Shown here piece after piece: positions 1 through 64,000 of a stretch of DNA of 64,000 nt. The notes under the pieces are model-generated. The model had not been told where the DNA came from. It ran no database searches and saw only the letters and a program-made list of their open reading frames with translations. The stretch is from the IMG/VR virus record IMGVR_UViG_3300036772_000294, positions 1-64,000 of that record. The stretch is one strand, 5' to 3'. Within the stretch, counting starts at the first letter, position 1, and each line of letters opens with the position of its first letter. This DNA comes from a virus. The translations under genes were made by a program, and so were the position numbers.

Positions 1-959
1 GGAAGAGTTAATGTTTGCCCCTCTGCGGCAACGACAATTACTCCGCCAAAGTCCTCTTTCTGGATGGTCGTTTTCGTCCCAAAGTTGGAAACGGAGGAAT
101 ACTCAAATCCTCTTTCTTTTAAACCAAGGTTTTTAATAAAGGTTTCCACGTTATTGATATCGGACCCGTTAGCCTTTTGGCTCATCATTCCGCTGAGCGA
201 TTTTGCGACATTTGCAGCAAAGTCAGGATCTCCACCAAGCGCTTTGGCTAATAGGCCCAACGTGTTCAAATTATCGGGTGCGTTATCCACCAGGTTAGTG
301 AACATTGTGTTCGCTGCTAAAGTGCTCAGACCTCCTAAGTTCGTTAGGGATACTGCGGCGTCATCGACATCACCCAGGTTCTGATTTTTTCGAAGATACT
401 GAGGTAAGGGATCTTGTTGTCGCGAAAGAGTGTTAATCACGTCCTGAACTGAGGCACCCAAAGTCGCAATTTGCCGGTCATCGGCATGAAGCATTTCAGT
501 CGTAACCTGAATTGCATCAGCCGGTACAACTGCGGTGCAGATAATCACCTGACCTTTTTTATAATCAGCCCGTGAAATGGCTTTAATCTCAGCCGCTTTT
601 ACAGGGCTATTGGGCGAAACCTGATCTGTTATGGTCCCAAAGCTAAATGCGACTTCCAGAACGATAAGTGACTCTTTACCGGCTGGCACGGCCACCATCA
701 CGGTTTTCATTTGGTTGGCGGTCAGGCACATCATTTCATGCTCGGAGAGTGCGGAGCCTCGTTCATTCTCCGCGCCGATGCAAACGGACAGACCTTCGCC
801 TGGCTCGAAATCAAAACCGTTATAGATGCCGTGAGGTAGGACGCCGAAGAACTTGCGATTCAAAGCCTCGCTCGTAAAGGACTCGTAATATTGCATATCA
901 GCAATGAGAGAGCGTTCCTTGAGATTCACCCCAGAGGTGACTGTTTTAATATTGCTCAT
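1..959 (-). CDS. Tail fibre protein, C-terminal part beyond the window
   Basis: A minus-strand reading frame starts with ATG at 959 and stays open to the window edge, so the gene is partial (at least 319 codons). Around residue 190 it reads LRKNQNLGDVDDAAVSLTNL, the typical linker repeat of phage tail fibre and collar proteins (NLsDl.da..Ar.nLgl). It follows a block of baseplate and fibre genes in the same direction, the usual place for the receptor-binding fibre. The receptor-binding end is not visible. Confidence is good for fibre-type and low for a specific homologue such as P1 gpS. Confidence 0.7.
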   Translation of the reverse strand, partial: MSNIKTVTSGVNLKERSLIADMQYYESFTSEALNRKFFGVLPHGIYNGFDFEPGEGLSVCIGAENERGSALSEHEMMCLTANQMKTVMVAVPAGKESLIVLEVAFSFGTITDQVSPNSPVKAAEIKAISRADYKKGQVIICTAVVPADAIQVTTEMLHADDRQIATLGASVQDVINTLSRQQDPLPQYLRKNQNLGDVDDAAVSLTNLGGLSTLAANTMFTNLVDNAPDNLNTLGLLAKALGGDPDFAANVAKSLSGMMSQKANGSDINNVETFIKNLGLKERGFEYSSVSNFGTKTTIQKEDFGGVIVVAAEGQTLTL

Positions 960-961
960 TA

Positions 962-1396
962 CTACCCCAGATTAGTTTCAATCACAGCTTCAACGACGAA
1001 AGAAAGGTCTTTATGCAACGTCATGTATTTGCAAATGAGGACGGCCACCAGCAGCCCAGCTTCATCGAGTATTCCCAATGTCGTGAAAGCATGATCTTCA
1101 TCACCCGCGCTGGAGCTGGGATAAACTGCACGCAGAGTTATACGGCCAGCTGCATAGTTGGTAATAAGTTCGCAGGTTGCGAAGGGAGAGATAATGTCGG
1201 CGAGATCGGCATCCATTGGGATGTCCTGCAACTCCCACTTACCCGTAATGGGGTTTTGCGTGACGAAGTTGCTGGTTCCGAAAATGGCGGTTTTGATTTC
1301 AAATCGCTCACCCAGGCCAATAGAGGACTCGGCGCGGCGATCGTAGTAGCGTCGGAGAAGTTTGCCCGTCGCATGATCTGAAGTTAGTGCTTCCAT
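962..1396 (-). CDS. Small tail-fibre-associated or baseplate protein
   Basis: This 144-residue protein begins with ATG behind an ACGGGAA ribosome-binding site. It has no signal peptide, membrane segment or motif I recognise. It lies three bases upstream of the partial fibre gene and downstream of other fibre genes, so it is probably co-translated with them. A fibre connector or structural adaptor is the natural guess from position. Alternatives are a fibre assembly chaperone or a baseplate accessory protein. Function is inferred from context only. Confidence 0.5.
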   Translation of the reverse strand: MEALTSDHATGKLLRRYYDRRAESSIGLGERFEIKTAIFGTSNFVTQNPITGKWELQDIPMDADLADIISPFATCELITNYAAGRITLRAVYPSSSAGDEDHAFTTLGILDEAGLLVAVLICKYMTLHKDLSFVVEAVIETNLG

Positions 1397-1444
1397 AATT
1401 CCCGTTAAACCGGACTCGCGCAGTCAAGCTAATGGGAGAATTCG

Positions 1445-1858
1445 TTACGCTGCGGACTCACCTTTCGGAATGCCAAATGTCATGAGCATTGCATCAGCGT
1501 CAAAGCTGGCTGTGGCCTCTTCTCCTGCGTTCAATGTAGCAGCGACTGCCCTCATGCCCGTAATGCTCTCAGCGGCTCCCTGAGCAGCTGTGACAGCGCT
1601 CTGAATGGTTTCGAGAGATGACGTTATGGTTTCAGCTTTTGAAGTGATATCGGCCTGAATAACTTTCATTTCAGCCAGGCAAGCCTGGATCTCTTCCAGC
1701 GCCGGCGAACCATCTCCGGGCAGCTCACCTAATTGTCTTTTGAGAACGTATTGCGGGTGTGGGTCTTCTTTCTGGTTGTGCTCGCGCATTTCAAGCGATG
1801 GATTCGACATAACTGTTTCCCTGAATGTGTATTTGCCTGGCATTGTTTCTGAACTCAT
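1445..1858 (-). CDS. Short tail fibre protein with DPHPQY motif
   Basis: The 137-residue product carries HNQKEDPHPQYVLK near residue 27, the H...DPHPQY motif common in tail fibre proteins that attach to the baseplate or to another fibre. A helical stretch rich in A, E, T and S follows, and the end reads FGIPKGES, similar to the GIPRG segments of fibre shafts. The start overlaps the stop of the upstream gene (ATGA at 1855-1858), which supports this start. A role as fibre base or connector is inferred. Confidence 0.65.
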   Translation of the reverse strand: MSSETMPGKYTFRETVMSNPSLEMREHNQKEDPHPQYVLKRQLGELPGDGSPALEEIQACLAEMKVIQADITSKAETITSSLETIQSAVTAAQGAAESITGMRAVAATLNAGEEATASFDADAMLMTFGIPKGESAA

Positions 1859-2706
1859 CCGTTTGGATCAATGGCAGGAAACAGATGTCTGTCCAGGCTC
1901 CATGCATCCAGTGATGTCGTATCGAAGTGGAGCTCAAAGGCAGGGTATGCCAGCCCTGTTTGTACGGTCGACTCGATCTCAGCTGTGAGGTGAGGTGTGT
2001 CGATATTCTCGGCTATTTCGGTCAGCAGCAGCGCGCCGGTAAAACTTATATCAATCGCGGAAACCCGGAAAATATCCTCAAGCTCTGGGATTGTGTATTT
2101 TAGTGAAAGCTCAGCGCCGTCAAAAACGATATGCAACGGCACCAAAGGCTGTATGTACAAGGCAAACTCGGCCATCAGATCAGCAATGCTTTGCTCAAGA
2201 TCATCGCTGTCGAAGCTTCGCATAACTTCGTTGATCGGCACGCGAATGACTCCACGCGATGTCAGAAACCATTCTCCGTAACGGTCGCCGGCCTGATCGA
2301 CGCTTTCTTTTGTCATCAAAACTTGCCCGTAGGGATATTTTTCCTGGTCGACCGGCGCGTAGAGTTTTTCCCAGGTCACAGAGAGCCCCTGGAACTCTCG
2401 ATACAACGTATTAACTATCGGGATATCCGTATCTTTCAGGTGTATTTCGTCGAGCCGTTGTGCCAGTACGATCGGTTTAGTGCGTTTATCACGCCCTCTG
2501 ATGGCGAAGAATTGGCCCAGCTCGTCGATACGTTTTTGCAAATCGTCTTCGTGCATAGTGAATATTGAAGATACCGATTTCACGCGCGCCAGCAGCGGTT
2601 CAACGTGAGACTGCAATATCTCTTCCATGGAGTCACATAATTCAACCCACAGGGGCGAGGCTTGTTTTTTTGGGGTGAGTTGCCCGGTTAGCCATCCTTT
2701 GTTCAT
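1855..2706 (-). CDS. Baseplate/tail protein, gpI-like position
   Basis: The 283-residue protein lies directly after a baseplate J-type gene and directly before fibre genes, the place held by gpI in P2-like tails. It overlaps both neighbours by four bases (ATGA). I see no transmembrane segment. The middle contains an RGVIRVPINE stretch and the C-terminal half looks beta-rich. A wedge protein connecting baseplate to fibres is inferred from gene order; similarity in sequence alone is not strong enough to name it. Confidence 0.5.
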   Translation of the reverse strand: MNKGWLTGQLTPKKQASPLWVELCDSMEEILQSHVEPLLARVKSVSSIFTMHEDDLQKRIDELGQFFAIRGRDKRTKPIVLAQRLDEIHLKDTDIPIVNTLYREFQGLSVTWEKLYAPVDQEKYPYGQVLMTKESVDQAGDRYGEWFLTSRGVIRVPINEVMRSFDSDDLEQSIADLMAEFALYIQPLVPLHIVFDGAELSLKYTIPELEDIFRVSAIDISFTGALLLTEIAENIDTPHLTAEIESTVQTGLAYPAFELHFDTTSLDAWSLDRHLFPAIDPNG

Positions 2707-4106
2707 GATGCCCCCTTGCTGTAGGTGATTTCGACCGTTGAATTTTCTGTATCGAGATACACAAAATCATTGAGCTGGTTGCCAGGCGTCAGGCCAATGG
2801 CCTCGAACTCAAACTCCATGACCAGTTTCAGCCCGTCGATGAACGTCCAGATATCTTTGAGAAGAATGCGGTTTTCGAGCTTCGTCGAATTAATACCGAA
2901 CCTCTCTTCCAATTTTGCTTTCAGCGCGATCACAATATCTTCAGGCACATCATTGGCGCTGACCTTACCGGCAAACTCAATTGTGAACGGCAGTGGATTG
3001 ATTGGCATGTAAGAGAAATGCTTATTCAGTTTGTCAGGTATGGTTTCCAGTTCGGAGTACACCATGGCTTCCATCTGCTCTTGGGTGACACCTGGCTTAT
3101 GTGCTGAGATGAAAATGCGATTAATATTTCTCAGGTCCACGACGCCCATCGCCTTTTCCTGCTCTGACTCACCCCATACGCGCAGGAATGTTATTCCTCC
3201 TATTTTGGTGTTAATGAAATAGGCATAATCACCGCCCCAAACGATTTGCTCGTCATACGCCGTCATGTACTGCGCGCGCTGGCGCGTTTCCTCAGTCGTT
3301 TCCGCAGGAGCACCGCCAGTAATTGGCTCAATCGTTGCGATATTCACGACGCTCGCGATCGTGGCCAGTTCATCAATAGGCGTTAGTTTCTGACCCTCAA
3401 CGAGTGTTGTTTCACCTTTTGTGCGCCAGATATCGAGAATGATCGTACTACCTTCCGGCGGCCGCATGCCGGTAACACCATCCCCGAAACGAAACCCAAT
3501 CTGTTCCGTCGGTTTATAAAACTCGGTGTAGCATTTTGTCGTGCTGTTTGCCGATCGAAATTGAGTCGATTTTTCCCATTCAGTTTTCTCGCCGCCTATG
3601 GACACGTAAACCGTGACTTTAAAGCATTCAGCTGTGACATCTTTTGGCAAAATGACTTCAAGCCAGTCTTTTTCCGTATCGACAAATTTCGAGGCTTCTT
3701 CACGGTCCATCTGAGAAACGGTAAACACTGCGTCTTCCCCAACGTTAACGTCAATTGAGGTCATAGTGACGTAAACCAGCTGGCTATTAGATATAAGCGG
3801 CGAGTAGACCGGTAGCTGTAGCCTTCGGTCGCTTTTATTCACGATCCGCGCCCGCCCGGTAGACGGCGTTATAGGACGGGGTACATAGGAACGGTCAGCA
3901 GCAGCGGCGAGAATCGAAGAGCGCCTTGTTGCGGTACTAATAAACGCCTCCATTAGGCCCCGCTCAAGAGCCTGGATGACACGGTAGTAAATCTGGCCCA
4001 CGAACAACGAAAAGCCGGTGACAAACTGACTGCCAACGAACCGGGACCAGTAGCTCTTGGACCTGATAATCTTTTCAAATTCATCGTTAATTTCTTGTTG
4101 GTTCAC
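2703..4106 (-). CDS. Baseplate wedge protein, J/gp47 family
   Basis: This 467-residue protein has the family hallmark in its middle: GGAPAETTEETRQRAQYM followed closely by TAYDEQIVWGGDYAYFI. Baseplate J-like proteins carry GG.d.Es.e..r.R....... followed by t..dYe........v. The gene sits between a gp25/gpW-like gene and a gpI-position gene, the standard wedge order of contractile tails. The product would form the baseplate wedge. The overlap of four bases with both neighbours indicates translational coupling. Confidence 0.8.
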   Translation of the reverse strand: MNQQEINDEFEKIIRSKSYWSRFVGSQFVTGFSLFVGQIYYRVIQALERGLMEAFISTATRRSSILAAAADRSYVPRPITPSTGRARIVNKSDRRLQLPVYSPLISNSQLVYVTMTSIDVNVGEDAVFTVSQMDREEASKFVDTEKDWLEVILPKDVTAECFKVTVYVSIGGEKTEWEKSTQFRSANSTTKCYTEFYKPTEQIGFRFGDGVTGMRPPEGSTIILDIWRTKGETTLVEGQKLTPIDELATIASVVNIATIEPITGGAPAETTEETRQRAQYMTAYDEQIVWGGDYAYFINTKIGGITFLRVWGESEQEKAMGVVDLRNINRIFISAHKPGVTQEQMEAMVYSELETIPDKLNKHFSYMPINPLPFTIEFAGKVSANDVPEDIVIALKAKLEERFGINSTKLENRILLKDIWTFIDGLKLVMEFEFEAIGLTPGNQLNDFVYLDTENSTVEITYSKGAS

Positions 4107-4444
4107 GCGATTTTCACCTGGGATTCGTTGCCGCCCTCTGGCGTCTGTATGTTGAGAATGTAGGTCTGAATGTCGGTCGTTTCACATCGGATACCGGTGA
4201 TGTTTAGTTGCGGGATATCGCGCTGTAGAGCCGGGATGAGGTAGTTTTCTATCGCAACCTCCGTGTCAGTATTGGTCGGATTATGTTTGAACCGGTTCAA
4301 ACGGTTTCCCCAGGCTGGTTTGCCGTAAATGGAGCCTTCAGGTGTGGCCAGCCATTCCTGAAAAATGGCAAATTTTGACTGGCTCTCCGGGTATGTCGTG
4401 ATGCCATCTGCATCAACGCTCATGAGAAAATCAATTTCTTCCAT
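4103..4444 (-). CDS. Baseplate wedge protein, gpW/gp25-like
   Basis: A 113-residue protein of the size and layout of the gpW/gp25 family. A conserved-looking core reads GSIYGKPAWGNRLNRF, then alternating helix and strand with AIENYLIPALQRDIPQLNITGI. In the family the corresponding positions are GE..y.p.fG..l....f....t...i...i..al...eprI.....v. It lies between the transglycosylase gene and the J-like gene, the expected wedge order. Spacing to both neighbours is a few bases or an overlap. Confidence 0.75.
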   Translation of the reverse strand: MEEIDFLMSVDADGITTYPESQSKFAIFQEWLATPEGSIYGKPAWGNRLNRFKHNPTNTDTEVAIENYLIPALQRDIPQLNITGIRCETTDIQTYILNIQTPEGGNESQVKIA

Positions 4445-4447
4445 TTT

Positions 4448-7400
4448 TTACGCCTGATCGTTAGCTATTTGTACAAGTGACGGATCGCTAAAAGTGCGCG
4501 GGATAGTAGGTTTTTTGGCTCGTTCTGACTGTGCGCCAGTCGTCGCCTCCTTTGCTCCATTTTTGGCAATCTTCTCGAGGTTTTGATTCATCTGTTTAAA
4601 CAGCTCTTTGGCTTCGGGATCTGTCTTCTGTGTGACTTCAATAGAGTCCTTTTTACCGGGCTGTTCGCCCGTCTTTTGTGGCTGTGCTGATTTAACCGTT
4701 GTTAAATCTGTGAGGGTGTGAACCTCTTTTGGTGTTTGGGTTGAACTCATCGCCTCAGCGGTTTGAGCCGCCGGTTTCGAAGGCGAAACAGGCTGTGCTA
4801 CGGAAACAGTCGCCTGGGCGTTTTCAGCCGGTAATTTAGCCACCTGAGAAGATGGGGCTGTCGGGTCGGTCGTGGCAGTTTGAATTGATTTTGTGCTCGG
4901 CTGCTCCGCGGCCTGCGTTTGTTGTGGTGCTACCGCGGCAGTTTGCTGTTCCGGCGCGCTATCTGTGTTTGTTGCGGCTTTGGGAGAGGTAATGCCGGAT
5001 GCCTTAGCTTGCTCCTGGTACTCGTTATAATTGCGCAATATATTGCGCACGTAGTCCTGAGTCTGCTTTGCGTTTTTAGGCCCCGTAACATCTGGCAATT
5101 GATTTAGAACCGCATCGATATCATCCGATTTTGCCTTTTTACGTGCTTTATCAATGTTGCCTGGGCCTGCGTTGTACGCGGCAAGCGCCAGTGCTGTATC
5201 GCCTTTGTATTTTTTCTTTAGCTGGGACATGTACTTTGCGCCACCAGCGACGGATTGCTCGGGGTTGAAACGATCAGTAACGCCAAGATCGCTCGCTGTA
5301 TCTGGCATTATTTGCATTAAACCACCGGCACCGGCATACGAAACCGCTTTATGATCGCCGCCTGACTCCTGTTTTGTCTGAGCCCGCAGCAATAGTGGGT
5401 CTATGTTGTAGTTTTTGCCTTCTTTCTCATAAAGTCCGTCAAATTTAGATAATTTCTCTTCAACTTTCGTATCATTTTTCAGGCCTTTGGTGACGCCAGC
5501 ACCAGTGTAATTTCCCACTGGCCCGGTCCCCAGATAGTTGCTTTTGGCCTGCTGGATAAGCTCGCCGACCTTCAGCGTTCGCAGTCCCAGCATATCCGCA
5601 ATGTTAAAGAAGGTATCGGCAACATCTTTCATGCCGTCTTTCACAACTTTTGCTGTCGCCGCACCCATCTCCTTAGCTTTTTTCTCGTCGGCATTTTCGG
5701 CAGCTGCGTCAGTTTTTGTGCCAAAGAGGCCTTGGGCGTAAGAGGCCATATTGCTGATATTTTTAGCAATATCACCAGTTTCAAATGTCAGTGCTTCTGC
5801 AACCTTGCTCATCCCAAGTTTTTCAGCGCCGGCGGCCAGCAATCCAGAACCACCTGATACCAGGCCCCCCATATCAAGCACATTTGCTGCTGTATAGGAG
5901 CCTCGATGTTTAGATGAAACTGCCTGTTCATCCGTCAGGCCGAAAGTCTGTCGCTGGCTATCTTCATCGGTGTAGCCTTCAGCTGCATCCATACCAGCGG
6001 TTATTGCCGTACCGATAATCGGTATGAATCTGAGTATCCCTTTCGCGGCGGCCTTTACGCCGAGCTTTGTGGCCAGCTTGCCGCCCGTTTTTTCTGCGAG
6101 GCTTCCGCCTGCCTTTGCTGCAACACCTGCACCCGCTTTTTTCTCAATTGACTGAGCCCGTTTAGCGGAAAGCGCCTCTGCTTCAGTTAATGGCCTGCCC
6201 ATGGATAATGTCTTTGGTTGCTTCTTACCGGGCTCATGGGCTGATTTTGACGAATTCGAAGAGACACCTGGGGTTTTGGATGGTGTGCCGTTGGCAGCTT
6301 TAGGCGTACCGGTAGAATTTGCCGGAGCTTTCGCTGGCCTGCCCCGGACGGGCTTAGTTTTAGGTGGCTCGCCTGTCTTCGGCTTTGGCGTGGAGGGTTT
6401 GCGTTCTGCAGCGCCGTTACCTCGGCTGAAAACACTTTTCAACTTACTAAAGCGCCCGCGCTTCCCTTTTGTTGAGCGGTTTTTTTGCGCCTTTTCTGAT
6501 TTAGCGGAACTCCTGCGTTCTCGCCGTGTTGTGCCATCCTTTCGTCTGCCTGTGAAGACGTCTTTCAGTTTTTTCAGGCCAAGCAGGCCAGCAAGACCGC
6601 TAAGCCCTTTCCCCATCAACCCGGATAACCCGCCGCCGCCTCCAGCGCCGCCGCCGCTTGCCTTGATCAGGTCATCCAGCCGATCGATAACCTCCTGATG
6701 ATTGGAGTTAATATCCTCTGTTTGCTCATCAATTTTGCGAGGGGTTTCTTTTGCTAACGCACGGTCTTTCGCTACGACCGAACCGGCGACGCGCGAGGTT
6801 TTATTTTTAACTTTTGGGGCGTTTTGAATGTGCTGAGCTACAACGGCAGATTGCGCATTTGGCCGCGGAGTAGATACCTGCGGCGATAAAGGTCCAGTTG
6901 AGACATCTGGTTGCTCTGCACCAGCGCTCAGGGCTGTAACTATGCTTTTTTGCGCTGCTGGCGCTGGGGTGTTTTCAGACTTAACTGTCTGGCCAGCTTT
7001 CAAACGCTCAGATGTAACTGGCTGGTATTCAGCACGGCGTATGATGCTGCGTGTATTTGGCGTCCCGGTAGACGCCTCTCTTTTGGCTTCCGGCTCGTCT
7101 GCAGGCGTTGCCGGTTTAGAAGAGAGTTTATTTTGAAGGGCTGAGAACGGCTTGAGAAACTTCGAAACGAGGCCCTCTTCACCGTTTTTACCTTCGCCAA
7201 TGAGCGACTTAGACAAATTGTAAGTTTCTACACCGGCTTTCCAGTATGAGCCACCGGCGGCGGTGCCCGCGACATCCAGGGCCGCGTTTTCTGTATTTAC
7301 CGTTTCTGAAATGAGATCGCCAATTTTCCTGATAACGCTTCGATCGTCATCATGATCACCATCATCATCCTGCCTTGTGCGCTTTCGCTCCGCCTCGTCC

Positions 7401-8017
7401 TGTTTTTTCTGAGACGCGGCATAAGAGACCTTCTCTTTTTTACTGGCATAGGTGCCATCTTCCCGACGCAGACGACCGCGGCTATCGCGTTTGAAACCTG
7501 AAAATGGATCGTTGATCTTAGGGGCCGAATGCTGCTCCTCTTTTTTTTGGGCTTCGGTAATGGCCAATGGGGCGATTAGCTGCGTGGGTTTTATGTCATG
7601 CGTATCAGTGGCAACTGATGGCTTATGCTCTGTTTCATTGCTTTTGGGTTGCACCAACGCATCAGGAACAGCATTGTCGTGTTTTATGTCACGCGTATCT
7701 CTGTTCTTAGAAGTTTTATCCGGGGTGTAGTAGTTGTGAATCTCAGTGCTGTTTATTTCATTCGTTGTTACGCTTGCGGGTATTTCACGTTCACGCCGTT
7801 TGAAAATTAGATCTGAGTGTTCTTCTTCGGGAACATCTGCGGGCATTGCAGGGGGAAGGGCAACATTGCCGTCGAGCTTGCTGTTGATTTCAGTTAGCTG
7901 CTCAAGCTCCTCTTTGCTGGCATTTTCGACGGCATCGATAACACCTGCAAAATCCAGCACCGGCGCAGGCTTTAGTGGTTTCCCTCGGAACTGACCATCA
8001 AAAATGTCATTACTCAT
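4448..8017 (-). CDS. sit: Tail lysozyme/tape-measure-like structural transglycosylase (Sit type)
   Basis: A 1189-residue virion protein. The N-terminal half is charged and low-complexity (K, E, P, S, A) with basic blocks. A glycine-rich patch lies near residue 455 and hydrophobic Ala/Gly segments around 640-760. Residues about 862-1000 form a soluble lytic transglycosylase domain: QTKQESGGD contains the catalytic Glu, followed by GAGGLMQIMPDTA and ALAAYNAGPGNI. P1 encodes a similar long protein, Sit, thought to open peptidoglycan during DNA injection. Its position between tube and baseplate genes also fits a tape-measure role. Enzyme domain is certain; the P1 name rests on length and architecture. 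Confidence 0.85.
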   Translation of the reverse strand: MSNDIFDGQFRGKPLKPAPVLDFAGVIDAVENASKEELEQLTEINSKLDGNVALPPAMPADVPEEEHSDLIFKRREREIPASVTTNEINSTEIHNYYTPDKTSKNRDTRDIKHDNAVPDALVQPKSNETEHKPSVATDTHDIKPTQLIAPLAITEAQKKEEQHSAPKINDPFSGFKRDSRGRLRREDGTYASKKEKVSYAASQKKQDEAERKRTRQDDDGDHDDDRSVIRKIGDLISETVNTENAALDVAGTAAGGSYWKAGVETYNLSKSLIGEGKNGEEGLVSKFLKPFSALQNKLSSKPATPADEPEAKREASTGTPNTRSIIRRAEYQPVTSERLKAGQTVKSENTPAPAAQKSIVTALSAGAEQPDVSTGPLSPQVSTPRPNAQSAVVAQHIQNAPKVKNKTSRVAGSVVAKDRALAKETPRKIDEQTEDINSNHQEVIDRLDDLIKASGGGAGGGGGLSGLMGKGLSGLAGLLGLKKLKDVFTGRRKDGTTRRERRSSAKSEKAQKNRSTKGKRGRFSKLKSVFSRGNGAAERKPSTPKPKTGEPPKTKPVRGRPAKAPANSTGTPKAANGTPSKTPGVSSNSSKSAHEPGKKQPKTLSMGRPLTEAEALSAKRAQSIEKKAGAGVAAKAGGSLAEKTGGKLATKLGVKAAAKGILRFIPIIGTAITAGMDAAEGYTDEDSQRQTFGLTDEQAVSSKHRGSYTAANVLDMGGLVSGGSGLLAAGAEKLGMSKVAEALTFETGDIAKNISNMASYAQGLFGTKTDAAAENADEKKAKEMGAATAKVVKDGMKDVADTFFNIADMLGLRTLKVGELIQQAKSNYLGTGPVGNYTGAGVTKGLKNDTKVEEKLSKFDGLYEKEGKNYNIDPLLLRAQTKQESGGDHKAVSYAGAGGLMQIMPDTASDLGVTDRFNPEQSVAGGAKYMSQLKKKYKGDTALALAAYNAGPGNIDKARKKAKSDDIDAVLNQLPDVTGPKNAKQTQDYVRNILRNYNEYQEQAKASGITSPKAATNTDSAPEQQTAAVAPQQTQAAEQPSTKSIQTATTDPTAPSSQVAKLPAENAQATVSVAQPVSPSKPAAQTAEAMSSTQTPKEVHTLTDLTTVKSAQPQKTGEQPGKKDSIEVTQKTDPEAKELFKQMNQNLEKIAKNGAKEATTGAQSERAKKPTIPRTFSDPSLVQIANDQA

Positions 8018-8029
8018 TCTGCTATGCCT

Positions 8030-8197
8030 CTACTTCAATTTTTCGGTCAGTGCGTTATTCATTTCAATGGCTCGCCATTCTTCCAGTGCATCCACAGCAT
8101 TAACCGGCTGCAGGCCGTAAACCGTCAGGTTGGTCACTAAGATTTGCCAGCCAATTAAATCGAACGTTTTCAATGAAGAATTTATTCCGAAAGCCAA
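8030..8197 (-). CDS. Overlapping frame before sit, possible frameshift extension
   Basis: A stop-free minus-strand frame of 55 codons ends at 8030, twelve bases before the sit start. It overlaps the last 98 bases of the 8100-8966 gene in another frame and continues 70 bases past its stop. The non-overlapping end, AVDALEEWRAIEMNNALTEK, looks like a genuine helix. No good ribosome-binding site precedes any start; the only candidate starts are TTG at 8197, internal GTGs and a late ATG. This placement just upstream of a tape-measure-type gene recalls tail chaperone frameshifts (lambda G/GT, Mu 41/42). A +1 or -2 shift would be needed. It could also be a small independent gene. Confidence 0.4.
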   Translation of the reverse strand: MAFGINSSLKTFDLIGWQILVTNLTVYGLQPVNAVDALEEWRAIEMNNALTEKLK

Positions 8198-8966
8198 TCA
8201 AAAGTTGCGTTTGAGCGACTTTTGACTCCTTAGCCATCAGCTCTGGGCAGTTATGAAAGGGTGTATAGAGCAGGGCCTGGCCTTTATCGATCTTCATATT
8301 CAGACCATGCCTGAGAACGTCCTGCGCCTGCACCACGCGCGCAGCCAGGGCGAGAAATTCCTGATCCATATCCATGCCCTGGATTTGCTTGAAACGTCTT
8401 TCTGCTGCGGCGTCAAAATCAGTATCGAGGTCGTAAAAGAGACGAGTCTGATACACCAGCTCCCACAGGCGCAGCTCGGCAACATATTCGCTATAAAGCG
8501 GGTCATCCTTACCGGGGAGGTTGGCGCGCATAGCTTCAAGCCGTTCCATGGCATGACCATTAAGCGGGACAACGCGCCATTTCATCATTTCGCCACAGGT
8601 TTTAAGCTCAAAATCGATGAAAGGTTCGCGTGAGAGCACACGGTTAGTTGCATCGAGATCGATAAAATCCATATCGAAGTAATGCTCATTGCTGCAGTGC
8701 TGGCACTGATAGGAAAACGTCGTCGTCGTGACGGACCGCGAACCAATAAAAATCCACCACAGCGCGGTGCGCCGGTCCTGTGCCGTCCATTCAGCACTGT
8801 CTGAAATCGTCGGCCCGCTCTGGAGTTCATTGAGATACTGCGTCGTTGTTCGCTCTTCAAAATCCGGGTTGATTTCGCAATATTTAATGCCGGTTTTGAC
8901 TGTAGGGGTGGAGAACACAATTTTCTTTGCGGGGTTCGATGGCAAGAAAAAATCTGGAACAAACAT
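8100..8966 (-). CDS. Baseplate hub or tail assembly protein with Cys motif
   Basis: A 288-residue protein upstream of the transglycosylase gene, with a strong ribosome-binding site (AAAGGAG). Near residue 87 it has YQCQHCSNEHYF, a CxxC half-site, with another Cys near residue 124, so a zinc ribbon is possible. Size and position resemble T4 gp26/gp51-type hub assembly proteins that precede tape-measure genes. The C-terminal part after about residue 256 overlaps another open frame, so the true C-terminus may be altered by frameshifting. Function is inferred from position. Confidence 0.5.
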   Translation of the reverse strand: MFVPDFFLPSNPAKKIVFSTPTVKTGIKYCEINPDFEERTTTQYLNELQSGPTISDSAEWTAQDRRTALWWIFIGSRSVTTTTFSYQCQHCSNEHYFDMDFIDLDATNRVLSREPFIDFELKTCGEMMKWRVVPLNGHAMERLEAMRANLPGKDDPLYSEYVAELRLWELVYQTRLFYDLDTDFDAAAERRFKQIQGMDMDQEFLALAARVVQAQDVLRHGLNMKIDKGQALLYTPFHNCPELMAKESKVAQTQLLIGFRNKFFIENVRFNWLANLSDQPDGLRPAAG

Positions 8967-8968
8967 GG

Positions 8969-9631
8969 CTATGCTCCTTTTGATGCTGAATCTGTATTGG
9001 ATGTATCAGGCTTTTGTCCGATGCCTGCTACGCCAAAGGCATCAAACGATGTGTATTTGGTAAATGTGATGGGGTAGCTGAAGAATTCACTAACTTGATC
9101 TCTGGACCGCGTAACCGCGCCGCGCTCCGTAGCGAAGACGAGATATTCACTTTCCAGCACCTTGCCGGCCTTTGCCGATACCTTGTAAATCCTGATGGTG
9201 AACACGTAGTCGCGCGGCAAATTAACCGTGCCATCCCTGTTGCACACGCGTGATTTTCGCTCTTCAAACCACTTTTCAACGGTCCCGGACTCATCGTCAC
9301 GGACAGTCATCGTTATTGTTTCTGCGGACAGGTGGGTTGGTTTATTAAACTCACCGGCGCCGATTTGCTTCGGCTCTGTCTGAACCGTTCCCGTGCCGTA
9401 TGAGATATCTTTAACGTAGAGGTCGAAAGTAGGGGGCATGCCGTCAGCTTCTACGAGAAACTCCCAGCTTTGTGCCCAGGGGATATTGACGAGCTGCTTC
9501 ATCGTCTGCCTGGCTTTAATGATTTCCATATTCGGCGTGAGATTGCCGATTACATGTGCGAGGCTGCTGGCCTGATCCATTATTCCCTGGACCGAGCCAA
9601 ACCCTCCCCGCGCTTTTTCGTATAGGCTCAA
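8969..9631 (-). CDS. Tail tube-family or tube-initiator protein
   Basis: A 220-residue protein starting at TTG (9631) behind an AAGGAG site five bases away. It has a beta-rich body with SWEFLVEADGMPPTFDLYV and THLSAETITMTVRDDESGTV, the pattern of gp19-like tube proteins and of baseplate tube-initiators: a strand pair, long hairpin, then the E..TMTV-like strand. Three tube-like proteins lie in this block (also 10200-10694 and 10704-11285). One should be the polymerising tube and the others the first rings of the baseplate. This assignment is by fold pattern and context. Confidence 0.5.
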   Translation of the reverse strand: MSLYEKARGGFGSVQGIMDQASSLAHVIGNLTPNMEIIKARQTMKQLVNIPWAQSWEFLVEADGMPPTFDLYVKDISYGTGTVQTEPKQIGAGEFNKPTHLSAETITMTVRDDESGTVEKWFEERKSRVCNRDGTVNLPRDYVFTIRIYKVSAKAGKVLESEYLVFATERGAVTRSRDQVSEFFSYPITFTKYTSFDAFGVAGIGQKPDTSNTDSASKGA

Positions 9632-9640
9632 ATTGGCTCC

Positions 9641-10195
9641 TTAACCGCGGATTCGTGCCATACCGATTGCGACACGGTTGCTTGCCATTTCCAGTTCCAT
9701 CTGTTTTTTACGTTCAAATAACAATGCTTCATCGGGTACGCCGACGGCATTAAGTTTGCTGTCGATGGCGATCAGCCGTAACAGGTCTGCGTTGGGAATA
9801 GAGATCAGGATCTCCAGATAGTCACCAATCATGCCTATGGCAGTTTCAGGGACTTCACCTTTTTCTAAATCCAGTTTTCGCAGGTTCTGCAGGTATGTCA
9901 TACGCAGTGGCCAGCGCTCTCTCCCTGATAGCGAAAGACGAATTTCTCCGTCAATCTGGCGTGCGCTAACGTACTCAGATACCTGGTCTTCAACGGATAT
10001 AAGCGTGGTCATATCCGCGGGGGCAGGGAGGCATGCGCCTCCCTCTTCTTGCAACTCTACGGTCATGCTCGAGCCCGCTTTGTCCTGATACATTCCCAGC
10101 GCACGGACCAGCATCTTTTTTAGCTTCTGCGGATCGTCGTAAAGCAAAGTCACAAAGCGTTCGCTAACGTCCTCAAGCAGTTCCGTAGGCGTCAT
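9641..10195 (-). CDS. Tail protein of unknown function
   Basis: The start is taken at ATG 10195, right at the stop of the upstream tube gene (10200), because an upstream extension would overlap that gene by 88 bases. The 184-residue product begins MTPTELLEDVSERF and is mainly helical and acidic. It ends with a basic helix (ERKKQMELEMASNRVAIGMA). It lies between tube-type genes and overlaps the operon logic of head-to-tail completion. A tail completion or chaperone role is possible; nothing in the sequence decides it. Confidence 0.5.
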   Translation of the reverse strand: MTPTELLEDVSERFVTLLYDDPQKLKKMLVRALGMYQDKAGSSMTVELQEEGGACLPAPADMTTLISVEDQVSEYVSARQIDGEIRLSLSGRERWPLRMTYLQNLRKLDLEKGEVPETAIGMIGDYLEILISIPNADLLRLIAIDSKLNAVGVPDEALLFERKKQMELEMASNRVAIGMARIRG

Positions 10196-10199
10196 CTCA

Positions 10200-10694
10200 T
10201 TAACTCCAGAAGTTATAGGTAATTCGGAGTGAGGGCTTAACGAGGACAGCGGTATCTTCCGTGGAGAAATCGACCTGATCGCACGCAATCATACAGTCGC
10301 TTAATTCGGTTTTATGTGCAGGTGGGGTAAGCCCGCTTAACGATTCCGGCGTGGCTTTGAGCGTGATGTCGATATATTTCCTCTCTTGCACGCATTTTAC
10401 GATCATGGCGCTCACCGCTCCTTGCAGTGTATCTACACACTGGAGCTGGATTTCGCCGTTGTTTTTTAGCGCACCGTACTGCGAGAACTTAAGCCCGCTG
10501 GGTCCGTTGTCTTCCACATTCTCGCGTGAACGCTCAGGAATCTGCATAGTACGAACCAACACGGTGAGCTCGGGATATCCTGCAAACGATACTTCGAACT
10601 CGTAACCCATCAGCTTCTCACCCGCAGCTTTGTTGCGGTTGTAGTTCTGCTTGAGCATCCCCATGTCGCCACGGGCGTTAAAGTGACCTGACAT
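10200..10694 (-). CDS. Tail tube protein (gp19-like)
   Basis: A 164-residue protein of the size of contractile tail tube subunits. After a short N-terminal arm it reads GYEFEVSFAGYPELTVLVRTMQIPE, then PSGLKFSQYGALKNNGEIQLQC, typical of tube proteins in which strands surround a central hairpin. It ends in a strand, SLRITYNF. It is the best candidate for the polymerising tube (P1 Tub counterpart). The neighbouring 193- and 220-residue proteins look related. The ATG at 10694 lies ten bases after the upstream gene. Confidence 0.6.
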   Translation of the reverse strand: MSGHFNARGDMGMLKQNYNRNKAAGEKLMGYEFEVSFAGYPELTVLVRTMQIPERSRENVEDNGPSGLKFSQYGALKNNGEIQLQCVDTLQGAVSAMIVKCVQERKYIDITLKATPESLSGLTPPAHKTELSDCMIACDQVDFSTEDTAVLVKPSLRITYNFWS

Positions 10695-10703
10695 AATGTG
10701 TCC

Positions 10704-11285
10704 TTATAAGAAAAGGTTAGGTATTTCGGACTTGTTACGCATTTCTTTAGCGGTTAGCTGCAGCGTAACGGTGTTGTGGGTGTAGTAGCCCATCGGCGTT
10801 TTAGGGGCGTCGAGCATGTACGAAACTTCCTGTATCAGGACGTCCGTAATTTTGAATCGCCGTCCGATATCAATAACGACTGATTCAGGCCTGCGGCCCA
10901 GCGGCGCAATGTCATTTAGCTCTGGTGACATCATTGCCCATAAGTGTTTTATTGCGTCGTCCACCTCAGCTTTTGCATCGTTGATAGCCTGAAAATACAG
11001 TGACAGGTTGATAGACGGCGGCGGTGAGCCTTGCCAAATCATTTCGCTGTTGAGCTTGCTTACTGAGGTCATTTCGGTTTTGGACTGCCCAACATTCGCG
11101 AGGGTGGACACCCCGGCAATCGAACCCAGGGAATCGCCTTCGAAAGGGCTATTCCACATCGCAGAGAGCTGTGCAGTCGCACCTTCTCCGATAAATCCGA
11201 TCACAGTGTTACCCTGCTTGTCGGTCACGTAAGCCTTCAGATACTGGCTCAGTGAGTCCTGAGCTATTGCGCCTACAATTGCCAT
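10704..11285 (-). CDS. Tail tube/baseplate protein (gp48/54-like candidate)
   Basis: A 193-residue protein with AYVTDKQGNTVIGFIGEGATAQ near the N-terminus, followed by MWNSPFEGDSLG and a helix-strand pattern ending in THNTVTLQLTAKEMRN. This layout fits tube-like baseplate proteins that nucleate the tail tube. It lies next to the tube candidate in the same operon. No enzyme motif is present. The assignment as a tube-initiator or inner baseplate ring is inferred. Confidence 0.5.
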   Translation of the reverse strand: MAIVGAIAQDSLSQYLKAYVTDKQGNTVIGFIGEGATAQLSAMWNSPFEGDSLGSIAGVSTLANVGQSKTEMTSVSKLNSEMIWQGSPPPSINLSLYFQAINDAKAEVDDAIKHLWAMMSPELNDIAPLGRRPESVVIDIGRRFKITDVLIQEVSYMLDAPKTPMGYYTHNTVTLQLTAKEMRNKSEIPNLFL

Positions 11286-11331
11286 ATAACCTCAGAGCAA
11301 GCCCACCAGCGGGCGCTGGCGGGCAGGGATA

Positions 11332-12033
11332 TTACTTACCGAAACGACGGCGGCGGATTTTCATGGATTTAGCGCGGTGCAGCTTGGCCGCTGAAGTTTG
11401 GGCTTTGCGTCGGGCTTTTTTGAGTGCCTGACGTTGCGCTCCATTCATGCGTTTGGGACGAATGCGCTTTTTGATGAGCTTCACCTTGCCCCCGCGAACA
11501 ACCTTCTTCATCGCTTCAAACATGTTTTCGTCGGTTGCAACGGAGAATGTTGCGATCAACTCCGCTTCGCTGTCAGCTGATACGCCGGAAATGGCATTCA
11601 TCACGGTTGCAGCTGCGTCGTCGTCTTCATCGTTGATCATATCGGCAACGTCGTCTTCCTTGGCCCCCAGCGTCACACAAGCTTCAGCCATGATTTCCAG
11701 CGCATCGTTGTAGTCGTCTGCTTCATCATCTGTAAGATCCGGCGCGCCTTCCTCATCGCCTTCGTCTTCATCAAGTCCAGCCACGCCCCAGGCCAGAGAG
11801 TCGAATGAAGCAAAAGAGGCGTCACCACCGGCAGCCCATTCCAGAACAGCAGCTGCAGCACTTGAACGGAATGTTTGAATGGACGCCGTAGCTACGGCCT
11901 CCAGGATTAAGCTGTCATCGTCTTTGTCCGGGTCAGCCTCCTTTTTTTTGGATTCCAGCATCATCGGATCTTTCCTGGCTGTAACCAGCAGCGAAGGGGA
12001 AAGGAACACCCCATTATCGAATGCGTTTTTCAC
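11332..12033 (-). CDS. Virion protein with acidic centre and basic tail
   Basis: The start is taken at GTG 12033, with AAGGAAATT just upstream and eleven bases beyond the stop of the sheath gene. An ATG further upstream would overlap the sheath gene. The 233-residue product has an acidic middle (DEDEGDEEGAPDLTDDEADD), alanine-rich helices and a strongly basic C-terminus (KKRIRPKRMN, KARRKAQT, MKIRRRRFGK). The basic tail could bind DNA or RNA or a virion surface. It lies between sheath and tube genes. No homologue is recognised. Confidence 0.55.
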   Translation of the reverse strand: MKNAFDNGVFLSPSLLVTARKDPMMLESKKKEADPDKDDDSLILEAVATASIQTFRSSAAAAVLEWAAGGDASFASFDSLAWGVAGLDEDEGDEEGAPDLTDDEADDYNDALEIMAEACVTLGAKEDDVADMINDEDDDAAATVMNAISGVSADSEAELIATFSVATDENMFEAMKKVVRGGKVKLIKKRIRPKRMNGAQRQALKKARRKAQTSAAKLHRAKSMKIRRRRFGK

Positions 12034-12043
12034 AATAATTTCC

Positions 12044-13702
12044 TTAGCGAATAAGGGCAGGGCGACCGAAGAAGCGGCGAGCGGTGCCTGTGACACAAAC
12101 GGCCCAATCAACTTCCCAGAGGTCGATATCTTTTTGGATGATATTCAGTACGTAAGGCTCTGTACCGTCCTCGGCATTGCGTGGCGCGCGAAGCGCACCC
12201 GACGTCACAAATCGTTCAAGCAACGACGTCATGCCCTTTGTCATGCCTTCCAGCGTCAGGCCATCGGGTTGATGTTTCAGTGAGCGAGCCAACGCGTAAA
12301 ATTCACGGGTGATCGCGTCCATCGTCGACACAACGTGGGAGAAACGTAGGTAGTTTTCTCGTTTACAAGAGGTAAGTGAGTCATCGATTAGCATGCTGCC
12401 GCCGGTGCCGACGGCGACTTTGTTGATACGGGCTTTCACCATCGCGACGTAATCGGGATTATCGAGATTTGCTCGCGCAACAATGCCACGGCGGTCGATA
12501 ACGCCGCGCTCTTCACCCGCTGGGGAGTAATGCCAGCCTCCAACATCCGAGACTTTTGCAACACCCATTGCTTTAGCCCGGAATGCTGTACCTGAAAGGC
12601 CCCAGCTGATTCTCGCGCCGGTAGTCGGATCTTTAGCGAGGAACGGGAAGTGATACCAGCTCATACGGAAGTTATCGATATTCATGTCGGCCATGAATTC
12701 GATAGCGGCGCCATAGTTGAGGGTCGTTGGCACGTCAAAGTACCCGCTGATACGTCGGGAGTTACACACGTCACCCAGCAGCGCCAGCACGGTTGTGTCG
12801 TAGCAGCCCAGGCCGCACATGCCGTTATAGCCCAACATTGTGTGCTTCAGAACATCGACCGCTTTGTCATATGCAGCGGGGTCGATTTTATTCATATCGC
12901 CGTTGGTGCCACCGGTAAACGCAGTTTTTTGCAGTGCTTTAATGATGCTCGTACTTGCAACATCGCTATTACAAACGGCGCGCATGCACTTTGACGCGGT
13001 TTCCAGAATGGTTTCAATGAACGCAGACTGGCCCATATCGTCTTTGGCGAGCGGATCGAGTGAGACAATGTGGCTTTCAAGCGCGGTATCAAAACCGAGC
13101 TCATCTGTTTCAGTCAGCTGTAGCGTGAAGCGATTATCACCGTATGTATCGGCATCTGCCGTAATCATCTCGATACTGCGATTTGTAGAAGGATCGCCGT
13201 CGTAAATAAAGAACTTCAGCAACTCACCCTCCGCCAGCACCGGATCGGCACCGTATGGCGCACCAGCGCATGTGACTTCGATTGGCAAAGGTTCTTCAGC
13301 TGCTAAAGGCACAGCTTTAGTTCCTGCGTCACCTTCTGCGGCGACGACTTTAGATTGCTTGAGTTTCTGTTGCTGAGCCGCGGGCTTTACGGTAATTACC
13401 GGAAATAGTGCGTCCTTACCCAAAACCCGAACGACATAACCATCACCACCGGCGACCGCTTCTGCAACGTGCCGCATTGGCTCCGCGCAGCTACCCATGC
13501 TTGGGTGCATCTCACGCCCCAGCACAGAGCGATAAGTGTTTTTCGTAACGAAGATTGGTTCGAAAGGTCGACCCTTCGAACACAGCACAACACCGGCAAA
13601 AACCGAAGCGCCGCCGGACGTGCCAACTGAGATCGTGGCATCAGCATTTATTTCCGCTGCGGCGACCTCGGAAACTGTACTTGTGGCAAATGGGATTTCC
13701 AT
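12044..13702 (-). CDS. Tail sheath protein
   Basis: The 552-residue protein begins MEIPFATSTVSEVAAAE and has an early conserved-looking segment with GGDGYVVRVLG. The C-terminus, DIDLWEVDWAVCVTGTARRF, is the typical sheath end, where the terminal domain of one subunit augments a neighbour (W.v...i.p...a..i....). Size agrees with P1 gp22, and the gene is immediately downstream of the capsid gene as in P1 (22-23). Contractile morphology of the phage follows from this gene. Confidence 0.75.
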   Translation of the reverse strand: MEIPFATSTVSEVAAAEINADATISVGTSGGASVFAGVVLCSKGRPFEPIFVTKNTYRSVLGREMHPSMGSCAEPMRHVAEAVAGGDGYVVRVLGKDALFPVITVKPAAQQQKLKQSKVVAAEGDAGTKAVPLAAEEPLPIEVTCAGAPYGADPVLAEGELLKFFIYDGDPSTNRSIEMITADADTYGDNRFTLQLTETDELGFDTALESHIVSLDPLAKDDMGQSAFIETILETASKCMRAVCNSDVASTSIIKALQKTAFTGGTNGDMNKIDPAAYDKAVDVLKHTMLGYNGMCGLGCYDTTVLALLGDVCNSRRISGYFDVPTTLNYGAAIEFMADMNIDNFRMSWYHFPFLAKDPTTGARISWGLSGTAFRAKAMGVAKVSDVGGWHYSPAGEERGVIDRRGIVARANLDNPDYVAMVKARINKVAVGTGGSMLIDDSLTSCKRENYLRFSHVVSTMDAITREFYALARSLKHQPDGLTLEGMTKGMTSLLERFVTSGALRAPRNAEDGTEPYVLNIIQKDIDLWEVDWAVCVTGTARRFFGRPALIR

Positions 13703-13758
13703 TATGGCCCCTTAAAAATTGCTATCTGAAAATGCCCGCCAATGCGGGCATGGTCGCG

Positions 13759-15486
13759 TTACTCTTGTGGTTCTTCTGGTTCCACAGGCTTTTCTGGGGC
13801 GGTGTTTACCAGACCCGTGTTGTGATCGATGCCATCAATTTTGTCGTAGGTCACACGCAGCCACATGAAGTAGTCAGCGCCGTTGCGCGGATGAATGTCA
13901 TCGATGCCCAGGGACCATAGCGTTGAGCGGTTATTTAGCGCCGGAGTCGTGGGGTGGTTGAATGGAATCGGCGGAACGGCAGTGCCGGAAATGAATCCAG
14001 CCTGGGAAATGCTGTCGCCACGGCCATAACAAAGCATGTCCGAGTTTCCGAACTGGAGGTCATAACGAGAGAAGGCCTCACAAATCTTGTTCGGTACTTC
14101 GTAGAGCTTATAAATACCGAATAGCTTGCCGATGTAATGAATGTACGGCGTCTGGCGGTAGTTCGGCGCGGGTTCGAACATATCCGCACGAAGGGACTTC
14201 AGCTGCGTTGCTAGTTCCTGGCCGACAAACGCGCCGGTCATACCGACGGCGAGGGTTTTTTCCAGAATTGAACCGGACACCTGGGCGATCTTGGCCTTCA
14301 GCAAATACATCCAGTCGTTAAAGCTCTGCGTGCTTGGCTGAGCCAGATCGAAAAATGTTTCGTTGCGGCAGTGCCAGGCCATACGACCGATTCGCAGCAT
14401 ATCTACTTCGTGAGCCATCCAGTCACGCATAGCAGAGCCATTCAAATTACCCATATCAATACCGTATTCGCGACGCATGGCATACAGAGCCTGGATCGTA
14501 TGTTCTGCGGCAATAACGGACTGAGACGTGTACAACTTGAATGAGGTCATTTCATGGTTAATGACAGGAATGAACTCGGGCGCTTTTTCGACATCAATTT
14601 CAAAATCGATAGCCAGCTCAACACCAGCTGGTAGGACGGTATCGGCAGTAACAACGACTTTGGCCGCGACGTAATCTACTACGGCGTTGAACGTGGTTTT
14701 TGTTTGTTCGTGATAGGTCGTAATGCGTCCGTTTTTATCAACATCGGCCTTTTTACGATCGATAACGAGGAAAACGCGGCCAGGTTTAAACTGTACTTTG
14801 CCGCAGCGCGGTACAGCTGCGCCGTCAAACGTAAATACCTTTTTAGCACCATCAGGCTGTTCCCCTGCCGGGAAAACATAGTTGCGGCGCATCTGAGAAA
14901 AATTGCCAGTGGACTGCATCGTCAGGCGTTCGCCTGATTTGAAATCCCCGCTGTTTGAGCCTGCAACGTTGAAGATTTCGAAGATCTCCACCTCGTCACG
15001 TTCACACGGGACAAATGTGCAGGCGTCAGCCGTGGCGGCGCCCAGGGCGACGGGCAAAATCATCGCGGCAAACATCGCGCGTTGCTCTACGCCATCACTT
15101 TGAGAAAGTGACTGACCCAGGCCTTCCAGCATCATTCCTGAAGCTGTTTTACTGCCATTGCTCTTGCCGTCTGCACGCAGCAGTACGTTTTCAAGAGCCT
15201 GCGAGGCATTCGCCAGCAAACCGTCCGGCGGCATGGTGCTGTGAATGTTCACATAATTACGAATAGCACCACCCCACGCCGTAGCGATGGTGCTGGTGTC
15301 ATCAGTGCTGAGGCCTTCGAACATAGAAACTTCAGACGCGGCATTAATCAGTGATTCTGCGCGCAGGTCTGGATCTTTGATGAATTGCCCGCCTTCAAAC
15401 TGCGGATCAGAGGCAAAGCGGCGCACTTCGGCAGCACGTCGAGCAATGCCCTGTTGTTGTTCGTTGAATTTACTTAAGTCAGTCAC
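13759..15486 (-). CDS. Major capsid protein (P1 gp23-like)
   Basis: A 575-residue protein starting at GTG (15486) behind AAAAAAGGAAC. It contains the long helix and P-domain-like stretches of an HK97-fold capsid, for instance IPVINHEMTSFKLYTSQSV and a large C-terminal part with FSRYDLQFGNSDMLCYGRGD. It is the first gene of the minus-strand morphogenesis block and lies next to the sheath gene, as 23 next to 22 in P1. P1 gp23 is cut by the head protease Pro, which is present here at 59663. The N-terminal region (residues 1-120, helical, Glu-rich) could be the removed part. The short acidic tail ends PEKPVEPEEPQE. Confidence 0.65.
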   Translation of the reverse strand: MTDLSKFNEQQQGIARRAAEVRRFASDPQFEGGQFIKDPDLRAESLINAASEVSMFEGLSTDDTSTIATAWGGAIRNYVNIHSTMPPDGLLANASQALENVLLRADGKSNGSKTASGMMLEGLGQSLSQSDGVEQRAMFAAMILPVALGAATADACTFVPCERDEVEIFEIFNVAGSNSGDFKSGERLTMQSTGNFSQMRRNYVFPAGEQPDGAKKVFTFDGAAVPRCGKVQFKPGRVFLVIDRKKADVDKNGRITTYHEQTKTTFNAVVDYVAAKVVVTADTVLPAGVELAIDFEIDVEKAPEFIPVINHEMTSFKLYTSQSVIAAEHTIQALYAMRREYGIDMGNLNGSAMRDWMAHEVDMLRIGRMAWHCRNETFFDLAQPSTQSFNDWMYLLKAKIAQVSGSILEKTLAVGMTGAFVGQELATQLKSLRADMFEPAPNYRQTPYIHYIGKLFGIYKLYEVPNKICEAFSRYDLQFGNSDMLCYGRGDSISQAGFISGTAVPPIPFNHPTTPALNNRSTLWSLGIDDIHPRNGADYFMWLRVTYDKIDGIDHNTGLVNTAPEKPVEPEEPQE

Positions 15487-15705
15487 CTGGCGTTCCTTTT
15501 TTAGAATGCCGCGCAGTGCCTGTATTACTTTTCACAGCCGGATGATAGTTGAACTCTTCCTTGTGCATCCACAGTACTTGACAAGAAATCTCATGATGAC
15601 GAACAGGAGATTATCAAACCATATTATTACTTAATTACCTGATTTAAATAATTTATTTCTTCGTTGATGCATGAGCAATGGGGTAAGCTTAACTATTTAT
15701 TTTTG

Positions 15706-15728
15706 ATATAAACTAAAGTTTAGGATAA
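15706..15728 (+). promoter_or_regulatory. C1-type operator/promoter motif, copy A
   Basis: ATATAAACTAAAG followed by TTTAGGATAA matches the dispersed motif. It reads in the plus direction, 85 bases before the 15813 gene, in the divergent region between the capsid gene and the small plus-strand genes. The remaining 15487-15812 region holds no other feature I can support. Confidence 0.55.
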
Positions 15729-15812
15729 ATGTAGAAGCATCATTCACCTTCGCAAGGGTGCATGTTGAGATAGCTTTAGCCCTCATCAGGAAATCAGAAA
15801 AGGAGTATCGGC

Positions 15813-16067
15813 ATGAATGAGTTTCGCCAGATTAAGGAATGCTTGCGGGCAATGATGCCTGAGGTAAAGGCAGCATTTGATGCACCACTTAGCTCTGTTG
15901 AAAGTGCAAAAACGATTTCTAAATTTTTTAACATCGCCAACCCGGATGTGATTTTTCAACTGATTGTTGAATCAGATGAGCGAGACATTCTCGAAAAAGA
16001 AAATGCAAAACTTAAGGGGTCTGGCTTGCATCCAGTAACGACATTATCCGGGAACTCAAGTTACTAA
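15813..16067 (+). CDS. Small protein of unknown function
   Basis: An 84-residue protein with an AAAGGAG site eight bases before the ATG. It is acidic and helical, starting MNEFRQIKECLRAMMPEV, without membrane segments. It is the first gene of a two-gene plus-strand unit behind operator copy A and is directly joined to the next gene (TAA then ATG). The small size and pairing with a Lar-like gene suggest an early anti-host gene. No family is recognised. Confidence 0.55.
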   Translation: MNEFRQIKECLRAMMPEVKAAFDAPLSSVESAKTISKFFNIANPDVIFQLIVESDERDILEKENAKLKGSGLHPVTTLSGNSSY

Positions 16068-16295
16068 ATGATTAATCAAATCAAGCACTGCCCAGAGGGG
16101 AATACGCCATCATTGATTCATCGTCGTGCTGGAGGGCCAGACAGAAAGCAGTTTGTTTTGAAGTGCGAGTGCCAATGTTGTCGGGTCGCTGAGGTTTACT
16201 GGGATAGCCGCAGCGCTGAGCGCCAGGCAAAACATGACACGATAGAAAAATGGAACAGCGAGGTTGAACGTATTATTCTGGAGAGCAGGGAATAG
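16068..16295 (+). CDS. Lar-like zinc-binding restriction alleviation protein
   Basis: A 75-residue protein with Cys residues near the start (KHCPEGN) and a central KCECQCCRVAEVYWDS, then a helix with AERQAKHDTIEKWN. This is the pattern of Lar/restriction-alleviation-like small phage proteins: CPfCG, C..C near the middle and a closing A...WN. The first Cys pair is imperfect, since CPEG lacks the second Cys. It is translationally linked to the upstream gene. Restriction alleviation is a family-based inference. Confidence 0.5.
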   Translation: MINQIKHCPEGNTPSLIHRRAGGPDRKQFVLKCECQCCRVAEVYWDSRSAERQAKHDTIEKWNSEVERIILESRE

Positions 16296-16373
16296 CTATC
16301 TGGGTCCGGCAAAGAGTGGATTTGCCCACAGAGTCGGCGTTAAAGCTCAGTGGGCACAGAAGTCGCGTATACA

Positions 16374-17093
16374 CTATTGGTTATTGATGGTTGTCTTAAC
16401 GCTTTCAGTCTTCTGGATAATGACCTCTTTGTTAAGGCTTGGCGCCGGACTTGATGTCAGGACGGAGATAAAATTTTTCCAGGCTGAACTTACAACGGTG
16501 CCTCTGTCGTCTGAAGACAAAAACTGAGCGGCTATACCGTAAATAACGATCGCAAATGCCAGTGCGGCAAACACTCCCTGAAATCCATTCAGGAACCAAC
16601 ATAAAGCACGATACCAGGCGTTAGCTTTTTTCTTCTCATTAGCGCCGGCAGCTCTGTAAAACTCTACAACGGCCTGAACTTTAGCAGCTTCAATTTCTTT
16701 TTTGTGTTGCGTTTCTCGCTCTTCGAGTCTCGCTGTTAACGATTGTATCTGCTCGTCTTTACTTTTTGTTTGAGAGATTTCCTCGCCAATTCGAGCCTCA
16801 ACCTCGCTGATTTGTTCTTCAAAGTTGGTATGAATAATTTCTTCCAGTTCTTCCATCAATTTTCGGATCATATCCTCGCCACGTGAGCGATACGAATTGA
16901 CCCTCATCGGGACATCGATGACCTGATCATGGAATTGCTGAACTTTGAAATTTATGTCATCAGTACTAAGCCCCTTCTCATGGAGCATTTCGGCATACTG
17001 GTTTTTTTCTAGTTTATAGAGAGCGTAGGCAAATAAGCCTGTATGGTCGTTCTCATCTTCCACTAATGCCGTAAAAACCCATTGCTTGGACAA
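16374..17093 (-). CDS. Membrane protein with coiled coil, unknown function
   Basis: A 239-residue protein. Residues about 75-150 are a long heptad-rich coiled coil (EEIIHTNFEEQISEVEARI, EERETQHKKEIEAAKVQ). A transmembrane segment follows near 170-190 (FAALAFAIVIYGIAAQF). The N-terminal 70 residues may be a globular cytosolic domain. It is a single gene between the Lar-like unit and a terminator. Membrane anchoring suggests a lysogenic trait such as exclusion of other phages, but this is a guess. Confidence 0.55.
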   Translation of the reverse strand: MSKQWVFTALVEDENDHTGLFAYALYKLEKNQYAEMLHEKGLSTDDINFKVQQFHDQVIDVPMRVNSYRSRGEDMIRKLMEELEEIIHTNFEEQISEVEARIGEEISQTKSKDEQIQSLTARLEERETQHKKEIEAAKVQAVVEFYRAAGANEKKKANAWYRALCWFLNGFQGVFAALAFAIVIYGIAAQFLSSDDRGTVVSSAWKNFISVLTSSPAPSLNKEVIIQKTESVKTTINNQ

Positions 17094-17109
17094 GCCATCC
17101 CCCTGATAG

Positions 17110-17132
17110 CAAAACGCCCCAATGAAGGGGCG
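17110..17132 (-). terminator. Rho-independent terminator
   Basis: On the minus strand a CGCCCC/GGGGCG stem with a six-base loop is followed by TTTTGC. It ends transcription of the 17154-17369 gene. Confidence 0.65.
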
Positions 17133-17153
17133 TGGAAATTAAGATGATTCAGA

Positions 17154-17369
17154 CTACCGCGTAGACGATGTAACGGAAGCAAACACTCGACCCAGCAGGC
17201 TATTTACGTCACTGGAAGACATGCTCGCACTGGTAGAATTAGATTTGGCGGACGCAGGACGAGAAGTGTTGCGTTCAGCTGCAGGCGTTGTGCTGCGCTG
17301 TGCAATCTGGCGAACGATCTCGGTCTTACGTGATGCCGAAATAGTTTGTAAAACGATTTTTTTAGCCAT
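17154..17369 (-). CDS. Small basic Ser/Thr-rich protein
   Basis: The ATG at 17369 is chosen because AGAGGGAG lies about eight bases upstream. The 71-residue product starts MAKKIVLQTISASRKTEIVR and is rich in Ser, Thr, Ala and Arg after residue 30, so it is probably disordered. It has its own terminator downstream. No family is recognised; a nucleic-acid-binding protein is possible from the basic N-terminus. Confidence 0.45.
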   Translation of the reverse strand: MAKKIVLQTISASRKTEIVRQIAQRSTTPAAERNTSRPASAKSNSTSASMSSSDVNSLLGRVFASVTSSTR

Positions 17370-17546
17370 GTTTAATCTCCCTCTCTGATCCATATAATAC
17401 CAGAAAAAGACCGATTAACAGGTCTTTTCAGCATGATCAACCCTCTTTTCCTGCTGTTCACTACATATAGGTGCCCTGGTTAAAACCGAGCCCATATATA
17501 GTATTTTAGATTCCCTGCTCATTTTTGATACGTCACAGAGGAAGGA

Positions 17547-17825
17547 TTAACGACAACCTTCACCCTTGGGTTGCGTATTGAAGGATTCCCAAAAACTCAT
17601 GAACTCTGCGGCTGGAAGAGCAGGGGAGTAGAAATAGCCCTGTAGAAATGAAACCCCCTTTTCCATGAGATATGACGCCTGAAAATCAGTCTCAACGCCC
17701 TCAGCAATTGTCGCCATCCCAAGTGTTTGGGCCATATCGATTACGCAATCGACCAGTCGTGTAGAGTCGGGATTGTTATTGATTCCTGCACACCTGCACA
17801 CCTGCACACCTGCACATTTGCACAT
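17547..17825 (-). pseudogene. EAL-domain phosphodiesterase C-terminal remnant
   Basis: The frame encodes VIDMAQTLGMATIAEGVET and VSFLQGYFYSPALP, the C-terminal end of a cyclic-di-GMP phosphodiesterase (EAL) domain. Only about 65 residues remain, lacking the E-A-L signature, most metal ligands and any sensor domain. The first residues are encoded by an octanucleotide repeat (KCAGVQVCRCAG) and are not part of the family. It lies between the spanin genes and a non-coding gap. It is probably a leftover from host DNA and cannot be catalytic alone. Confidence 0.7.
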
Positions 17826-17826
17826 C
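17783..17826. repeat. Octanucleotide tandem repeat
   Basis: The unit CTGCACAC (phase arbitrary) is repeated about three times, with degenerate copies TTGCACAT after it. It lies exactly at the break point of the EAL remnant, so it could be the site where the recombination or slippage took place. Confidence 0.6.
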
Positions 17827-17839
17827 TGTAGATATGTTT

Positions 17840-18352
17840 CTATTTCTCCACTGTACCCAGGCGCAGGCTGTCCACCTGCCTGATTGCCTGCTTATCAATA
17901 TTTTGTTCATGAATCAGGACAATCAACGGCTCAAGCCATTCAACTGCTTGCTGATAGGTTATGTCACTGGAGGCAAGGGGATAAGTACGGGTTGCGTCAG
18001 ATCCGCCGGAATGGGGGAGCATACCGGCATTGTACGTGGCAACGAGTGAGTGCAGGCGCTCAGCGTAAATACGAGGAACAGGTTTAGCAGCACAATCCTC
18101 AGTTTTGAAAACCGTACGGTTAATCGTTCGCCAGACCTGGGACTGGCCTGTCTCGTTTTGCTTTGCATTTTTTGCTTCCACTGAAATTGTATTGAGCCGT
18201 TGAAAAAGAGCTGATTGCAACGAAACTTTTGCTGTCAGGTTAAGGTTCTCTTTGTTCAGACTGATATTTTCCGCGCGTGTATCAATTGCCCAGTTAGCTG
18301 CGTAACACACCGCTATCGCTCCCCCCAGCATTAACATGATCTTCCATTTCAA
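17840..18352 (-). CDS. i-spanin (Rz-like)
   Basis: The 170-residue protein has a single N-terminal membrane anchor (residues about 4-20, IMLMLGGAIAVCYAANWAI) and a periplasmic helix after it, the topology of an inner-membrane spanin. It overlaps the endolysin stop by four bases, and a lipoprotein frame (17959-18168) is embedded within it. Together with the endolysin they make the outer-membrane disruption step of lysis. The C-terminal part (ITYQQAVEWLEPLIVLI) resembles the LysB family. Confidence 0.65.
   Translation of the reverse strand: MKWKIMLMLGGAIAVCYAANWAIDTRAENISLNKENLNLTAKVSLQSALFQRLNTISVEAKNAKQNETGQSQVWRTINRTVFKTEDCAAKPVPRIYAERLHSLVATYNAGMLPHSGGSDATRTYPLASSDITYQQAVEWLEPLIVLIHEQNIDKQAIRQVDSLRLGTVEK
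17959..18168 (-). CDS. o-spanin lipoprotein (Rz1-like), embedded in i-spanin
   Basis: A frame inside the i-spanin gene encodes a lipoprotein signal, RIVLLNLFLVFTLSAC, with lipobox Cys at about residue 39. A short proline-rich mature part follows (PIPADLTQPVLIPLPP). This is the classical Rz1 design. The true start may be internal, since a GTG with GAGG upstream lies nearer the signal peptide. The partner is the i-spanin encoded in the other frame. Confidence 0.7.
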   Translation of the reverse strand: MQSKTRQASPRSGERLTVRFSKLRIVLLNLFLVFTLSACTHSLPRTMPVCSPIPADLTQPVLIPLPPVT

Positions 18353-18735
18353 GCTGGATAGTCCCTATGTGGGAGCTGAAAATGCGGCCCATCCTTCAGC
18401 GTTATCCAGTCCCCACCCCATTCAATCGGAATGTTCAGATCTTTGGCTGCCTGCTTAACGCTGTTAGCAATTTGCTTATAGTATTTCCATTCCCATGAGC
18501 CAGACGGTGTTGGAAAAGCGAAGACATCAACGGCATGGCCGGTAATGTGTCGGCTATTCATCGTCTGGCTTTTACCAGCGGCTAAAAGCTCCTTCTGCCT
18601 GGCGACCGTTCGCAGACCTTCGGTAATACCAAAGTCGATAGGGGAGAGCTCTAATGCGCGGCGAACAACTGTAACCAGTTGTGGATTGACGCCTTTGAGG
18701 TTTGTTTCGCTTCTTTGGCTGAATTTAAATGTCAT
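18349..18735 (-). CDS. Endolysin, L-alanyl-D-glutamate peptidase type (VanY/M15)
   Basis: The 128-residue protein has the M15 metallopeptidase motifs SRHITGHAVDV (His63, Asp70), EWGGDW (about 105-110) and DGPHFQL (His118). Length is typical of single-domain phage endopeptidases that cut the peptide stem of peptidoglycan. No signal peptide is visible, so a holin is expected. None is evident directly next to it. It is followed by Rz/Rz1, forming a lysis cassette. Confidence 0.85.
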   Translation of the reverse strand: MTFKFSQRSETNLKGVNPQLVTVVRRALELSPIDFGITEGLRTVARQKELLAAGKSQTMNSRHITGHAVDVFAFPTPSGSWEWKYYKQIANSVKQAAKDLNIPIEWGGDWITLKDGPHFQLPHRDYPA

Positions 18736-18736
18736 A

Positions 18737-19480
18737 TCAGGATGGCCTATTGAGTAGTTCGGACTTCACGCTATCGGGTAATAAGGTAAGGGCCGCATCG
18801 TTCATCGATCCGCCCTGTGTTAAAGAGTCCAGAAGGATAATGGTTATCGCGTCATCTTTGGCCGCGTGGGCCGCGTTGACAGAATTAGCGGCATTGCTGG
18901 CCAGCTGCTCAACATCGTGCGCAGGGGTATCGCATGCGGTTATCTGCTGCTGAAGAGCAGTAGTGACGCTCCTTACTTCCTGGATCAGAGCGTCAGATAG
19001 CACTGGCGGGACGAGCTTGAGGGCAGCGTTTACGCGTGCGAAGCATGCTGCAGCGGGCGCGGTATTTATCAGTTGAAGCTGAGATTGCAGGTTGCCGGAT
19101 TTACGGTCATCGGTAATGGCAACGAGAATCTGCGGCTGGGTATCGGACGGCAAATGATTCACCTTGCAATACACGTCCCATCCAATTTGTATGCCGATCA
19201 GTTCTGACTTAGTGGCATTGGCCTCTATCAAGCTGGCAAGCGCAGCGGCGTGCTCACAGATATTTTTCAAGGCCGCCGGAGAGCTTTTTATATAAGTCAC
19301 TTCAGGTGAAATGCTGGGCGGGTATACGACATCGGACGAAATCATTGCCGCCAGCTGCACCTGCCGGCTGGTAGCGAGATCAATGCAGGATGAGGCTGTC
19401 TTTAGTGCTGCTGGCTTAATAAGCCCACCAGTTGCCTGAAGCGCTTGAAAAGCACGTACCTGGTAGTCTTTATCAAGCAT
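18737..19480 (-). CDS. Conserved-type phage protein of unknown function
   Basis: The start is set at ATG 19480, within eight bases of the upstream stop; a longer frame would overlap the upstream gene. The 247-residue product is helical and rich in Ala, Ser and Leu. It begins MLDKDYQVRAFQALQATG and has several Cys residues. No transmembrane segments are clear. It sits between the PAAR tip gene and the endolysin, so it may be a structural or lysis-linked protein. I do not recognise a family. Confidence 0.5.
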   Translation of the reverse strand: MLDKDYQVRAFQALQATGGLIKPAALKTASSCIDLATSRQVQLAAMISSDVVYPPSISPEVTYIKSSPAALKNICEHAAALASLIEANATKSELIGIQIGWDVYCKVNHLPSDTQPQILVAITDDRKSGNLQSQLQLINTAPAAACFARVNAALKLVPPVLSDALIQEVRSVTTALQQQITACDTPAHDVEQLASNAANSVNAAHAAKDDAITIILLDSLTQGGSMNDAALTLLPDSVKSELLNRPS

Positions 19481-19664
19481 GCTTTGACTCCGGGATTGCC
19501 TGGAGCATGCATTCCCGGCAAACGTATTTGCCTGATGCCCGGTCAAAATAAATGGCTTCACGATTAGAGCAGGGCGCTGAATAACAAAGGCCGTTATAGA
19601 TGCCCTTTGTGTGACTGCCGCGCCCGCGTAAACGGCTTTCGCGCGTGGTGGCTGCTTTTTGCAT
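19473..19664 (-). CDS. Small zinc-binding-type protein
   Basis: Start at ATG 19664, just downstream of the PAAR stop. The 63-residue product contains YSAPCSNREAIYFDRASGKY followed by VCRECM, that is one Cys and a CREC pair, which may bind one zinc. It overlaps the next gene by eight bases. Its function is unknown. Confidence 0.5.
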   Translation of the reverse strand: MQKAATTRESRLRGRGSHTKGIYNGLCYSAPCSNREAIYFDRASGKYVCRECMLQAIPESKHA

Positions 19665-19669
19665 AACGT

Positions 19670-19954
19670 TTACTCGATTGTCAGAAAGCCGTCGCCGGTG
19701 GCCACCGATGACCCGCAGGAAACTGGATCGCCAACGCATACAATTGGTACGCCATTAACAGTGAAGTATGGGCGCGTACTGATAGCCGAACCATCGTGCG
19801 AAGAAACGATATCCGCGTGTACGGCAAACATATTGCCGGCGACTAAAACGGGTAGTCCGTTAACTGTCATAAAGGGCTCATTGGTTACGGCAGGACGCGG
19901 CGGAAACCCCCCGTGGCCTGAACAAATTGAACTCGCTATCGCGATCGCTGACAT
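19670..19954 (-). CDS. PAAR-motif tail spike tip protein
   Basis: A 94-residue protein with two copies of the PAAR-type segment (FMTVNGLPVLVAGNMFAVH and FTVNGVPIVCVGDPVSCG) and HDGSA between them. PAAR proteins cap the central spike of contractile tails and bind one metal through Cys and His. Here candidate ligands are the His and Cys residues in these segments. It lies away from the main spike gene (22651) but on the same strand. It heads the operon that also encodes lysis genes. Confidence 0.65.
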   Translation of the reverse strand: MSAIAIASSICSGHGGFPPRPAVTNEPFMTVNGLPVLVAGNMFAVHADIVSSHDGSAISTRPYFTVNGVPIVCVGDPVSCGSSVATGDGFLTIE

Positions 19955-20017
19955 ATCTCAGTCTCTATCCGTTGAAGTGGTGACTGGTCATCTTAAGTTG
20001 ATTGTTTTATGACCTTG

Positions 20018-20047
20018 CATTATAGGATAACAAAAAGTTTAGGATAG
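20018..20047 (+). promoter_or_regulatory. C1-type operator motif pair, copy B
   Basis: Two copies lie in tandem: ATTATAGGATAAC at 20019-20031 and AAAAAGTTTAGGATAGC at 20031-20047. They point in the plus direction, upstream of the PAAR operon but opposed to its transcription. No plus-strand gene follows, only a hairpin. Confidence 0.45.
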
Positions 20048-20088
20048 CGAGGGGAGAGTTTAATCAAGAAGAGGGCACACAAAGCAAT

Positions 20089-20118
20089 ACAGCCTCCACA
20101 GGAATCTGCGGAGGCTGT
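20089..20118. terminator. Hairpin, possible terminator
   Basis: A nine-base stem ACAGCCTCC/GGAGGCTGT lies downstream of the 20215-21204 gene and of operator copy B. The T-run is poor in both directions (TTATAC, or TATTGCTTT on the minus strand), so function as a terminator is uncertain. Confidence 0.4.
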
Positions 20119-20214
20119 TATACACGCGGACTGCCAGATGCTTGCATTGCCCGGCATAGTTTCGGGCTGCGGTGATTACATGGTTAGCCTGGAGTTTTTA
20201 CCTCGTTTAGGCAA

Positions 20215-21204
20215 TTAATAAGCAATAATTTTCTCTTCAGCTCCACAAGCATTTGCGGGGGAATTTCTTGCTGAACCTATCCAGATTCCAAATGAGCCGT
20301 CTGGTTTTTTGCAATAAACACGGGCCTGCCTTTCACATACAGCACTAAGAGTAGGCATGTCAGTAATTGAAATTGGCGGGCAATCCTTGATCTGAGATAA
20401 AGGTTTACCAGTGGTGTTGCTGAACGGGAGAGGTGCTGGGCATCCAGGTTTTGGGGCACTTATCACTCCGTTACCCAATAACTGTGGTTCACAATTTTCT
20501 GGTGGTGGAGGAGGTGGGGTAATTTTTTCAACTTTCTTAGGATGTGGGATATATAACATTGCCCCATTGAAGTTGGTATTTATGATCAAAGTAACAGGGC
20601 GTTCACCGATTCTGTCACAACTAAAATATTGTTCATTCCCGTCAATCTCCTGATCTTTTTCAACCATACTATCGCAAGTCATTCCGATTATTTGAGGTTT
20701 TCTAATTATTGTCGTATGAGACACTGATCCTACATTCATAAATTTAATTGAGATATTTACCTGAGAATCATCTACAACTTCGCCATTAATTATCAAACCT
20801 CCTTGTCTGTTCTTGCATTGGCTCCATGCATCAATAATTTTAGGGTCTGCAACAAGACGGAGTGCCGAAGTGTAGCCTTGATCGGACATGTCACTCTGAT
20901 TTTTGCTGCAATACTGATTTTTAGTGTTATTAACATCACTTGAATTGGAACTACCAGTTAGGCCCAGCCCAATAGAGCCAAGTTGAAGGCTTACACCGCC
21001 ATCCCAGCCACCGGAGCTACTTTTATCCTGAGATGTAGAGGAGCAGAATTCGCTATTGAAAATGTTTCTCAGGTTTGATTTGTGCAGATCAGAGTAAGTA
21101 TTTCTCACGCCTTGCTCAAGTATGGCATCACATCCATCTAGGGCATAAGCGTTAGTTGATAAAAGGCCCAAAAGCGATACAACGCATAGTAACTTTGTAC
21201 ACAT
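20215..21204 (-). CDS. Secreted protein of unknown function
   Basis: The 329-residue protein has a signal peptide (LLCVVSLLGLLSTNAYA, cleavage about residue 22) and no further membrane segment. The mature part has many Cys residues, a glycine-serine patch, and a PPPPPPENCEP proline stretch in the second half. The region is AT-rich. It stands alone with its own hairpins on both sides, so it looks like an accessory (lysogenic conversion) gene. The upstream region 21205-21312 holds a plausible AT-rich promoter but no motif I can name. Confidence 0.55.
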   Translation of the reverse strand: MCTKLLCVVSLLGLLSTNAYALDGCDAILEQGVRNTYSDLHKSNLRNIFNSEFCSSTSQDKSSSGGWDGGVSLQLGSIGLGLTGSSNSSDVNNTKNQYCSKNQSDMSDQGYTSALRLVADPKIIDAWSQCKNRQGGLIINGEVVDDSQVNISIKFMNVGSVSHTTIIRKPQIIGMTCDSMVEKDQEIDGNEQYFSCDRIGERPVTLIINTNFNGAMLYIPHPKKVEKITPPPPPPENCEPQLLGNGVISAPKPGCPAPLPFSNTTGKPLSQIKDCPPISITDMPTLSAVCERQARVYCKKPDGSFGIWIGSARNSPANACGAEEKIIAY

Positions 21205-21312
21205 ATAGCGCCCTTATTTTTTTAATAGATATAAATCAAGGTAGCAGTACTATATAAATCCTCAATAGATAAGAAGTATAATTTTATTATATTTGATGAC
21301 CGTCCTCAAAGG

Positions 21313-21334
21313 AGGCCCAATGTATGTTGGGCCT
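21313..21334 (-). terminator. Hairpin after rdgC
   Basis: An eight-base stem AGGCCCAA/TTGGGCCT lies just after the rdgC stop in the minus direction, followed by CCTTTGAGG. It is a plausible weak terminator. Confidence 0.5.
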
Positions 21335-21345
21335 GTGAGTCAGAA

Positions 21346-22275
21346 CTAGATAGGCTGCTGGCCTTTATATTCCCCACCTAAGGCAGCAATAACCTCGGCA
21401 ATCATTGCTGCAACCTCACTGGTAAAAAGAAGGAAATCAGCGTCGAAGCGCTGCGCCAGGTCCTCCAGGTCAATATCATCATTTTGATTTAGCAGCGTGT
21501 CGCAAAATTTAAGTTTTGAAAGCACGCCGTCGTCACTAAGTGAAAAGGTGATACGCTCTTGCCATTCCAACGCCAGCTTCGTCACGACCTTTCCGGCTTC
21601 AAGGTGGACACTTATCTCATCTGAGATCAGGTCTTGCCGTTTGCAGCCTATAACGCCTCCATGCTCAAGGATGGCGGTTAGCTGCGCCTCGTCCTGAATG
21701 AGGAAACCAGCTGGTGCATTACCCGTCTTGAGCCATTCGGTGAGCGTGAGTTCAACTGCACATTCAAACGTGAGGGGAACAACCGGCAAGGAGCCGATAG
21801 ATTTCCTCAGAAGCGCCAGGGCATCTTCTGCGCGTTTTGCGCTGGTGGCATTGATGGCAATCAGACCGGTTGTCGTATCGATCCAGATCTCGGTGCGGGA
21901 ATACTTGCTGAATGCGCGCGGCAGCAGCGTATGTAGCACCTCATCTTTGAGAGAATCCTTTTCGGCTTTTTTCAGCTTTCGGCCCAGACTCTGTTGAAGC
22001 TTCTCTATTTTCTCCTGCAGGTGCATTTTCAGCACCGGCGACGGGAGGATCTTCTCTTCACGCTGGACAACCAGAAGAATGTGCCCTGAGCCAGTGTGTA
22101 TGAGACTATCGCTGAGGTTCTCCAGTGGCGGCACCCAACCAGCTTTTGCCATGTCCTGGCTGGTACAAGTAACAAAGGCAAAAGCAGCCAGCTGTGCGGG
22201 CAGGCTTTCGGCATCCCAGGACAGATCACGCGATTGACGGTACAGGCAAAGGTTCTTAAAGGGTCTGAATAGCAT
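21346..22275 (-). CDS. rdgC: Recombination-associated protein RdgC
   Basis: A 309-residue protein matching the RdgC family: N-terminal [13 protein letters not shown], then [36 protein letters not shown] and a C-terminal [16 protein letters not shown]. Host RdgC (about 300 residues) forms a DNA-binding ring and blocks RecA filament action. A GGAGG site precedes the start, and it overlaps the upstream gene by 20 bases. Plasmid- or phage-borne copies exist, but P1 itself is not known to me to have one. Together with the Ref gene this gives two RecA-linked functions. Confidence 0.9.
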
Positions 22276-22582
22276 CGTCTGCGGCCTCCATAGTCAAGAT
22301 GAAAGTGGACGCAGCGTGGGCAGGAATAAAAACGAGCGTAACGCTTTCCAGCCCGATCTCAGCGCAGTAACGCAGACAGCCGTCACTGGTGGTCCAGTAT
22401 TTGATCCCGCCGCGTGTTTCCTTAGCCACCAGCTCTAAATCGTCTTTATTAGCGGATTTGCAATAAAGAGCATATTTGTCGGTAGACAGGTCTTTACGGA
22501 CTTCGAAATTCTTCACTGACTCGCATTCAATCATCTGAATTAGAGAAAGCTTATCAATTAATCGTTGTTCCATTTGAGGCAC
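22256..22582 (-). CDS. Small protein coupled to rdgC, unknown function
   Basis: A 108-residue protein upstream of and overlapping rdgC by 20 bases. It could start at GTG 22582 or at the ATG nine bases later. The sequence includes [20 protein letters not shown] and [16 protein letters not shown], without motif. Its coupling to rdgC suggests a recombination-associated accessory. Operator copy C lies 45 bases upstream, though oriented away. No family recognised. Confidence 0.5.
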
Positions 22583-22626
22583 ACCCCGTGGTGAGAAAGT
22601 CAGCTTGTGCCCCTATTGAATCACAC

Positions 22627-22650
22627 AATAAAATCAAAGTTTAGGATAAC
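22627..22650 (+). promoter_or_regulatory. C1-type operator motif, copy C
   Basis: The motif AATAAAATCA plus AAGTTTAGGATAAC lies directly beside the stop codon of the spike gene and 45 bases upstream of the 22256-22582 start. It points in the plus direction, that is opposite to both neighbouring genes. Confidence 0.5.
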
Positions 22651-23271
22651 TTATTTTTTAAACTCCACCGCTGCGCTTTTTGAGCTGAGCATGCCCCCCG
22701 CTTTAAGGTTTATGTTGCCCGCGGCTTCCAGATCTAAATCACTCCCTGATTTTAATTTCATGCCCCCGTCGGCTTGAATAAAGGCATTTTGAGTAGTGAT
22801 GATGTAGATCTGTCCTGTGTCGTTCATACCCATCGTTGTATTGCTGGCCATGTGTGTAACGGACCAACTGCCATTAGGGCTGCGGTGCTCGAGCAGTCCG
22901 TTGCGGTTGTAAACGAAATCCTCGGTCGGGGTGTTGGGTGACACGTCAGGCGCGCCTTCTACCGCTGGTGGCTGATAACCTGGCCCTCCCCATGATTCAG
23001 GGGGAACATTTGGGGTGCCGCCGGGAGCATCCTGAGCGGCTCCAACGATAAGAGGGCGACGGGTATCCCCGTTATAGGGGAACTCTACCCACACATAATC
23101 GCCGACTTTACACGGGACAAATGCGCCGCCGATGGGGAGGAGGTATTCCGCCCAGGGGCAGGCTTCATCCGGGACTGCATCCCATGTGCCGACGAGCTTT
23201 ATCTGTGCGCGCATGAGCTTGTCAGGATCTATGGTGTTGGTGATTTTGGCCCGCATACGTAAATTAGTCAC
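22651..23271 (-). CDS. Baseplate spike protein (gpV/gp5 OB-fold type)
   Basis: The chosen start is GTG 23271: GGAG lies eight bases upstream and it overlaps the end of the hub gene. The 206-residue product has an OB-fold core (AQIKLVGTWDAVPDE, PCKVGDYVWVEFPYNGDTRRPLIVG), then a repetitive beta-helix-like end with GSDLDLEAAGNINLKAGG. This is the pattern of gpV and VgrG-type membrane-piercing spikes. With the hub gene upstream it makes the central baseplate complex. The PAAR protein at 19670 may cap this spike. Confidence 0.75.
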   Translation of the reverse strand: MTNLRMRAKITNTIDPDKLMRAQIKLVGTWDAVPDEACPWAEYLLPIGGAFVPCKVGDYVWVEFPYNGDTRRPLIVGAAQDAPGGTPNVPPESWGGPGYQPPAVEGAPDVSPNTPTEDFVYNRNGLLEHRSPNGSWSVTHMASNTTMGMNDTGQIYIITTQNAFIQADGGMKLKSGSDLDLEAAGNINLKAGGMLSSKSAAVEFKK

Positions 23272-24253
23272 CGTTGAATACTCCCATTTCAACAAAGCAA
23301 CGATAATTATCGCCGGTATCGAAGTGCGTTACTTTCGTGGCAACCATAACAGCGGGCATCGACTCGTCTACACTGCTTTCGCTGTTATCGCGGTGAATGA
23401 CGCACTTTATCGGGTAGCCTGGAGTGATGGCACCGAAACCAGGCGTATCAAACTCAAGCGCCGGTGCGAAGTAGTTACGCAGGTTGTTTAGTTGTGCTAC
23501 GTCCCCAGCTGGCACCAGCCTGATAGGGTCGCTCTCGCCTCCCTTCGAGCTGCGTAAGCCTTCGGTCATGGAGTAACTGACGTAGCGCACTTTGTGCTGA
23601 CGTTCCAGCTCATAATCCTTACTCAGAATTTTGAAGGACAACATCGAGTGTCGGGCCTTCGCGTTGTTGGCCTCGATAGTGAGCATTGCTGACTGGCCGG
23701 ATAACCGGGCCATGTCTTTGAAATGCAGCTTGCCGCGGGACCACCAGCATAACGCACCATGATCTTTGGCTATCTGACGAAGGAGCTTAGATGGCAGCCC
23801 ACCAACATTCAGATGATATGTTCCCAGCCCGTGAAATGTATCCGCGTCGATCGCAGCACCTGGAGCGAGCTCGCGCAGTATCGCGGCGGGTTGCTTTTCA
23901 ACAAAGAAACGCGTCGTACTACTTGGCGTCTTAAGCTTGAATGTTGTTTCCGAAAACGCGTTGATCTCAATGATTGGGCCAGCCATTGGCGGCACGACAA
24001 CGGTAAAGCGTTCTTTGAAGATAGTGCCCCCCCCATCGGGGTCGCCTAATGACGCCTCTATCAAGGTCCCTTTCTGCACCTTCATATTGTCGTTATACGT
24101 ATGGTCGTTGTTGTTCAGCCTGATTATCAGCTGTGGACCGCTCATGTCCGACGTTTCTATGTATGCCAGCTGGGCAATGCGTTCGACGGGTATTTGCCTA
24201 CCCGCTAACGTCAGGTGCTGAACAAAGAAACTGGTCTGATTGTTATCGCTCAT
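23264..24253 (-). CDS. Baseplate hub protein (gpD/gp27-like)
   Basis: Start at ATG 24253, with an eleven-base overlap into the upstream gene. The 329-residue product lies directly upstream of the spike gene, as hub genes do. It has a phage-late-control-gene-D-like layout: a beta domain (PQLIIRLNNNDHTYNDNMKV), a segment with PAAILRELAPGAAID and KLLRQIAKDHGALCWWSRGKLHF, which is typical of gpD/gp27 hubs, and a final beta domain. This family forms the ring holding the spike. Confidence 0.7.
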   Translation of the reverse strand: MSDNNQTSFFVQHLTLAGRQIPVERIAQLAYIETSDMSGPQLIIRLNNNDHTYNDNMKVQKGTLIEASLGDPDGGGTIFKERFTVVVPPMAGPIIEINAFSETTFKLKTPSSTTRFFVEKQPAAILRELAPGAAIDADTFHGLGTYHLNVGGLPSKLLRQIAKDHGALCWWSRGKLHFKDMARLSGQSAMLTIEANNAKARHSMLSFKILSKDYELERQHKVRYVSYSMTEGLRSSKGGESDPIRLVPAGDVAQLNNLRNYFAPALEFDTPGFGAITPGYPIKCVIHRDNSESSVDESMPAVMVATKVTHFDTGDNYRCFVEMGVFNGD

Positions 24254-25037
24254 GCAGGACGCTCCCATAGACGCGCACTGTCGTATTCACCGGCTCTATA
24301 AATTCGGCTTCCAGTATCTCGGACACAACGTCTATTGCGATGGCATTTGCGTACAAGCGCCCCTCGTCGCGGCTTACTGACTGTGAGGCGAATGAAACCT
24401 CCATGGGGAATTCCACCTCAGTGTTGAGCATGACAGGCGCGCCGCCGAGGCGTGTTTTAGCCTGGAACGTTTTCGTCCTTTTTCGTGTGCTTCGCCGCAT
24501 ATAGGTTGCGAGCGTTGTACTCATCATGGAAAGGGAATGTTTTTCATCGGAGATCAGCACGACGGTATAGGTGAACTTCACAAACGATTTGTTAACGATG
24601 GCGTAAGCGAGCTGTCTGGCTGTTCCCTCGGTCCTAACCAACGTACCGATATTCTCGATATCGATGTAGGCGTCAGTGTCGAACATGCCAAAATCGACGC
24701 TGCGGCTAACATGGATAACGGGTAGTGCGTTGTGGTTGATATTTTTGCCGTGTTCACCCTTCCTCCCTTCTTTGGCCTTTGTTATGGCGTTTACCAGGTC
24801 CATAGGCGTGTCATATTCGCCTACAAATACACGGTCTTTAGGGTCGCGCGCCAGGAAGGCACGGAAGGGATCACTTTCGCGGCGCTGGTCGGTGATTCGT
24901 ATGCCGGTGAATATCTCCAGGATGTAATTCCCAAAGGCTGTATCGACGTCGCTCAGGTCCGTTATTTCCCGCTCACCAGTTAATGTTTTATTGGGGATTT
25001 GAAACTGCGCTAAAAGCTCTCTTGTCTCAGTGCTCAT
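24243..25037 (-). CDS. Tail/baseplate protein of unknown function
   Basis: A 264-residue protein in the baseplate operon, overlapping both neighbours. It has a regular alternation of strands (VNKSFVKFTYTVVLISDEKH) and a basic helix (TYMRRSTRKRTKTFQAK). No signal or membrane segments are seen. The operon context puts it in baseplate or tail assembly. It may correspond to one of the P1 baseplate genes 5, 6, 7, 24, 25 or 26, but I cannot tell which. Confidence 0.5.
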   Translation of the reverse strand: MSTETRELLAQFQIPNKTLTGEREITDLSDVDTAFGNYILEIFTGIRITDQRRESDPFRAFLARDPKDRVFVGEYDTPMDLVNAITKAKEGRKGEHGKNINHNALPVIHVSRSVDFGMFDTDAYIDIENIGTLVRTEGTARQLAYAIVNKSFVKFTYTVVLISDEKHSLSMMSTTLATYMRRSTRKRTKTFQAKTRLGGAPVMLNTEVEFPMEVSFASQSVSRDEGRLYANAIAIDVVSEILEAEFIEPVNTTVRVYGSVLHER

Positions 25038-25722
25038 CGGTAATTACTCCCTCAAAACTACGCGAAGGGATGCAGAAGTACAGACTGCCGACGTTGGTCG
25101 TACCGTAATTTGCAATACGCAACACGTACCACCAGGCGGTCCGGGTCTGGCCGCCCGCGATATCTTCTTTCCAGGCCAGCACGCTTCCGATCGGAATACC
25201 TTTTGAGGCTATCTTCAGCACCAGTGCGGAGTCACCGATCCCGGCGTTATCGTCTCCGGCATCCATCGAAATAAACGAGTCCATCTCATCGGGCACATCG
25301 ACAACACAAACCTCTTCAGGGTCACTATATGTGAGCTCCTGCTGGTGGGGATCAAGTCGGGTAAATTCAGCTTGTTCGTATGCGCCCGTTTCAAAGCCTG
25401 TCTCATCCACTTCTGAGGGGATGTCGCTTACAGGACGCCATAAAAGAGCATCAAAGCTATCAGGACTGGCTTTTATCAGTTTCATCCAGCTGTCGGCCAG
25501 AAGCTCATTAAGGCCGCTTTTAACACCGAGAGAGTGGCGATTACGTTCAAGCTTATCGAAATTGCCGGCTACGATAGGTTTTACAGGTAGGACGGGATCG
25601 ATTGTCGTTTCTCCAATACATTCAGGCATTGGCACCAATTTATCTTCGGCGCCCCCATTGCCGCTGCTGGATGCGTCAGGCGGCATGGGCTCATAAAATT
25701 CACTATAAATTGTCACGGTCAC
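25027..25722 (-). CDS. Tail/baseplate protein of unknown function
   Basis: A 231-residue protein starting at GTG 25722, overlapping the stop of the upstream gene (GTGA). It overlaps the downstream gene by eleven bases. The N-terminus is proline- and glycine-rich, the middle is acidic, and the C-terminus has YVLRIANYGTTNVGSLYFCI, which looks like a beta sheet. It is tightly coupled in the baseplate operon. No family recognised. Confidence 0.5.
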   Translation of the reverse strand: MTVTIYSEFYEPMPPDASSSGNGGAEDKLVPMPECIGETTIDPVLPVKPIVAGNFDKLERNRHSLGVKSGLNELLADSWMKLIKASPDSFDALLWRPVSDIPSEVDETGFETGAYEQAEFTRLDPHQQELTYSDPEEVCVVDVPDEMDSFISMDAGDDNAGIGDSALVLKIASKGIPIGSVLAWKEDIAGGQTRTAWWYVLRIANYGTTNVGSLYFCIPSRSFEGVITDEH

Positions 25723-26921
25723 TCCTTAAGTTTGTCTCTGACCATTTGCTCAAAGGCCACCAGCGCTTCGGCTTCTGTTTTCCCGCTCATTTTGAATGCA
25801 GCTATGACCATTTGCTTTCTAAGCTTCAGTTCGCTGGCTATACGGGTTTTAAGTAACTTATTCTCGGCGGCGGCTATGCGTGCTTTGTTTTCCGCTTGCT
25901 CGGCGCGTGTACGCTCTTCGGCACTTTGCTTCCGCGCTCGGCGGAGCTGCTGGCGGATCTTCTCAGTGGAGGCGTGCCCGCTGGATAATTTTTTGCCCAT
26001 TGCCTCTTGCCGGCGCTTATAGGTGTCAAATTCGGCGCGGAGTTTCTTCTGGTTAATCTGCGTTGAGCGGTTTCTCTTGAGTTCTTTCTGATCATCAGCA
26101 TCAAACGTCCGTGACGCGCGGTCTTCGCCGAAACCCACGCGGGAGGCCTGGCTTTCCATTTGGCGAGCAAGTAGGCGCTGCCATATCGACGACTGCAGCA
26201 TGACCATGACCTTAAGGACGTGTTTGCAGCTGGTGCCTTTGAGCTGTTTGTTACGGATCTTCGGATAGGCAAATTCTTTCGGGGGGGCCAGTGCATAGTT
26301 GCCGACCGTCGCCATGTAGCGATACCAGTATTGGTGGCGGCCGCAGTCACAATCAAACGATACCCTGCCAGCGCAAACGGCTTTCATTGCCTTCTGGTAG
26401 GCCTGCGGTGAATGATCGGATTCGGTGAGGTGATCGTCCCATTCCTCAAGTCGAATTTGTACACGGTGTTCCTGATGAACCGAGGCGCGGGAGGCTTTTA
26501 CCCTGAATGTTGCGACGTTTCCACGTATGCCTGTCATATTGGCATTCGTGATGCCGGTGTCGTCGCCCGTGCGGTTGTTGGCTCGGTCCACGTCAATTTT
26601 AAGCGCGCTGGCCACAAGCTGAGAATACATGATCCCGCTGGCACTGCCCGCGTGTCTGGCCTTGTGCTTTTGGCGGGATTTATCGAAGGCTTTGAGGTCA
26701 TCCGCCGTGAAGAAAGTACCGCCTTGTTTTTTCCCCAGCGCGAGCAAACCTTCTAGTGTTTTATTCTTCATCCCTACAGGCGTTAGCGTTCGCCTGGCCC
26801 CGCGGCGGGAAACCCGCTGCGCTTTGCCAATCATATTGAAAATGGCGTTAAAACCGTGCTCATCAAGGCCTGACGTCAGATAGCGACCGGCGTCGTCGCG
26901 CTCGACCGTAACTTTTGGCAT
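25719..26921 (-). CDS. SWIM-type zinc-motif phage protein
   Basis: A 400-residue protein beginning MPKVTVERDDAGRYLTSG. Near residues 190-235 it has DCDCGRHQYWY and, about 40 residues on, SCKHVLKVMV. This is the CxC...CxH signature of a SWIM zinc finger. The C-terminal 150 residues are a long charged coiled coil (RRARKQSAEERTRAEQAENK). It lies in an operon of tail genes, so it may be a structural or completion protein. SWIM domains usually bind DNA or protein and are not typical of virion parts, which makes the role open. Confidence 0.6.
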   Translation of the reverse strand: MPKVTVERDDAGRYLTSGLDEHGFNAIFNMIGKAQRVSRRGARRTLTPVGMKNKTLEGLLALGKKQGGTFFTADDLKAFDKSRQKHKARHAGSASGIMYSQLVASALKIDVDRANNRTGDDTGITNANMTGIRGNVATFRVKASRASVHQEHRVQIRLEEWDDHLTESDHSPQAYQKAMKAVCAGRVSFDCDCGRHQYWYRYMATVGNYALAPPKEFAYPKIRNKQLKGTSCKHVLKVMVMLQSSIWQRLLARQMESQASRVGFGEDRASRTFDADDQKELKRNRSTQINQKKLRAEFDTYKRRQEAMGKKLSSGHASTEKIRQQLRRARKQSAEERTRAEQAENKARIAAAENKLLKTRIASELKLRKQMVIAAFKMSGKTEAEALVAFEQMVRDKLKE

Positions 26922-27244
26922 TACTCGATACCTCCGCCTTCTGAAAAATGCCTGATGCGTTCGCGTATCCAGGTTCGGGAAGGGAGGCGGATCTCGTTAC
27001 CAACGGGCAGGGGGGAGGCCTCGTCATCGCCACCAGCCAGGAGGGTAATAACCCAACGTAGAATTTCCGTCTCATAAGCCCTGAATGCAGCGAGGTCTGG
27101 GCGGTATTGTTCGTCGGGCTGGATGGTATAGAACTTGCCTTCAGCACCGTAGTCGCCGCTTTGCGCAAGAATGGCGTTATACAAAAACGAACGGATGATC
27201 GGGTCTTCTAAATTTCTATCGTCCAGGCGGGAATATTCAGTCAC
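26921..27244 (-). CDS. Small tail-operon protein
   Basis: A 107-residue protein starting at GTG 27244, which overlaps the upstream stop (GTGA). It has a helical N-terminus (LEDPIIRSFLYNAILAQ), then AFRAYETEILRWVITLLAGGDDEA. It is between the mat-like gene and the SWIM-type gene, all overlapping by one to four bases. It could be a tail completion or baseplate subunit; I recognise no motif. Confidence 0.5.
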   Translation of the reverse strand: MTEYSRLDDRNLEDPIIRSFLYNAILAQSGDYGAEGKFYTIQPDEQYRPDLAAFRAYETEILRWVITLLAGGDDEASPLPVGNEIRLPSRTWIRERIRHFSEGGGIE

Positions 27245-27897
27245 AAGATGTTCCCCTTCCCGGTAAGTGGTGAGGCGAGTTTGGCCAGCCTCTCTGCCTC
27301 CAGCTTGTCATATGCGCTAAGCGTGTTCACCAGCGGTGCAATCACTGATGGCGTTCGTTCGCTGCGCCGGCCGCCAAACATTTTTTTGAGGTAGCCGATA
27401 GATGAGACGTCGTTGTAGGAGATACCGTAAACGGCCAGAAGGAGGAGGGCGATTTCCGGGGTTACTTCCGGCCAGTTAATGCGGTACATCGCCTCGCCCT
27501 TGCCGTCACGGTCCTCATCAACGATTGAAGCCGGAATATCGTAACGACCGGAGCAATCCGGGAAGGATATCGCCTGCTGGATGCCCAGCTCTTTGTAGTG
27601 TTCAAGTGCCACAACAATTACAGGCTTGCCGGTGGCAATATCGATTGAACCTAATCGGCAGTGGCTACCATAACGGCGTGAAATACGGGGCTGCGCTTCA
27701 TCAATCAGAATAATGGCGTCGGCCATTGCATACCTGGAAAGCTCCTCCTTCAGCACGGCATCCATTTCTTTGCGGGATTTTGGTAATGTTTTGGCCCCCA
27801 TGAAGTGCAATGTCTGGGATTCACTCGCGTAAACAGCTGTGGCGTACTGGCAGGGGGTGGTATTGAGTACAGCGGCAAAAATTGGTTTATTGCTCAT
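27241..27897 (-). CDS. Candidate particle maturation protein (P1 Mat position)
   Basis: Start at ATG 27897 with GAGGA five bases upstream. The 218-residue product begins MSNKPIFAAVLNTTPCQYA, with alternating strands and helices (ADAIILIDEAQPRISRRY; KPVIVVALEHYKELGIQ), suggesting an RNase-H-like or actin-like alpha/beta fold. In P1 the mat gene directly follows ref and has about this size. Here the same order holds on the minus strand with a terminator between. The name is positional inference only. Confidence 0.45.
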   Translation of the reverse strand: MSNKPIFAAVLNTTPCQYATAVYASESQTLHFMGAKTLPKSRKEMDAVLKEELSRYAMADAIILIDEAQPRISRRYGSHCRLGSIDIATGKPVIVVALEHYKELGIQQAISFPDCSGRYDIPASIVDEDRDGKGEAMYRINWPEVTPEIALLLLAVYGISYNDVSSIGYLKKMFGGRRSERTPSVIAPLVNTLSAYDKLEAERLAKLASPLTGKGNIL

Positions 27898-27912
27898 GGC
27901 GGTCCTCATATG

Positions 27913-27937
27913 AAAAAAGCCGCACTAGGCGGCTTTT
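27913..27937 (-). terminator. Rho-independent terminator
   Basis: On the minus strand AAGCCGCCTAGTGCGGC is followed by TTTTTTC. It ends the ref unit and lies just before the mat-like start. Confidence 0.75.
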
Positions 27938-28062
27938 GGTATATCTAAGTTTTGGGTAAAGCAAAGAACTACATGGACAAAGGTAATGGCGGCTGGTGAA
28001 GAGAAAGTCTGCGCGAGCCCGGTGTGAATGTAATACAAGTTCCTCTCCCTTTACCAGCATTG

Positions 28063-28087
28063 ATATAATATCTCATTTTAGGATAAG
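28063..28087 (+). promoter_or_regulatory. C1-type operator motif, copy D
   Basis: ATATAATATCTCA followed by TTTTAGGATAAG matches the motif but with a weaker left half. It points plus, opposed to the ref gene that ends at 28093, and lies about 165 bases upstream of the mat-like start. Confidence 0.4.
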
Positions 28088-28092
28088 AGCAA

Positions 28093-28659
28093 TTAAATTT
28101 TTTTGTCGCCTTCAGCAATAGTGACAACCATCTCAAGCAGGTCCAGTTGCGATCCGTTAAGACGTTCGAACTCTGCCTTCCCGCCGGTTGCCATATCGGC
28201 ATGAACCGGCACCAGCCAGGGATATTGTGCTCTCATTGCCGCCGGTGCTGCATGCTGGTGGTGCCATTTGCACAGGGGGAGCTGCTTCTTGTGCGCTCCC
28301 GGCCTGGTCCTCCCATCAATGTGGTGTAAGGATACTTCATGGCTGATAACCCCATGCACGTAGCATGCAATGCACGGTAGGGAACCGATGGACTGAATGA
28401 AGCGAGCCTCTTCAGCTGTCGGTGTGCGGCCCTTAAGCCCCCTGGTACTTTGACTACGCACAGGCAAGGCGTTGAGCTTAGATTTTTTCTCGCGTTGTCG
28501 TGTCGCGCGCCGCTCGGCGGCCGCATATTGTTTCTCATACTGCCGCTTACGGTAATCAGGGTCTGCCAGGCGTTCTCGCTGGCGTTCGATCGCGCACGCC
28601 GTTGCTCGCTTTGCTGCCTCTAAAGCGTTCTGCCGTCGCTCTTCAATTGATTTAGCCAT
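28093..28659 (-). CDS. ref: Ref family RecA-dependent HNH nuclease
   Basis: Start at ATG 28659 behind GGGAAG. The 188-residue product has a basic helical N-terminus and a C-terminal HNH-type zinc domain: LPCIACYVHG, then SLHHIDGRTRPGAHKKQLPL and CKWHHQHAAP. The end reads FERLNGSQLDLLEMV. This is the architecture and size of P1 Ref (186 residues), a RecA-dependent nuclease that cuts at D-loops and stimulates recombination. It sits upstream of a mat-sized gene as in P1. Confidence 0.85.
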   Translation of the reverse strand: MAKSIEERRQNALEAAKRATACAIERQRERLADPDYRKRQYEKQYAAAERRATRQREKKSKLNALPVRSQSTRGLKGRTPTAEEARFIQSIGSLPCIACYVHGVISHEVSLHHIDGRTRPGAHKKQLPLCKWHHQHAAPAAMRAQYPWLVPVHADMATGGKAEFERLNGSQLDLLEMVVTIAEGDKKI

Positions 28660-28710
28660 AACTTCCCGTTTATGATATTTGCGCAATGTTTAAATGCTGT
28701 AAGGCGTTTG

Positions 28711-28741
28711 ATTACCCCCTGCTTTCCCAGGCGGGGGTAAT
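28711..28741. terminator. Strong hairpin
   Basis: A nine-base perfect stem ATTACCCCC/GGGGGTAAT with a 13-base loop lies between ref and the transposase remnant. It lacks a T-run on either strand. It may be a terminator or a mobile-element end; I cannot distinguish. Confidence 0.4.
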
Positions 28742-28840
28742 ATTTCATACCTGCTCCCACTCAGCGCCGGTGTCGACCGATACTATTCCATGACATACCC
28801 TCTCAAAGAGGTTTGACGGTCAATGATGTAAAAAACCACT

Positions 28841-29125
28841 TTAAGGCGATACTTGATTGTTTACATTGCGGTTTAATGGAGGAAGTTTTCCCTTTAAAAT
28901 ATCTTCCGGTAGCGTGAATGTATAATGCCCCAGCATATTGATATGGCCGTGTAGAAGTGGTGACAGCCGGGCAATATGTTCATCCTTCAGTGTTTTACCC
29001 GTTGTTGTCCTTATATGCGAAAGTGCTTCCTGTATGTAGAGTGAATTCCACAGCACCACTGCATTAGACAGGGAGTTGCATTTAAAACCGTAACGGAGAA
29101 GACAGCTATATCGAGACCAACATTT
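28841..29125 (-). pseudogene. Tn3-family transposase C-terminal remnant
   Basis: The frame encodes AVVLWNSLYIQEALSHIR and IARLSPLLHGHINMLGHY, the conserved C-terminus of Tn3-family TnpA (LWNT.Y...al..lr; LSPL...HIN..G.Y.F). Only about 90 residues are left and no catalytic DDE residues are present. Coding sense upstream fades near 29125. No clear 38-base terminal repeat is visible. It marks the left border of the accessory island. Confidence 0.75.
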
Positions 29126-29158
29126 TTCAGGCTTAAAAAGAGCGTCAGAGACGCCTAG

Positions 29159-29701
29159 TCATAGGCAGGATAAAATAAATTCTGCGCGTTCTTCTACACC
29201 GCAGAGTGGTAATTTGATGAGTTCGTACCCGTGCCTGTTGTAAGACCCAACCATTTCATTGAATGTCTTAACCGCTTCCGGATATAACTGCTTACGCTCG
29301 GTATCCTGTACAAAAATTTCCTTCCAGGGCGGAGCGATAAATACTGCTCGTGCATAACGGAATAATTCAATTGCTCTTTCCACATGTGCCGGCACTGGCA
29401 AGTTTGATAGCGCCAGATAACCGGCAACGTCGGGAAGCCCTCTGTCAAAGAAAAATGGAGCTTTGCTTTCTTCTGCTGCATGCCAGGAACGTAACTCCCA
29501 GTTCAGCATCAACTCAGCAAAAGCTTCCCGATCTCCCCATGGTAGAGCATTTCCGCCGATTACTACCTGATCCCGGATTATTGCGCGACCGGCCTCAGTT
29601 GCAGTTGGGAAACCTTTTGCGCGCAGAGAGTCCAGCAACTTACTTTTACCTGACCCCGGACCACCGGTAATAATAATTCTTCTTTTGTTTTCAGAAAACA
29701 T
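29159..29701 (-). CDS. AAA-family P-loop NTPase (AAA_28-like)
   Basis: Start at ATG 29701 with AGGAG eight bases upstream. The 180-residue product has an early Walker A, RIIITGGPGSGKSKLLDSL, then ATEAGRAIIRDQ and FFFDRGLPDVAGYL, followed by FIAPPWKEIFVQDTERKQ. That order matches the AAA_28 (NadR/TTD14-like) group. Such stand-alone genes are often found on bacterial chromosomes; the substrate is unknown. It lies between the transposase remnant and the autotransporter and is likely cargo. Confidence 0.7.
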   Translation of the reverse strand: MFSENKRRIIITGGPGSGKSKLLDSLRAKGFPTATEAGRAIIRDQVVIGGNALPWGDREAFAELMLNWELRSWHAAEESKAPFFFDRGLPDVAGYLALSNLPVPAHVERAIELFRYARAVFIAPPWKEIFVQDTERKQLYPEAVKTFNEMVGSYNRHGYELIKLPLCGVEERAEFILSCL

Positions 29702-29802
29702 AAAAATGCTCCTGTTTACCGCAAAAATAGCATGTAGAGAGCAGGTTATTTCATCATAGCCTGACGAGGGCATTAATGATTTTCATCATTAATAACATGA
29801 GC

Positions 29803-30087
29803 TTATCTGATTAGCGTGGTTTTTTTACACGATTGACCTTCAAACCCCTCAAACTCTTCTTTGTACGGAATAGCCGTAGGGTGCTGCTGTCCCAGATAAT
29901 GTCGATGCCCAGCAATGAACGCAGCTGGGCATGAGCAATATGAACTGTAGTCAATACCTTCACCTTTACGCGCCGTGCGTACACCGTCTACCCATGAAGT
30001 GAGAAAATCCGTTCGATCGGCCAGCTCAATTGCTGGTGGGGAGCTTTCTTCTACAAGAGTGAGAATGCTGGGATAACGCCTAGGCAT
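29803..30087 (-). CDS. Small protein of unknown function
   Basis: A 94-residue protein with YSSYCSCPAAFIAGHRHYLG in its middle and a charged tail. The ATG at 30087 has a modest ribosome-binding site. It lies between the AAA NTPase and the autotransporter, in the accessory island. I do not recognise a family; a small soluble Cys/His protein is all that can be said. Confidence 0.4.
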   Translation of the reverse strand: MPRRYPSILTLVEESSPPAIELADRTDFLTSWVDGVRTARKGEGIDYSSYCSCPAAFIAGHRHYLGQQHPTAIPYKEEFEGFEGQSCKKTTLIR

Positions 30088-30161
30088 TACCTGTCACATC
30101 CTCTCCCCAATAGTGGCCAATGGATGGGTCGACAAATGAAATGTCCCTGGTTACTATCCGA

Positions 30162-33100
30162 CTAGAAATTATACTTAATACCCAGTGTGGCACTGGTATC
30201 ACTATACCCTTTATCACCTACCTGTGTACCGACATTACCCCATAAATTGACACGTGGGTTAATTTGTCCTTCAATGCCCACTTTAACCTCGCCAATATTA
30301 CGAGCCCCTGCCTGACTGATTCGTGCTCCGTCCATTGTTGCACTATAGCTACGTGTATTATGCAGCCAGTTCGCTTCAATAAACGGTTCGAACTCTCGCC
30401 CTTTTCCTTCATCAATAGCATTGTGGCTCTTGAGATAAGTCCTTAAGCCAAGGCGCGTTTGAACATTTCCGTCTCCGTCGCTACTGACTCGCGTACCGTT
30501 GGCCTCTCTGTGGTCGTCTGCTTTCACGCCCATCCAAGTTGCTTGTGCTTGAGGTTGAATAAACCATTGGTTCAGAGTTCCATGGCTACCCGAAAACTCC
30601 CCCATCTTGAAGGTGTAACCACTTTCTAATGAAGCAGTGAACCCTTTAGATTTGTAAGATTCTTCAGCAAGTTCCTGTCCGTTCACGTGGTTGTTAAACC
30701 AGCTGTACTGGAGCCAGCTATCAACATACAAGCCCGCTTTATCAGCATCATTTGCAAACCATGTACCGTAGATGCCTGCGCTGTAACCATTGACGGAACC
30801 CTTCGAACTATAATCAGTCACTGAAGAATGGGTATTATTATGATTATTGCCATAACCAGCCATCAGACCAAGATGACCACGGTCAAGTCCATCTGAAGAC
30901 CATTGAGCTATATCTCCGCCCAATTGTGCAACATAACTATTGCTCTGGGTTTTTAATTGGCTACTACCATCGCGCCAGTTATTATGACTACCGACTTGTC
31001 GTAACCACAGGCTGGTGACCTTTTTTTCACCTGTCAGAGCATCTACGTATTGGGTTTCACCAAGACGGTCATGGAGGGTTGTGTTGAATAGTCTGTTTGC
31101 TGCGGCAAGGTTTTCTACGTAACTTCCGCCTTCAGGGCGAACATTTGGGTTAACAGGGTCAACAGGATCGACAGGGTCAACAGGGTCAACAGGGTCAACA
31201 GGATCGACAGGCTTTGTATTTGTTAAATACCAGTTGTTGCTATTGCTTCCGGTCCCACGAACCAGAGAATAGTCATAAGCTCCAGCGACTATACGACCAG
31301 CCTGTGTAAAAATACCATCAGATTTGCCGTTAACATCGATAAGCTCAATACCATTCAGAGTGTAATCACCAGCACCACCGGCATTCGTTACGCTGACAGA
31401 GGTGTTTCCTGAAGTATCGCCTGCGATCACCAGCTTGTCGGTTACAGAGCTATCGTTTCCTAGTGTGGTATTGAACTGTAAATGCCCATTGTCACCGATG
31501 TAATTTCCATTCACAGTTAAAGTGGTACCAGCAACAGGATTATTGTTTGCGTCGTTGTGTCCAATAACAACCGTACCGCTGTTGGTCAATTCTCCAATCT
31601 GGTATTGAGATGGCAGTGGTGCGCCGACTGATGCTCGTGAAACAGCATCATTTTGTCCAAGGTATAATGTTCCCTGGTTATTTACTTTCCCTGTACCGAT
31701 AGCTTGATTAGCAAGCATTCTAACTACACCATCAGAAGCTATAGTGGTATCAACAGACATATCCGAGTTATCGCTACTTATGGTAAGAGTGCCCCCGGTA
31801 ACGTTAAGACTGCCTTCACCAGTCATCGCACCGTCAACCTGCCCATTGTTTACTGTCAGAGCCCCTTTGCTAAAATCAAGTGTACTGCCTGACTCAGTGA
31901 CCAGATTCCTTAATGTTTGGCTGTAACCATTCATATCCAGATGCGTCCCGTCAGCCAGATTGAGCAAACGAGTGTTGCCCAGTACATCATTGTTTCCCAT
32001 TTTTAGCCCGCCAGCGGTTACCCATGTGGCGCCGGTGTAGCTGTTCCCGCTGTTGGATAATGAAACATCAGTATCTGTATCTATCCTGAGGTCACCATTG
32101 CCTACTACCTGAGCACTGAGGTCTGCTGCATTGCCAGTATTACCGTCTGCCGTTAGTGTTAAAGCATTATCTCCCTGTGCCAACAGCTCAACTTTGGTTA
32201 GACCATAATTTATATACAGGCCGTCACTATTGTCACCGCTTGTAAGACGATAATCATAGGTGCCCTGGGCAACGGTCTCTCCGCCTTGAGTGATATTGTT
32301 TACAACAGCATCAGATATTACATTACCATTTTGATCTATTAGGTTAAGATCACCGCCGCTACCTGTTATTGTTCCTGTGCTGTCGGCAAGCTTAACCATA
32401 ACCCCGGCATCATCCTGTTGAAGTAGAGGACGCGTGCCATCCGGCGCATGAGGTATGTTGTCAAAACTATCGCTGTCAGTAATTTGAATAGACCCTTTGC
32501 CAGTTAAGTCTAGGTTCTTACTCGTCTCTATAAAATTATCACTTGTAGTACTTCCTGGCGAAATATCCCCGAAAACGAGTGTTCCACCATTAAAAGCTAA
32601 CCCACCGATGTTTTGGGTACCACTGCCGACAGTTGTCGTGTTTTCATTTCCAATATGCAGTGTGGCATTTACCAGGGTGGCTGTATTCACGCCATCTAAT
32701 ACAAATTTATTCGTTTCGAGGAGAACGTCGCCTGAGAATTCATTGCCAACGGAAGATGAAAAATTAAAATCGTTGCCATCATTTTTTGCAGTTAGCTGAC
32801 CATCGCCAGTAAGTTTATTATCAAATGAAAATGAATCATTTGTATCTGCAATTAAAGAACCATTTTCGGCAATGTTTATACTACCACTACCAAAATTATC
32901 ATGGCTATTAGTCGCATTCTGAGCTGATGTTGCTACACCAACAACATTCCAATTACCGGCGTAGATGCTGTTGTCACTGACGATTTTCGCATCCCCCGAA
33001 ACGGTTGTGTCGCCACTACCACTCAGAGTATTGGTGAACTCAGACCCATCAGTATAGGCAATGTCTAAACCTTTAGTTATATCACCAGGGTCAGTATTAA

Positions 33101-34496
33101 CTACCACATCCCCACTTCCCAGTGCCTTGCTGTCCGCAATCGAAAGCAGGCCACCATTGATGACCGTGCCGCCATTATAGTTTGACGCGGCGCTTAATGT
33201 TGTGTGTCCTGACTGCTGCTCGACGCTTCCCGCCCCATCAATTGCCACATCAAATACATAACCACCTGCACCGATTTCAGTTGGTTTATTATTGTTGAAA
33301 ATGACTTTATTATCGCCATCACCTGACATAGTGATGCTTTTAGCAGATATGCCTGCCGGAGACCCATATTTTGAATCACCAATATAAAGATTTACGGCAC
33401 TACCATTCACACTGCTAAGATTGATATCTTTCTCACTGGTTACTTTAGCACCATGGCCAAATATTACATCAGTGGTGTTACCACTAACTGTTGATGAAAT
33501 ATTAAAGGCACCAAGAGTGGTTACACCGGAACCTCCAGCATTGATGATTTGCAATCCTGTGTTTCCAACATTTTTACCGATCACATTGATATCACCATTG
33601 ACATTTACAACAGCGGAATAAATCCCTGCGGTAGTGCTAACGGAGTTAATATCAGAAGATAATTTAACATTATTTGTTAATGTTAGATCACCGCCAACAT
33701 TAATACCTCGTGTGCTACTATCATTACTAACCAGAAGCGAACCATTGGTTGTGTCGAGATAAAGATTGCCTCCAACATTAAGGTTTGAATTTCCTGCTAA
33801 AAGGAAGCTACCCCCGGTCTTGTTAATGACAGTCATATCATTGACGACATTAATGTCAGCACCTAGTTCTGAATTACTTGGTTTATCAATGAATAAATCG
33901 TTTTTGTCAGCTTCAAGATCAATACTATTTGCGTTCAGTTTTGCTGTGGAAGTTGAAGAACCAAACATCCAGATTGTGGCGTCCGTTGCGCCAGGAGCAG
34001 TTTTTAAATCACCGATAGATAACGTTCCTGCTGAGCCACCAGACTGTTCACTGGTCAACCCCCCAACTTGAGCACCGCCTATTTGTAATAGACTATTGTT
34101 GCCCATCTGCAGGTTGCCAGTATTGCTAGCAGTTAATGAGCCACCATTGATCCATAAAGAAGTATTTCCCCCACCCGCTGGAGCCATATTCAAAGTAGTG
34201 TTACCAGATGAGTTGGAAACAGTAACATCTGCACCAGCGTCCACTTGAACGGTTGCCGTCGTGTTCCACTGCATACCATCAGTGATTGACGTAGATGAGT
34301 TAAAATCTGTATAACCATTAATATCAATCGCATAAGCGTTGCTGGTCATTGCAAGAAGTGCTGCTGCGGTTGCGAGGGCCATGGATCTCGTTTTGGCTTT
34401 TGAGGACGAACTTTTAGTTTTCCCTTTTCCAAACTCTGAAACAACAGTCCATGCCATTAAAGAATGATTCCAGACAATATTATAAATGAGATTCAT
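30162..34496 (-). CDS. Type Va autotransporter adhesin-like protein
   Basis: A 1444-residue protein. Residues 1-26 are an extended signal peptide region (IYNIVWNHSLMAWTVVSEF) and the hydrophobic core ends in NAYA, cleavage about residue 56. The passenger is a long Asn/Ser/Thr/Gly-rich beta-helix with repeated GGxLxxxNxG-type strands. A PVDPVDPVDP linker leads to a C-terminal beta-barrel of about 280 residues ending in LGIKYNF with a terminal Phe. This is the AIDA/pertactin-type design. No protease triad is visible, so adhesion or aggregation is likely. It lies in an AT-rich island. Confidence 0.85.
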   Translation of the reverse strand: MNLIYNIVWNHSLMAWTVVSEFGKGKTKSSSSKAKTRSMALATAAALLAMTSNAYAIDINGYTDFNSSTSITDGMQWNTTATVQVDAGADVTVSNSSGNTTLNMAPAGGGNTSLWINGGSLTASNTGNLQMGNNSLLQIGGAQVGGLTSEQSGGSAGTLSIGDLKTAPGATDATIWMFGSSTSTAKLNANSIDLEADKNDLFIDKPSNSELGADINVVNDMTVINKTGGSFLLAGNSNLNVGGNLYLDTTNGSLLVSNDSSTRGINVGGDLTLTNNVKLSSDINSVSTTAGIYSAVVNVNGDINVIGKNVGNTGLQIINAGGSGVTTLGAFNISSTVSGNTTDVIFGHGAKVTSEKDINLSSVNGSAVNLYIGDSKYGSPAGISAKSITMSGDGDNKVIFNNNKPTEIGAGGYVFDVAIDGAGSVEQQSGHTTLSAASNYNGGTVINGGLLSIADSKALGSGDVVVNTDPGDITKGLDIAYTDGSEFTNTLSGSGDTTVSGDAKIVSDNSIYAGNWNVVGVATSAQNATNSHDNFGSGSINIAENGSLIADTNDSFSFDNKLTGDGQLTAKNDGNDFNFSSSVGNEFSGDVLLETNKFVLDGVNTATLVNATLHIGNENTTTVGSGTQNIGGLAFNGGTLVFGDISPGSTTSDNFIETSKNLDLTGKGSIQITDSDSFDNIPHAPDGTRPLLQQDDAGVMVKLADSTGTITGSGGDLNLIDQNGNVISDAVVNNITQGGETVAQGTYDYRLTSGDNSDGLYINYGLTKVELLAQGDNALTLTADGNTGNAADLSAQVVGNGDLRIDTDTDVSLSNSGNSYTGATWVTAGGLKMGNNDVLGNTRLLNLADGTHLDMNGYSQTLRNLVTESGSTLDFSKGALTVNNGQVDGAMTGEGSLNVTGGTLTISSDNSDMSVDTTIASDGVVRMLANQAIGTGKVNNQGTLYLGQNDAVSRASVGAPLPSQYQIGELTNSGTVVIGHNDANNNPVAGTTLTVNGNYIGDNGHLQFNTTLGNDSSVTDKLVIAGDTSGNTSVSVTNAGGAGDYTLNGIELIDVNGKSDGIFTQAGRIVAGAYDYSLVRGTGSNSNNWYLTNTKPVDPVDPVDPVDPVDPVDPVNPNVRPEGGSYVENLAAANRLFNTTLHDRLGETQYVDALTGEKKVTSLWLRQVGSHNNWRDGSSQLKTQSNSYVAQLGGDIAQWSSDGLDRGHLGLMAGYGNNHNNTHSSVTDYSSKGSVNGYSAGIYGTWFANDADKAGLYVDSWLQYSWFNNHVNGQELAEESYKSKGFTASLESGYTFKMGEFSGSHGTLNQWFIQPQAQATWMGVKADDHREANGTRVSSDGDGNVQTRLGLRTYLKSHNAIDEGKGREFEPFIEANWLHNTRSYSATMDGARISQAGARNIGEVKVGIEGQINPRVNLWGNVGTQVGDKGYSDTSATLGIKYNF
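31150..31212. repeat. Tandem repeat encoding Pro-Val-Asp-Pro linker
   Basis: Nine-base units of the type GGGTCAACA and GGATCGACA are repeated about seven times inside the autotransporter gene. They encode a PVD-P linker between passenger and barrel. Copy-number slippage would change the linker length without shifting the frame. Confidence 0.7.
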
Positions 34497-35641
34497 ATTT
34501 TGATAAAACCTTCAGAGGATGATTATACTGGCCGATGGAGGAGGCGACACTGGCTGAACATCGTAAAGCCATTGAGAACAACAAGGATAGTTCATGTACC
34601 ACGAAGGTGGTATTCCAATGTTCACTAAACATACATTACCTCAATAGTGTAGCCACTATCAGACGTATTCTGTGAACATATAGAACTAAAAAAAAGATCA
34701 AAACGCAACTAATTGTCATACAAATTAGTCTGCTAATGATTTTTTGGGAAAGGACATCAATAATTAACTAATTGTTTTATTTGATATTACCTCAAGCAAC
34801 AAGACTAACCGAATATAGGAAAAAACAATCGTAAACCAATCCATGTGGTTTCAAAAATTAAATTATGTTCTGACTAACCAATCTATTGAGACCATAGCCA
34901 TGTTGAATAGCATTGTGCATCCACCCTGTAGACCCGCACTCTCCGTTGTTAGCAAGCCGAAGCTCTACCCACAAAACTAAACTGTAGTGCCCTATTGGTC
35001 TTTTACTCGTCCATCAATTAACTGTGTGCATAATATCGTTATGTTTTTAATTTTCAAACTTCGCGACAACCAAATTACATCATTTAAGATCTTTCTGGGA
35101 AAAAGTCCATTTATTCCTATTCTCATAAATGATTTTTTTAACGAAATAATTATCTATTTTATCTTACTACTGATAAGGAACAGTGCTTATATCACCTGGT
35201 GGCATCCCACAGTGGCCGGAATTCTGATATTGGTTTGGAGTCTTACAATGATATAACAAATAAGTCGAGAAACATTTAGTATTACTTTATTTCGTCATTT
35301 GCATTTTTCTCATTTAAATCAATAACATAAGACATTTCATCCCGTAACTAACTATATTTTGAATCTTAAAGATGTTTTTCATTTAATCTTTAAAAATCAT
35401 GTGATTATGTTCTTTTGGATTTTGATTGATAACTATTCCCTGAAGGTTTTTGTGATATTGATTTGCATTATTCCTATTTTTTGTTTTTTATATACACCGA
35501 ACTTTGTTTTTAATTAATGAGATTTAACATGCTGAGCCAATGATTATCATCCAGTCTACGAAAAATTATTAACATTGTTTATATCATTTGCCACTTAACT
35601 TACGGGGGCCCTCACGAGGCGGGCTAGTACTTTTAAGATGC
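34497..35641. other. AT-rich non-coding region between autotransporter and LuxR gene
   Basis: About 1.1 kb of very AT-rich sequence without a convincing gene; the longest plus-strand frame (34987-35256, 89 codons) is low-complexity and hydrophobic and has no good ribosome-binding site. It probably carries the divergent promoters of the autotransporter and regulator genes and may bind H-NS. A short coding-like patch around 34530-34600 could be a remnant of an insertion sequence, but I cannot identify it. Confidence 0.4.
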
Positions 35642-36202
35642 ATGAAAAACATACTACGAACGAGTGTTGCTATGCGTATCATTTCTGATAATCTGTATCT
35701 ACACGCAGGACTGTCTTTTTTAGTCGAAAATTCATTACCAGAAGCCAAAACTAAACGATTGGTATTCATTGATACTACATATTTAGCAGAACTTACTGCT
35801 GCTGATTTTGACGGGTTCGTTATCTATATCACCCCGAAGAGATTTAATACCGGTTGGGAGACGATGTTCTACACCGAAGTCAAAAAAGGTGAGACCATAG
35901 ATATGACGATGCCTGTTACAGATATCAGAGAAAAAATCGAAAGGTTTGTATTTTTCGATGATGTACCCTTAGGTAGCATACAGCCTCAGTTTAGATTAAC
36001 ACAAAAGGAGGCATCGACAATAAAATCCATTGCCTGCGGAATGACTCCTGATAATTGTAGTAAGCTTACTGGCATTAGCATCAAGACTATTAGTTCACAC
36101 AAAAGAAGCGCCATGGAGAAACTGGGGCTAAAGACTCAACAGGAATTATTTTGCACCCTAAGGTTATTAATGAAATATACTAAGGCCATGCATGTGAATT
36201 GA
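35642..36202 (+). CDS. LuxR-type transcription regulator
   Basis: The C-terminal domain reads LTQKEASTIKSIACGMTP and then GISIKTISSHKRSAMEKLGL, the LuxR/FixJ helix-turn-helix. The N-terminal 100 residues do not show a phosphoacceptor pattern I can confirm. The start may be ATG 35642 or 35672; neither has a strong ribosome-binding site. It lies divergent from the autotransporter across the AT-rich gap, so regulation of that gene is plausible. Length (about 187 residues) is typical of the fimbrial/adhesin-regulator group. Confidence 0.7.
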   Translation: MKNILRTSVAMRIISDNLYLHAGLSFLVENSLPEAKTKRLVFIDTTYLAELTAADFDGFVIYITPKRFNTGWETMFYTEVKKGETIDMTMPVTDIREKIERFVFFDDVPLGSIQPQFRLTQKEASTIKSIACGMTPDNCSKLTGISIKTISSHKRSAMEKLGLKTQQELFCTLRLLMKYTKAMHVN

Positions 36203-36373
36203 CTTAAAATTGCCCCGTCAATCCTATTTAATTAGTTTTTTAGTTTGCTGAGTCAAACTCACATTCCGTTATTTTCCTCTATTATCATCTCGATTCTGGT
36301 AGCCGGGCTGCATCTACGCTTGTCTGTTGCCGAGCAGGACCGTCGCTGCAGAGGTTAATTGGAGTACTGATAA

Positions 36374-37000
36374 ATGAAACGTTTACGCTTATCACATCCG
36401 CCTGCGAACACAGCCTTCTCTCCGGGCCTGCGCCGTCTAACCTGGCTTAATATCGCCATGCAGGCAGTATTTCCCTTGGCGGTTGCCTTCACTCCAATGA
36501 TGGCTGGGGCCGGTGTCGCCCCTGCCGGAAGTGCTCTTGAAAAATGATGCTTTCGCGAATGATATAGCAGAACAAAATAGTGATGAGCAGACACAGAAAG
36601 TGTCCGGGTATGCTTAACAGGCGGGCAGTTTTTTGAGTTCCGGTGCCGCTACGTCCATGGCCCGCGGCATGGCTACGGGAGACGTGGGAGGAGCTCTTCA
36701 GCAGTGGCTGAGCCGATTTGGTTCCGCACGCGTTTAATTGGACGCGGATAAAAACTTCTCCTTGAAGAATTCCCAGTTTGAGCTGCTTCTTCCATTGTAT
36801 GAGCAGCGACAGGATTGTCTTTACTCAGGGCAGTCTGCACCGCACTGACAGCAGAGCTCAGGCTAATTTAGGAGCCGGTGTCCGCTACTTTTATAATTCC
36901 TAGATGTTCGAGGCCAACACCTTCCTTGATTACGGCCTATCCCGCGACCACGCACGGGCGGGGCAGGTCTTGAATAATGGGGTTCATGAAGAATTAAATA
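36374..37000 (+). pseudogene. Intimin/invasin-family inverse autotransporter, decayed
   Basis: Starting at ATG 36374 the frame gives a leader (LNIAMQAVFPLAVAFTPMMA) and stops after 57 codons. Continuing in other frames the sequence encodes GSFLSSGAATSMARGMATGD, LQQWLSRFGSARV, NFSLKNSQFELLLPLYE and SLHRTDSRAQANLGAGVRYF. These are the conserved start of the intimin/invasin beta-barrel. Several frameshifts and stop codons break it, and it ends near 37000 beside the recombinase stop codon. It is therefore a non-functional fragment of a second adhesin. Confidence 0.75.
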
Positions 37001-37016
37001 ATCCTGAGCGGTCAGG

Positions 37017-38069
37017 TTAATCAAAATAGTCCTGCATCATTTTGAACATGGCACCTTCGGCCGCGGCTTGTTTACGTATATAGCGTTGCACTGTTTTGGC
37101 ATCGCGCCAGCCTCCGGCTTCCATGATGAGCGGCTGGGCTACGTTGCTGGCCGCCATATCCTGGGCGGCGCCCACGCGGGAACTGTGGCCTGTCCAAGTC
37201 TGGTATCTTTCTCCGGCTTCACCCAATTCCCCATTTTTGTTTAGCGCCCCCCAGCCCGCGGAGAAAATTGTCCGAAGGCCATCGGTAGTCATCGGCTTAC
37301 CGCTCGGCATGGCTTTGTTGTATTTATTCACCCGACAAAACATCGGCTGCCTCGGCTCATTTGTCAGCTCTGCCAGCATTAGCCAATGCCTGATCAGGTC
37401 TACGCACCATTTAGACAGGTATTTATACTCACCGTCGCCCGAAAGGTTTGTTTTGGTCCGGGCGACATAAAGCAGACCGGTGCCGTCGGGGTTAACGTCC
37501 AGATCGCCGACAACAAGCCGCGACATTTCGGAGATTCGCAGCAGCGTATGAAAGGCAACAGAGAGAAAGGCCAGGTTGCGAGCCTGCGTGAGGGAGGTTT
37601 TGTCATTCCAGACCATCATTAGCATTTTGATGTGGTCACGGCGAAGCGGGATCGCCTGGCCGATTGTTTCTCCATTCTCTACTGCGTTGCGGCGAATTTT
37701 CTTCAGCACGCGCTGCACCGTCGGGCTGGCCGTTGCGGGGATAAGTCCGGCGTTCTTTTCTACCATAGCGATTAGCGCCGCGTGGGTTGAAATGCTGTTA
37801 CTCGCCAGGCGGGTAGATAGCTCCTCGAGGTAATTTCTGAGCGATTCCGGCTGCACTGGAAGTTGCGCTACGCGATTTCTGACGCACCACGCGGCCCATT
37901 GTCCCCAAACATTTACGAGAGCGCGCCAAGTTTGTTCAGAATATGCACCGCGATCGGACTCAAATGCCTCAATATTTGCCAGCACAGCATTCAATTCAGT
38001 CGTAAGTGGTTCGACCACAGGCGACTGGCTGCCATCAAAAGGGGCTGGAAGCGTATTTTTAGAGGTCAT
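37017..38069 (-). CDS. Cre-family tyrosine site-specific recombinase
   Basis: A 350-residue protein of Cre/Dre type. The six catalytic residues are at Cre-like positions: Arg178 (FHTLLRIS), Lys206 (ARTKTNLS), His295 and Arg298 (TWTGHSSRVGAAQDMA), Trp321 (EAGGWRDAKTVQRY) and Tyr330. In P1 Cre (343 residues) they are 173, 201, 289, 292, 315 and 324. The N-terminal half is helical as in the Cre core-binding domain. It lies 217 bases from a lox-type site. The likely role is cyclisation of injected DNA and resolution of prophage-plasmid dimers. Confidence 0.9.
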   Translation of the reverse strand: MTSKNTLPAPFDGSQSPVVEPLTTELNAVLANIEAFESDRGAYSEQTWRALVNVWGQWAAWCVRNRVAQLPVQPESLRNYLEELSTRLASNSISTHAALIAMVEKNAGLIPATASPTVQRVLKKIRRNAVENGETIGQAIPLRRDHIKMLMMVWNDKTSLTQARNLAFLSVAFHTLLRISEMSRLVVGDLDVNPDGTGLLYVARTKTNLSGDGEYKYLSKWCVDLIRHWLMLAELTNEPRQPMFCRVNKYNKAMPSGKPMTTDGLRTIFSAGWGALNKNGELGEAGERYQTWTGHSSRVGAAQDMAASNVAQPLIMEAGGWRDAKTVQRYIRKQAAAEGAMFKMMQDYFD

Positions 38070-38073
38070 ATCG

Positions 38074-38256
38074 TTACACCGTCACGTTTTGAGACATAAG
38101 GCTTTGAAGAGCGGCTGGCCGTTCTGGAATCTCTTCCTTTATATAGCTACTCATCAAACTTTCAGAATCAAACTCGCTACGACGTTTACAGAAACGTAAC
38201 GGCCAGAAATTAAGTTGAGCCATTTCTTCACATAACCAAAAGGAGTTATGCGTCAT
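38074..38256 (-). CDS. Small gene between lox-like site and recombinase
   Basis: A 60-codon frame starting at ATG 38256 or at an internal ATG (38223, with GAAG upstream). It is placed as P1 cra is placed between loxP and cre, in the same direction as the recombinase gene and ending four bases before it. The sequence has no motif (LNFWPLRFCKRRSEFDS). It may also be only a leader. Confidence 0.35.
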   Translation of the reverse strand: MTHNSFWLCEEMAQLNFWPLRFCKRRSEFDSESLMSSYIKEEIPERPAALQSLMSQNVTV

Positions 38257-38285
38257 TTATAGGCTGCTGCTAAATCCTGAGATTC

Positions 38286-38319
38286 TTAACTTAGTATAAT
38301 GCCACTTATACTAAGTTAA
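38286..38319. other. lox-type recombination site
   Basis: A 34-base site with two perfect 13-base inverted arms, TTAACTTAGTATA and TATACTAAGTTAA, around an asymmetric 8-base spacer, ATGCCACT. This is the exact loxP geometry (13-8-13). The arm shares AACTT.GTATA with loxP (ATAACTTCGTATA), and the spacer start ATGCCA resembles the centre of D6 rox. It is 217 bases upstream of the Cre-type gene, so it is the probable substrate. Confidence 0.85.
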
Positions 38320-38488
38320 AGCGATTTTGAATAAAACTTGCCTTTTCCGTACACGTTGTAACATTTGACGCCCATTTGGACATTAAGCGGCATTCGACAG
38401 GATTCTGATACGTCCGTCTGGGGTAACATAGCGTTTCATTATTTCCTTACGTAATGATTCACTTTGTCATTTTTCAGAAGAGTTCACG

Positions 38489-38722
38489 ATGTTCACAACC
38501 TTTACACCGACCCAAATTGATGAGCAGCGCCAAAGACTAAAACTTGCGATTGATGATCCCGACATGTTACCGATGCTAACCGATCATCTCCTCGCCGTTG
38601 GAGACTTTAACCCGGGAACCGAAAAGGAAGCGCGGTTGTTACGAAAGCAGATGGAAACTTGCATCGTTAACTCATACGCCTTAAGCGCAATTGGTGCTCA
38701 TGTTTCTATCCAGGCCGCATAG
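38489..38722 (+). CDS. Candidate Coi-like anti-repressor (upstream of C1-like gene)
   Basis: A 77-residue helical protein upstream of the C1-like gene in the same direction. In P1, coi encodes a small protein of about 69 residues in that position; it binds C1 and inactivates it. The product here begins MFTTFTPTQIDEQRQRLKLA and ends AIGAHVSIQAA. A hairpin follows at 38731, and an operator-like motif then precedes c1. The coi name is by position and size only. Confidence 0.45.
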   Translation: MFTTFTPTQIDEQRQRLKLAIDDPDMLPMLTDHLLAVGDFNPGTEKEARLLRKQMETCIVNSYALSAIGAHVSIQAA

Positions 38723-38730
38723 ACCACGCC

Positions 38731-38770
38731 AACCGCAAATTGGTGATCCATTCCCATTTTGCGGTTATTT
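38731..38770 (+). terminator. Terminator-like hairpin after coi-like gene
   Basis: A nine-base stem AACCGCAAA/TTTGCGGTT encloses an 18-base loop and is followed by ATTTACCC. It could limit read-through from coi into c1. Confidence 0.45.
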
Positions 38771-38891
38771 ACCCCCGTTAATACGTCCAAACAGGTAATT
38801 CGTCCTAAAAATTCCGCCTCCCGCCACGCAGCACCCCCTCATTTCAAAAGTTTGCTTGCTTTACTCACTACACTGCCGATAATGACCATTG

Positions 38892-38913
38892 GATACTAAA
38901 CTCCAGTTTTATT
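38892..38913 (-). promoter_or_regulatory. C1-type operator motif, copy J (before c1-like gene)
   Basis: The plus strand reads GATACTAAACTCCAG then TTTTATT, matching the reverse complement of the motif (ATCCTAAAC..TGATTTTATT) at most positions. It lies 35 bases before the C1-like start, which fits autoregulation. Confidence 0.45.
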
Positions 38914-38947
38914 CCGTACACATTCAAGCAACGACTTTGGAAGAATT

Positions 38948-39796
38948 ATGTCGGTCGATAACACACAAACACTCCAGCAACTTTATGAATCTTTCCTCGA
39001 ATTCCGAGACGGTTTGATGGCGAAGGCTATTGAACGCTCAGTGTTTTCTTCAAAAGGTTCCGACGGAGTAGAGTTTCGCCCTGTAGTGATCATTGAATCA
39101 GAGGACGATTATCGTTACTGGCAAGACCAGTTTGCTACATGGAAGTCTTACGCAAATAAGCTTAAAGAAGGCAGGCCGCTGATTTACCACGATACAAACC
39201 GCCAGGTTCATCCTCTGCCGGAAATTGTGAATAACATCACTGCCGTGACCATCCAGCTCTCGTCAGCAACCAGCTCGAAACGCTGGACAACCGCAGGCAT
39301 CATTAAAGTGTTGCTGCAGCGCCGTGATGCGACACTTACGAAGCTCCCGCCGGAGCCAGAGCTGGTGGATGCTTATGAAGCAGAGATTGAGCGCTTTGCC
39401 GCCTACGCAGATGATTACGAGTTCATGCTTCGTCGAACCGGCTACGAGGATACTATTCTTCAGCTCAAAGATAATGACGGCCAGGTCGCGAAATATCATG
39501 TGTCCCGTTTCGGCGCCTTCATCTATAACAACGGCAATAAGATCGTCGTAAGCGAAGCCGCAGCGCGAGCCCGCAAATCCATTTATGACACCCTTGAGCC
39601 AATCCCATGCATGGCATTTCTCAGCGGCGCGCTTTACGCGATTCCTGATAATGAAGCTGCATTGAAAAAATCCAAGCAGGAAGCGGCCAAGGCTGCCGGT
39701 GTTAAACGGATGAAACGTAAAAACGATGAGAAAGTCGCGTCAGCTAAGGCGGCGCAGTCTAAATCCAACGTTCGTACCGGTGAAGAACAGGAATAA
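38948..39796 (+). CDS. C1-type prophage immunity repressor
   Basis: A 282-residue protein; P1 C1 has 283. From memory of the P1 protein, the N-terminal LYESFLEFRDGLMAKAIERS and FRPVVIIES correspond to its LYQEFVSFRD...KKAVAR and RPVVVLP parts. Further matches are TAGIIKVLLQRRD, KYHVSRFGAFIYNN and SIYDTLEPI. The tail is Lys/Arg-rich. It lies next to pacB, as c1 does in P1, in convergent orientation. No ordinary helix-turn-helix is obvious, also true of C1. Its proposed operators are scattered through the window. Confidence 0.7.
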   Translation: MSVDNTQTLQQLYESFLEFRDGLMAKAIERSVFSSKGSDGVEFRPVVIIESEDDYRYWQDQFATWKSYANKLKEGRPLIYHDTNRQVHPLPEIVNNITAVTIQLSSATSSKRWTTAGIIKVLLQRRDATLTKLPPEPELVDAYEAEIERFAAYADDYEFMLRRTGYEDTILQLKDNDGQVAKYHVSRFGAFIYNNGNKIVVSEAAARARKSIYDTLEPIPCMAFLSGALYAIPDNEAALKKSKQEAAKAAGVKRMKRKNDEKVASAKAAQSKSNVRTGEEQE

Positions 39797-39811
39797 CCAC
39801 CAGCCGCCGTC

Positions 39812-39838
39812 AATGGGCTCAAATTTGTTGAGCCCATT
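39812..39838. terminator. Bidirectional terminator between c1-like gene and pacB
   Basis: An eleven-base stem AATGGGCTCAA/TTGAGCCCATT with a five-base loop lies between the two convergent genes. Confidence 0.75.
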
Positions 39839-39844
39839 TCAATC

Positions 39845-41350
39845 CTAAGCTGCTCCGTTCAGTTCCGCCTTCAGCCATTCCTCAATATTGTTTCGCTCAG
39901 CCGCTACCTCATCATTCAGCACTTCATTAGCCGGTATATAGTGCGCCAGGTGCGCAAAACAGTGTGTATCCCAATGGTCGGGGGAAGGAATGTTGTGTTT
40001 AGCCCGCATTTCTTTTTTCGGCATAATTGCCCACTGGCCAAGCTCGTTAATGCCACACGGAATCTTACTGGCCTCACTGATCGTTTTGGTATTGGCGGTT
40101 AGCCGATGGCGTCCCTGCTTAACGGCATCTCGGGCCATAATGTTTGCGTAAGCCCTTTCATTCTTGAACCGCTTCTTGTCGTCGGTGCTGTGCATTGGCC
40201 TCCCCCAGCGTATACGCTGCACGCGAAGCCCTGAACGCTCGGCTATTGTCGCAGTATCAGCACCTACACCGTCGCCATCGATAACCACCGTCATGTTTGG
40301 ATACAGCTCTGGGCGACACTGGCCAACGATATACTGCCCAAAACTGATAGGATCGCAGGTCCCCGGCATTTCTATCTCAGCATGCGGTACAACGCGCCGT
40401 TTCATACGATAGCCGCTTACCTTAAAGATGGAGATAACGCTCTTATCGCGACCGTTCCCCACGTCACAGCATGCAATCCAGCCCCAGCCCCTCTTCAGCC
40501 TAACCTGCCGGCGCGCGGCAAGGTCACACTCATGGCGGCCCAGCAGGTAGCCCGACACATTTTGAGGGAACTGGCCCAATACCTTGATCTGATACTCTGG
40601 CGCGTCCCTGCCCCCATATTCCACCATCTTATCTTTGATGAATTTTACGGTAACGAGCGGAGACTCTTCCGAGTTGAGCACAATTGCCGTGTACTCTCCG
40701 TCCGGGTTCTCCTCGGACTTCGCCAGGCTGTGATGTGACTCATAGAAATGTCCAGTTGGGCGGGTTGGCTGTGATAGTAGCAGCAGCCGGTTATCAGTTT
40801 GGGTGAGCGCGCCGCGCAGTACGCTTAGCGCCTTGTCTGACAGGCCGCTGGCTTCATCGACAATGATAAGCAAGTGATCGGCGTGCTCGCCGGCTAACGC
40901 TTCTTCATTACCCAGGCGGTAGCCTTTCCCCTGGACGCTCCAGACACCTTTGCGGGTCCTTTCGTAAAACATGGTGTCCGTGACAACAAAGTAATTTTGA
41001 AGCCATGGCGCTCGTTTTATGCAGGTATTCCAGTTCTCTTTGAGGTATTTGAAGACACCCGTTTTAACCTGGTCCAGTTTGTTGGCCACCAGCACGACAC
41101 GGGCGCCCGGAAAGGAAAGCATAAAGCACAGTAGCATGATCGATGTCATGTCCGATTTACCGGTGCCGTGCCCGGAGGCTACTGTCGTTCGGCTGCCTAT
41201 TTGCTGGACCGAGTCAATTATCTCGTCCTGCTGGAATGTTGGGTATTTACCAAAAAGTTCTGCGGCCGCCAGGTGCCAGTTATAGCGATAACGCCGGACA
41301 AAATCGCGGTAACGAATATCGGTAGTGACACTGCGGATCTTGCGAGCCAT
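39845..41350 (-). CDS. pacB: Terminase large subunit (PacB-like)
   Basis: A 501-residue terminase; P1 PacB has about 494. The ATPase domain has Walker A TVASGHGTGKSDMTS (Lys65) and Walker B LLIIVDEASGL (Asp165, Glu166), followed by a motif III-like LLLLSQPTRPTG. The nuclease half has acidic positions in WIACCDVGNGRDKS, MTVVIDGDGVGAD and DHWDTHCFAH. It overlaps the pacA stop by one base. It packages DNA into heads by the headful mode, if it works as in P1. Confidence 0.9.
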   Translation of the reverse strand: MARKIRSVTTDIRYRDFVRRYRYNWHLAAAELFGKYPTFQQDEIIDSVQQIGSRTTVASGHGTGKSDMTSIMLLCFMLSFPGARVVLVANKLDQVKTGVFKYLKENWNTCIKRAPWLQNYFVVTDTMFYERTRKGVWSVQGKGYRLGNEEALAGEHADHLLIIVDEASGLSDKALSVLRGALTQTDNRLLLLSQPTRPTGHFYESHHSLAKSEENPDGEYTAIVLNSEESPLVTVKFIKDKMVEYGGRDAPEYQIKVLGQFPQNVSGYLLGRHECDLAARRQVRLKRGWGWIACCDVGNGRDKSVISIFKVSGYRMKRRVVPHAEIEMPGTCDPISFGQYIVGQCRPELYPNMTVVIDGDGVGADTATIAERSGLRVQRIRWGRPMHSTDDKKRFKNERAYANIMARDAVKQGRHRLTANTKTISEASKIPCGINELGQWAIMPKKEMRAKHNIPSPDHWDTHCFAHLAHYIPANEVLNDEVAAERNNIEEWLKAELNGAA

Positions 41351-42486
41351 TACTCACTATCCTCATGCGCCGCTGACGAGTAATACTCGCTCGTTGCCTC
41401 ATCGTCCCAATCATCATCATCGTCGTCGTCATCCAGAAGTATTCCTCCCTCATGCAGGAGGCCTTCTGTATTTACGTCACCGAAGCCCTTTTGATCGGAT
41501 AGCAGCTGAATCTCTTCACGGCGCTGAGGCAAGAATTCGTTGAGCTGCCTTGCCCGCTTCCGGGCGTATATCTGCGCCTCGTCATCGAGCTGTTCGTCGC
41601 TCCACTCTTCCCCCAGATCAATCTCCGGCTCAATGAGGCGCAGCTCGTTAGCCATCATCTTCTCAAGTGCTGGTGGCACACGTACCCCTTGAGCCTCTAT
41701 GTATGTGGCCGTATCGATAGCCGACCAGTCTTTCTCTTCCTTCAGCCGGAACGCCTCAATGACTACACGCCGATCCAACGCCTTTTGCTCCTCACGAAAG
41801 GCTTCCCGCTTTGCTTTGTCCCGGCTTTGCTTAATCTGGATGAGGGTCCGTAGGCTACCCGCAAGCGGCTCCGCCGTGCTGGCGATCATGCCGAGCTTTT
41901 TTACTTCTACCGGCGGGCCACCACTATCTGCATCTTTATCGCCACTATCTGATGAGTTATCCAACGCCTCGAGCGCCTCATCCCGGCAGGAAGAAATCAA
42001 ATGGACGTGGGCCACCAGGTGAGCGAAAGCGTAATCCTCAAGATTTTCAACCAAACCATTGTCGATCATGGCCTGGGCCTGGAGTATTTCGTCAGGCGTA
42101 AGCTGGGTGTATACACCGCTGGTCATGCTGGCCCGGTTACCTGGCGCGAACGCACGCCCACGGGGGCGGTTCTTTTTTGCAGGGATCAGTTTTGCGCTTT
42201 TGGGTATCTGATCCCCTTTCGCTGGCAGCAGTGTGCCGGATGTGATCTCATCGTTTATTTTGCTGTTTTTTCTGGCTTTTTTAGTTCTTGATAGTTTCGA
42301 AAACGAGGGATCATTCTTCGGATCATTTACTGGATCAGCTTGAGAGTGATCTCGGTCTGTTTTCCGAAGGTGCTTGCGGGCAGTATTGGCATTGAGTCCG
42401 TGCAGCTCAGCATAAGCGGCAATAGACAGGCCACCGTTGGCAGCTGCCATGGCTGAGTATTTTTTCTTATGCTCTTCCCAATTCAC
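41350..42486 (-). CDS. pacA: Terminase small subunit (PacA-like)
   Basis: A 378-residue protein starting at GTG 42486. An N-terminal helix-turn-helix-like part (SIAAYAELHGLNANTARKHL) is followed by a basic linker, then a helical domain and an Asp-rich tail (LLDDDDDDDDWDDE). It is immediately upstream of pacB, as P1 pacA (448 residues) is. In P1 the cleavage site pac lies inside pacA. Here a cluster of seven GATC sites lies at 42183-42352, within codons 45-101. Operator copy E is 21 bases upstream of the start. Confidence 0.8.
   Translation of the reverse strand: MNWEEHKKKYSAMAAANGGLSIAAYAELHGLNANTARKHLRKTDRDHSQADPVNDPKNDPSFSKLSRTKKARKNSKINDEITSGTLLPAKGDQIPKSAKLIPAKKNRPRGRAFAPGNRASMTSGVYTQLTPDEILQAQAMIDNGLVENLEDYAFAHLVAHVHLISSCRDEALEALDNSSDSGDKDADSGGPPVEVKKLGMIASTAEPLAGSLRTLIQIKQSRDKAKREAFREEQKALDRRVVIEAFRLKEEKDWSAIDTATYIEAQGVRVPPALEKMMANELRLIEPEIDLGEEWSDEQLDDEAQIYARKRARQLNEFLPQRREEIQLLSDQKGFGDVNTEGLLHEGGILLDDDDDDDDWDDEATSEYYSSAAHEDSE
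42183..42352. other. Candidate pac site: seven GATC hexamers (three + four)
   Basis: Within 170 bases inside pacA there are seven GATC sites, at 42184, 42210, 42244 and at 42309, 42321, 42333, 42348. They form groups of three and four, mostly in the hexamer GGATCA/TGATCC. P1 pac is a 161-base region within pacA with seven GATC hexamers, four at one end and three at the other, and its Dam methylation controls cleavage. The same arrangement strongly suggests a Dam-sensitive pac site. Confidence 0.75.
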
Positions 42487-42506
42487 TGTTTTATTGCCTA
42501 CAGCTA

Positions 42507-42530
42507 GTTATCCTAAACGTTGGCTTTATT
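42507..42530 (-). promoter_or_regulatory. C1-type operator/promoter motif, copy E
   Basis: On the minus strand AATAAAGCCA then ACGTTTAGGATAAC, 21 bases upstream of the pacA start. It would control the packaging genes. Confidence 0.6.
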
Positions 42531-42617
42531 CTATTAGATAAATACCCATGAGTGTGAATAGCGTGGTTTGACGATGTGGCCGGTTCAGTGCAGCGTGAAT
42601 TTGCTCTAATTAATTGC

Positions 42618-43355
42618 CTAAAAGTCTATGTCGTCACTGTCTGCTGGTTGTTCCAGGGTAATAGGTGGCGGCGTAGTTAGAACTGGTAACTTTCTATATG
42701 TTAAAGCTGAGCTTCCCCCAGTCTTTGGAAAGAAATAAAACGAGTCATGAAAGAGTTCTGTTGTGTAAAATTCCACCGATTTCTTAGCCATATGATCCAT
42801 CAGCCCTATGTGAAGCAAATAAGTCAGAGCCTTATTCAAGTCGGGCAAGGTACAATTTAGTTTGTCGCAAATCGTCTTCTTCCTTGCCAGTGTGTACTCG
42901 TATTTATTGTCTCTCGCATACAGAAGGTACAAGTATGCCTGAAGAGCAATGAGCTCGAATGGATAACGATTGTGCATGGACTGGAACGAATTTATGTTTT
43001 TTTCTTCATCTACTAATCCTTTAAATGGCAACTTGCACCACCCATCATTGAGCTTACCATCTACATCGACGGTATAGATTTTCTTCCTTGGTGTCATACA
43101 TAGGTTCTTTATAAGCCCCTTTTTAAAAAGGATTTTTAACCCCTCGCTTACAAGAGAGCGGCTCAGCGAAGCGATCCTGGTAAGCTCAGTGAATGTCAGA
43201 CAGACAGTCCTAACTCCGTTGAGCTCTTCTTTACCAAAGAGGCAAAACACAATGTAGATTTTGAGAGCAGCAATCGCCTTCGCTGTATCAAGAGTATTAA
43301 ACTCAGTGATGCGTGAGCCGATCCAAAGAGATGGCATTTTTTTCCAAAAAAGCAT
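42618..43355 (-). CDS. Tandem winged-helix DNA-binding protein, possible replication or regulatory protein
   Basis: A 245-residue protein with GAGGAG before ATG 43355. Two winged-helix-like segments can be read: LTFTELTRIASLSRSLVSEG, then GLIKN, near residues 53-85, and TLARKKTICDKLNCTLPDLN, then ALTYLLHIGLMD, near 150-185. Two such domains are found in plasmid initiators of the RepA/RepE type, and also in regulators. No initiator iterons were found nearby. It lies between pacA and the parM locus, which points to plasmid maintenance. The role as replication initiator is uncertain. Confidence 0.45.
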   Translation of the reverse strand: MLFWKKMPSLWIGSRITEFNTLDTAKAIAALKIYIVFCLFGKEELNGVRTVCLTFTELTRIASLSRSLVSEGLKILFKKGLIKNLCMTPRKKIYTVDVDGKLNDGWCKLPFKGLVDEEKNINSFQSMHNRYPFELIALQAYLYLLYARDNKYEYTLARKKTICDKLNCTLPDLNKALTYLLHIGLMDHMAKKSVEFYTTELFHDSFYFFPKTGGSSALTYRKLPVLTTPPPITLEQPADSDDIDF

Positions 43356-43366
43356 TGGCTATCTCC

Positions 43367-43486
43367 TCAGCGTAATCTGTAAACCAAAAGCAATATTGCT
43401 ACTGCAGTTACTAGTTGAGTAAGGGCAGGAGCAATCTGACCGACCCTCTCCAGCAAAGCGACAATTTCTGCCATATGTTTAATCAT
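43367..43486 (-). CDS. Short hydrophobic peptide upstream of the winged-helix gene
   Basis: A 39-codon frame from ATG 43486 (with GGGGCAG seven bases upstream) ends twelve bases before the winged-helix start. It has a C-terminal membrane segment (LVTAVAILLLVYRLR) after an amphipathic helix. It could be a leader or a small membrane protein. No family recognised. Confidence 0.4.
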   Translation of the reverse strand: MIKHMAEIVALLERVGQIAPALTQLVTAVAILLLVYRLR

Positions 43487-43653
43487 TTTCTGCCCCATAA
43501 GTTGTCTTTGATGGGGTGATTATTTCATTGTTTTAATGCTTTGTGTTTAGAGTCTAAGAATCTATCTAGAAAGAAGATATCATGCATATGATTACATATC
43601 TAGATGATAAATATGATCATTTAGTTTCATTATGGTACTACAGGATACTTTAA

Positions 43654-43674
43654 TATGGTTCACGGTGAACCATA
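43654..43674. promoter_or_regulatory. 21-base palindrome upstream of parM
   Basis: TATGGTTCAC and GTGAACCATA form a perfect palindrome around a single G. It lies in the 357-base gap between the hydrophobic peptide and parM. A dimeric repressor site or centromere-associated site is the likeliest reading. Short direct repeats (TTTATGTCA twice, about 43729-43748) are the only other structure in this gap. Confidence 0.5.
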
Positions 43675-43843
43675 CATTTTGGAACGAACCTATTTTTGAC
43701 CTTACCAAGCAAAGCCGTTACAAATGATTTATGTCATATTTATGTCACGCCAAACGTTGACGACAGCAGCTCATATTTGCCAGAATGGTTAACGCAGCAC
43801 AGAAGCTGCGCTTACACGTTTGAACATTGCAAAGGACAAACAA

Positions 43844-44950
43844 ATGACTGACAAAATCACGCTGGTTGCTGTTGATGGCGGCTCAGGCAACATAGCTATC
43901 CGCTTTAAAAACGGGGCGGGTGAAGAGCAAGAAAGTATTACCCCCGCAAGAATTCGCAGAGGTGTAACGAAGAAGAATAACCGTGACTCCGTAACAGCTT
44001 GGGAAACTGTAAACGGTGAGACGTATTCGACTGAGGGGGCAGTAAACAATCAGGATGTTATCGATACCTGCGATCCGAACTATCAAACCAGCGATGCTAA
44101 CCGCGTGTTGGTCATTAACGCCCTGGCTCAATCCGGGCTTGCCGGCAAAGACATCGTAATAGGCGACACGCTTCCGGCAGCGCAGTTTTATAGCGATACC
44201 GATGCTATTAACCGCCCCTTGATTGCGGCGAAAAAGGAAAGTCTGCGCCAGCAGCTGAAGAACGTTAGTGGCGACATCAAAGCGCCGGTTATACGGGACG
44301 TCATTATTTTTCCTGAAGCTGTCGCGGCGTATGCGGCTTGCACCACCGACGAACGTGGAAAAACGCGGCCTGAATTTGTAGGTGTTGAAAAAACGCTGGT
44401 TGTAGACCTGGGGCGCTTTACATGCGATATCGCGGTTGTCACCCCTGATAAAACGATAATCTCCCGGCGCACATCAGAGAATGGCGTCCAGAAGATGATT
44501 CAGCGCCTCCATATGCTCTTGCAGAAGAATGAGGCGGCTCTGGGCCTTACCGAGGCCAAAGAAATCAATCTCACGGCTTTGGACGACTATATCAATCTTG
44601 GCTATATAGGTTCGAAAGCCGCGGCACGGGAAAAGGACCGGATTGATATTAAGCCCCTTGTCCATCAAGCTGCAGAATCCCTCGCTCTCGATGTGTTCAA
44701 TGACATTCGTAGCACTCATCGCAACCTGATTGATATTGACGTCGTGCTCTTCGTCGGCGGCGGCGCCAATTGGCTAGGCGGTAAGCTAAGCTATCTCCCA
44801 AACTTCGCAGAAAACTGGCATTCTTACGTTTATATTCCTGACGAGCCCCAAATGGCTAACGTGCGTGGTGTTTATCGCGAACTGATAGCCTATGAGGACG
44901 AAATTATTGCTTCCGTTCTGGAAAAATCAGAGGGGATAGCCACCAGCTAA
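43844..44950 (+). CDS. parM: ParM/StbA-type actin-like partition ATPase
   Basis: Start at ATG 43844, with AAGGAC eight bases before. The 368-residue product has actin-fold phosphate loops, VAVDGGSGNIAIRF and LVVDLGRFTCDIAVV, and the adenosine motif VVLFVGGGANWLGGKL. Such proteins form filaments that push sister plasmids apart. A small gene, parR-like, follows after ten bases. The palindrome and direct repeats upstream could be the centromere. Confidence 0.85.
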   Translation: MTDKITLVAVDGGSGNIAIRFKNGAGEEQESITPARIRRGVTKKNNRDSVTAWETVNGETYSTEGAVNNQDVIDTCDPNYQTSDANRVLVINALAQSGLAGKDIVIGDTLPAAQFYSDTDAINRPLIAAKKESLRQQLKNVSGDIKAPVIRDVIIFPEAVAAYAACTTDERGKTRPEFVGVEKTLVVDLGRFTCDIAVVTPDKTIISRRTSENGVQKMIQRLHMLLQKNEAALGLTEAKEINLTALDDYINLGYIGSKAAAREKDRIDIKPLVHQAAESLALDVFNDIRSTHRNLIDIDVVLFVGGGANWLGGKLSYLPNFAENWHSYVYIPDEPQMANVRGVYRELIAYEDEIIASVLEKSEGIATS

Positions 44951-44960
44951 AAGGTGAACA

Positions 44961-45380
44961 ATGACAACAACAAGGGCAAGAACACTGGTTCAGTTTGATT
45001 TTAATGACTACCAGACGCAGGACGTTGCTATGGGCCGATTTTATGCCGAATACAAAGGCACCAACCGCCGGTCGTTGAAGTCGAAAATGGCTACTGATGT
45101 GCTGCAGGCTGGATCGTTGTTACGAGAAGCAGACCTGTGCGCTCTAATGGACCTGATAGACAAGCCCCAATACGCCGCAGCATCAGTGACTGAACGTCGC
45201 AAAATGATTCTGTCGATGATAAACGGTGCGTTGGGCTTGTTCGGGGATGTTGAGCCACCAGCTACGCCCGCTGAACAACCAACACCCTCAGTAGCGGCTA
45301 TCAGCAAAAAAGATGAAAGCGAAATTAACGAGGTAAATGAAAAACCCGCTCATAGCAAGAAAGGGTTCCTCGGCGCTTAA
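44961..45380 (+). CDS. parR: ParR/StbB-type partition adaptor
   Basis: A 139-residue protein directly after parM. The first 60 residues (RTLVQFDFNDYQTQDVAMG; GTNRRSLKSKMATDVLQAG) could form a ribbon-helix-helix DNA-binding domain. The C-terminus is proline- and lysine-rich and ends KKGFLGA, suitable for binding filament ends. In ParMRC systems the adaptor gene is always downstream of parM. The sequence itself is variable, so the call rests on context. Confidence 0.65.
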   Translation: MTTTRARTLVQFDFNDYQTQDVAMGRFYAEYKGTNRRSLKSKMATDVLQAGSLLREADLCALMDLIDKPQYAAASVTERRKMILSMINGALGLFGDVEPPATPAEQPTPSVAAISKKDESEINEVNEKPAHSKKGFLGA

Positions 45381-45393
45381 GTTCTGTTTAACC

Positions 45394-45430
45394 AGCCCCA
45401 CCATTACTACTAGCGGTGGGGCTTACTCTC
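45394..45430 (+). terminator. Terminator of parMR
   Basis: A nine-base stem AGCCCCACC/GGTGGGGCT is followed by TACTCTCT. Moderate terminator strength. Confidence 0.55.
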
Positions 45431-45513
45431 TAACAACCCCACCAGCAACTGATCTACTCACATTAGATTTCTTTTGAGGCTAGCTTAAATTTTTTTGAAA
45501 TTAAGCTCATAAA

Positions 45514-45530
45514 TATCCTATAGTCGGATT
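45514..45530 (-). promoter_or_regulatory. C1-type operator-like motif, copy K
   Basis: TATCCTATAGTCGGATT matches the reverse complement of the motif at 13 of 17 positions. It lies 57 bases before the 45588 gene. Weaker than the other copies. Confidence 0.3.
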
Positions 45531-45587
45531 GTGGACACGAAGTCCCAATTGTGCGGTAAGTGCAATTTTTATCTATGGAGAAATATT

Positions 45588-45791
45588 ATGAATGGTTCAA
45601 TTACAACCATAACAAAGCATAGCTATATGAGCTTAGAAAAACGTTTGAAGGAGATAGCTCGTGCCTGGCGGGAGTTGGAAAAATTCGGACGTTCGGTGTG
45701 GCGAGATGAATTAATGAGCAAGCTATTAGCTGAATTCGTTCGTCTAATACCGCAAGCCAAATACTATGGTTTTATTACAGATAAAAAATAG
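45588..45791 (+). CDS. Small basic protein of unknown function
   Basis: The ATG at 45588 has GGAG ten bases upstream. The 67-residue product is helical and basic (SLEKRLKEIARAWRELEKFG), with no membrane segment. It forms a single-gene unit with a terminator right behind it. No family is recognised; a DNA- or RNA-binding regulator is possible. Confidence 0.5.
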   Translation: MNGSITTITKHSYMSLEKRLKEIARAWRELEKFGRSVWRDELMSKLLAEFVRLIPQAKYYGFITDKK

Positions 45792-45810
45792 ATTCGATCT
45801 GGTTTTTTAA

Positions 45811-45830
45811 GGGGTGGAAGCCCCTTTTTT
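45811..45830 (+). terminator. Rho-independent terminator
   Basis: GGGG-TGGAAG-CCCC stem followed by TTTTTT, twenty bases after the 45588-45791 gene. Confidence 0.75.
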
Positions 45831-45934
45831 AAGCATATGAAGACGCGAGAAGCGGATTGACTAACATTCTGCCCAAGCATCGTCTTTGTATGCAGCCCCC
45901 ATTGGGAGGCTGCATTAGCATTCTTACCTGAACA

Positions 45935-46015
45935 TTAACGAGCTTCCAGGTAATCCAGGATGGCCATGATAATGACCAACACTGCTTGCACGATTTTTAA
46001 AGCTAGTACCACCAT
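45935..46015 (-). CDS. TisB/DinQ-like hydrophobic peptide, candidate type I toxin
   Basis: A 26-residue frame with ATG at 46015 and GGTGA five bases upstream. Its product starts MVVLALKIVQAVLVIIMAI and ends with a charged tail (LDYLEAR). One membrane-spanning helix and a short acidic-basic end resemble TisB, DinQ and Ibs-type toxins, which depolarise the inner membrane. The leader on the same strand contains a CCGTGAA/TTCACGG stem. Two related plus-strand RNA units lie upstream, antisense to the leader. Expression and toxicity are inferred. Confidence 0.55.
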   Translation of the reverse strand: MVVLALKIVQAVLVIIMAILDYLEAR

Positions 46016-46090
46016 AGTGTCACCAATTTCGTGGTTCTCACCTTCCCGTGAAAGCCCTTGGGTTTTCATTCACGGTATGTGTGCATCGTG

Positions 46091-46177
46091 CTGACAGATA
46101 CACTCGCGGCTCGAATTGGTTTGGGCTCAGTTCCCGCATCACCAGGAACTGGAAAATCTAAATACTCTTTTTTTTTA
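46091..46177 (+). ncRNA. Possible antitoxin-type RNA unit 1
   Basis: It begins with CTGACAGATACACTCGC, shared with unit 2, then has a CAGTTCC/GGAACTG stem and a T-run about 16 bases later (46168-46176). A promoter is not clear. It lies opposite to the leader of the hydrophobic peptide gene, as expected for an antisense regulator. Confidence 0.35.
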
Positions 46178-46244
46178 GTCTGTTAGTTCAGCCGAACAAA
46201 ATAATCCCGCTAAAAGTTTGTCGTTCTCTGCCCGTATACGTTAA

Positions 46245-46348
46245 TCTTACCTCGCTGGCAGATACACTCGCCGAAAGTGACGTTCGAAGCTTTAGCTGGA
46301 AATTTCACTTTAAGAAAAGCCTGGACTCATCATCCGGGCTTTTTTTTA
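46245..46348 (+). ncRNA. Possible antitoxin-type RNA unit 2
   Basis: CTGGCAGATACACTCGC at 46255-46271 repeats unit 1 with one mismatch. A good terminator follows: AAGCCTGG/CCGGGCTT with eight T residues (46317-46347). A weak promoter (TTGTCG, 17 bases, TTAATC) ends about 46247. The 330 bases beyond this (46349-46682) show nothing I can name. Confidence 0.4.
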
Positions 46349-46682
46349 TCCAAAATTCCCAACAATGATTCTTTCTTATAGATAAATACTATATATAGGT
46401 GTCTAACCCTATGTCATTGCCTATATGCTGAGTATTCTAGTAACTAATCGGCTGAGAACAAGTATTAATTTCGCCGGGGATTTGAGGTTGTGACAGGCTG
46501 AAATTCGCTAAGTCCACGGCACATAAGGCCCGTAGGATTTGTCAATGGGATGCAAAAAAAATGATAATTTTGATCGAATGCTGATTTCTTAAACTTTATG
46601 GATAATCGGGTTACGTACTTTTACTCAAAACAGTTATTCAAACCTTTCAAATAAATTTATCCATGCTCTCCGGCAATTATCA

Positions 46683-47057
46683 TCAAGCACTTTTCCGAAC
46701 ATTTCGGAGTAGCCGATCCAGCATATGCATCATTGGCACATACTCGTCCGGTCGTTGTCTTTTCTTTCTCGGCTTGTTCACGTCCATGGCCAGACGCGTT
46801 TTCATGTGTCGGAAGTATTTCTCTTTGATGGATATCAGCCGGAACTTGTGCGGCCGCCCACTCTGGCAATGACATACCGCGTTCGCGGAAGTTGAGAATT
46901 CCAGGCAGCGGTTATAGACCGAGGCTTGTTGAACCTGGTGATCGGGATACCGAACCTGAAGAATGTCAGTTAGCTGGCGGGCTGTAACGTAATCGCCAAG
47001 CTCCAGCATTAGCGCAGATATTTCCCTGCTTGTAATGTTGGGTTTGCTGACGATCAT
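46683..47057 (-). CDS. Phage protein of unknown function, helix-turn-helix-like
   Basis: Start at ATG 47057 with AGGAG six bases upstream, in preference to longer frames. The 124-residue product begins with TSREISALMLELGDYVTARQ, which together with the following LTDILQV looks like a winged-helix (arrest then recognition helix). It ends with a basic region (NKPRKKRQRPDEYV). Operator/promoter copy F lies 56 bases upstream. It may be a DNA-binding regulator. Confidence 0.5.
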   Translation of the reverse strand: MIVSKPNITSREISALMLELGDYVTARQLTDILQVRYPDHQVQQASVYNRCLEFSTSANAVCHCQSGRPHKFRLISIKEKYFRHMKTRLAMDVNKPRKKRQRPDEYVPMMHMLDRLLRNVRKSA

Positions 47058-47112
47058 GAAAGCTCCTGGCGGTTTAATCACGGTGGCTAATGTGGGGGTG
47101 ACAATAATACCT

Positions 47113-47136
47113 CTTATCCTAAACATTGAATTTATT
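47113..47136 (-). promoter_or_regulatory. C1-type operator/promoter motif, copy F
   Basis: Minus strand: AATAAATTCA then ATGTTTAGGATAAG. A perfect -35 box TTGACA lies 16 bases before TAGGAT, so this copy overlaps a credible sigma-70 promoter for the 46683-47057 gene. Confidence 0.65.
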
Positions 47137-47152
47137 TTGTCAAAATTAAGGC

Positions 47153-47182
47153 GTAAAAAAAGGCAGAGCCTGAGCTCTGCCT
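47153..47182 (-). terminator. Rho-independent terminator
   Basis: Minus strand: a nine-base perfect stem AGGCAGAGC/GCTCTGCCT with a four-base loop, followed by a T-run. It ends the 47198-48361 gene. Confidence 0.85.
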
Positions 47183-47197
47183 GTGAGTTTATTCCTT

Positions 47198-48361
47198 CTA
47201 TGCGGCTACCTTACCGTGTTCTGCTTCCCATTCCTGAACACGCTTTCGGCCCAATGCAATAGCAGCACGCGCTGACGTTTCGCTCATGCCTTTCATCTCG
47301 CTCAGCGTAGCCGGTGAATGGGACATCAGATAACGCAATGTCGGAATATTCCCCGCCTCCAGCGCGCTAAGTGTTCGTGCTGGCAGGCCCAGGTCGGCAA
47401 TGTAAATGCTGTCTGCCCACAGCGCGCGCTCCACCAGCAGCGGGTGCGATTCACTCAGGAGGGACACAATACGGTCGCACAATCCCCCATCAAGTTCTGA
47501 TGGCCAGTCGCCTTTAAAGAGTCCCAGGCTTGAACGAACCGGCGTACACCACTCTGTAGGCTGTACCAGTAGATCCACGCCAACAGTGGAACGCACGACA
47601 ATGTGCCATGGCAGTTTATCCACCAGCACGATATCTCTGTCCTGAATACGTGACTTAAGGGCGAACTGGTAAACGTAGATAAAGAATTCAGTACCCTTGT
47701 ATCCGTAGAAGATCTGGCCGTGAACATTCCCCTCCGTTTTTTCCAGATTCGACCAGGCCGTTTTTAGCTTCCCGATAAGCGTTACATTGTGGTCCTGCAA
47801 TTCGAGATTGTCGGCCTTGAGTTTGTTATTAGCTTTACGCAGCTCCCGCGCTTCATCGGCCTGCTTATCAATGGTGGCATTTTTCTCTTTAAGCTCTTTG
47901 CTTTTACGCGCCAGCTGGTCGGCCTGCCGTTGCGGATTAAGAGATTTTAGGCTGTGATTCTCGGCTTTCAAATCACTCTCGACCAACAGCTTAACCTTCA
48001 GTGCCTGACGAAACTCCTCAGCTTTATTCAGCGCCTCGTCGCGAGCAAATTCCAGATCCGCTATGCGATCGCATAGTTCCTTTTGGCCTTCATCCATACG
48101 TTGCTGGGTGTCGGTGAGCTGCGCCTGCACGGTTAGCAGCTGGACCTGCAATTTTTCGCATTGCTCCACCAGCTCGTTGTATTCGTCGTAGTCCTCATTT
48201 TGACGGTTTATCAGCAGCGCTTGTGTCTGGTTGATGTGCGTATCAGCACTCTCCAGCACGGCGATTAACAGATCAGACCCTCGGGCTTGGTTAATCGCCA
48301 GTTTGATTTGCGCGCGCAGGGGTTCGAACATCGTAACGATGGTGTTTTCTTCTTGAGACAT
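47198..48361 (-). CDS. Coiled-coil protein with RNA polymerase alpha-CTD-like domain
   Basis: A 387-residue protein. Residues about 55-215 are coiled coil (EQCEKLQVQLLTVQAQLTDT; KKLKADNLELQ type heptads). A middle domain follows (IFYGYKGTEFFIYVYQF, VDLLVQPTEWCTPVR). The last 70 residues read IADLGLPARTLSALEAGNIP and LSEMKGMSETSARAAIALG, closely like the RNA polymerase alpha C-terminal helix-hairpin-helix domain. Such a fusion could bind DNA near promoters or bind transcription factors. It is a single gene with its own terminator. Confidence 0.6.
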   Translation of the reverse strand: MSQEENTIVTMFEPLRAQIKLAINQARGSDLLIAVLESADTHINQTQALLINRQNEDYDEYNELVEQCEKLQVQLLTVQAQLTDTQQRMDEGQKELCDRIADLEFARDEALNKAEEFRQALKVKLLVESDLKAENHSLKSLNPQRQADQLARKSKELKEKNATIDKQADEARELRKANNKLKADNLELQDHNVTLIGKLKTAWSNLEKTEGNVHGQIFYGYKGTEFFIYVYQFALKSRIQDRDIVLVDKLPWHIVVRSTVGVDLLVQPTEWCTPVRSSLGLFKGDWPSELDGGLCDRIVSLLSESHPLLVERALWADSIYIADLGLPARTLSALEAGNIPTLRYLMSHSPATLSEMKGMSETSARAAIALGRKRVQEWEAEHGKVAA

Positions 48362-48424
48362 GGGCGTGTTACCTTTGAAATATGTTCTGAAGAGCCTTAT
48401 TCAGGCTCTGGTAAAATGCGGAAA

Positions 48425-48598
48425 TTAAGATTTCACTTGAGCTGTGGCCGCGCTGAGCATTCCAGCAAGCCCGGTTGATCCAATCAGCACCAGCGCCGCC
48501 GAAAGGCCAGTTAACCAATATGCGTGGATATCGAAGCTAAAGCCCAGCAGCGCGCAACCGGCAATGAATATGGATAAAAGAACGTAAGTAATTAGCAT
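48425..48598 (-). CDS. Small membrane protein, two membrane segments
   Basis: The ATG at 48598 follows GGAGTAAAC. The 57-residue product has two hydrophobic helices (TYVLLSIFIAGCALLGF; LTGLSAALVLIGSTGLAGM) and a short hydrophilic end. It follows another small membrane protein gene by fourteen bases. A holin or antiholin is possible, given that none is seen near the endolysin, but this is only a guess. Confidence 0.5.
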   Translation of the reverse strand: MLITYVLLSIFIAGCALLGFSFDIHAYWLTGLSAALVLIGSTGLAGMLSAATAQVKS

Positions 48599-48612
48599 GT
48601 TTACTCCTGCCG

Positions 48613-48744
48613 TTAAGTGGCTGCACCTGTCAGAAAAATTGCACCAAAGAGGAAATACCCCCAACCGTTCAGCCCATTGATTGCCATATAGGCAGCCGCT
48701 ATGGCGCAGATAATGCCTGGTATAATCAGTATTCCGGCTTTCAA
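48613..48744 (-). CDS. Small membrane protein starting at TTG
   Basis: A 43-residue frame opens with TTG at 48744, overlapping the stop of the upstream gene (TTGA), with AGGGG about nine bases upstream. It has two hydrophobic stretches (ILIIPGIICAIAAAYMA; YFLFGAIFLTGAAT). It lies between the TetR-like gene and the next small membrane gene. Overlapping stop/start indicates coupled translation. Role unknown. Confidence 0.45.
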   Translation of the reverse strand: MKAGILIIPGIICAIAAAYMAINGLNGWGYFLFGAIFLTGAAT

Positions 48745-49121
48745 CTGGTGAACCCCTGTTTGTATTTGAGGAAAAACTTGTAGCGTGTCTTGTCTTTATC
48801 CATGTGGCGGATCGTATTTCGGGCCAGCATGATAATGTCGTGATGGTTTTCGTTGCGGGCGCCCAGCTCGTCAAGCAGCGAGGCCACCAGCAAAAGTAGC
48901 TCTTCTCTCCCCCCGAAATAGTTATAAAAACGCTGCCGGGAGTAGCCGTAGGCAATGAGGCATGAAGGGCCAAAATCCAGCGCAGGGTTGTGCTCAAAAA
49001 ACAGTAGCGCCGCAGTAATCATCCCCGAGTAGGCCGTCATTGCTTTTACATGCTCTGATACGCCCATATTTGCCAGGAACCTGCGAACTTCCACGTCTGA
49101 AATCGCTGTCTGTGCGCTCAT
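48741..49121 (-). CDS. TetR-like small protein
   Basis: The ATG at 49121 overlaps the stop of the nuclease gene (ATGA) and has GGAG seven bases before. The 126-residue product has AALLFFEHNPALDFGPS followed by GYSRQRFYNYFGGREELLLL, which resembles the DNA-binding head of TetR regulators (aA..lF......as...rt.fYyhF.sKeeL). The ligand-binding domain is missing or short, so it may be DNA-binding only. Confidence 0.5.
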   Translation of the reverse strand: MSAQTAISDVEVRRFLANMGVSEHVKAMTAYSGMITAALLFFEHNPALDFGPSCLIAYGYSRQRFYNYFGGREELLLLVASLLDELGARNENHHDIIMLARNTIRHMDKDKTRYKFFLKYKQGFTS

Positions 49122-49696
49122 ATCTGGCTCCATAATTTATCCGTTTCGTACTCTGGCATTGCTTCATCAGCATCGAGCTCCCAGTACGTCTCCAGTAGCC
49201 GGATGGCTTCCTTATGCCCATAAGCGACCACGCAGTAATAACCTTGCTCCGTAAGTCGGTTGAGGATGGCTTTTTGATTGTCGGAAGGACGGTTTTTGCC
49301 GTATTTCAGTTCAAGGCGCATGCCGAAATACACACCGCGTGGTGCATCGAGAATCGTGTCGGGATATCCTGACTTTTGTCCCTCAGCTTTCATCTTCCCG
49401 GCTGTGGCCTTGCTGCGTTTGCCTCCATTCGGCACAGCGGTTAACAGGTCATATAGCTCAATGTTAAACAGTTCAAAGTTACGGAAGATTCGCGCCTGCT
49501 CGTAGTGCTCGGGCTGCTTTTTGAAGTGCTCTGGGTGTCTTTCCAGATAATTCAGCGCCGCCTGGTGCGGAGAGCTCGTTTTGCTCGCGGCCAGTAGGGC
49601 ATTCGCAGCAGTTATCCGGCGGGTTTTTGGTAGCGCCGCTGCACTACGTTGCTGAAAGTCCTTAAGCCATTCATCGGTAAATCGTGCTGATTTCAC
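49118..49696 (-). CDS. VRR-NUC-type nuclease
   Basis: The start is GTG 49696 with GGAGG five bases upstream. The 192-residue product has the PD-(D/E)xK layout of VRR-NUC phage proteins: SGYPDTILDAPRGVYFGM (Asp113), RLELKYGKNRPSDNQ (Glu129, Lys131, Gln141) and a C-terminal GYYCVVAYGHKEAI. Members act as structure-specific nucleases in phage recombination or repair. Operator/promoter copy G sits 22 bases upstream. Confidence 0.75.
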   Translation of the reverse strand: MKSARFTDEWLKDFQQRSAAALPKTRRITAANALLAASKTSSPHQAALNYLERHPEHFKKQPEHYEQARIFRNFELFNIELYDLLTAVPNGGKRSKATAGKMKAEGQKSGYPDTILDAPRGVYFGMRLELKYGKNRPSDNQKAILNRLTEQGYYCVVAYGHKEAIRLLETYWELDADEAMPEYETDKLWSQI

Positions 49697-49717
49697 ATTA
49701 ACCTCCGTGAAATTACC

Positions 49718-49741
49718 CTTATCCTAAAACATGATTTTTTA
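49718..49741 (-). promoter_or_regulatory. C1-type operator/promoter motif, copy G
   Basis: Minus strand: AAAAAATCA then TGTTTTAGGATAAG, 22 bases upstream of the nuclease start. The short distance suggests that TAGGAT is in or near the -10 region of its promoter. Confidence 0.6.
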
Positions 49742-49803
49742 TTGGTTATTAAAGAGCATTACGCACTTCAGGAATGCGTCAGCACCTGCCTTTTGCAGGC
49801 ACT

Positions 49804-49829
49804 CAAAAACGCCACCTGCATAGGTGGCG
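49804..49829 (-). terminator. Rho-independent terminator
   Basis: Minus strand: CGCCACCT-ATGC-AGGTGGCG stem followed by TTTTTG, after the 49838-50020 gene. Confidence 0.75.
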
Positions 49830-49837
49830 CTACGAAC

Positions 49838-50020
49838 TTATTGAAGGTTTATCGAATGCTCATAAATAATGAACAGCAGCCATACCGCGGCCAGAATGGC
49901 CGGGGCAGCAAGGACCATCTGAGCCAACGAGCGCAGCATTGTAGTTTTTTTACCGCGAGGAATAGCCTGTACTGTAGGGGTATGTCTGGAGGGGATATCT
50001 CGACCGACGTATTGGGTCAT
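49838..50020 (-). CDS. Small membrane protein
   Basis: A 60-residue protein with AAAGGATAATACC before the ATG at 50020. The first half is polar and basic (MTQYVGRDIPSRHTP; IPRGKKTT) and the second half is a single membrane helix (LAAPAILAAVWLLFIIYEH). It has its own terminator. A hairpin with a plus-strand T-run lies in its upstream region. A lysogenic or early membrane function is possible; no family recognised. Confidence 0.5.
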   Translation of the reverse strand: MTQYVGRDIPSRHTPTVQAIPRGKKTTMLRSLAQMVLAAPAILAAVWLLFIIYEHSINLQ

Positions 50021-50087
50021 GGTATTATCCTTTTCGATTTGGCATTGGTTGTGTCCGCAAAAACTAGACCTTTGCCGGGTTAAGAAG

Positions 50088-50113
50088 AGCCAGCGTAATG
50101 CTGGCTTTTTTTT
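50088..50113 (+). terminator. Plus-strand terminator without a plus-strand gene
   Basis: AGCCAGC-GTAAT-GCTGGCT stem followed by eight T residues. It lies in the leader region of the 49838-50020 membrane protein. It would end an antisense RNA, or act on the minus strand only as a hairpin. Confidence 0.6.
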
Positions 50114-50133
50114 ATCTCTTTGTGAGAGACAGT

Positions 50134-50159
50134 CTTATCCTAAACTCTGATTTTATATT
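50134..50159 (-). promoter_or_regulatory. C1-type operator/promoter motif, copy H
   Basis: Minus strand: AATATAAAATCA then GAGTTTAGGATAAG. TTGATC lies 17 bases before TAGGAT, a fair -35 box. It lies 114 bases upstream of the small membrane protein start. Confidence 0.6.
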
Positions 50160-50206
50160 GATCAAGGAAAATCAGACAAACTGTCTGTATTTGTATAGGC
50201 GGGAGA

Positions 50207-50461
50207 TTATTGAGAAGACGCGTTGAGGTTATGGGCGGCGCTTTTGATCACTTCACGCCACTCATCAAGTGAAATATCGCGGATTCGGGTTATTTGAGTT
50301 CCCCGAGCCGTGGCATCGAGCCAGACCTCTTTGCTCTCATCATCCTTTAGCACCAAAGCAAAAAGATAGTGACCGCCGAACCGCTGCCTTAAAACCACAC
50401 TGCACCCCCACGTCGCCGCGATGAGCTGTAGATCTTTGAATTTTGCTGATCGGATAGCCAT
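50207..50461 (-). CDS. Candidate Lxc/Bof-like corepressor
   Basis: An 84-residue protein. P1 lxc (bof, about 82 residues) encodes a corepressor that strengthens C1 binding to operators and is located near ulx and darB. The order here is darB, 139-residue gene, this gene, as in P1 darB-ulx-lxc. The C-terminal ITRIRDISLDEWREVIKSA resembles the RDR.FEEWEQII-type end I recall from Bof. Other parts (RFGGHYLFALVLKDDESKEV) fit only loosely. GGGGTAAGAA precedes the start. Confidence 0.45.
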   Translation of the reverse strand: MAIRSAKFKDLQLIAATWGCSVVLRQRFGGHYLFALVLKDDESKEVWLDATARGTQITRIRDISLDEWREVIKSAAHNLNASSQ

Positions 50462-50521
50462 TTCTTACCCCAGGTAAAACAGCCTCCAGCGAGGCTGCAT
50501 GTATTCGATTATTTGCCTATT

Positions 50522-50941
50522 TTACATCGCTTTGCATTCCAGGGCTAAGTCTTCGAGATAATATGAATACGTCTCGCCGTCCTCCGTTGGAAGCTCATGG
50601 CCAGCATTGTAAATTAGCCCGTCCTCTACCCGGTTCTGATAGTACAACCAGGCAGCTATGATCGTGTAAGCCTCACGTTCATAGCTATAAATCTGAGCCA
50701 CGGTATGCTCGTACTCCTCACCGGCTAACGCACCGTGCCCGCGCTCCACCAGCATACGTTTAATTTCATGCCACCACGGGCCATATGCCCTGTAGGCTTT
50801 AGGTTTCTTGTTCAGAATGGCAACCAGCCCATTCAGATAGCCCGCGATAAATTCCTCTTCGTTGCGGCCTGCCAGCGCCTCAGTCATAAGGGGTTCTAAA
50901 TGCTCACTGGCTGGGACCAGCGTGTTCATCAATGTATTCAT
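50522..50941 (-). CDS. Protein of unknown function in ulx position
   Basis: A 139-residue acidic helical protein, 31 bases downstream of darB in the same direction. It contains EEEFIAGYLNGLVAILN and PWWHEIKRMLVERG. In P1 the gene ulx lies between lxc and darB; this gene holds that place, but P1 Ulx gives no functional hint. It probably is co-transcribed with darB. Confidence 0.45.
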   Translation of the reverse strand: MNTLMNTLVPASEHLEPLMTEALAGRNEEEFIAGYLNGLVAILNKKPKAYRAYGPWWHEIKRMLVERGHGALAGEEYEHTVAQIYSYEREAYTIIAAWLYYQNRVEDGLIYNAGHELPTEDGETYSYYLEDLALECKAM

Positions 50942-50972
50942 GGTTTAACAGCCCGCGCTTGCGGGCCTCTCC

Positions 50973-53900
50973 TTATGCGTGAGACTTGATAACAGACAAA
51001 ACGTCTTCAATGTTGTTACTGGAGGATACCAGCCACCAGGAGCCTTCAAACTCTTCACCGGCGTTTCTGCCGTTATAGTATTTGGCGTTGAAGCGGTCCT
51101 TAAGTTCGTCCTTGGCTTTAAACAGGCTGCCGGATTTACCGCGAGAATCCTGAATGCCGTAACACCCCCCTTCGGAGAAATTAATACCCCACTTCGCACG
51201 TATTCTGGTTGTGTTCTTTTTGACAGACAGGCCGAGATCGTCAATCGACACGTCGACTTCTTCCGCCGCCGTCTGGGCCGCCTCTACTTTCGCCTTGGCC
51301 GCCTCGAGCTCTTCGGGAGAAATTAACCCAATTTTCAGGCGAATGTCATTCAGGAAGTCTTCCGCACCACCAGCATTGATAGCCTTAAGCTTCTCCACGA
51401 CTTCACGCATAGCGACGTCATAGGCATTTTTTGTGGCGAGCATTTTTGCCGTTACAGCGCTTTTTGCAAACAGGCCGGCAAACACCATATCGGCAAAATA
51501 GCGGCTTCCGTTCAGCATGCTGGCAAGCGGCTCGCCGTACTTAGCGGCGGTCCGTTGATAGCCTGACACTACGGCGTATCCGCTTGATTCAGTCCGTTGC
51601 ATCGCCCGTTGCAGACGCTCGACGATCCCGGGATCAATCACGGTCAGGTTGCTCTCAAACTCTTCCATCCAGCGTAAGCCATACTGGTTAACCGCGTTGC
51701 GGCAATCATCGATAGCCTGCGCTGAAAGTTGGTTGACCATTGATTCTATAGCTGCGTTGAAATCCCCTTTATTTGCGAATCGTCCGGGTATGCGTTTGCG
51801 CGCTTGGTAACCAAAGTCAGCACCTCTTTGCTCCGGCAGCCGGTCATTTGCAATGAGGTAGATAACGTCCCGTTCATTCGCGCCTGAAATGAGCTTTGCA
51901 AGCGAGTCATCTGCGCGCATCATCGCCAGGGTGTCACTGATGAACAGTGCAATCTCTGATTCTGACGCTTGCTCACCGTAACTCTCCATAACGACTTTCC
52001 AGTTTTCTCCCATCACGGCCTGAATAAAGGTTTCACCGGCAAATTTCAGCTTATTGGTTAACGTTGGCTCCGCCTCACGTAGCCAGTTCGCCAGGCGGGT
52101 TTTAAGAACATCATCGGTCGGGTCCGGGTAAATAATCTTCATCGAATTGGATTTGAACCAGCCAGCGTCTATGTTCTGCGTGCGTGAGCTGTAAGAGGAT
52201 GTGGTGCCTGCCCGGACATTGATTTCATCGCCGTCATAAAATGGTATGGCCTTGTCATTGAGGGTAAGGGACCCATCAGCGAGGTATTTCTGAAACTGTG
52301 ATTTTGACAGCCGCTCAGAAATGGCTTTGGCCCAGACGCCGCTCATCATCCACTGGCGTAGCGATACTTCGCTTTCGCTCACGGTGACGCGCTTACGCAG
52401 ATTGTCGACGTGAGTCTTAACTTTCCGGTTTGCTCCAGCGCGATCCGTGCCTGGCGCGTAAATTTGAGAAAGCTCGGCAATACCTGAGTCAAAGTCTATG
52501 CTCTCAATGCGGCATAGCGCGGCATCTGATTGTATACCTCTGGCCACGTCATAAGCGAAGGTTTCACCAGTGCTGAATTGCCCATTTTTTGAAATATAAA
52601 ACTCGCTGGCCCGGTCCAGGATTCGTGCAGGAACTTCTATCAATCCGGCCTCGATTGCTTTGCTAATGGTCGGGCGGAGGCGTTTAATTTCACTCTCTGA
52701 TTTCTTCTGACGCTCGACCTTGCGCTCCATTTTTCTTAGCACTGCCTGTGCTTTATTGATGGACTTACTTGCTTTCTCAAGGCTTTCTTTGGCATTACGC
52801 ATGCGAAATGCTGCATTTTCGGCGTCGACACGGTAACGGTAGCCAACTGGCGATTCTGAACGAACCTCTATCATTGCCGCATCGTAATCAGCCTGGCCCT
52901 GTGCCATTTCGTTCTGCACTTCTTCAATGCGGGCCTGATCGCGCTCAAAAACCTGCTTTTGCTTCTCAATATCTGCCAGCAGCGTATCCATATCGCCTTT
53001 CGCCGCGTGGCTGGCTTTGATGTAATTCTGCAGATCGATACCGGCGCGTTTCTGGGCTGCTGCCATGGCTTTAGTTTTAGCTTCCTCCATCATTTCCGCG
53101 TTTCTGCAGGCGCGCTCTTCGGGATTGGCTGCCAACAGCAAACTCATATCAGCCGCATCACTGGCGTCGGCGTTTGCCATGCGCGCCTCGTCGGACGTAA
53201 ACAGCGTGGTAATCCATTCTTTCTTGCGCTTAAGAGTAGACAGGCGGAACTCATCAAATGAGCCCTTACCAGCATAGTAATGCACCCTGACTTTGGACTG
53301 CTTCGATCCCGTGCGTGCGCCGCGACCATTTCGCTGATCGATACTGGCCGGCGTCCAGGGTAACGTCAGATGGTGGATATCCGTTGTGCCGTGGTGAAGG
53401 TTGATCCCAACTTCCGCCTTCTTGTTGCAGATCAGAATGCGTTTGCGGCCCTCGTTGTAATCAGCTGCTATGGACTCAATACCTGTCAGGCTGAGCTCGC
53501 CACTCTGGGCAATGTAATCCTCATACGCCAGCTTCTGCGTGTAATAGGCTTCCATTTCTGCCTCGGTCGCATCCTCTTTCGGCTCCCTTGGGGGTTTGAC
53601 GGCCTTTAGCTTCTTCTTGCCCTTTCCTGCAGCAGCGACCGAGGCCGCGTTAATAATGCCGATCTCACTGGCATCAATGCCGAGTTCTGCGCACAGGATA
53701 CGTGCCAGCTTTTCATGTTGTGACTTTTCATCGGTGAAGATGATCTGCTTCCCGCCTTCCTCGTATCCTCGCTTCACTTTCTCAATCAGTGCGGAATATT
53801 TCGGCATTATCGGGTGCGATACGGCGGAAGCATCGATTTTAAACGCCGACAGGCGCTTCATCACTTCGCCTTCATAATCCTCCGGGACCACCAGCTCAAT

Positions 53901-56900
53901 AACTTCGCCACGGAGTGCAATACTAACCTGCGCCTCTACGTCGTAGGTTTCGTCGCTATCTTCACTTACCGCTTTGGTTTTGGCCGGTAGGGCTTCAGCA
54001 AGGCCACGAATTGCCGTTTCATACTGCGCTGGCAACCTGAAGGTCATCTGCCGACGGTAGAGGTCCAGATCGGTACACACACGATCCATGTCACGAATGA
54101 TGGCGAAAATACTGTCTTTTTCGATAAGGTGGCCATGCGCATCGCGTGATTCCTCCGCGTCGGCTTTCGGTCCGTTCTGGTTCGACAATGCCTCAGCACG
54201 CTGGCGTAATTCCTCGTAGATCGCTGCCTGCGCACCGGTCATCGGTGCCTCTACGGTGTGTTCTTCTAAATCCGGGATTTTTACTGAATCTGAAACATCC
54301 TTAACGGACTTGAGATCTACCCATCGATGGAAGATCCCGCGCAGGCCAGAAAGGTTCTGGAAGCCTACCAGCCCTTCCTTCTCTTCAACCTCCCCGGACA
54401 GTTTCTGCACCAGCACGGTATCCGTCGCGCCGAAGACTTTTACGAAGTCGTCTGGTGTCTGAATACCCAGCTTGCCCCACTCTTCCATAGTCATGACGTG
54501 GGAAAGCATGTTGAAGGCATCGATCGGGGAGTTTACGGCTGGGGTAGCCGTGCCCAGCAGCACACCACGTCCGTTATTTTTGCTCAACATGTAAGCATTT
54601 TTGACGGCCATATCTCGCGCCGACTGCGCAACAGAAGGCGACGGCAAATAGGCGAGCTGCCCGGCTTCCCGGCCCGCGGCATAGCTGTTTCGGTAGTTAT
54701 GCCCCTCATCGACTATTACGTTGTCAAATGCCATATCCTCAAAGTACGGATAGTCATGTTCTTTCGCCGTGCCGGTGTCTGAGGCTTTCGCCAGAATTCG
54801 GCTTTTTGCATTGGCATCACGGTGTTTGGTGCCGTCCAGATTGACACGCCCCGCCTCCGCTGCGTTGTAGAGCACATCGTAGGCATGATCCCGGATAGTC
54901 TCTTCTTTCATCGGAATCTTCGCGTACTGCTCTTTAGTCATGACCACCATGCGGTAGTTGGACTGCGGGATCAGGTGCATGCGCTGCTTAACGGTGTCTC
55001 CGTCCACAAGCTTCACATTAAGACGATATTCTTCTTCTCCGGTGTGCTGGTTAACTCGCGGCTTTCCTTCATCGTCCAGGACCGGTACGCGTTGAGGCTG
55101 CCCGTTCTCATCGGAGATGACATCCAGGCCAACAAAGAACATCGTTGAGAGCGCTTCGGCACTGTAGAAGTTATGCGCTTCGTGGAACCAGTTCTCATAA
55201 ACAGCTTTGGGCACAACCGTAGCGGTACGCTTGGCACGGCCATTCTCAAAGTTAAAAGCTTCCGTCGCCATCATGGTGACGGTTTTGCCGGTGCCGGTGC
55301 CATGGCCTAAAATCCCGCGTCCGTCTTCTGAGGCGCGCCGAGCGGCAGAGTTCTGGTGCGCAGCCGGTATCACTCGCCCTGAAATGCCTTTTAAGCCCAG
55401 CGGAGCGTCTGAATACTCAAAGGGGATGTGGCCATTGAAGGTGTCGTTATATTCCTGGACCAGGTTATCAATTTCGTCGTGCTGGCGTATCCAGTCGTTA
55501 AATCCGGCTTCCAGGACTTTAATACGCGCCATGTAATCCGCTGCGTATACGCCGCGTGGCTTGTTGCCGTTGAGGTAGTTTTCCAACTGCTCGAGGAAAG
55601 CGTCCTTTTGCTTAACTCGCTTATAACTGGACTTCATGATCCCGTTTGTTTTATCGCGGGAAACCACCGTGCCATAGCGGTAGCCGCTAAATACCCCCTG
55701 CCGTCCGTGATAGTCGCGATCGGCATTCATAATACCGTTGTCATCCACGGTCACATCGCCGGTATAGCTAAGCTTGTCGTACCCCTGCTCGGTCAGGTAT
55801 TCAAGTACAAGGGAACGATCAAACCAGCGCGCGTTTAGGTTGAAATCCAGATCGTCGACTTCGGTCCACTTCCGGCGGCGGCGAACTTCCACCAGCTGGC
55901 GCAGATAGTTTTGTCGAATGGCCTCGTTATCGATAACCGCCAGCGCACCATTAAGCGAGCTGGTAAGGGCGCTAATATCGCCGCTGGTGGCGCGGTCCAT
56001 TGGCATCAGGTCGCCAGAAGCGGTGATGGCAATACCTTCAACATGGGCCAGGGCAGACAGCGCCTCGTTGTCATCCTCCGGCAGCTCGCCGGTGAAGTGC
56101 TGGCGAAAGGCCTCCAGCGTGATCGGGTCCAGGTCAATCTGGCTAAACAGATGGCTCACGACCTGCACATGATCCGCGGTGTTGTGCGTAATGGTGCCGC
56201 CAATGTCCAATTGACCTTTTAGCAGCGCTGAAAGGTTGCCGTCTAAATCAGTTGAGGCGGCAAATTTCAGCCAGTTTTTAGCGTGGTTGCCGCGTATGCC
56301 GCTCACTTTTCCCGTTGCAGCACCGAACCGGCTAACTTCCCGCGCGACCAGGCGGGCCACGTCTGCGCGCAGCGGCTCGATGTAGTCAGGCCTGAGCTTG
56401 TTACTTTGGGCATCCTGCAACGTGGCAATTTGCACGCCGATCAGCGACCCTCTAAAAATACGCTCCCGAAGCTCTACAGGCTGCGATTGTGCCAGTGCCA
56501 TTGCCTGGCTCAAGTTGGCGTCAAACAGCGCAGGGAACGTCTGCCAGGCGGCAAGGATATGATCGAATGGCTTACCCAGCGTTGCACTGCAATCTTTCAG
56601 CTGGCCGGCAAGCTCGTCGTAAGATGCCGCCCCATACTTTGCTTCAGTAATGTCTGATACGCCGCGCGCGTCGTTGATTACCCAGCGTTCATTCTCAAAA
56701 CGATACCAGACGTCATTGATCAAGCGATCGTCGCCTTCGGCGTACCGTTCCACCATCGGCTCCACCAGCTCGAACTCATCCCACAAAATGCGGCTATCAA
56801 AGCGCTGAGCAAGCTTTGCCTTTATCCCTGCAGGTTTAATCTGGTCATTCTGGACACTCATGCGATAGCCCTGGACTACCGTGCCATGCAGGAAGCGCTT

Positions 56901-57860
56901 GCCGTCGAGATCGAACCACTTGCCTTTAATGAAGGTGTCCCACAACACGTTGGTATGCTTCAGGAATGGCGCTTTTTCGGTCAGGATGCGATCGGCCAGT
57001 TCTTCGGGGTGTTTACGCAATACCCAGACGTCTACCGCCGTGGAGGTGCCGTTATTCTCAAATGTCCCGGAGGGTAGCCGGTGCGCCCCCAAAAATTCGG
57101 CCTTACGAGAAACCTGCTCACGTAATTTTTTGTGCGTTGCGCCGGTCGTCATGCCAAAGGGTACGACGATGCAGATCATGCCGCCGGCTTTGACCTTATC
57201 GATAAGGCGCAGGATGAAATAACGGCCAATGTTGCTTTCTTTGGCATACGCGGGATCGAGGTTGGCAAACTCGCCTCGGGAATTACCAAAAGGCACATTG
57301 CCCACACAGCTGTCATAAGTGCCGTCGGGCGTGCTGGCGGCCAGCCTTTCAAATGGAGAGGTGATTACGGTGTCTTCGGGATGGAGCAGCTGGTTGATAC
57401 GGCTGGAGACGTCGCTTATCTCCGTGGCGGTCATAATAACCCCGGTTGGCTTGGTTTCGTGAAATACGCCGGTGCCGGAGGCGGGTTCTAAGGTGTTGCC
57501 GGTATCTGCGCCGTACCCAGCCAGGAGATCCCAAATTCCTTCCGCAACATATTGGGGAGTGTAATATTCATGCTCATTTGCACCGATCCCCCCCTCCCCT
57601 GTATACGCTGCCAGCACCTGCCTTTCTTCGTCGGTCAGGGTATCGCCTGGCGAGAATTTTCTAAGGAGCGCAACGGCTGCGGCGTTAGCTTCCTTTCGTT
57701 CTCTTTCGAGTGATCGTCCTTCAATTTTCTCAACACCGAACTGTGCACTCTTGCGCCGTTGGGTAAACAGGTGCAGCACACTCAGTAGAGCGCCGACACT
57801 CGTAGCACGGTTAATTGCTTCCACCGCGCGCCGCTTGTTGGGCTCAAAATCATCACTCAT
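50973..57860 (-). CDS. darB: DarB-type antirestriction methylase/helicase fusion
   Basis: A 2295-residue protein; P1 DarB is about 2250. The N-terminal domain is an adenine-type methyltransferase: YYTPQYVAEGIWDLL (about 99-113), LEPASGTGVF (124-133) and NVPFGN (189-194), the last a variant of NPPF. A helicase part follows: ILGHGTGTGKTVTMMA (Lys859), NVIVDEGHNYRN (about 1046-1057, DEGH box) and QRNGRGARTGSKQ (near 1510). The C-terminal 700 residues are mostly helical. P1 DarB is packaged and protects incoming DNA from type I restriction. It ends 31 bases before the 139-residue gene. Confidence 0.85.
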   Translation of the reverse strand: MSDDFEPNKRRAVEAINRATSVGALLSVLHLFTQRRKSAQFGVEKIEGRSLERERKEANAAAVALLRKFSPGDTLTDEERQVLAAYTGEGGIGANEHEYYTPQYVAEGIWDLLAGYGADTGNTLEPASGTGVFHETKPTGVIMTATEISDVSSRINQLLHPEDTVITSPFERLAASTPDGTYDSCVGNVPFGNSRGEFANLDPAYAKESNIGRYFILRLIDKVKAGGMICIVVPFGMTTGATHKKLREQVSRKAEFLGAHRLPSGTFENNGTSTAVDVWVLRKHPEELADRILTEKAPFLKHTNVLWDTFIKGKWFDLDGKRFLHGTVVQGYRMSVQNDQIKPAGIKAKLAQRFDSRILWDEFELVEPMVERYAEGDDRLINDVWYRFENERWVINDARGVSDITEAKYGAASYDELAGQLKDCSATLGKPFDHILAAWQTFPALFDANLSQAMALAQSQPVELRERIFRGSLIGVQIATLQDAQSNKLRPDYIEPLRADVARLVAREVSRFGAATGKVSGIRGNHAKNWLKFAASTDLDGNLSALLKGQLDIGGTITHNTADHVQVVSHLFSQIDLDPITLEAFRQHFTGELPEDDNEALSALAHVEGIAITASGDLMPMDRATSGDISALTSSLNGALAVIDNEAIRQNYLRQLVEVRRRRKWTEVDDLDFNLNARWFDRSLVLEYLTEQGYDKLSYTGDVTVDDNGIMNADRDYHGRQGVFSGYRYGTVVSRDKTNGIMKSSYKRVKQKDAFLEQLENYLNGNKPRGVYAADYMARIKVLEAGFNDWIRQHDEIDNLVQEYNDTFNGHIPFEYSDAPLGLKGISGRVIPAAHQNSAARRASEDGRGILGHGTGTGKTVTMMATEAFNFENGRAKRTATVVPKAVYENWFHEAHNFYSAEALSTMFFVGLDVISDENGQPQRVPVLDDEGKPRVNQHTGEEEYRLNVKLVDGDTVKQRMHLIPQSNYRMVVMTKEQYAKIPMKEETIRDHAYDVLYNAAEAGRVNLDGTKHRDANAKSRILAKASDTGTAKEHDYPYFEDMAFDNVIVDEGHNYRNSYAAGREAGQLAYLPSPSVAQSARDMAVKNAYMLSKNNGRGVLLGTATPAVNSPIDAFNMLSHVMTMEEWGKLGIQTPDDFVKVFGATDTVLVQKLSGEVEEKEGLVGFQNLSGLRGIFHRWVDLKSVKDVSDSVKIPDLEEHTVEAPMTGAQAAIYEELRQRAEALSNQNGPKADAEESRDAHGHLIEKDSIFAIIRDMDRVCTDLDLYRRQMTFRLPAQYETAIRGLAEALPAKTKAVSEDSDETYDVEAQVSIALRGEVIELVVPEDYEGEVMKRLSAFKIDASAVSHPIMPKYSALIEKVKRGYEEGGKQIIFTDEKSQHEKLARILCAELGIDASEIGIINAASVAAAGKGKKKLKAVKPPREPKEDATEAEMEAYYTQKLAYEDYIAQSGELSLTGIESIAADYNEGRKRILICNKKAEVGINLHHGTTDIHHLTLPWTPASIDQRNGRGARTGSKQSKVRVHYYAGKGSFDEFRLSTLKRKKEWITTLFTSDEARMANADASDAADMSLLLAANPEERACRNAEMMEEAKTKAMAAAQKRAGIDLQNYIKASHAAKGDMDTLLADIEKQKQVFERDQARIEEVQNEMAQGQADYDAAMIEVRSESPVGYRYRVDAENAAFRMRNAKESLEKASKSINKAQAVLRKMERKVERQKKSESEIKRLRPTISKAIEAGLIEVPARILDRASEFYISKNGQFSTGETFAYDVARGIQSDAALCRIESIDFDSGIAELSQIYAPGTDRAGANRKVKTHVDNLRKRVTVSESEVSLRQWMMSGVWAKAISERLSKSQFQKYLADGSLTLNDKAIPFYDGDEINVRAGTTSSYSSRTQNIDAGWFKSNSMKIIYPDPTDDVLKTRLANWLREAEPTLTNKLKFAGETFIQAVMGENWKVVMESYGEQASESEIALFISDTLAMMRADDSLAKLISGANERDVIYLIANDRLPEQRGADFGYQARKRIPGRFANKGDFNAAIESMVNQLSAQAIDDCRNAVNQYGLRWMEEFESNLTVIDPGIVERLQRAMQRTESSGYAVVSGYQRTAAKYGEPLASMLNGSRYFADMVFAGLFAKSAVTAKMLATKNAYDVAMREVVEKLKAINAGGAEDFLNDIRLKIGLISPEELEAAKAKVEAAQTAAEEVDVSIDDLGLSVKKNTTRIRAKWGINFSEGGCYGIQDSRGKSGSLFKAKDELKDRFNAKYYNGRNAGEEFEGSWWLVSSSNNIEDVLSVIKSHA

Positions 57861-57898
57861 TTACTACTCTCCTGTCTCTCTATTGTACACTTCGCGCA

Positions 57899-57922
57899 GT
57901 TATCCTAAAAAGTGGGTTTATT
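57899..57922 (-). promoter_or_regulatory. C1-type operator/promoter motif, copy I
   Basis: Minus strand: AATAAACCCA then CTTTTTAGGATAAC, in the divergent darB/portal region, 38 bases upstream of the darB start and 18 bases before the portal start on the other side. One protein bound here could control both genes. Confidence 0.6.
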
Positions 57923-57939
57923 CTAGAGGATTGTTAAGG

Positions 57940-59610
57940 ATGAGTAAGACCAAAAGGCGCACAGGCTCGTTGATGGGGGCGTTACAGCAGCTCTTTACGG
58001 GTTCTCATGCCGTCGACGCGCACGACTATGGTGCAGGTTATGAACAAGGCGGCGGCGGTGCATCCTTTCAGACTCAGGCACCTTCACAATTAACCGATGA
58101 CGGCATGGCAATGTTGTCGGCGGCCAGCACCGTTCAGGGAGAAGCAAAATTGCCGACGGCGCGCCGGCAAAAGCTCGCCGTCCTGGAAGAAATGGGAGAA
58201 TACGGCACGCTTGCCTCTGCTATTGATATTCACCTGGCGCATGCCCTGTCCGTAGACAAACAAACCGGTACGATTTTCCAGATCAAACCTCGCGCCCAGG
58301 GTGACGGGCAGATTTCCGCGGCTGACCGCGAGCTTGCCAGCATGCTGATGGGGGAACTCGGCGAGCCTATCAATGAATATCTGCCCAGCTGGATGCGGCC
58401 AACCGCAGTATTCGGCGTGAGCTATGTACGACCTTACGCAGAACATGGCCTGGGCATTAAGAGCTATGAGAGCTCTTATTACACCCTCCCCCACCATGTT
58501 CGCGAGTACGTGCGCGGCGGCGACCTGGCGGGCTTCACGAATGAATATTTCTATAAGCCAGACCATAACGGGATTCTATTAGCGGCCCCCTGGGAGCTCA
58601 TCCCTATCAAAATCCCTTACTGGTCGCCTTCGGCAAGTCAGGTCCCAATTGGGCGCGGTACACAGCGCTATTCTCTCCTTCAGGAACCGGCAGAACGCAC
58701 GCCAATCGAAACACAGAACTATGGCACCAGCCTTATAGAAAACTGTTACGAGCCCTGGTCCAATCTGAGACAGTCGATTAACGCACTGAAGGCCAGCCGC
58801 GCAAACGCCAGCCGTATCGACCGCATACTTGGCGTCCAGACCTCCCAACTCGACCCGGACCGCGCCGCGTCCTACACGCGCAACATCAACAACATTCTGA
58901 AAGATGATGCGGAGTACATGAGCCGACGCGCGCGGCAACAAGGCGTGACTCCCACGGTTGTGAACAGCGTGATCCCGATTATGGGTGACGGCAAAGGCGC
59001 GATGACAATCGATACCCAGATGATCGGGGCTGATATCGCGCACATTGAAGATATTATGTTCCACATGAAGCAGCTGTGTAGCTCCGCGGGTATTGATGCC
59101 TCCATGCTCGGGTTTTCTGACATGCTGGCCGGGGGCCTCGGCGAAGGTGGATTTTTCAGAACCGCGATTCAGGCCGCAATGCGTGCGCAGTGGTTGCGCT
59201 TTGCCGCTCAGACAGCAATTTATCGCAGTATTGATCTGCACCTGGCTTATAAAACAGGCAAGGTGTATCCCGCGCAATCACGTCCCTATTACCTGGAATT
59301 CAACTCCCTTAATACCGCGATTCAGGAAGAAGAAAACTCCGCCCGTGAAAGCCAGGCTAACTTTGCATCAATGGTCGTCACCGTCCTGGATCAGATGCAG
59401 AACGGGCAGCTGGCCCATTCGAAAACGCTAAAAGAAATCGTGCTGGGTAAGCAATTCAAATTCTCTGACAGTGAGGTACAAAACGTCATTAAAGAGCTCG
59501 CTGAAGCTCTACAGAAATCCGATACCGAAAACGATATGTACGAGTCGTTACGCAGGCTACCAGCCTCTGATGTGGAAGAAATGCTGCTCGAAGCATTCCG
59601 ACAAAAATAA
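57940..59610 (+). CDS. Portal protein
   Basis: ATG 57940 follows AAGGA closely; a longer frame upstream would overlap the darB start. The 556-residue product has a portal layout: IDIHLAHALSVDKQTGTIF in the N-terminal part, ENCYEPWSNLRQSINALKAS, a long helix with SRRARQQGVTPTVVNSV, then QMIGADIAHIEDIMFHMKQL and a QEEENSARESQANFA helix near the end. In P1, prt (portal) is next to darB and followed by pro, the same order as here. It is the dodecameric DNA channel at the head vertex. Confidence 0.75.
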   Translation: MSKTKRRTGSLMGALQQLFTGSHAVDAHDYGAGYEQGGGGASFQTQAPSQLTDDGMAMLSAASTVQGEAKLPTARRQKLAVLEEMGEYGTLASAIDIHLAHALSVDKQTGTIFQIKPRAQGDGQISAADRELASMLMGELGEPINEYLPSWMRPTAVFGVSYVRPYAEHGLGIKSYESSYYTLPHHVREYVRGGDLAGFTNEYFYKPDHNGILLAAPWELIPIKIPYWSPSASQVPIGRGTQRYSLLQEPAERTPIETQNYGTSLIENCYEPWSNLRQSINALKASRANASRIDRILGVQTSQLDPDRAASYTRNINNILKDDAEYMSRRARQQGVTPTVVNSVIPIMGDGKGAMTIDTQMIGADIAHIEDIMFHMKQLCSSAGIDASMLGFSDMLAGGLGEGGFFRTAIQAAMRAQWLRFAAQTAIYRSIDLHLAYKTGKVYPAQSRPYYLEFNSLNTAIQEEENSARESQANFASMVVTVLDQMQNGQLAHSKTLKEIVLGKQFKFSDSEVQNVIKELAEALQKSDTENDMYESLRRLPASDVEEMLLEAFRQK

Positions 59611-59662
59611 CCCGCCCTCCCCTGTTTCGATCAGCTGCGCGAGCCGATGGAGATAACAGAGC

Positions 59663-60691
59663 ATGAAATACGATTCGCTGGAGACTGTTACTGACCGTTT
59701 CAGCATTTTCCGTAACGCACGGACGACCAGAGAAAATGGACGCAATTACATTATTGTCTCAATTAAGAACACCCTGGCTTCGGAGGCTGTGCAGGAAGGG
59801 ATACGCCTGGGCGAACTGTTTGGATTCTGGGGCCACCAGCGCCGGGAGTTAAACGGCAAGCTGGATGTGCCCGAAGAATCAATCATCATGGTCGACGGCA
59901 AACCCGTTCTGACGCAAAACGTACCGTCCAACCGCACCGTCAATATTGAAATCGACGACGATGGCGTGATCTCTCATTCGGAGGAAATCCTCAAGACTGA
60001 CCCCGGTAATATTGTCAGCAGCATGATCGCGTCCAGAGCTGGTGGCTGGAGCTGGGCAACCGGCGGCCCGGACACGACCCGCGCCTCAGTGGTTCGACGC
60101 TTCAAAGGGTGTGATTACGTTCTGCAGCCCAACTACATCAGTCTGGACCACCCGGCGATGATGCTGGAGTCCGTGCATGATCGCCACCAGCTAATGCTCG
60201 AGTCGTTAAGGAGCAAAGGTTATTCTGAGCAGGGAGCTCAAACCATCATCGAGCACTTTGAAGCGATGGGCGACACCCATGAACAGCTGGCCATTGTTCA
60301 GGATGATGTTTTGCTGCTTGAGGGGCTGCTTTCTCATGAACGGAGCCAGTCAGTCGAGATCCGCCTGGCTAACGAAGAGCTTACCCGCCTAAACGGCGAA
60401 CTCGATGCGCTCCAGCGCAATCGGGAAATGCTCATGACAGAGGTGCTTCAGCGCATGCCGGTGCATGCTACTGAAGAGCAGCGCGAGGCGTTCCTTAATC
60501 CGAAGACGAAGGCAGATGCCGAGCTGGTGACAATGATGTTTGAATCCATCATGAAGACGGATTTCACGCAGTTGCCGGGTAAACATGCCGGACAATCCCG
60601 CGTCTACGTACCGTCACATTTTGAACAGTCAAAAGTGAAACCATCTCGCGTCGTTACTTTTGGCAATTCTGAAGTGCCGAAGTTTGATTAA
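59663..60691 (+). CDS. Head-processing protease/scaffold (P1 Pro-like)
   Basis: A 342-residue protein 52 bases after the portal gene, the position of P1 pro. The N-terminal 180 residues are beta-rich (NYIIVSIKNTLASEAVQEG; SIIMVDGKPVLTQNVPS) with RASVVRRFKGCDYVLQPNYI. The C-terminal part is a coiled coil (RLANEELTRLNGELDALQRN), the usual design of prohead protease-scaffold proteins. Catalytic residues cannot be assigned with certainty; candidates include His and Ser in VLQPNYISLDHPAMM. It would cleave the capsid protein encoded at 13759-15486. Confidence 0.55.
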   Translation: MKYDSLETVTDRFSIFRNARTTRENGRNYIIVSIKNTLASEAVQEGIRLGELFGFWGHQRRELNGKLDVPEESIIMVDGKPVLTQNVPSNRTVNIEIDDDGVISHSEEILKTDPGNIVSSMIASRAGGWSWATGGPDTTRASVVRRFKGCDYVLQPNYISLDHPAMMLESVHDRHQLMLESLRSKGYSEQGAQTIIEHFEAMGDTHEQLAIVQDDVLLLEGLLSHERSQSVEIRLANEELTRLNGELDALQRNREMLMTEVLQRMPVHATEEQREAFLNPKTKADAELVTMMFESIMKTDFTQLPGKHAGQSRVYVPSHFEQSKVKPSRVVTFGNSEVPKFD

Positions 60692-60699
60692 TGCTGTTG

Positions 60700-60723
60700 A
60701 GGGCGAGGTAGTCGCTTCGCCCT
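60700..60723 (+). terminator. Hairpin after the head-processing gene
   Basis: AGGGCGA/TCGCCCT stem, followed by TACTCTCC. A moderate terminator. Confidence 0.5.
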
Positions 60724-60833
60724 TACTCTCCCCATTCGTAACCCCTCTCACACTACGAATATTCACCCATAGCCCACAGCGTGAAATGCCGATAAGATGT
60801 TAAGTAACAAGGCAATTATTCCAGGAGCAAGAA

Positions 60834-61628
60834 ATGGATATTCGAGAATTTCTTCAGGTTTTTAACAACAAAATGACCCCTTCCGTCTACAGATTGGATT
60901 ATGCAGACGCCCTTAACCATGACATGTATACAACCTATATCGAACCTTATCCGGGTGCATTCCATCTTTTTCAGAGCTATGAAAATGGAGTTGTAAAAAC
61001 AAAGAAATGGAGTGATTACGACAATGACTATTCGACCCATAGCATATTGAAAGCTGACGATCTTAAAGCTGAAAATTTCTCCGGGGCGTATATGTATAAA
61101 GCGCACACTCTTTCTTTCTCTTCACTCAAAGACCTCTCACCCTGGAAAATTAAGCGGTTCAGGCTAACCGCATCTTTGGATAATTTGGTTGATGGCCGCA
61201 TTAAGTATGCCAAGCGCAGATTACGACAAACAACTCAGGATGGAATGATTATCCTGAATGCTGTGACACAGCGTTATTTAGCTCACGGTGGTGAAGGTGG
61301 GGTACACATAGCAGCGATTCTTTATGATGTCCGCCCCGTGCTGGATTTTCGCAATGGCAACTGGCCTGCGGTTCAACGGGAAGTTAACCTCATTCTAAAC
61401 GGCTTCGTTAGCAGCGGCGAGCTTCGTAAAGGAGATAAATCTACGTATATACCGGAAGGGAAGGCGATTCTGACACAAAATCTCTACCTCAAAGAATTAG
61501 ATAAATATAAGGAGTCTACTCGGCTCCAGAGGAAGATGTTTTGGGTTACCTTTTTTGCCGCCATATCAGCACTAGGAAGCGCATTAGCAGCATTAGCGCC
61601 ATACCTCACAAAATTAATGCATCAGTGA
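60834..61628 (+). CDS. C-terminally anchored membrane protein of unknown function
   Basis: A 264-residue protein with AGGAGC before ATG 60834. A C-terminal hydrophobic helix (VTFFAAISALGSALAALAP) would anchor it in the membrane with the large N-terminal domain inside. The soluble part has SFSSLKDLSPWKIKRFRLTA and TQRYLAHGGEGGVHIAAILY. It is a single gene between the head genes and parF. A phage exclusion or lysogenic trait is possible; I do not recognise it. Confidence 0.5.
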   Translation: MDIREFLQVFNNKMTPSVYRLDYADALNHDMYTTYIEPYPGAFHLFQSYENGVVKTKKWSDYDNDYSTHSILKADDLKAENFSGAYMYKAHTLSFSSLKDLSPWKIKRFRLTASLDNLVDGRIKYAKRRLRQTTQDGMIILNAVTQRYLAHGGEGGVHIAAILYDVRPVLDFRNGNWPAVQREVNLILNGFVSSGELRKGDKSTYIPEGKAILTQNLYLKELDKYKESTRLQRKMFWVTFFAAISALGSALAALAPYLTKLMHQ

Positions 61629-61798
61629 GCCCTCACTGCGTGTGTCACGTCCAACGCGCATTAATCAGGGGAAGCAGCTTCCCCGCTAGCAACACAAAAC
61701 TCGCCACCCGGTGCATAAATTACACGGTTCGTAGAGTTAGAAGGTGCCAAAGGTTATTTTATCGGCTAGAATACAAACATATAAACATATTGTCATAA

Positions 61799-61865
61799 GT
61801 AATACTTTTGCACTTGCACAAGTGACACCTATGCCTCTATGCTAACGTTATGTTTGTAATACTTT
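61799..61865 (+). promoter_or_regulatory. Candidate par operator/centromere region
   Basis: Just upstream of parF a palindrome CACTTGCACAAGTG (61811-61824) lies between two copies of GTAATACTTT (61799-61808 and 61856-61865). ParF/ParG systems bind such sites for autoregulation and partition. The wider gap 61629-61880 has no gene I can support. Confidence 0.45.
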
Positions 61866-61880
61866 CTCATGGAGAGTCAG

Positions 61881-62516
61881 ATGATAACTATCATAGGTTG
61901 CAACAAAGGCGGCGCAGCCAAAACGACGACCGCTGTTAACGTTGCTGTAGGCCTGGCTTTGCGCGGGCATGACGTTTGCCTTGTCGATGCCGATCCCCAA
62001 CGCTCTTCTTCACAATGGTATGCAGACCGCGAAGAGGCCGGAATTAAACCAGCAATCACTCTCATCGAAAAACGCGATAATATTACCCAGACCTTGCGGA
62101 ATTTAGATGAGAAATATGATCATGTTATCGTTGACGTGTCTGGCCGGAACAGCCGGGAATTATTAACGGGTGGTACAGTGGCGCATCAAATTATCGCCCC
62201 TCACCAGAGCTCCCAGCTCGATTTAAACACCCTCGTTGAGCTTCAAAATCAGATGCAAGGCTGGCATGACTTTAACCCTGACCTGAAGGTATTCGTTTAT
62301 CAGTCAATGGCAACAACCAACCCAATACTTCAGGGCACCGAGCGCAAGGAGTTTCTGGACTTTGTGGCCGAGTTTGAAGGCATGCAACCACTGGAATCAG
62401 TAGCCTGTTACCGCAAGGTGTACCGTGATGTCATGTCCGAGGGGAAATCTGTACTCGAAACAACTAACCAGAAAGCGATTAGCGAAGTTACCAGCTTGCT
62501 GGATGAGGTATTCTGA
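61881..62516 (+). CDS. parA: ParA/ParF-type partition ATPase
   Basis: The start is taken at ATG 61881, with GGAGAG eight bases before. The 211-residue product has the deviant Walker A NKGGAAKTTTAVNVA (Lys9 and Lys14), CLVDADPQRSSSQW and VIVDVSGRNSRELL, as in short type Ib ParA proteins. These move plasmids along the nucleoid using ATP. The downstream gene overlaps by one base. No extra N-terminal DNA-binding domain is present, unlike P1 ParA. Confidence 0.9.
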   Translation: MITIIGCNKGGAAKTTTAVNVAVGLALRGHDVCLVDADPQRSSSQWYADREEAGIKPAITLIEKRDNITQTLRNLDEKYDHVIVDVSGRNSRELLTGGTVAHQIIAPHQSSQLDLNTLVELQNQMQGWHDFNPDLKVFVYQSMATTNPILQGTERKEFLDFVAEFEGMQPLESVACYRKVYRDVMSEGKSVLETTNQKAISEVTSLLDEVF

Positions 62517-62833
62517 TGGCACTAAAAAAACCAAGTCAACGACCGCCGATTACGCCTGAGCAGGCCGATGCCTTTGCCAATCAATTTGCTGATAGACCTT
62601 ACGCCGGTATAGCGGCAGAAACACCCGCTCCCACTCCACCAGCACAGCCAACAAAAGTAGCTAAGGTTGCAGCTGAAGAGAAATTGGTCAGGACGACAAT
62701 GACAATTCCTCCGGCACTGCTGGAAAGAACTGAAGATCTGGCGATCAGAAATAAGCGTTCGGGTATTGAGCCTAAAAACGTCAGCGCCATCGTACGTGCA
62801 GCCCTGGAAGAGTATCTGGCGAAGCACGAATAA
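62516..62833 (+). CDS. ParG-type ribbon-helix-helix partition protein
   Basis: A 105-residue protein overlapping parA by one base (TGATG). The first 55 residues are flexible and proline-rich (PAQPTKVAKVAAEEK). The C-terminal part reads VRTTMTIPPALLERTEDLAI, then VSAIVRAALEEYLA, a ribbon-helix-helix. This is the ParG layout: mobile arm contacting ParF, RHH binding the centromere and operator. Confidence 0.75.
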   Translation: MALKKPSQRPPITPEQADAFANQFADRPYAGIAAETPAPTPPAQPTKVAKVAAEEKLVRTTMTIPPALLERTEDLAIRNKRSGIEPKNVSAIVRAALEEYLAKHE

Positions 62834-62857
62834 TAACTCTCTAAGAGAGTGCTACTC

Positions 62858-62886
62858 AAAAAGACCGGCCACTCCGGTCTTTTTTA
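62858..62886 (+). terminator. Terminator of the parFG unit
   Basis: AAAGACCGG-CCACT-CCGGTCTTT stem, then TTTATTTC. A strong rho-independent terminator. Confidence 0.85.
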
Positions 62887-62923
62887 TTTCAAGAGGTCGG
62901 CAGGTTTACTCAACACCGGATAA

Positions 62924-63196
62924 TCACGCCCTGCGAATAAATTTGAACACAAGAGAGTAGCCATTTTTGGTTCTGGGGATTAGGTCTGTTGCTTCGCCGA
63001 CTTTGAGCTCCTCCCCTCCTGCTTTTGCTATTTGAGTTGCCCGGAAGGTTGGCGTACATGCCCCTTGACCAAACACTTTGTTAACCTCCCCCGCACTGCT
63101 GAAAGTTGCAAATGGGCCTCCGCTGCTTGCCACTTCAACCGTATACCGTCGCTTCTTCATTTCTGCTGCCAAAATTGGCTCATAAAGATTGGTCAT
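62924..63196 (-). CDS. Small protein of unknown function
   Basis: A 90-residue protein with a basic start (EPILAAEMKKRRYTVEVAS) and C-terminal LVFKFIRRA. It contains GACTPTFRATQIAKAGGEEL. The gene is between the parFG terminator and a bidirectional hairpin, on the minus strand. Nothing identifies a family. Confidence 0.45.
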   Translation of the reverse strand: MTNLYEPILAAEMKKRRYTVEVASSGGPFATFSSAGEVNKVFGQGACTPTFRATQIAKAGGEELKVGEATDLIPRTKNGYSLVFKFIRRA

Positions 63197-63345
63197 TTTT
63201 TCCCCTGAGTTGAGTTTGTATCATCATTCAAAGATGCCTCTCTATGATAGAAAAGATAGTGCTGATATCAAGAAAGGTATTACTTTCATACGGGCATAAA
63301 TACATACTTTCATACATAACGAATGAGGTTGCATACTCAGAAATG

Positions 63346-63372
63346 ACAAAGCCACCCTTACGGTGGCTTTGT
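63346..63372. terminator. Bidirectional terminator
   Basis: An eleven-base stem ACAAAGCCACC/GGTGGCTTTGT with a five-base loop, twenty bases after the HigA-like stop. Confidence 0.65.
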
Positions 63373-63392
63373 TACATCATGTTATGGCAGAA

Positions 63393-63743
63393 CTAAGCGG
63401 CTTCGCTGCTACTTTCAGCCTGCTTGTCTTTCTTTGCCATCATTTCATCTAGTGTGATTATTCTACTGATTTCTTCCTGGGTCCGCGTGTCGTTTTGAAC
63501 TTCCCATATATCAACATTCGCTTGTAGATTTAGCCAAAACTCAACACTCGTATCAAACGCTCTTGCGAGCCTAAAGGCCATATCGGTAGTGAGCTTGCAG
63601 TTGTTGTTTACAAGTTTACTTACGGTATTCCTGTGAACTTGCAGCATCTCTGCAAGCTCATTGATTTTAATGCCGGTCGGCTCAAGGTATTCGTATAACA
63701 CTACATCACCAACAGACGTGGGTTTACGTTGTGCCTGGACCAT
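63393..63743 (-). CDS. higA: HigA-type antitoxin (XRE helix-turn-helix)
   Basis: The ATG at 63743 has AGAGGAAG close upstream, so the frame before it is not counted. The 116-residue product has the HigA/VapI core: YLEPTGIKINELAEMLQVHR, NTVSKLVNNNCKLTTDMAFR and TSVEFWLNLQANVDIWEV. It would neutralise a RelE/HigB toxin and repress its own promoter. A toxin-like C-terminus lies upstream at the window edge, separated by about 195 bases, longer than normal for higBA. Confidence 0.8.
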   Translation of the reverse strand: MVQAQRKPTSVGDVVLYEYLEPTGIKINELAEMLQVHRNTVSKLVNNNCKLTTDMAFRLARAFDTSVEFWLNLQANVDIWEVQNDTRTQEEISRIITLDEMMAKKDKQAESSSEAA

Positions 63744-63907
63744 GTACTTCCTCTCTATAGTATCTTTGTTCAAAACACCCTTGAAAGGGGGTTCTGAAGA
63801 CAGGCTATCAGCCTCTAGCAAAAGCCATGCGGCTTTGCGGTTATGCAACCTAATGATGCAGTCGTAGGGACTAGTCATCTGCCTGACAATGCTGCCAGGT
63901 CTTTAAG

Positions 63908-63931
63908 GTCTGGCCCCGCTAAGGGCCAGAC
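63908..63931. terminator. Hairpin between toxin-like and antitoxin genes
   Basis: A nine-base perfect stem GTCTGGCCC/GGGCCAGAC with a six-base loop. There is no minus-strand T-run. It may attenuate read-through from the toxin gene to the antitoxin gene. Confidence 0.45.
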
Positions 63932-63937
63932 TTTATC

Positions 63938-64000
63938 TTATCTGTGCTTCTTATACCCGTGGTCATCAAGGTACAAGTCACTCGCTTTTCCGTCCTTCCA
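63938..64000 (-). CDS. RelE/HigB-family toxin, C-terminal end only
   Basis: The last 20 codons before a stop at 63938 encode WKDGKASDLYLDDHGYKKHR, the end of many RelE/ParE-superfamily HigB-like toxins (fvw.dG.a.dvyl.DhhykkH). The rest lies outside the window. Its pairing with the HigA-type gene supports the call. Confidence 0.55.
   Translation of the reverse strand, partial: WKDGKASDLYLDDHGYKKHR

Follow-up and report, generated by a model that had tools for sequence, protein, structure and literature searches.

The locus described here very probably belongs to an unnamed family of type I toxin-antitoxin cassettes of plasmids and phage-plasmids, in which, judging from the sequence, the toxin mRNA would follow the demand for ribonucleotide reductase and a small antisense RNA (sRNA) would keep it in check. 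It lies in a window of 64,000 nt, the whole stretch of DNA that was analysed, which is part of a 79.8 kb IMG/VR record. An initial annotation had suspected a new type I toxin locus at 45935-46348, a suggestion that is now well supported by a conserved family, by covarying sRNA/target pairs and by a conserved leader structure. Those limits were too narrow, as the unit also includes a promoter element of the ribonucleotide reductase type at 46381-46594, which the initial annotation had missed. The features of the cassette are as follows.

45935..46015 (stop codon included), minus strand: toxin ORF, 26 aa MVVLALKIVQAVLVIIMAILDYLEAR, ATG at 46015
46036..46110, minus strand: toxin mRNA 5' leader with target hairpin, second hairpin with CCCAAGGG loop and closing stem (covariance model)
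46090..46107, minus strand: antitoxin target GCGAGTGTATCTGTCAGC, the repeat of the first of two RNA units in the initial annotation, on the other strand (sRNA complementarity)
46218..46247, plus strand: predicted sRNA promoter, TTGTCG and TAATCT (or GTTAAT) (position-weight scan, moderate score only)
46252..46344, plus strand: antitoxin sRNA gene, the second of these units (covariance model, fold)
46313..46344, plus strand: sRNA intrinsic terminator, hairpin and T8 (conserved in relatives, with compensatory changes)
46381..46594, minus strand: nrdAB-type promoter region upstream of the toxin (70-73% identity over 170-212 nt)
46386..46401, minus strand: predicted NrdR box CACCTATATATAGTAT (score 10.4)
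46434..46461, minus strand: toxin core promoter, TTGTTC, 16 nt, TAGAAT (nrdA promoter alignment)

As had been noted earlier, a 26-residue hydrophobic peptide (GRAVY 1.88) is encoded on the minus strand, with GGTGA ahead of ATG 46015 as its ribosome-binding site. In the folding models, the region of its second codon is predicted to have an unpaired probability near 0 at every mRNA length modelled. The hairpin downstream of the ORF has no T-run behind it.

Plasmid relatives and the phage-plasmid setting

The cassette is present on plasmids of Klebsiella (L003), Enterobacter and E. coli (L004, L100 and L105), Kosakonia (L099) and Citrobacter (L103 and L107). A layout scan for a short hydrophobic ORF, an upstream direct repeat and an opposite-strand terminator, which recovered the controls tisB and dinQ, was positive in loci that had been fetched solely for their shared DNA at 46381-46594. 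Moreover, when the cassette of one relative was searched without its promoter, 102 plasmid records were obtained (83 of them Escherichia/E. coli, and many of 108-112 kb); four of these records were fetched (L109-L112), and L114-L117 came from a covariance-model search of 392 genomes. The sRNA, the leader structure, the toxin and the nrd-type promoter are present in order in L003, L004, L099, L103, L107, L109-L112 and L114-L117, and the window agrees with them. Conservation of the peptide frame in related elements was a point on which the initial annotation had made its proposal depend; the frame is kept in the plasmid relatives, with pairing and structure intact.

Two related groups can be told apart among the toxins of the relatives, MxMLLLFLKLAHPVxVIIMTLLxYWKxR and MVxLLLKIVPPxxxIxxxIIDYxNxR; they often occur in tandem, and the second is the one that the window peptide resembles most. 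Its nearest relative is MVTLLLKIVPPIIEIAMAVIDYLNQCL (L109), with a Smith-Waterman score of 64, the maximum in 5000 shuffles being 47. In L109, L110 and L111, tandem intact toxin ORFs from both groups lie 3' of one target site.

No close homologue of the window locus was found in the plasmid, phage and E. coli collections, so that its conservation is known from distant relatives only. DNA searches with 45840-46420 against plasmids and E. coli, and with 45840-46600 against phages, gave no match in the toxin/sRNA part. The window peptide gave no tblastn match, a negative that carries little weight because a TisB query in plasmids was likewise unmatched, possibly through low-complexity masking. 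In viral contigs, the repeat pattern had four matches, the two that were read looking like chance, and a degenerate peptide pattern matched unrelated proteins only; the double-repeat pattern had no match in genome contigs, and a whole-locus DNA search of 392 genomes returned mainly a common terminator and rtT/tRNA repeats. No model matching this toxin or sRNA was found in Pfam, NCBIfam or Rfam, and no report linking NrdR, the nrdAB promoter or ribonucleotide reductase with toxin-antitoxin systems was found by title in the open full-text literature. What appears to be new here is an unnamed toxin/sRNA family, together with a new kind of transcriptional wiring of a type I system. The family is carried by many sequenced plasmids, where the toxin ORFs are mostly unannotated.

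By its gene content, the element in the window is a divergent P1-like phage-plasmid, since genes for ParM, a StbB-like partner, Lpa and PmgS are present alongside pacase/terminase homologues, and the terminase shares 61-65% identity with its counterparts in P1-like phage-plasmids of Serratia, Pantoea, Enterobacter and E. coli. In the Serratia and Xenorhabdus relatives, the stbB-like gene abuts on its other side a small gene that is Lpa-like by alignment; in the window, stbB and lpa are separated by a 1.3-kb insert, which contains the toxin/sRNA locus. Between stbB and the cassette, a 67-aa ORF without family match (45588-45791, plus strand) is followed by a hairpin and T-run. Elsewhere in the window, a 2295-aa protein (50973-57860, minus strand) has partial profile matches to DISARM DrmD and to other helicase-like defence proteins, and is possibly P1 DarB-like.

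The nrdAB-type promoter and the proposed circuit

The region at 46381-46594 was at first read as a MITE-like repeat, a reading that was replaced once the region had been aligned with the sequences immediately preceding nrdA in Klebsiella, Salmonella and Citrobacter. This alignment runs through the core promoter to NrdR box 1, in register, and the toxin mRNA is predicted to start at about 46427. The predicted NrdR box at 46386-46401 is the sole site in the window scoring at least 10, a pattern expected 0.01 times by chance; the reference scores are 12.0 for E. coli nrdAB box 1 and 10.4 for Salmonella nrdA. No second box (box 2 as defined in PMC12176259, the pair being 15-16 bp apart) is evident in the window. 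NrdR loaded with ATP and dATP is a repressor (PMC12176259). The box is absent or weak in L002, L104, L110, L111, L112 and L116, and therefore NrdR itself cannot be the universal input. The promoters of the relatives may instead share another nrdAB regulator, such as DnaA or Fis, the latter being a regulator of nrdAB. DnaA is also named as such in PMC12176259.

All eight loci that were found through the toxin or sRNA alone (L109-L112 and L114-L117) have the nrd-type region, L116 weakly, and all plasmid occurrences of the region that were read and that do not precede nrdA itself lie ahead of a toxin-like ORF that has a repeat upstream of it. The promoter of the Citrobacter plasmids L103 and L107 is 90-92% identical to the Citrobacter nrdA promoter, as compared with 81-84% to others, and that of L104 (Klebsiella) is 95% identical to Klebsiella nrdA. 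The sequence upstream of E. coli K-12 nrdA differs from the Klebsiella/Salmonella/Citrobacter type; the promoter of the E. coli plasmid L112 is of the E. coli nrdA type (82% over 140 nt), without match to the others. Judged by these identities, the Citrobacter, Klebsiella and E. coli plasmid copies are most like the nrdA promoter of their own host genus.

These observations bear on whether the cassette could be an ordinary plasmid addiction module, whose nrd-type region is a convenient promoter captured by recombination and whose toxin acts only after plasmid loss, with no role for signals from ribonucleotide reductase. Such modules exist, as DqlB-AgrB stabilises the plasmids pOXA-48 and pOXA-484 (PMC12365149, PMC12317039); the position of the window locus between the partition genes and lpa, and the loss of NrdR box 1 in several relatives, would also fit. 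Nevertheless, in nearly all relatives some 130 bp ahead of the core promoter are conserved together with it, and the copies track the nrdA promoter of the host genus, neither of which a convenient promoter would need. We therefore regard a simple addiction module as rather unlikely, though still a serious contender.

According to the preferred reading, a cassette tied to ribonucleotide reductase demand, the sRNA would be made constitutively and would bind the leader some 75 nt ahead of the start codon, at a predicted standby/EAP-like site as in tisB and zorO, so that the toxin, with its folded start region, would not be translated. The model for a blocked upstream ribosome-loading site is drawn from tisB, dinQ and zorO (PMC11228461, PMC3567139, PMC11264685). 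The toxin mRNA would be transcribed when the nrd-type promoter is active, that is, when more ribonucleotide reductase is demanded through NrdR, DnaA and related inputs; to go by the nrdAB literature, falling dATP would lift NrdR repression and open the promoter (PMC12176259). With such a promoter driving the toxin mRNA, the toxin would gain the upper hand under replication stress or when dNTPs run short, and likewise after plasmid loss, through decay of the sRNA. The peptide, predicted to be toxic, would depolarise the inner membrane after inserting into it. Because a leader from about 46427 contains the full sRNA complement, one may further speculate that the toxin mRNA might titrate its own antitoxin. 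If the nrd-type promoter is the sole toxin promoter, the leader would be about 410 nt long and cross the sRNA gene, unlike in tisB/dinQ; alternatively, the toxin could be transcribed from an unrecognised promoter closer to its gene.

A broader proposal, to which we give slightly less than even credence, is that Enterobacterales plasmids and phage-plasmids have repeatedly set type I membrane toxins (this family, DinQ and the possible L104 type) behind a host-like ribonucleotide reductase promoter, its host likeness being kept by recombination. The toxin would then fire when dNTP supply is challenged, e.g., by a replication block or another phage, and the leader could titrate the sRNA. Few type I toxins have a known natural trigger, namely tisB and dinQ, by SOS; if the wiring proposed here is true, a toxin family on a ribonucleotide reductase promoter would represent a second, testable trigger, nucleotide supply, and would connect dNTP sensing with phage competition and with the maintenance of plasmids and phage-plasmids.

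Three further occurrences of such promoter regions were observed. In L104 (Klebsiella pKpnB3_1, about 1200-1940), the nrd-type promoter is followed by an 18/18 repeat and by a 38-aa hydrophobic ORF unlike the others, possibly a third toxin type. L002 (Buttiauxella pBTX_57, 5468-5939) holds an unannotated plasmid DinQ/AgrB pair (Rfam AgrB 40.3 bits, threshold 40; NCBIfam DinQ 29.9, threshold 30) behind a related promoter region, which is 81% identical to that of the window but does not significantly match any of the chromosomal nrdA promoters tested. Finally, in L106 (E. coli MLI104K2 chromosome, 1201-1369), an nrdA-type promoter copy with an NrdR box of 9.7 lies beside a recombinase gene and drives an unrelated protein (MLIQKKRIRNIDNYIPNFDGRD...); this promoter region is matched in 94 E. 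coli chromosomes.

One antisense RNA and its leader target

The repeated segment reported in the initial annotation was confirmed, as the plus-strand copies at 46090-46107 and 46254-46271 agree in 17 of 18 bases. Repeats of equal quality within 1 kb are rare, being present at three places in the window, one of which is a low-complexity tandem, and no further near copy of the 18-nt repeat was found. Read on the other strand, the first copy forms 18 contiguous pairs, one of them G-U, with the modelled sRNA (nt 3-20), and ends 74 nt before the ATG. The sRNA gene, with a fold z of -3.8, ends in a strong terminal hairpin and T-run, and from a promoter of fair quality its start is predicted at about 46252-46254, i.e., at the repeat.

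Two covariance models, each built from nine relatives with the window left out, were then run over the 64 kb. Their E-values are rough, as calibrations were short: the sRNA model matched 46252-46344 (plus strand) at full length and in first place, with an E-value of 1.7e-9 and the next match at 0.004, and the leader model had 46036-46110 (minus strand) as its sole match, with an E-value of 3e-4. The structure of the leader model was taken from the relatives; in the leader alignment, 95% of cells are paired and 8 pairs have a compensatory change, and its pairing support lies above all 500 shuffles (0/500 as high) and above all slid versions. Moreover, the two repeat copies differ on average by 1.0 base within a locus and by 5.0 between loci, and 0/20000 permutations (re-pairings) were as good, a figure that is not a strict probability because the related loci are not independent.

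The initial annotation had instead seen two similar antisense RNAs in tandem facing one toxin, as in agrA/agrB, and the presence of the 18-nt segment twice on the same strand had suggested it. The hairpin plus T-run described as ending both units holds for the second unit (46252-46344) and fails for the first, whose hairpin lies about 15 nt before its T-run and whose fold does not stand out (z -1.3); a promoter directed into it is also lacking. Outside the 18 nt, the two units are 59% identical, against 53 +/- 3% in shuffles, while agrA and agrB are 93% identical. With every aligned relative having one sRNA and one target, two antisense RNAs are highly improbable, and the repeat is, as the simplest reading of its geometry, one sRNA and its leader target. 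That the whole arrangement is due to chance or is a decayed, functionless remnant, as the lack of a close homologue in the collections searched might suggest, is equally hard to credit, since distant relatives conserve every part and keep the reading frame, the pairing and the structure intact, and the two models built without the window disfavour it.

Comparison with TisB, DinQ and ZorO

The locus resembles TisB/IstR-1 in its small hydrophobic toxin and in its divergent, upstream sRNA gene. In the E. coli K-12 controls, pairing from the sRNA 5' end extends over 20 nt in IstR-1/tisB and 23 nt in AgrB/dinQ, compared to 18 nt in the window, and the pairing site lies 104 nt (tisB), 75 nt (dinQ) and 74 nt (window) ahead of the start codon; pairing begins at the first sRNA nucleotide in both controls and at nt 3 of the modelled sRNA in the window. 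In an ungapped alignment of the window peptide with TisB relatives, only 1/3000 shuffles scored as high. Membership in TisB was considered because of a strong pairwise score; it was dropped, as the score of the peptide against a TisB profile built for this analysis is within shuffles. No match to Pfam TisB (PF13939) was obtained. K12 and Q19 are essential in TisB (PMC11449926); the K12 position is kept in the window peptide, whereas Q19 is replaced by V and the D22 and K26 positions are not conserved. Furthermore, no LexA box (CTG-N10-CAG) was found near the locus, which, unlike tisB, has an nrd-type promoter instead.

With DinQ/AgrB and the plasmid DqlB/AgrB pair, a proven addiction module (PMC12365149, PMC12317039), the locus shares layout, pairing position and carriage on plasmids, and the Buttiauxella DinQ/AgrB pair stands behind a promoter region related to that of the window. 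However, the similarity of the window peptide to DinQ is not above shuffles (P 0.32), there is no NCBIfam DinQ match, no Rfam match, AgrB included, was found in the window and the sRNA is not duplicated at the window locus. Overall, the TisB/DinQ type assigned in the initial annotation is retained as regards the mode of action, pairing of the sRNA 5' end with a site some 75-105 nt ahead of the start codon, and abandoned as regards membership, the profiles being unmatched and Q19 absent.

In comparison with the chromosomal nrdAB promoter, the upstream region, the core promoter and NrdR box 1 are in register; the window copy differs in driving a toxin leader and not nrdA, and in that box 2 (PMC12176259) is not evident. 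ZorO/OrzO, which was set beside the window by description, has TTGCAA/TATAAT hexamers in the zor promoters (PMC11264685), as opposed to the nrd-type region. It also has an 18-nt pairing at the sRNA 5' end and a structured leader, and its pairing region, as in the present family, varies between loci while both partners agree (PMC3919570, PMC11264685).
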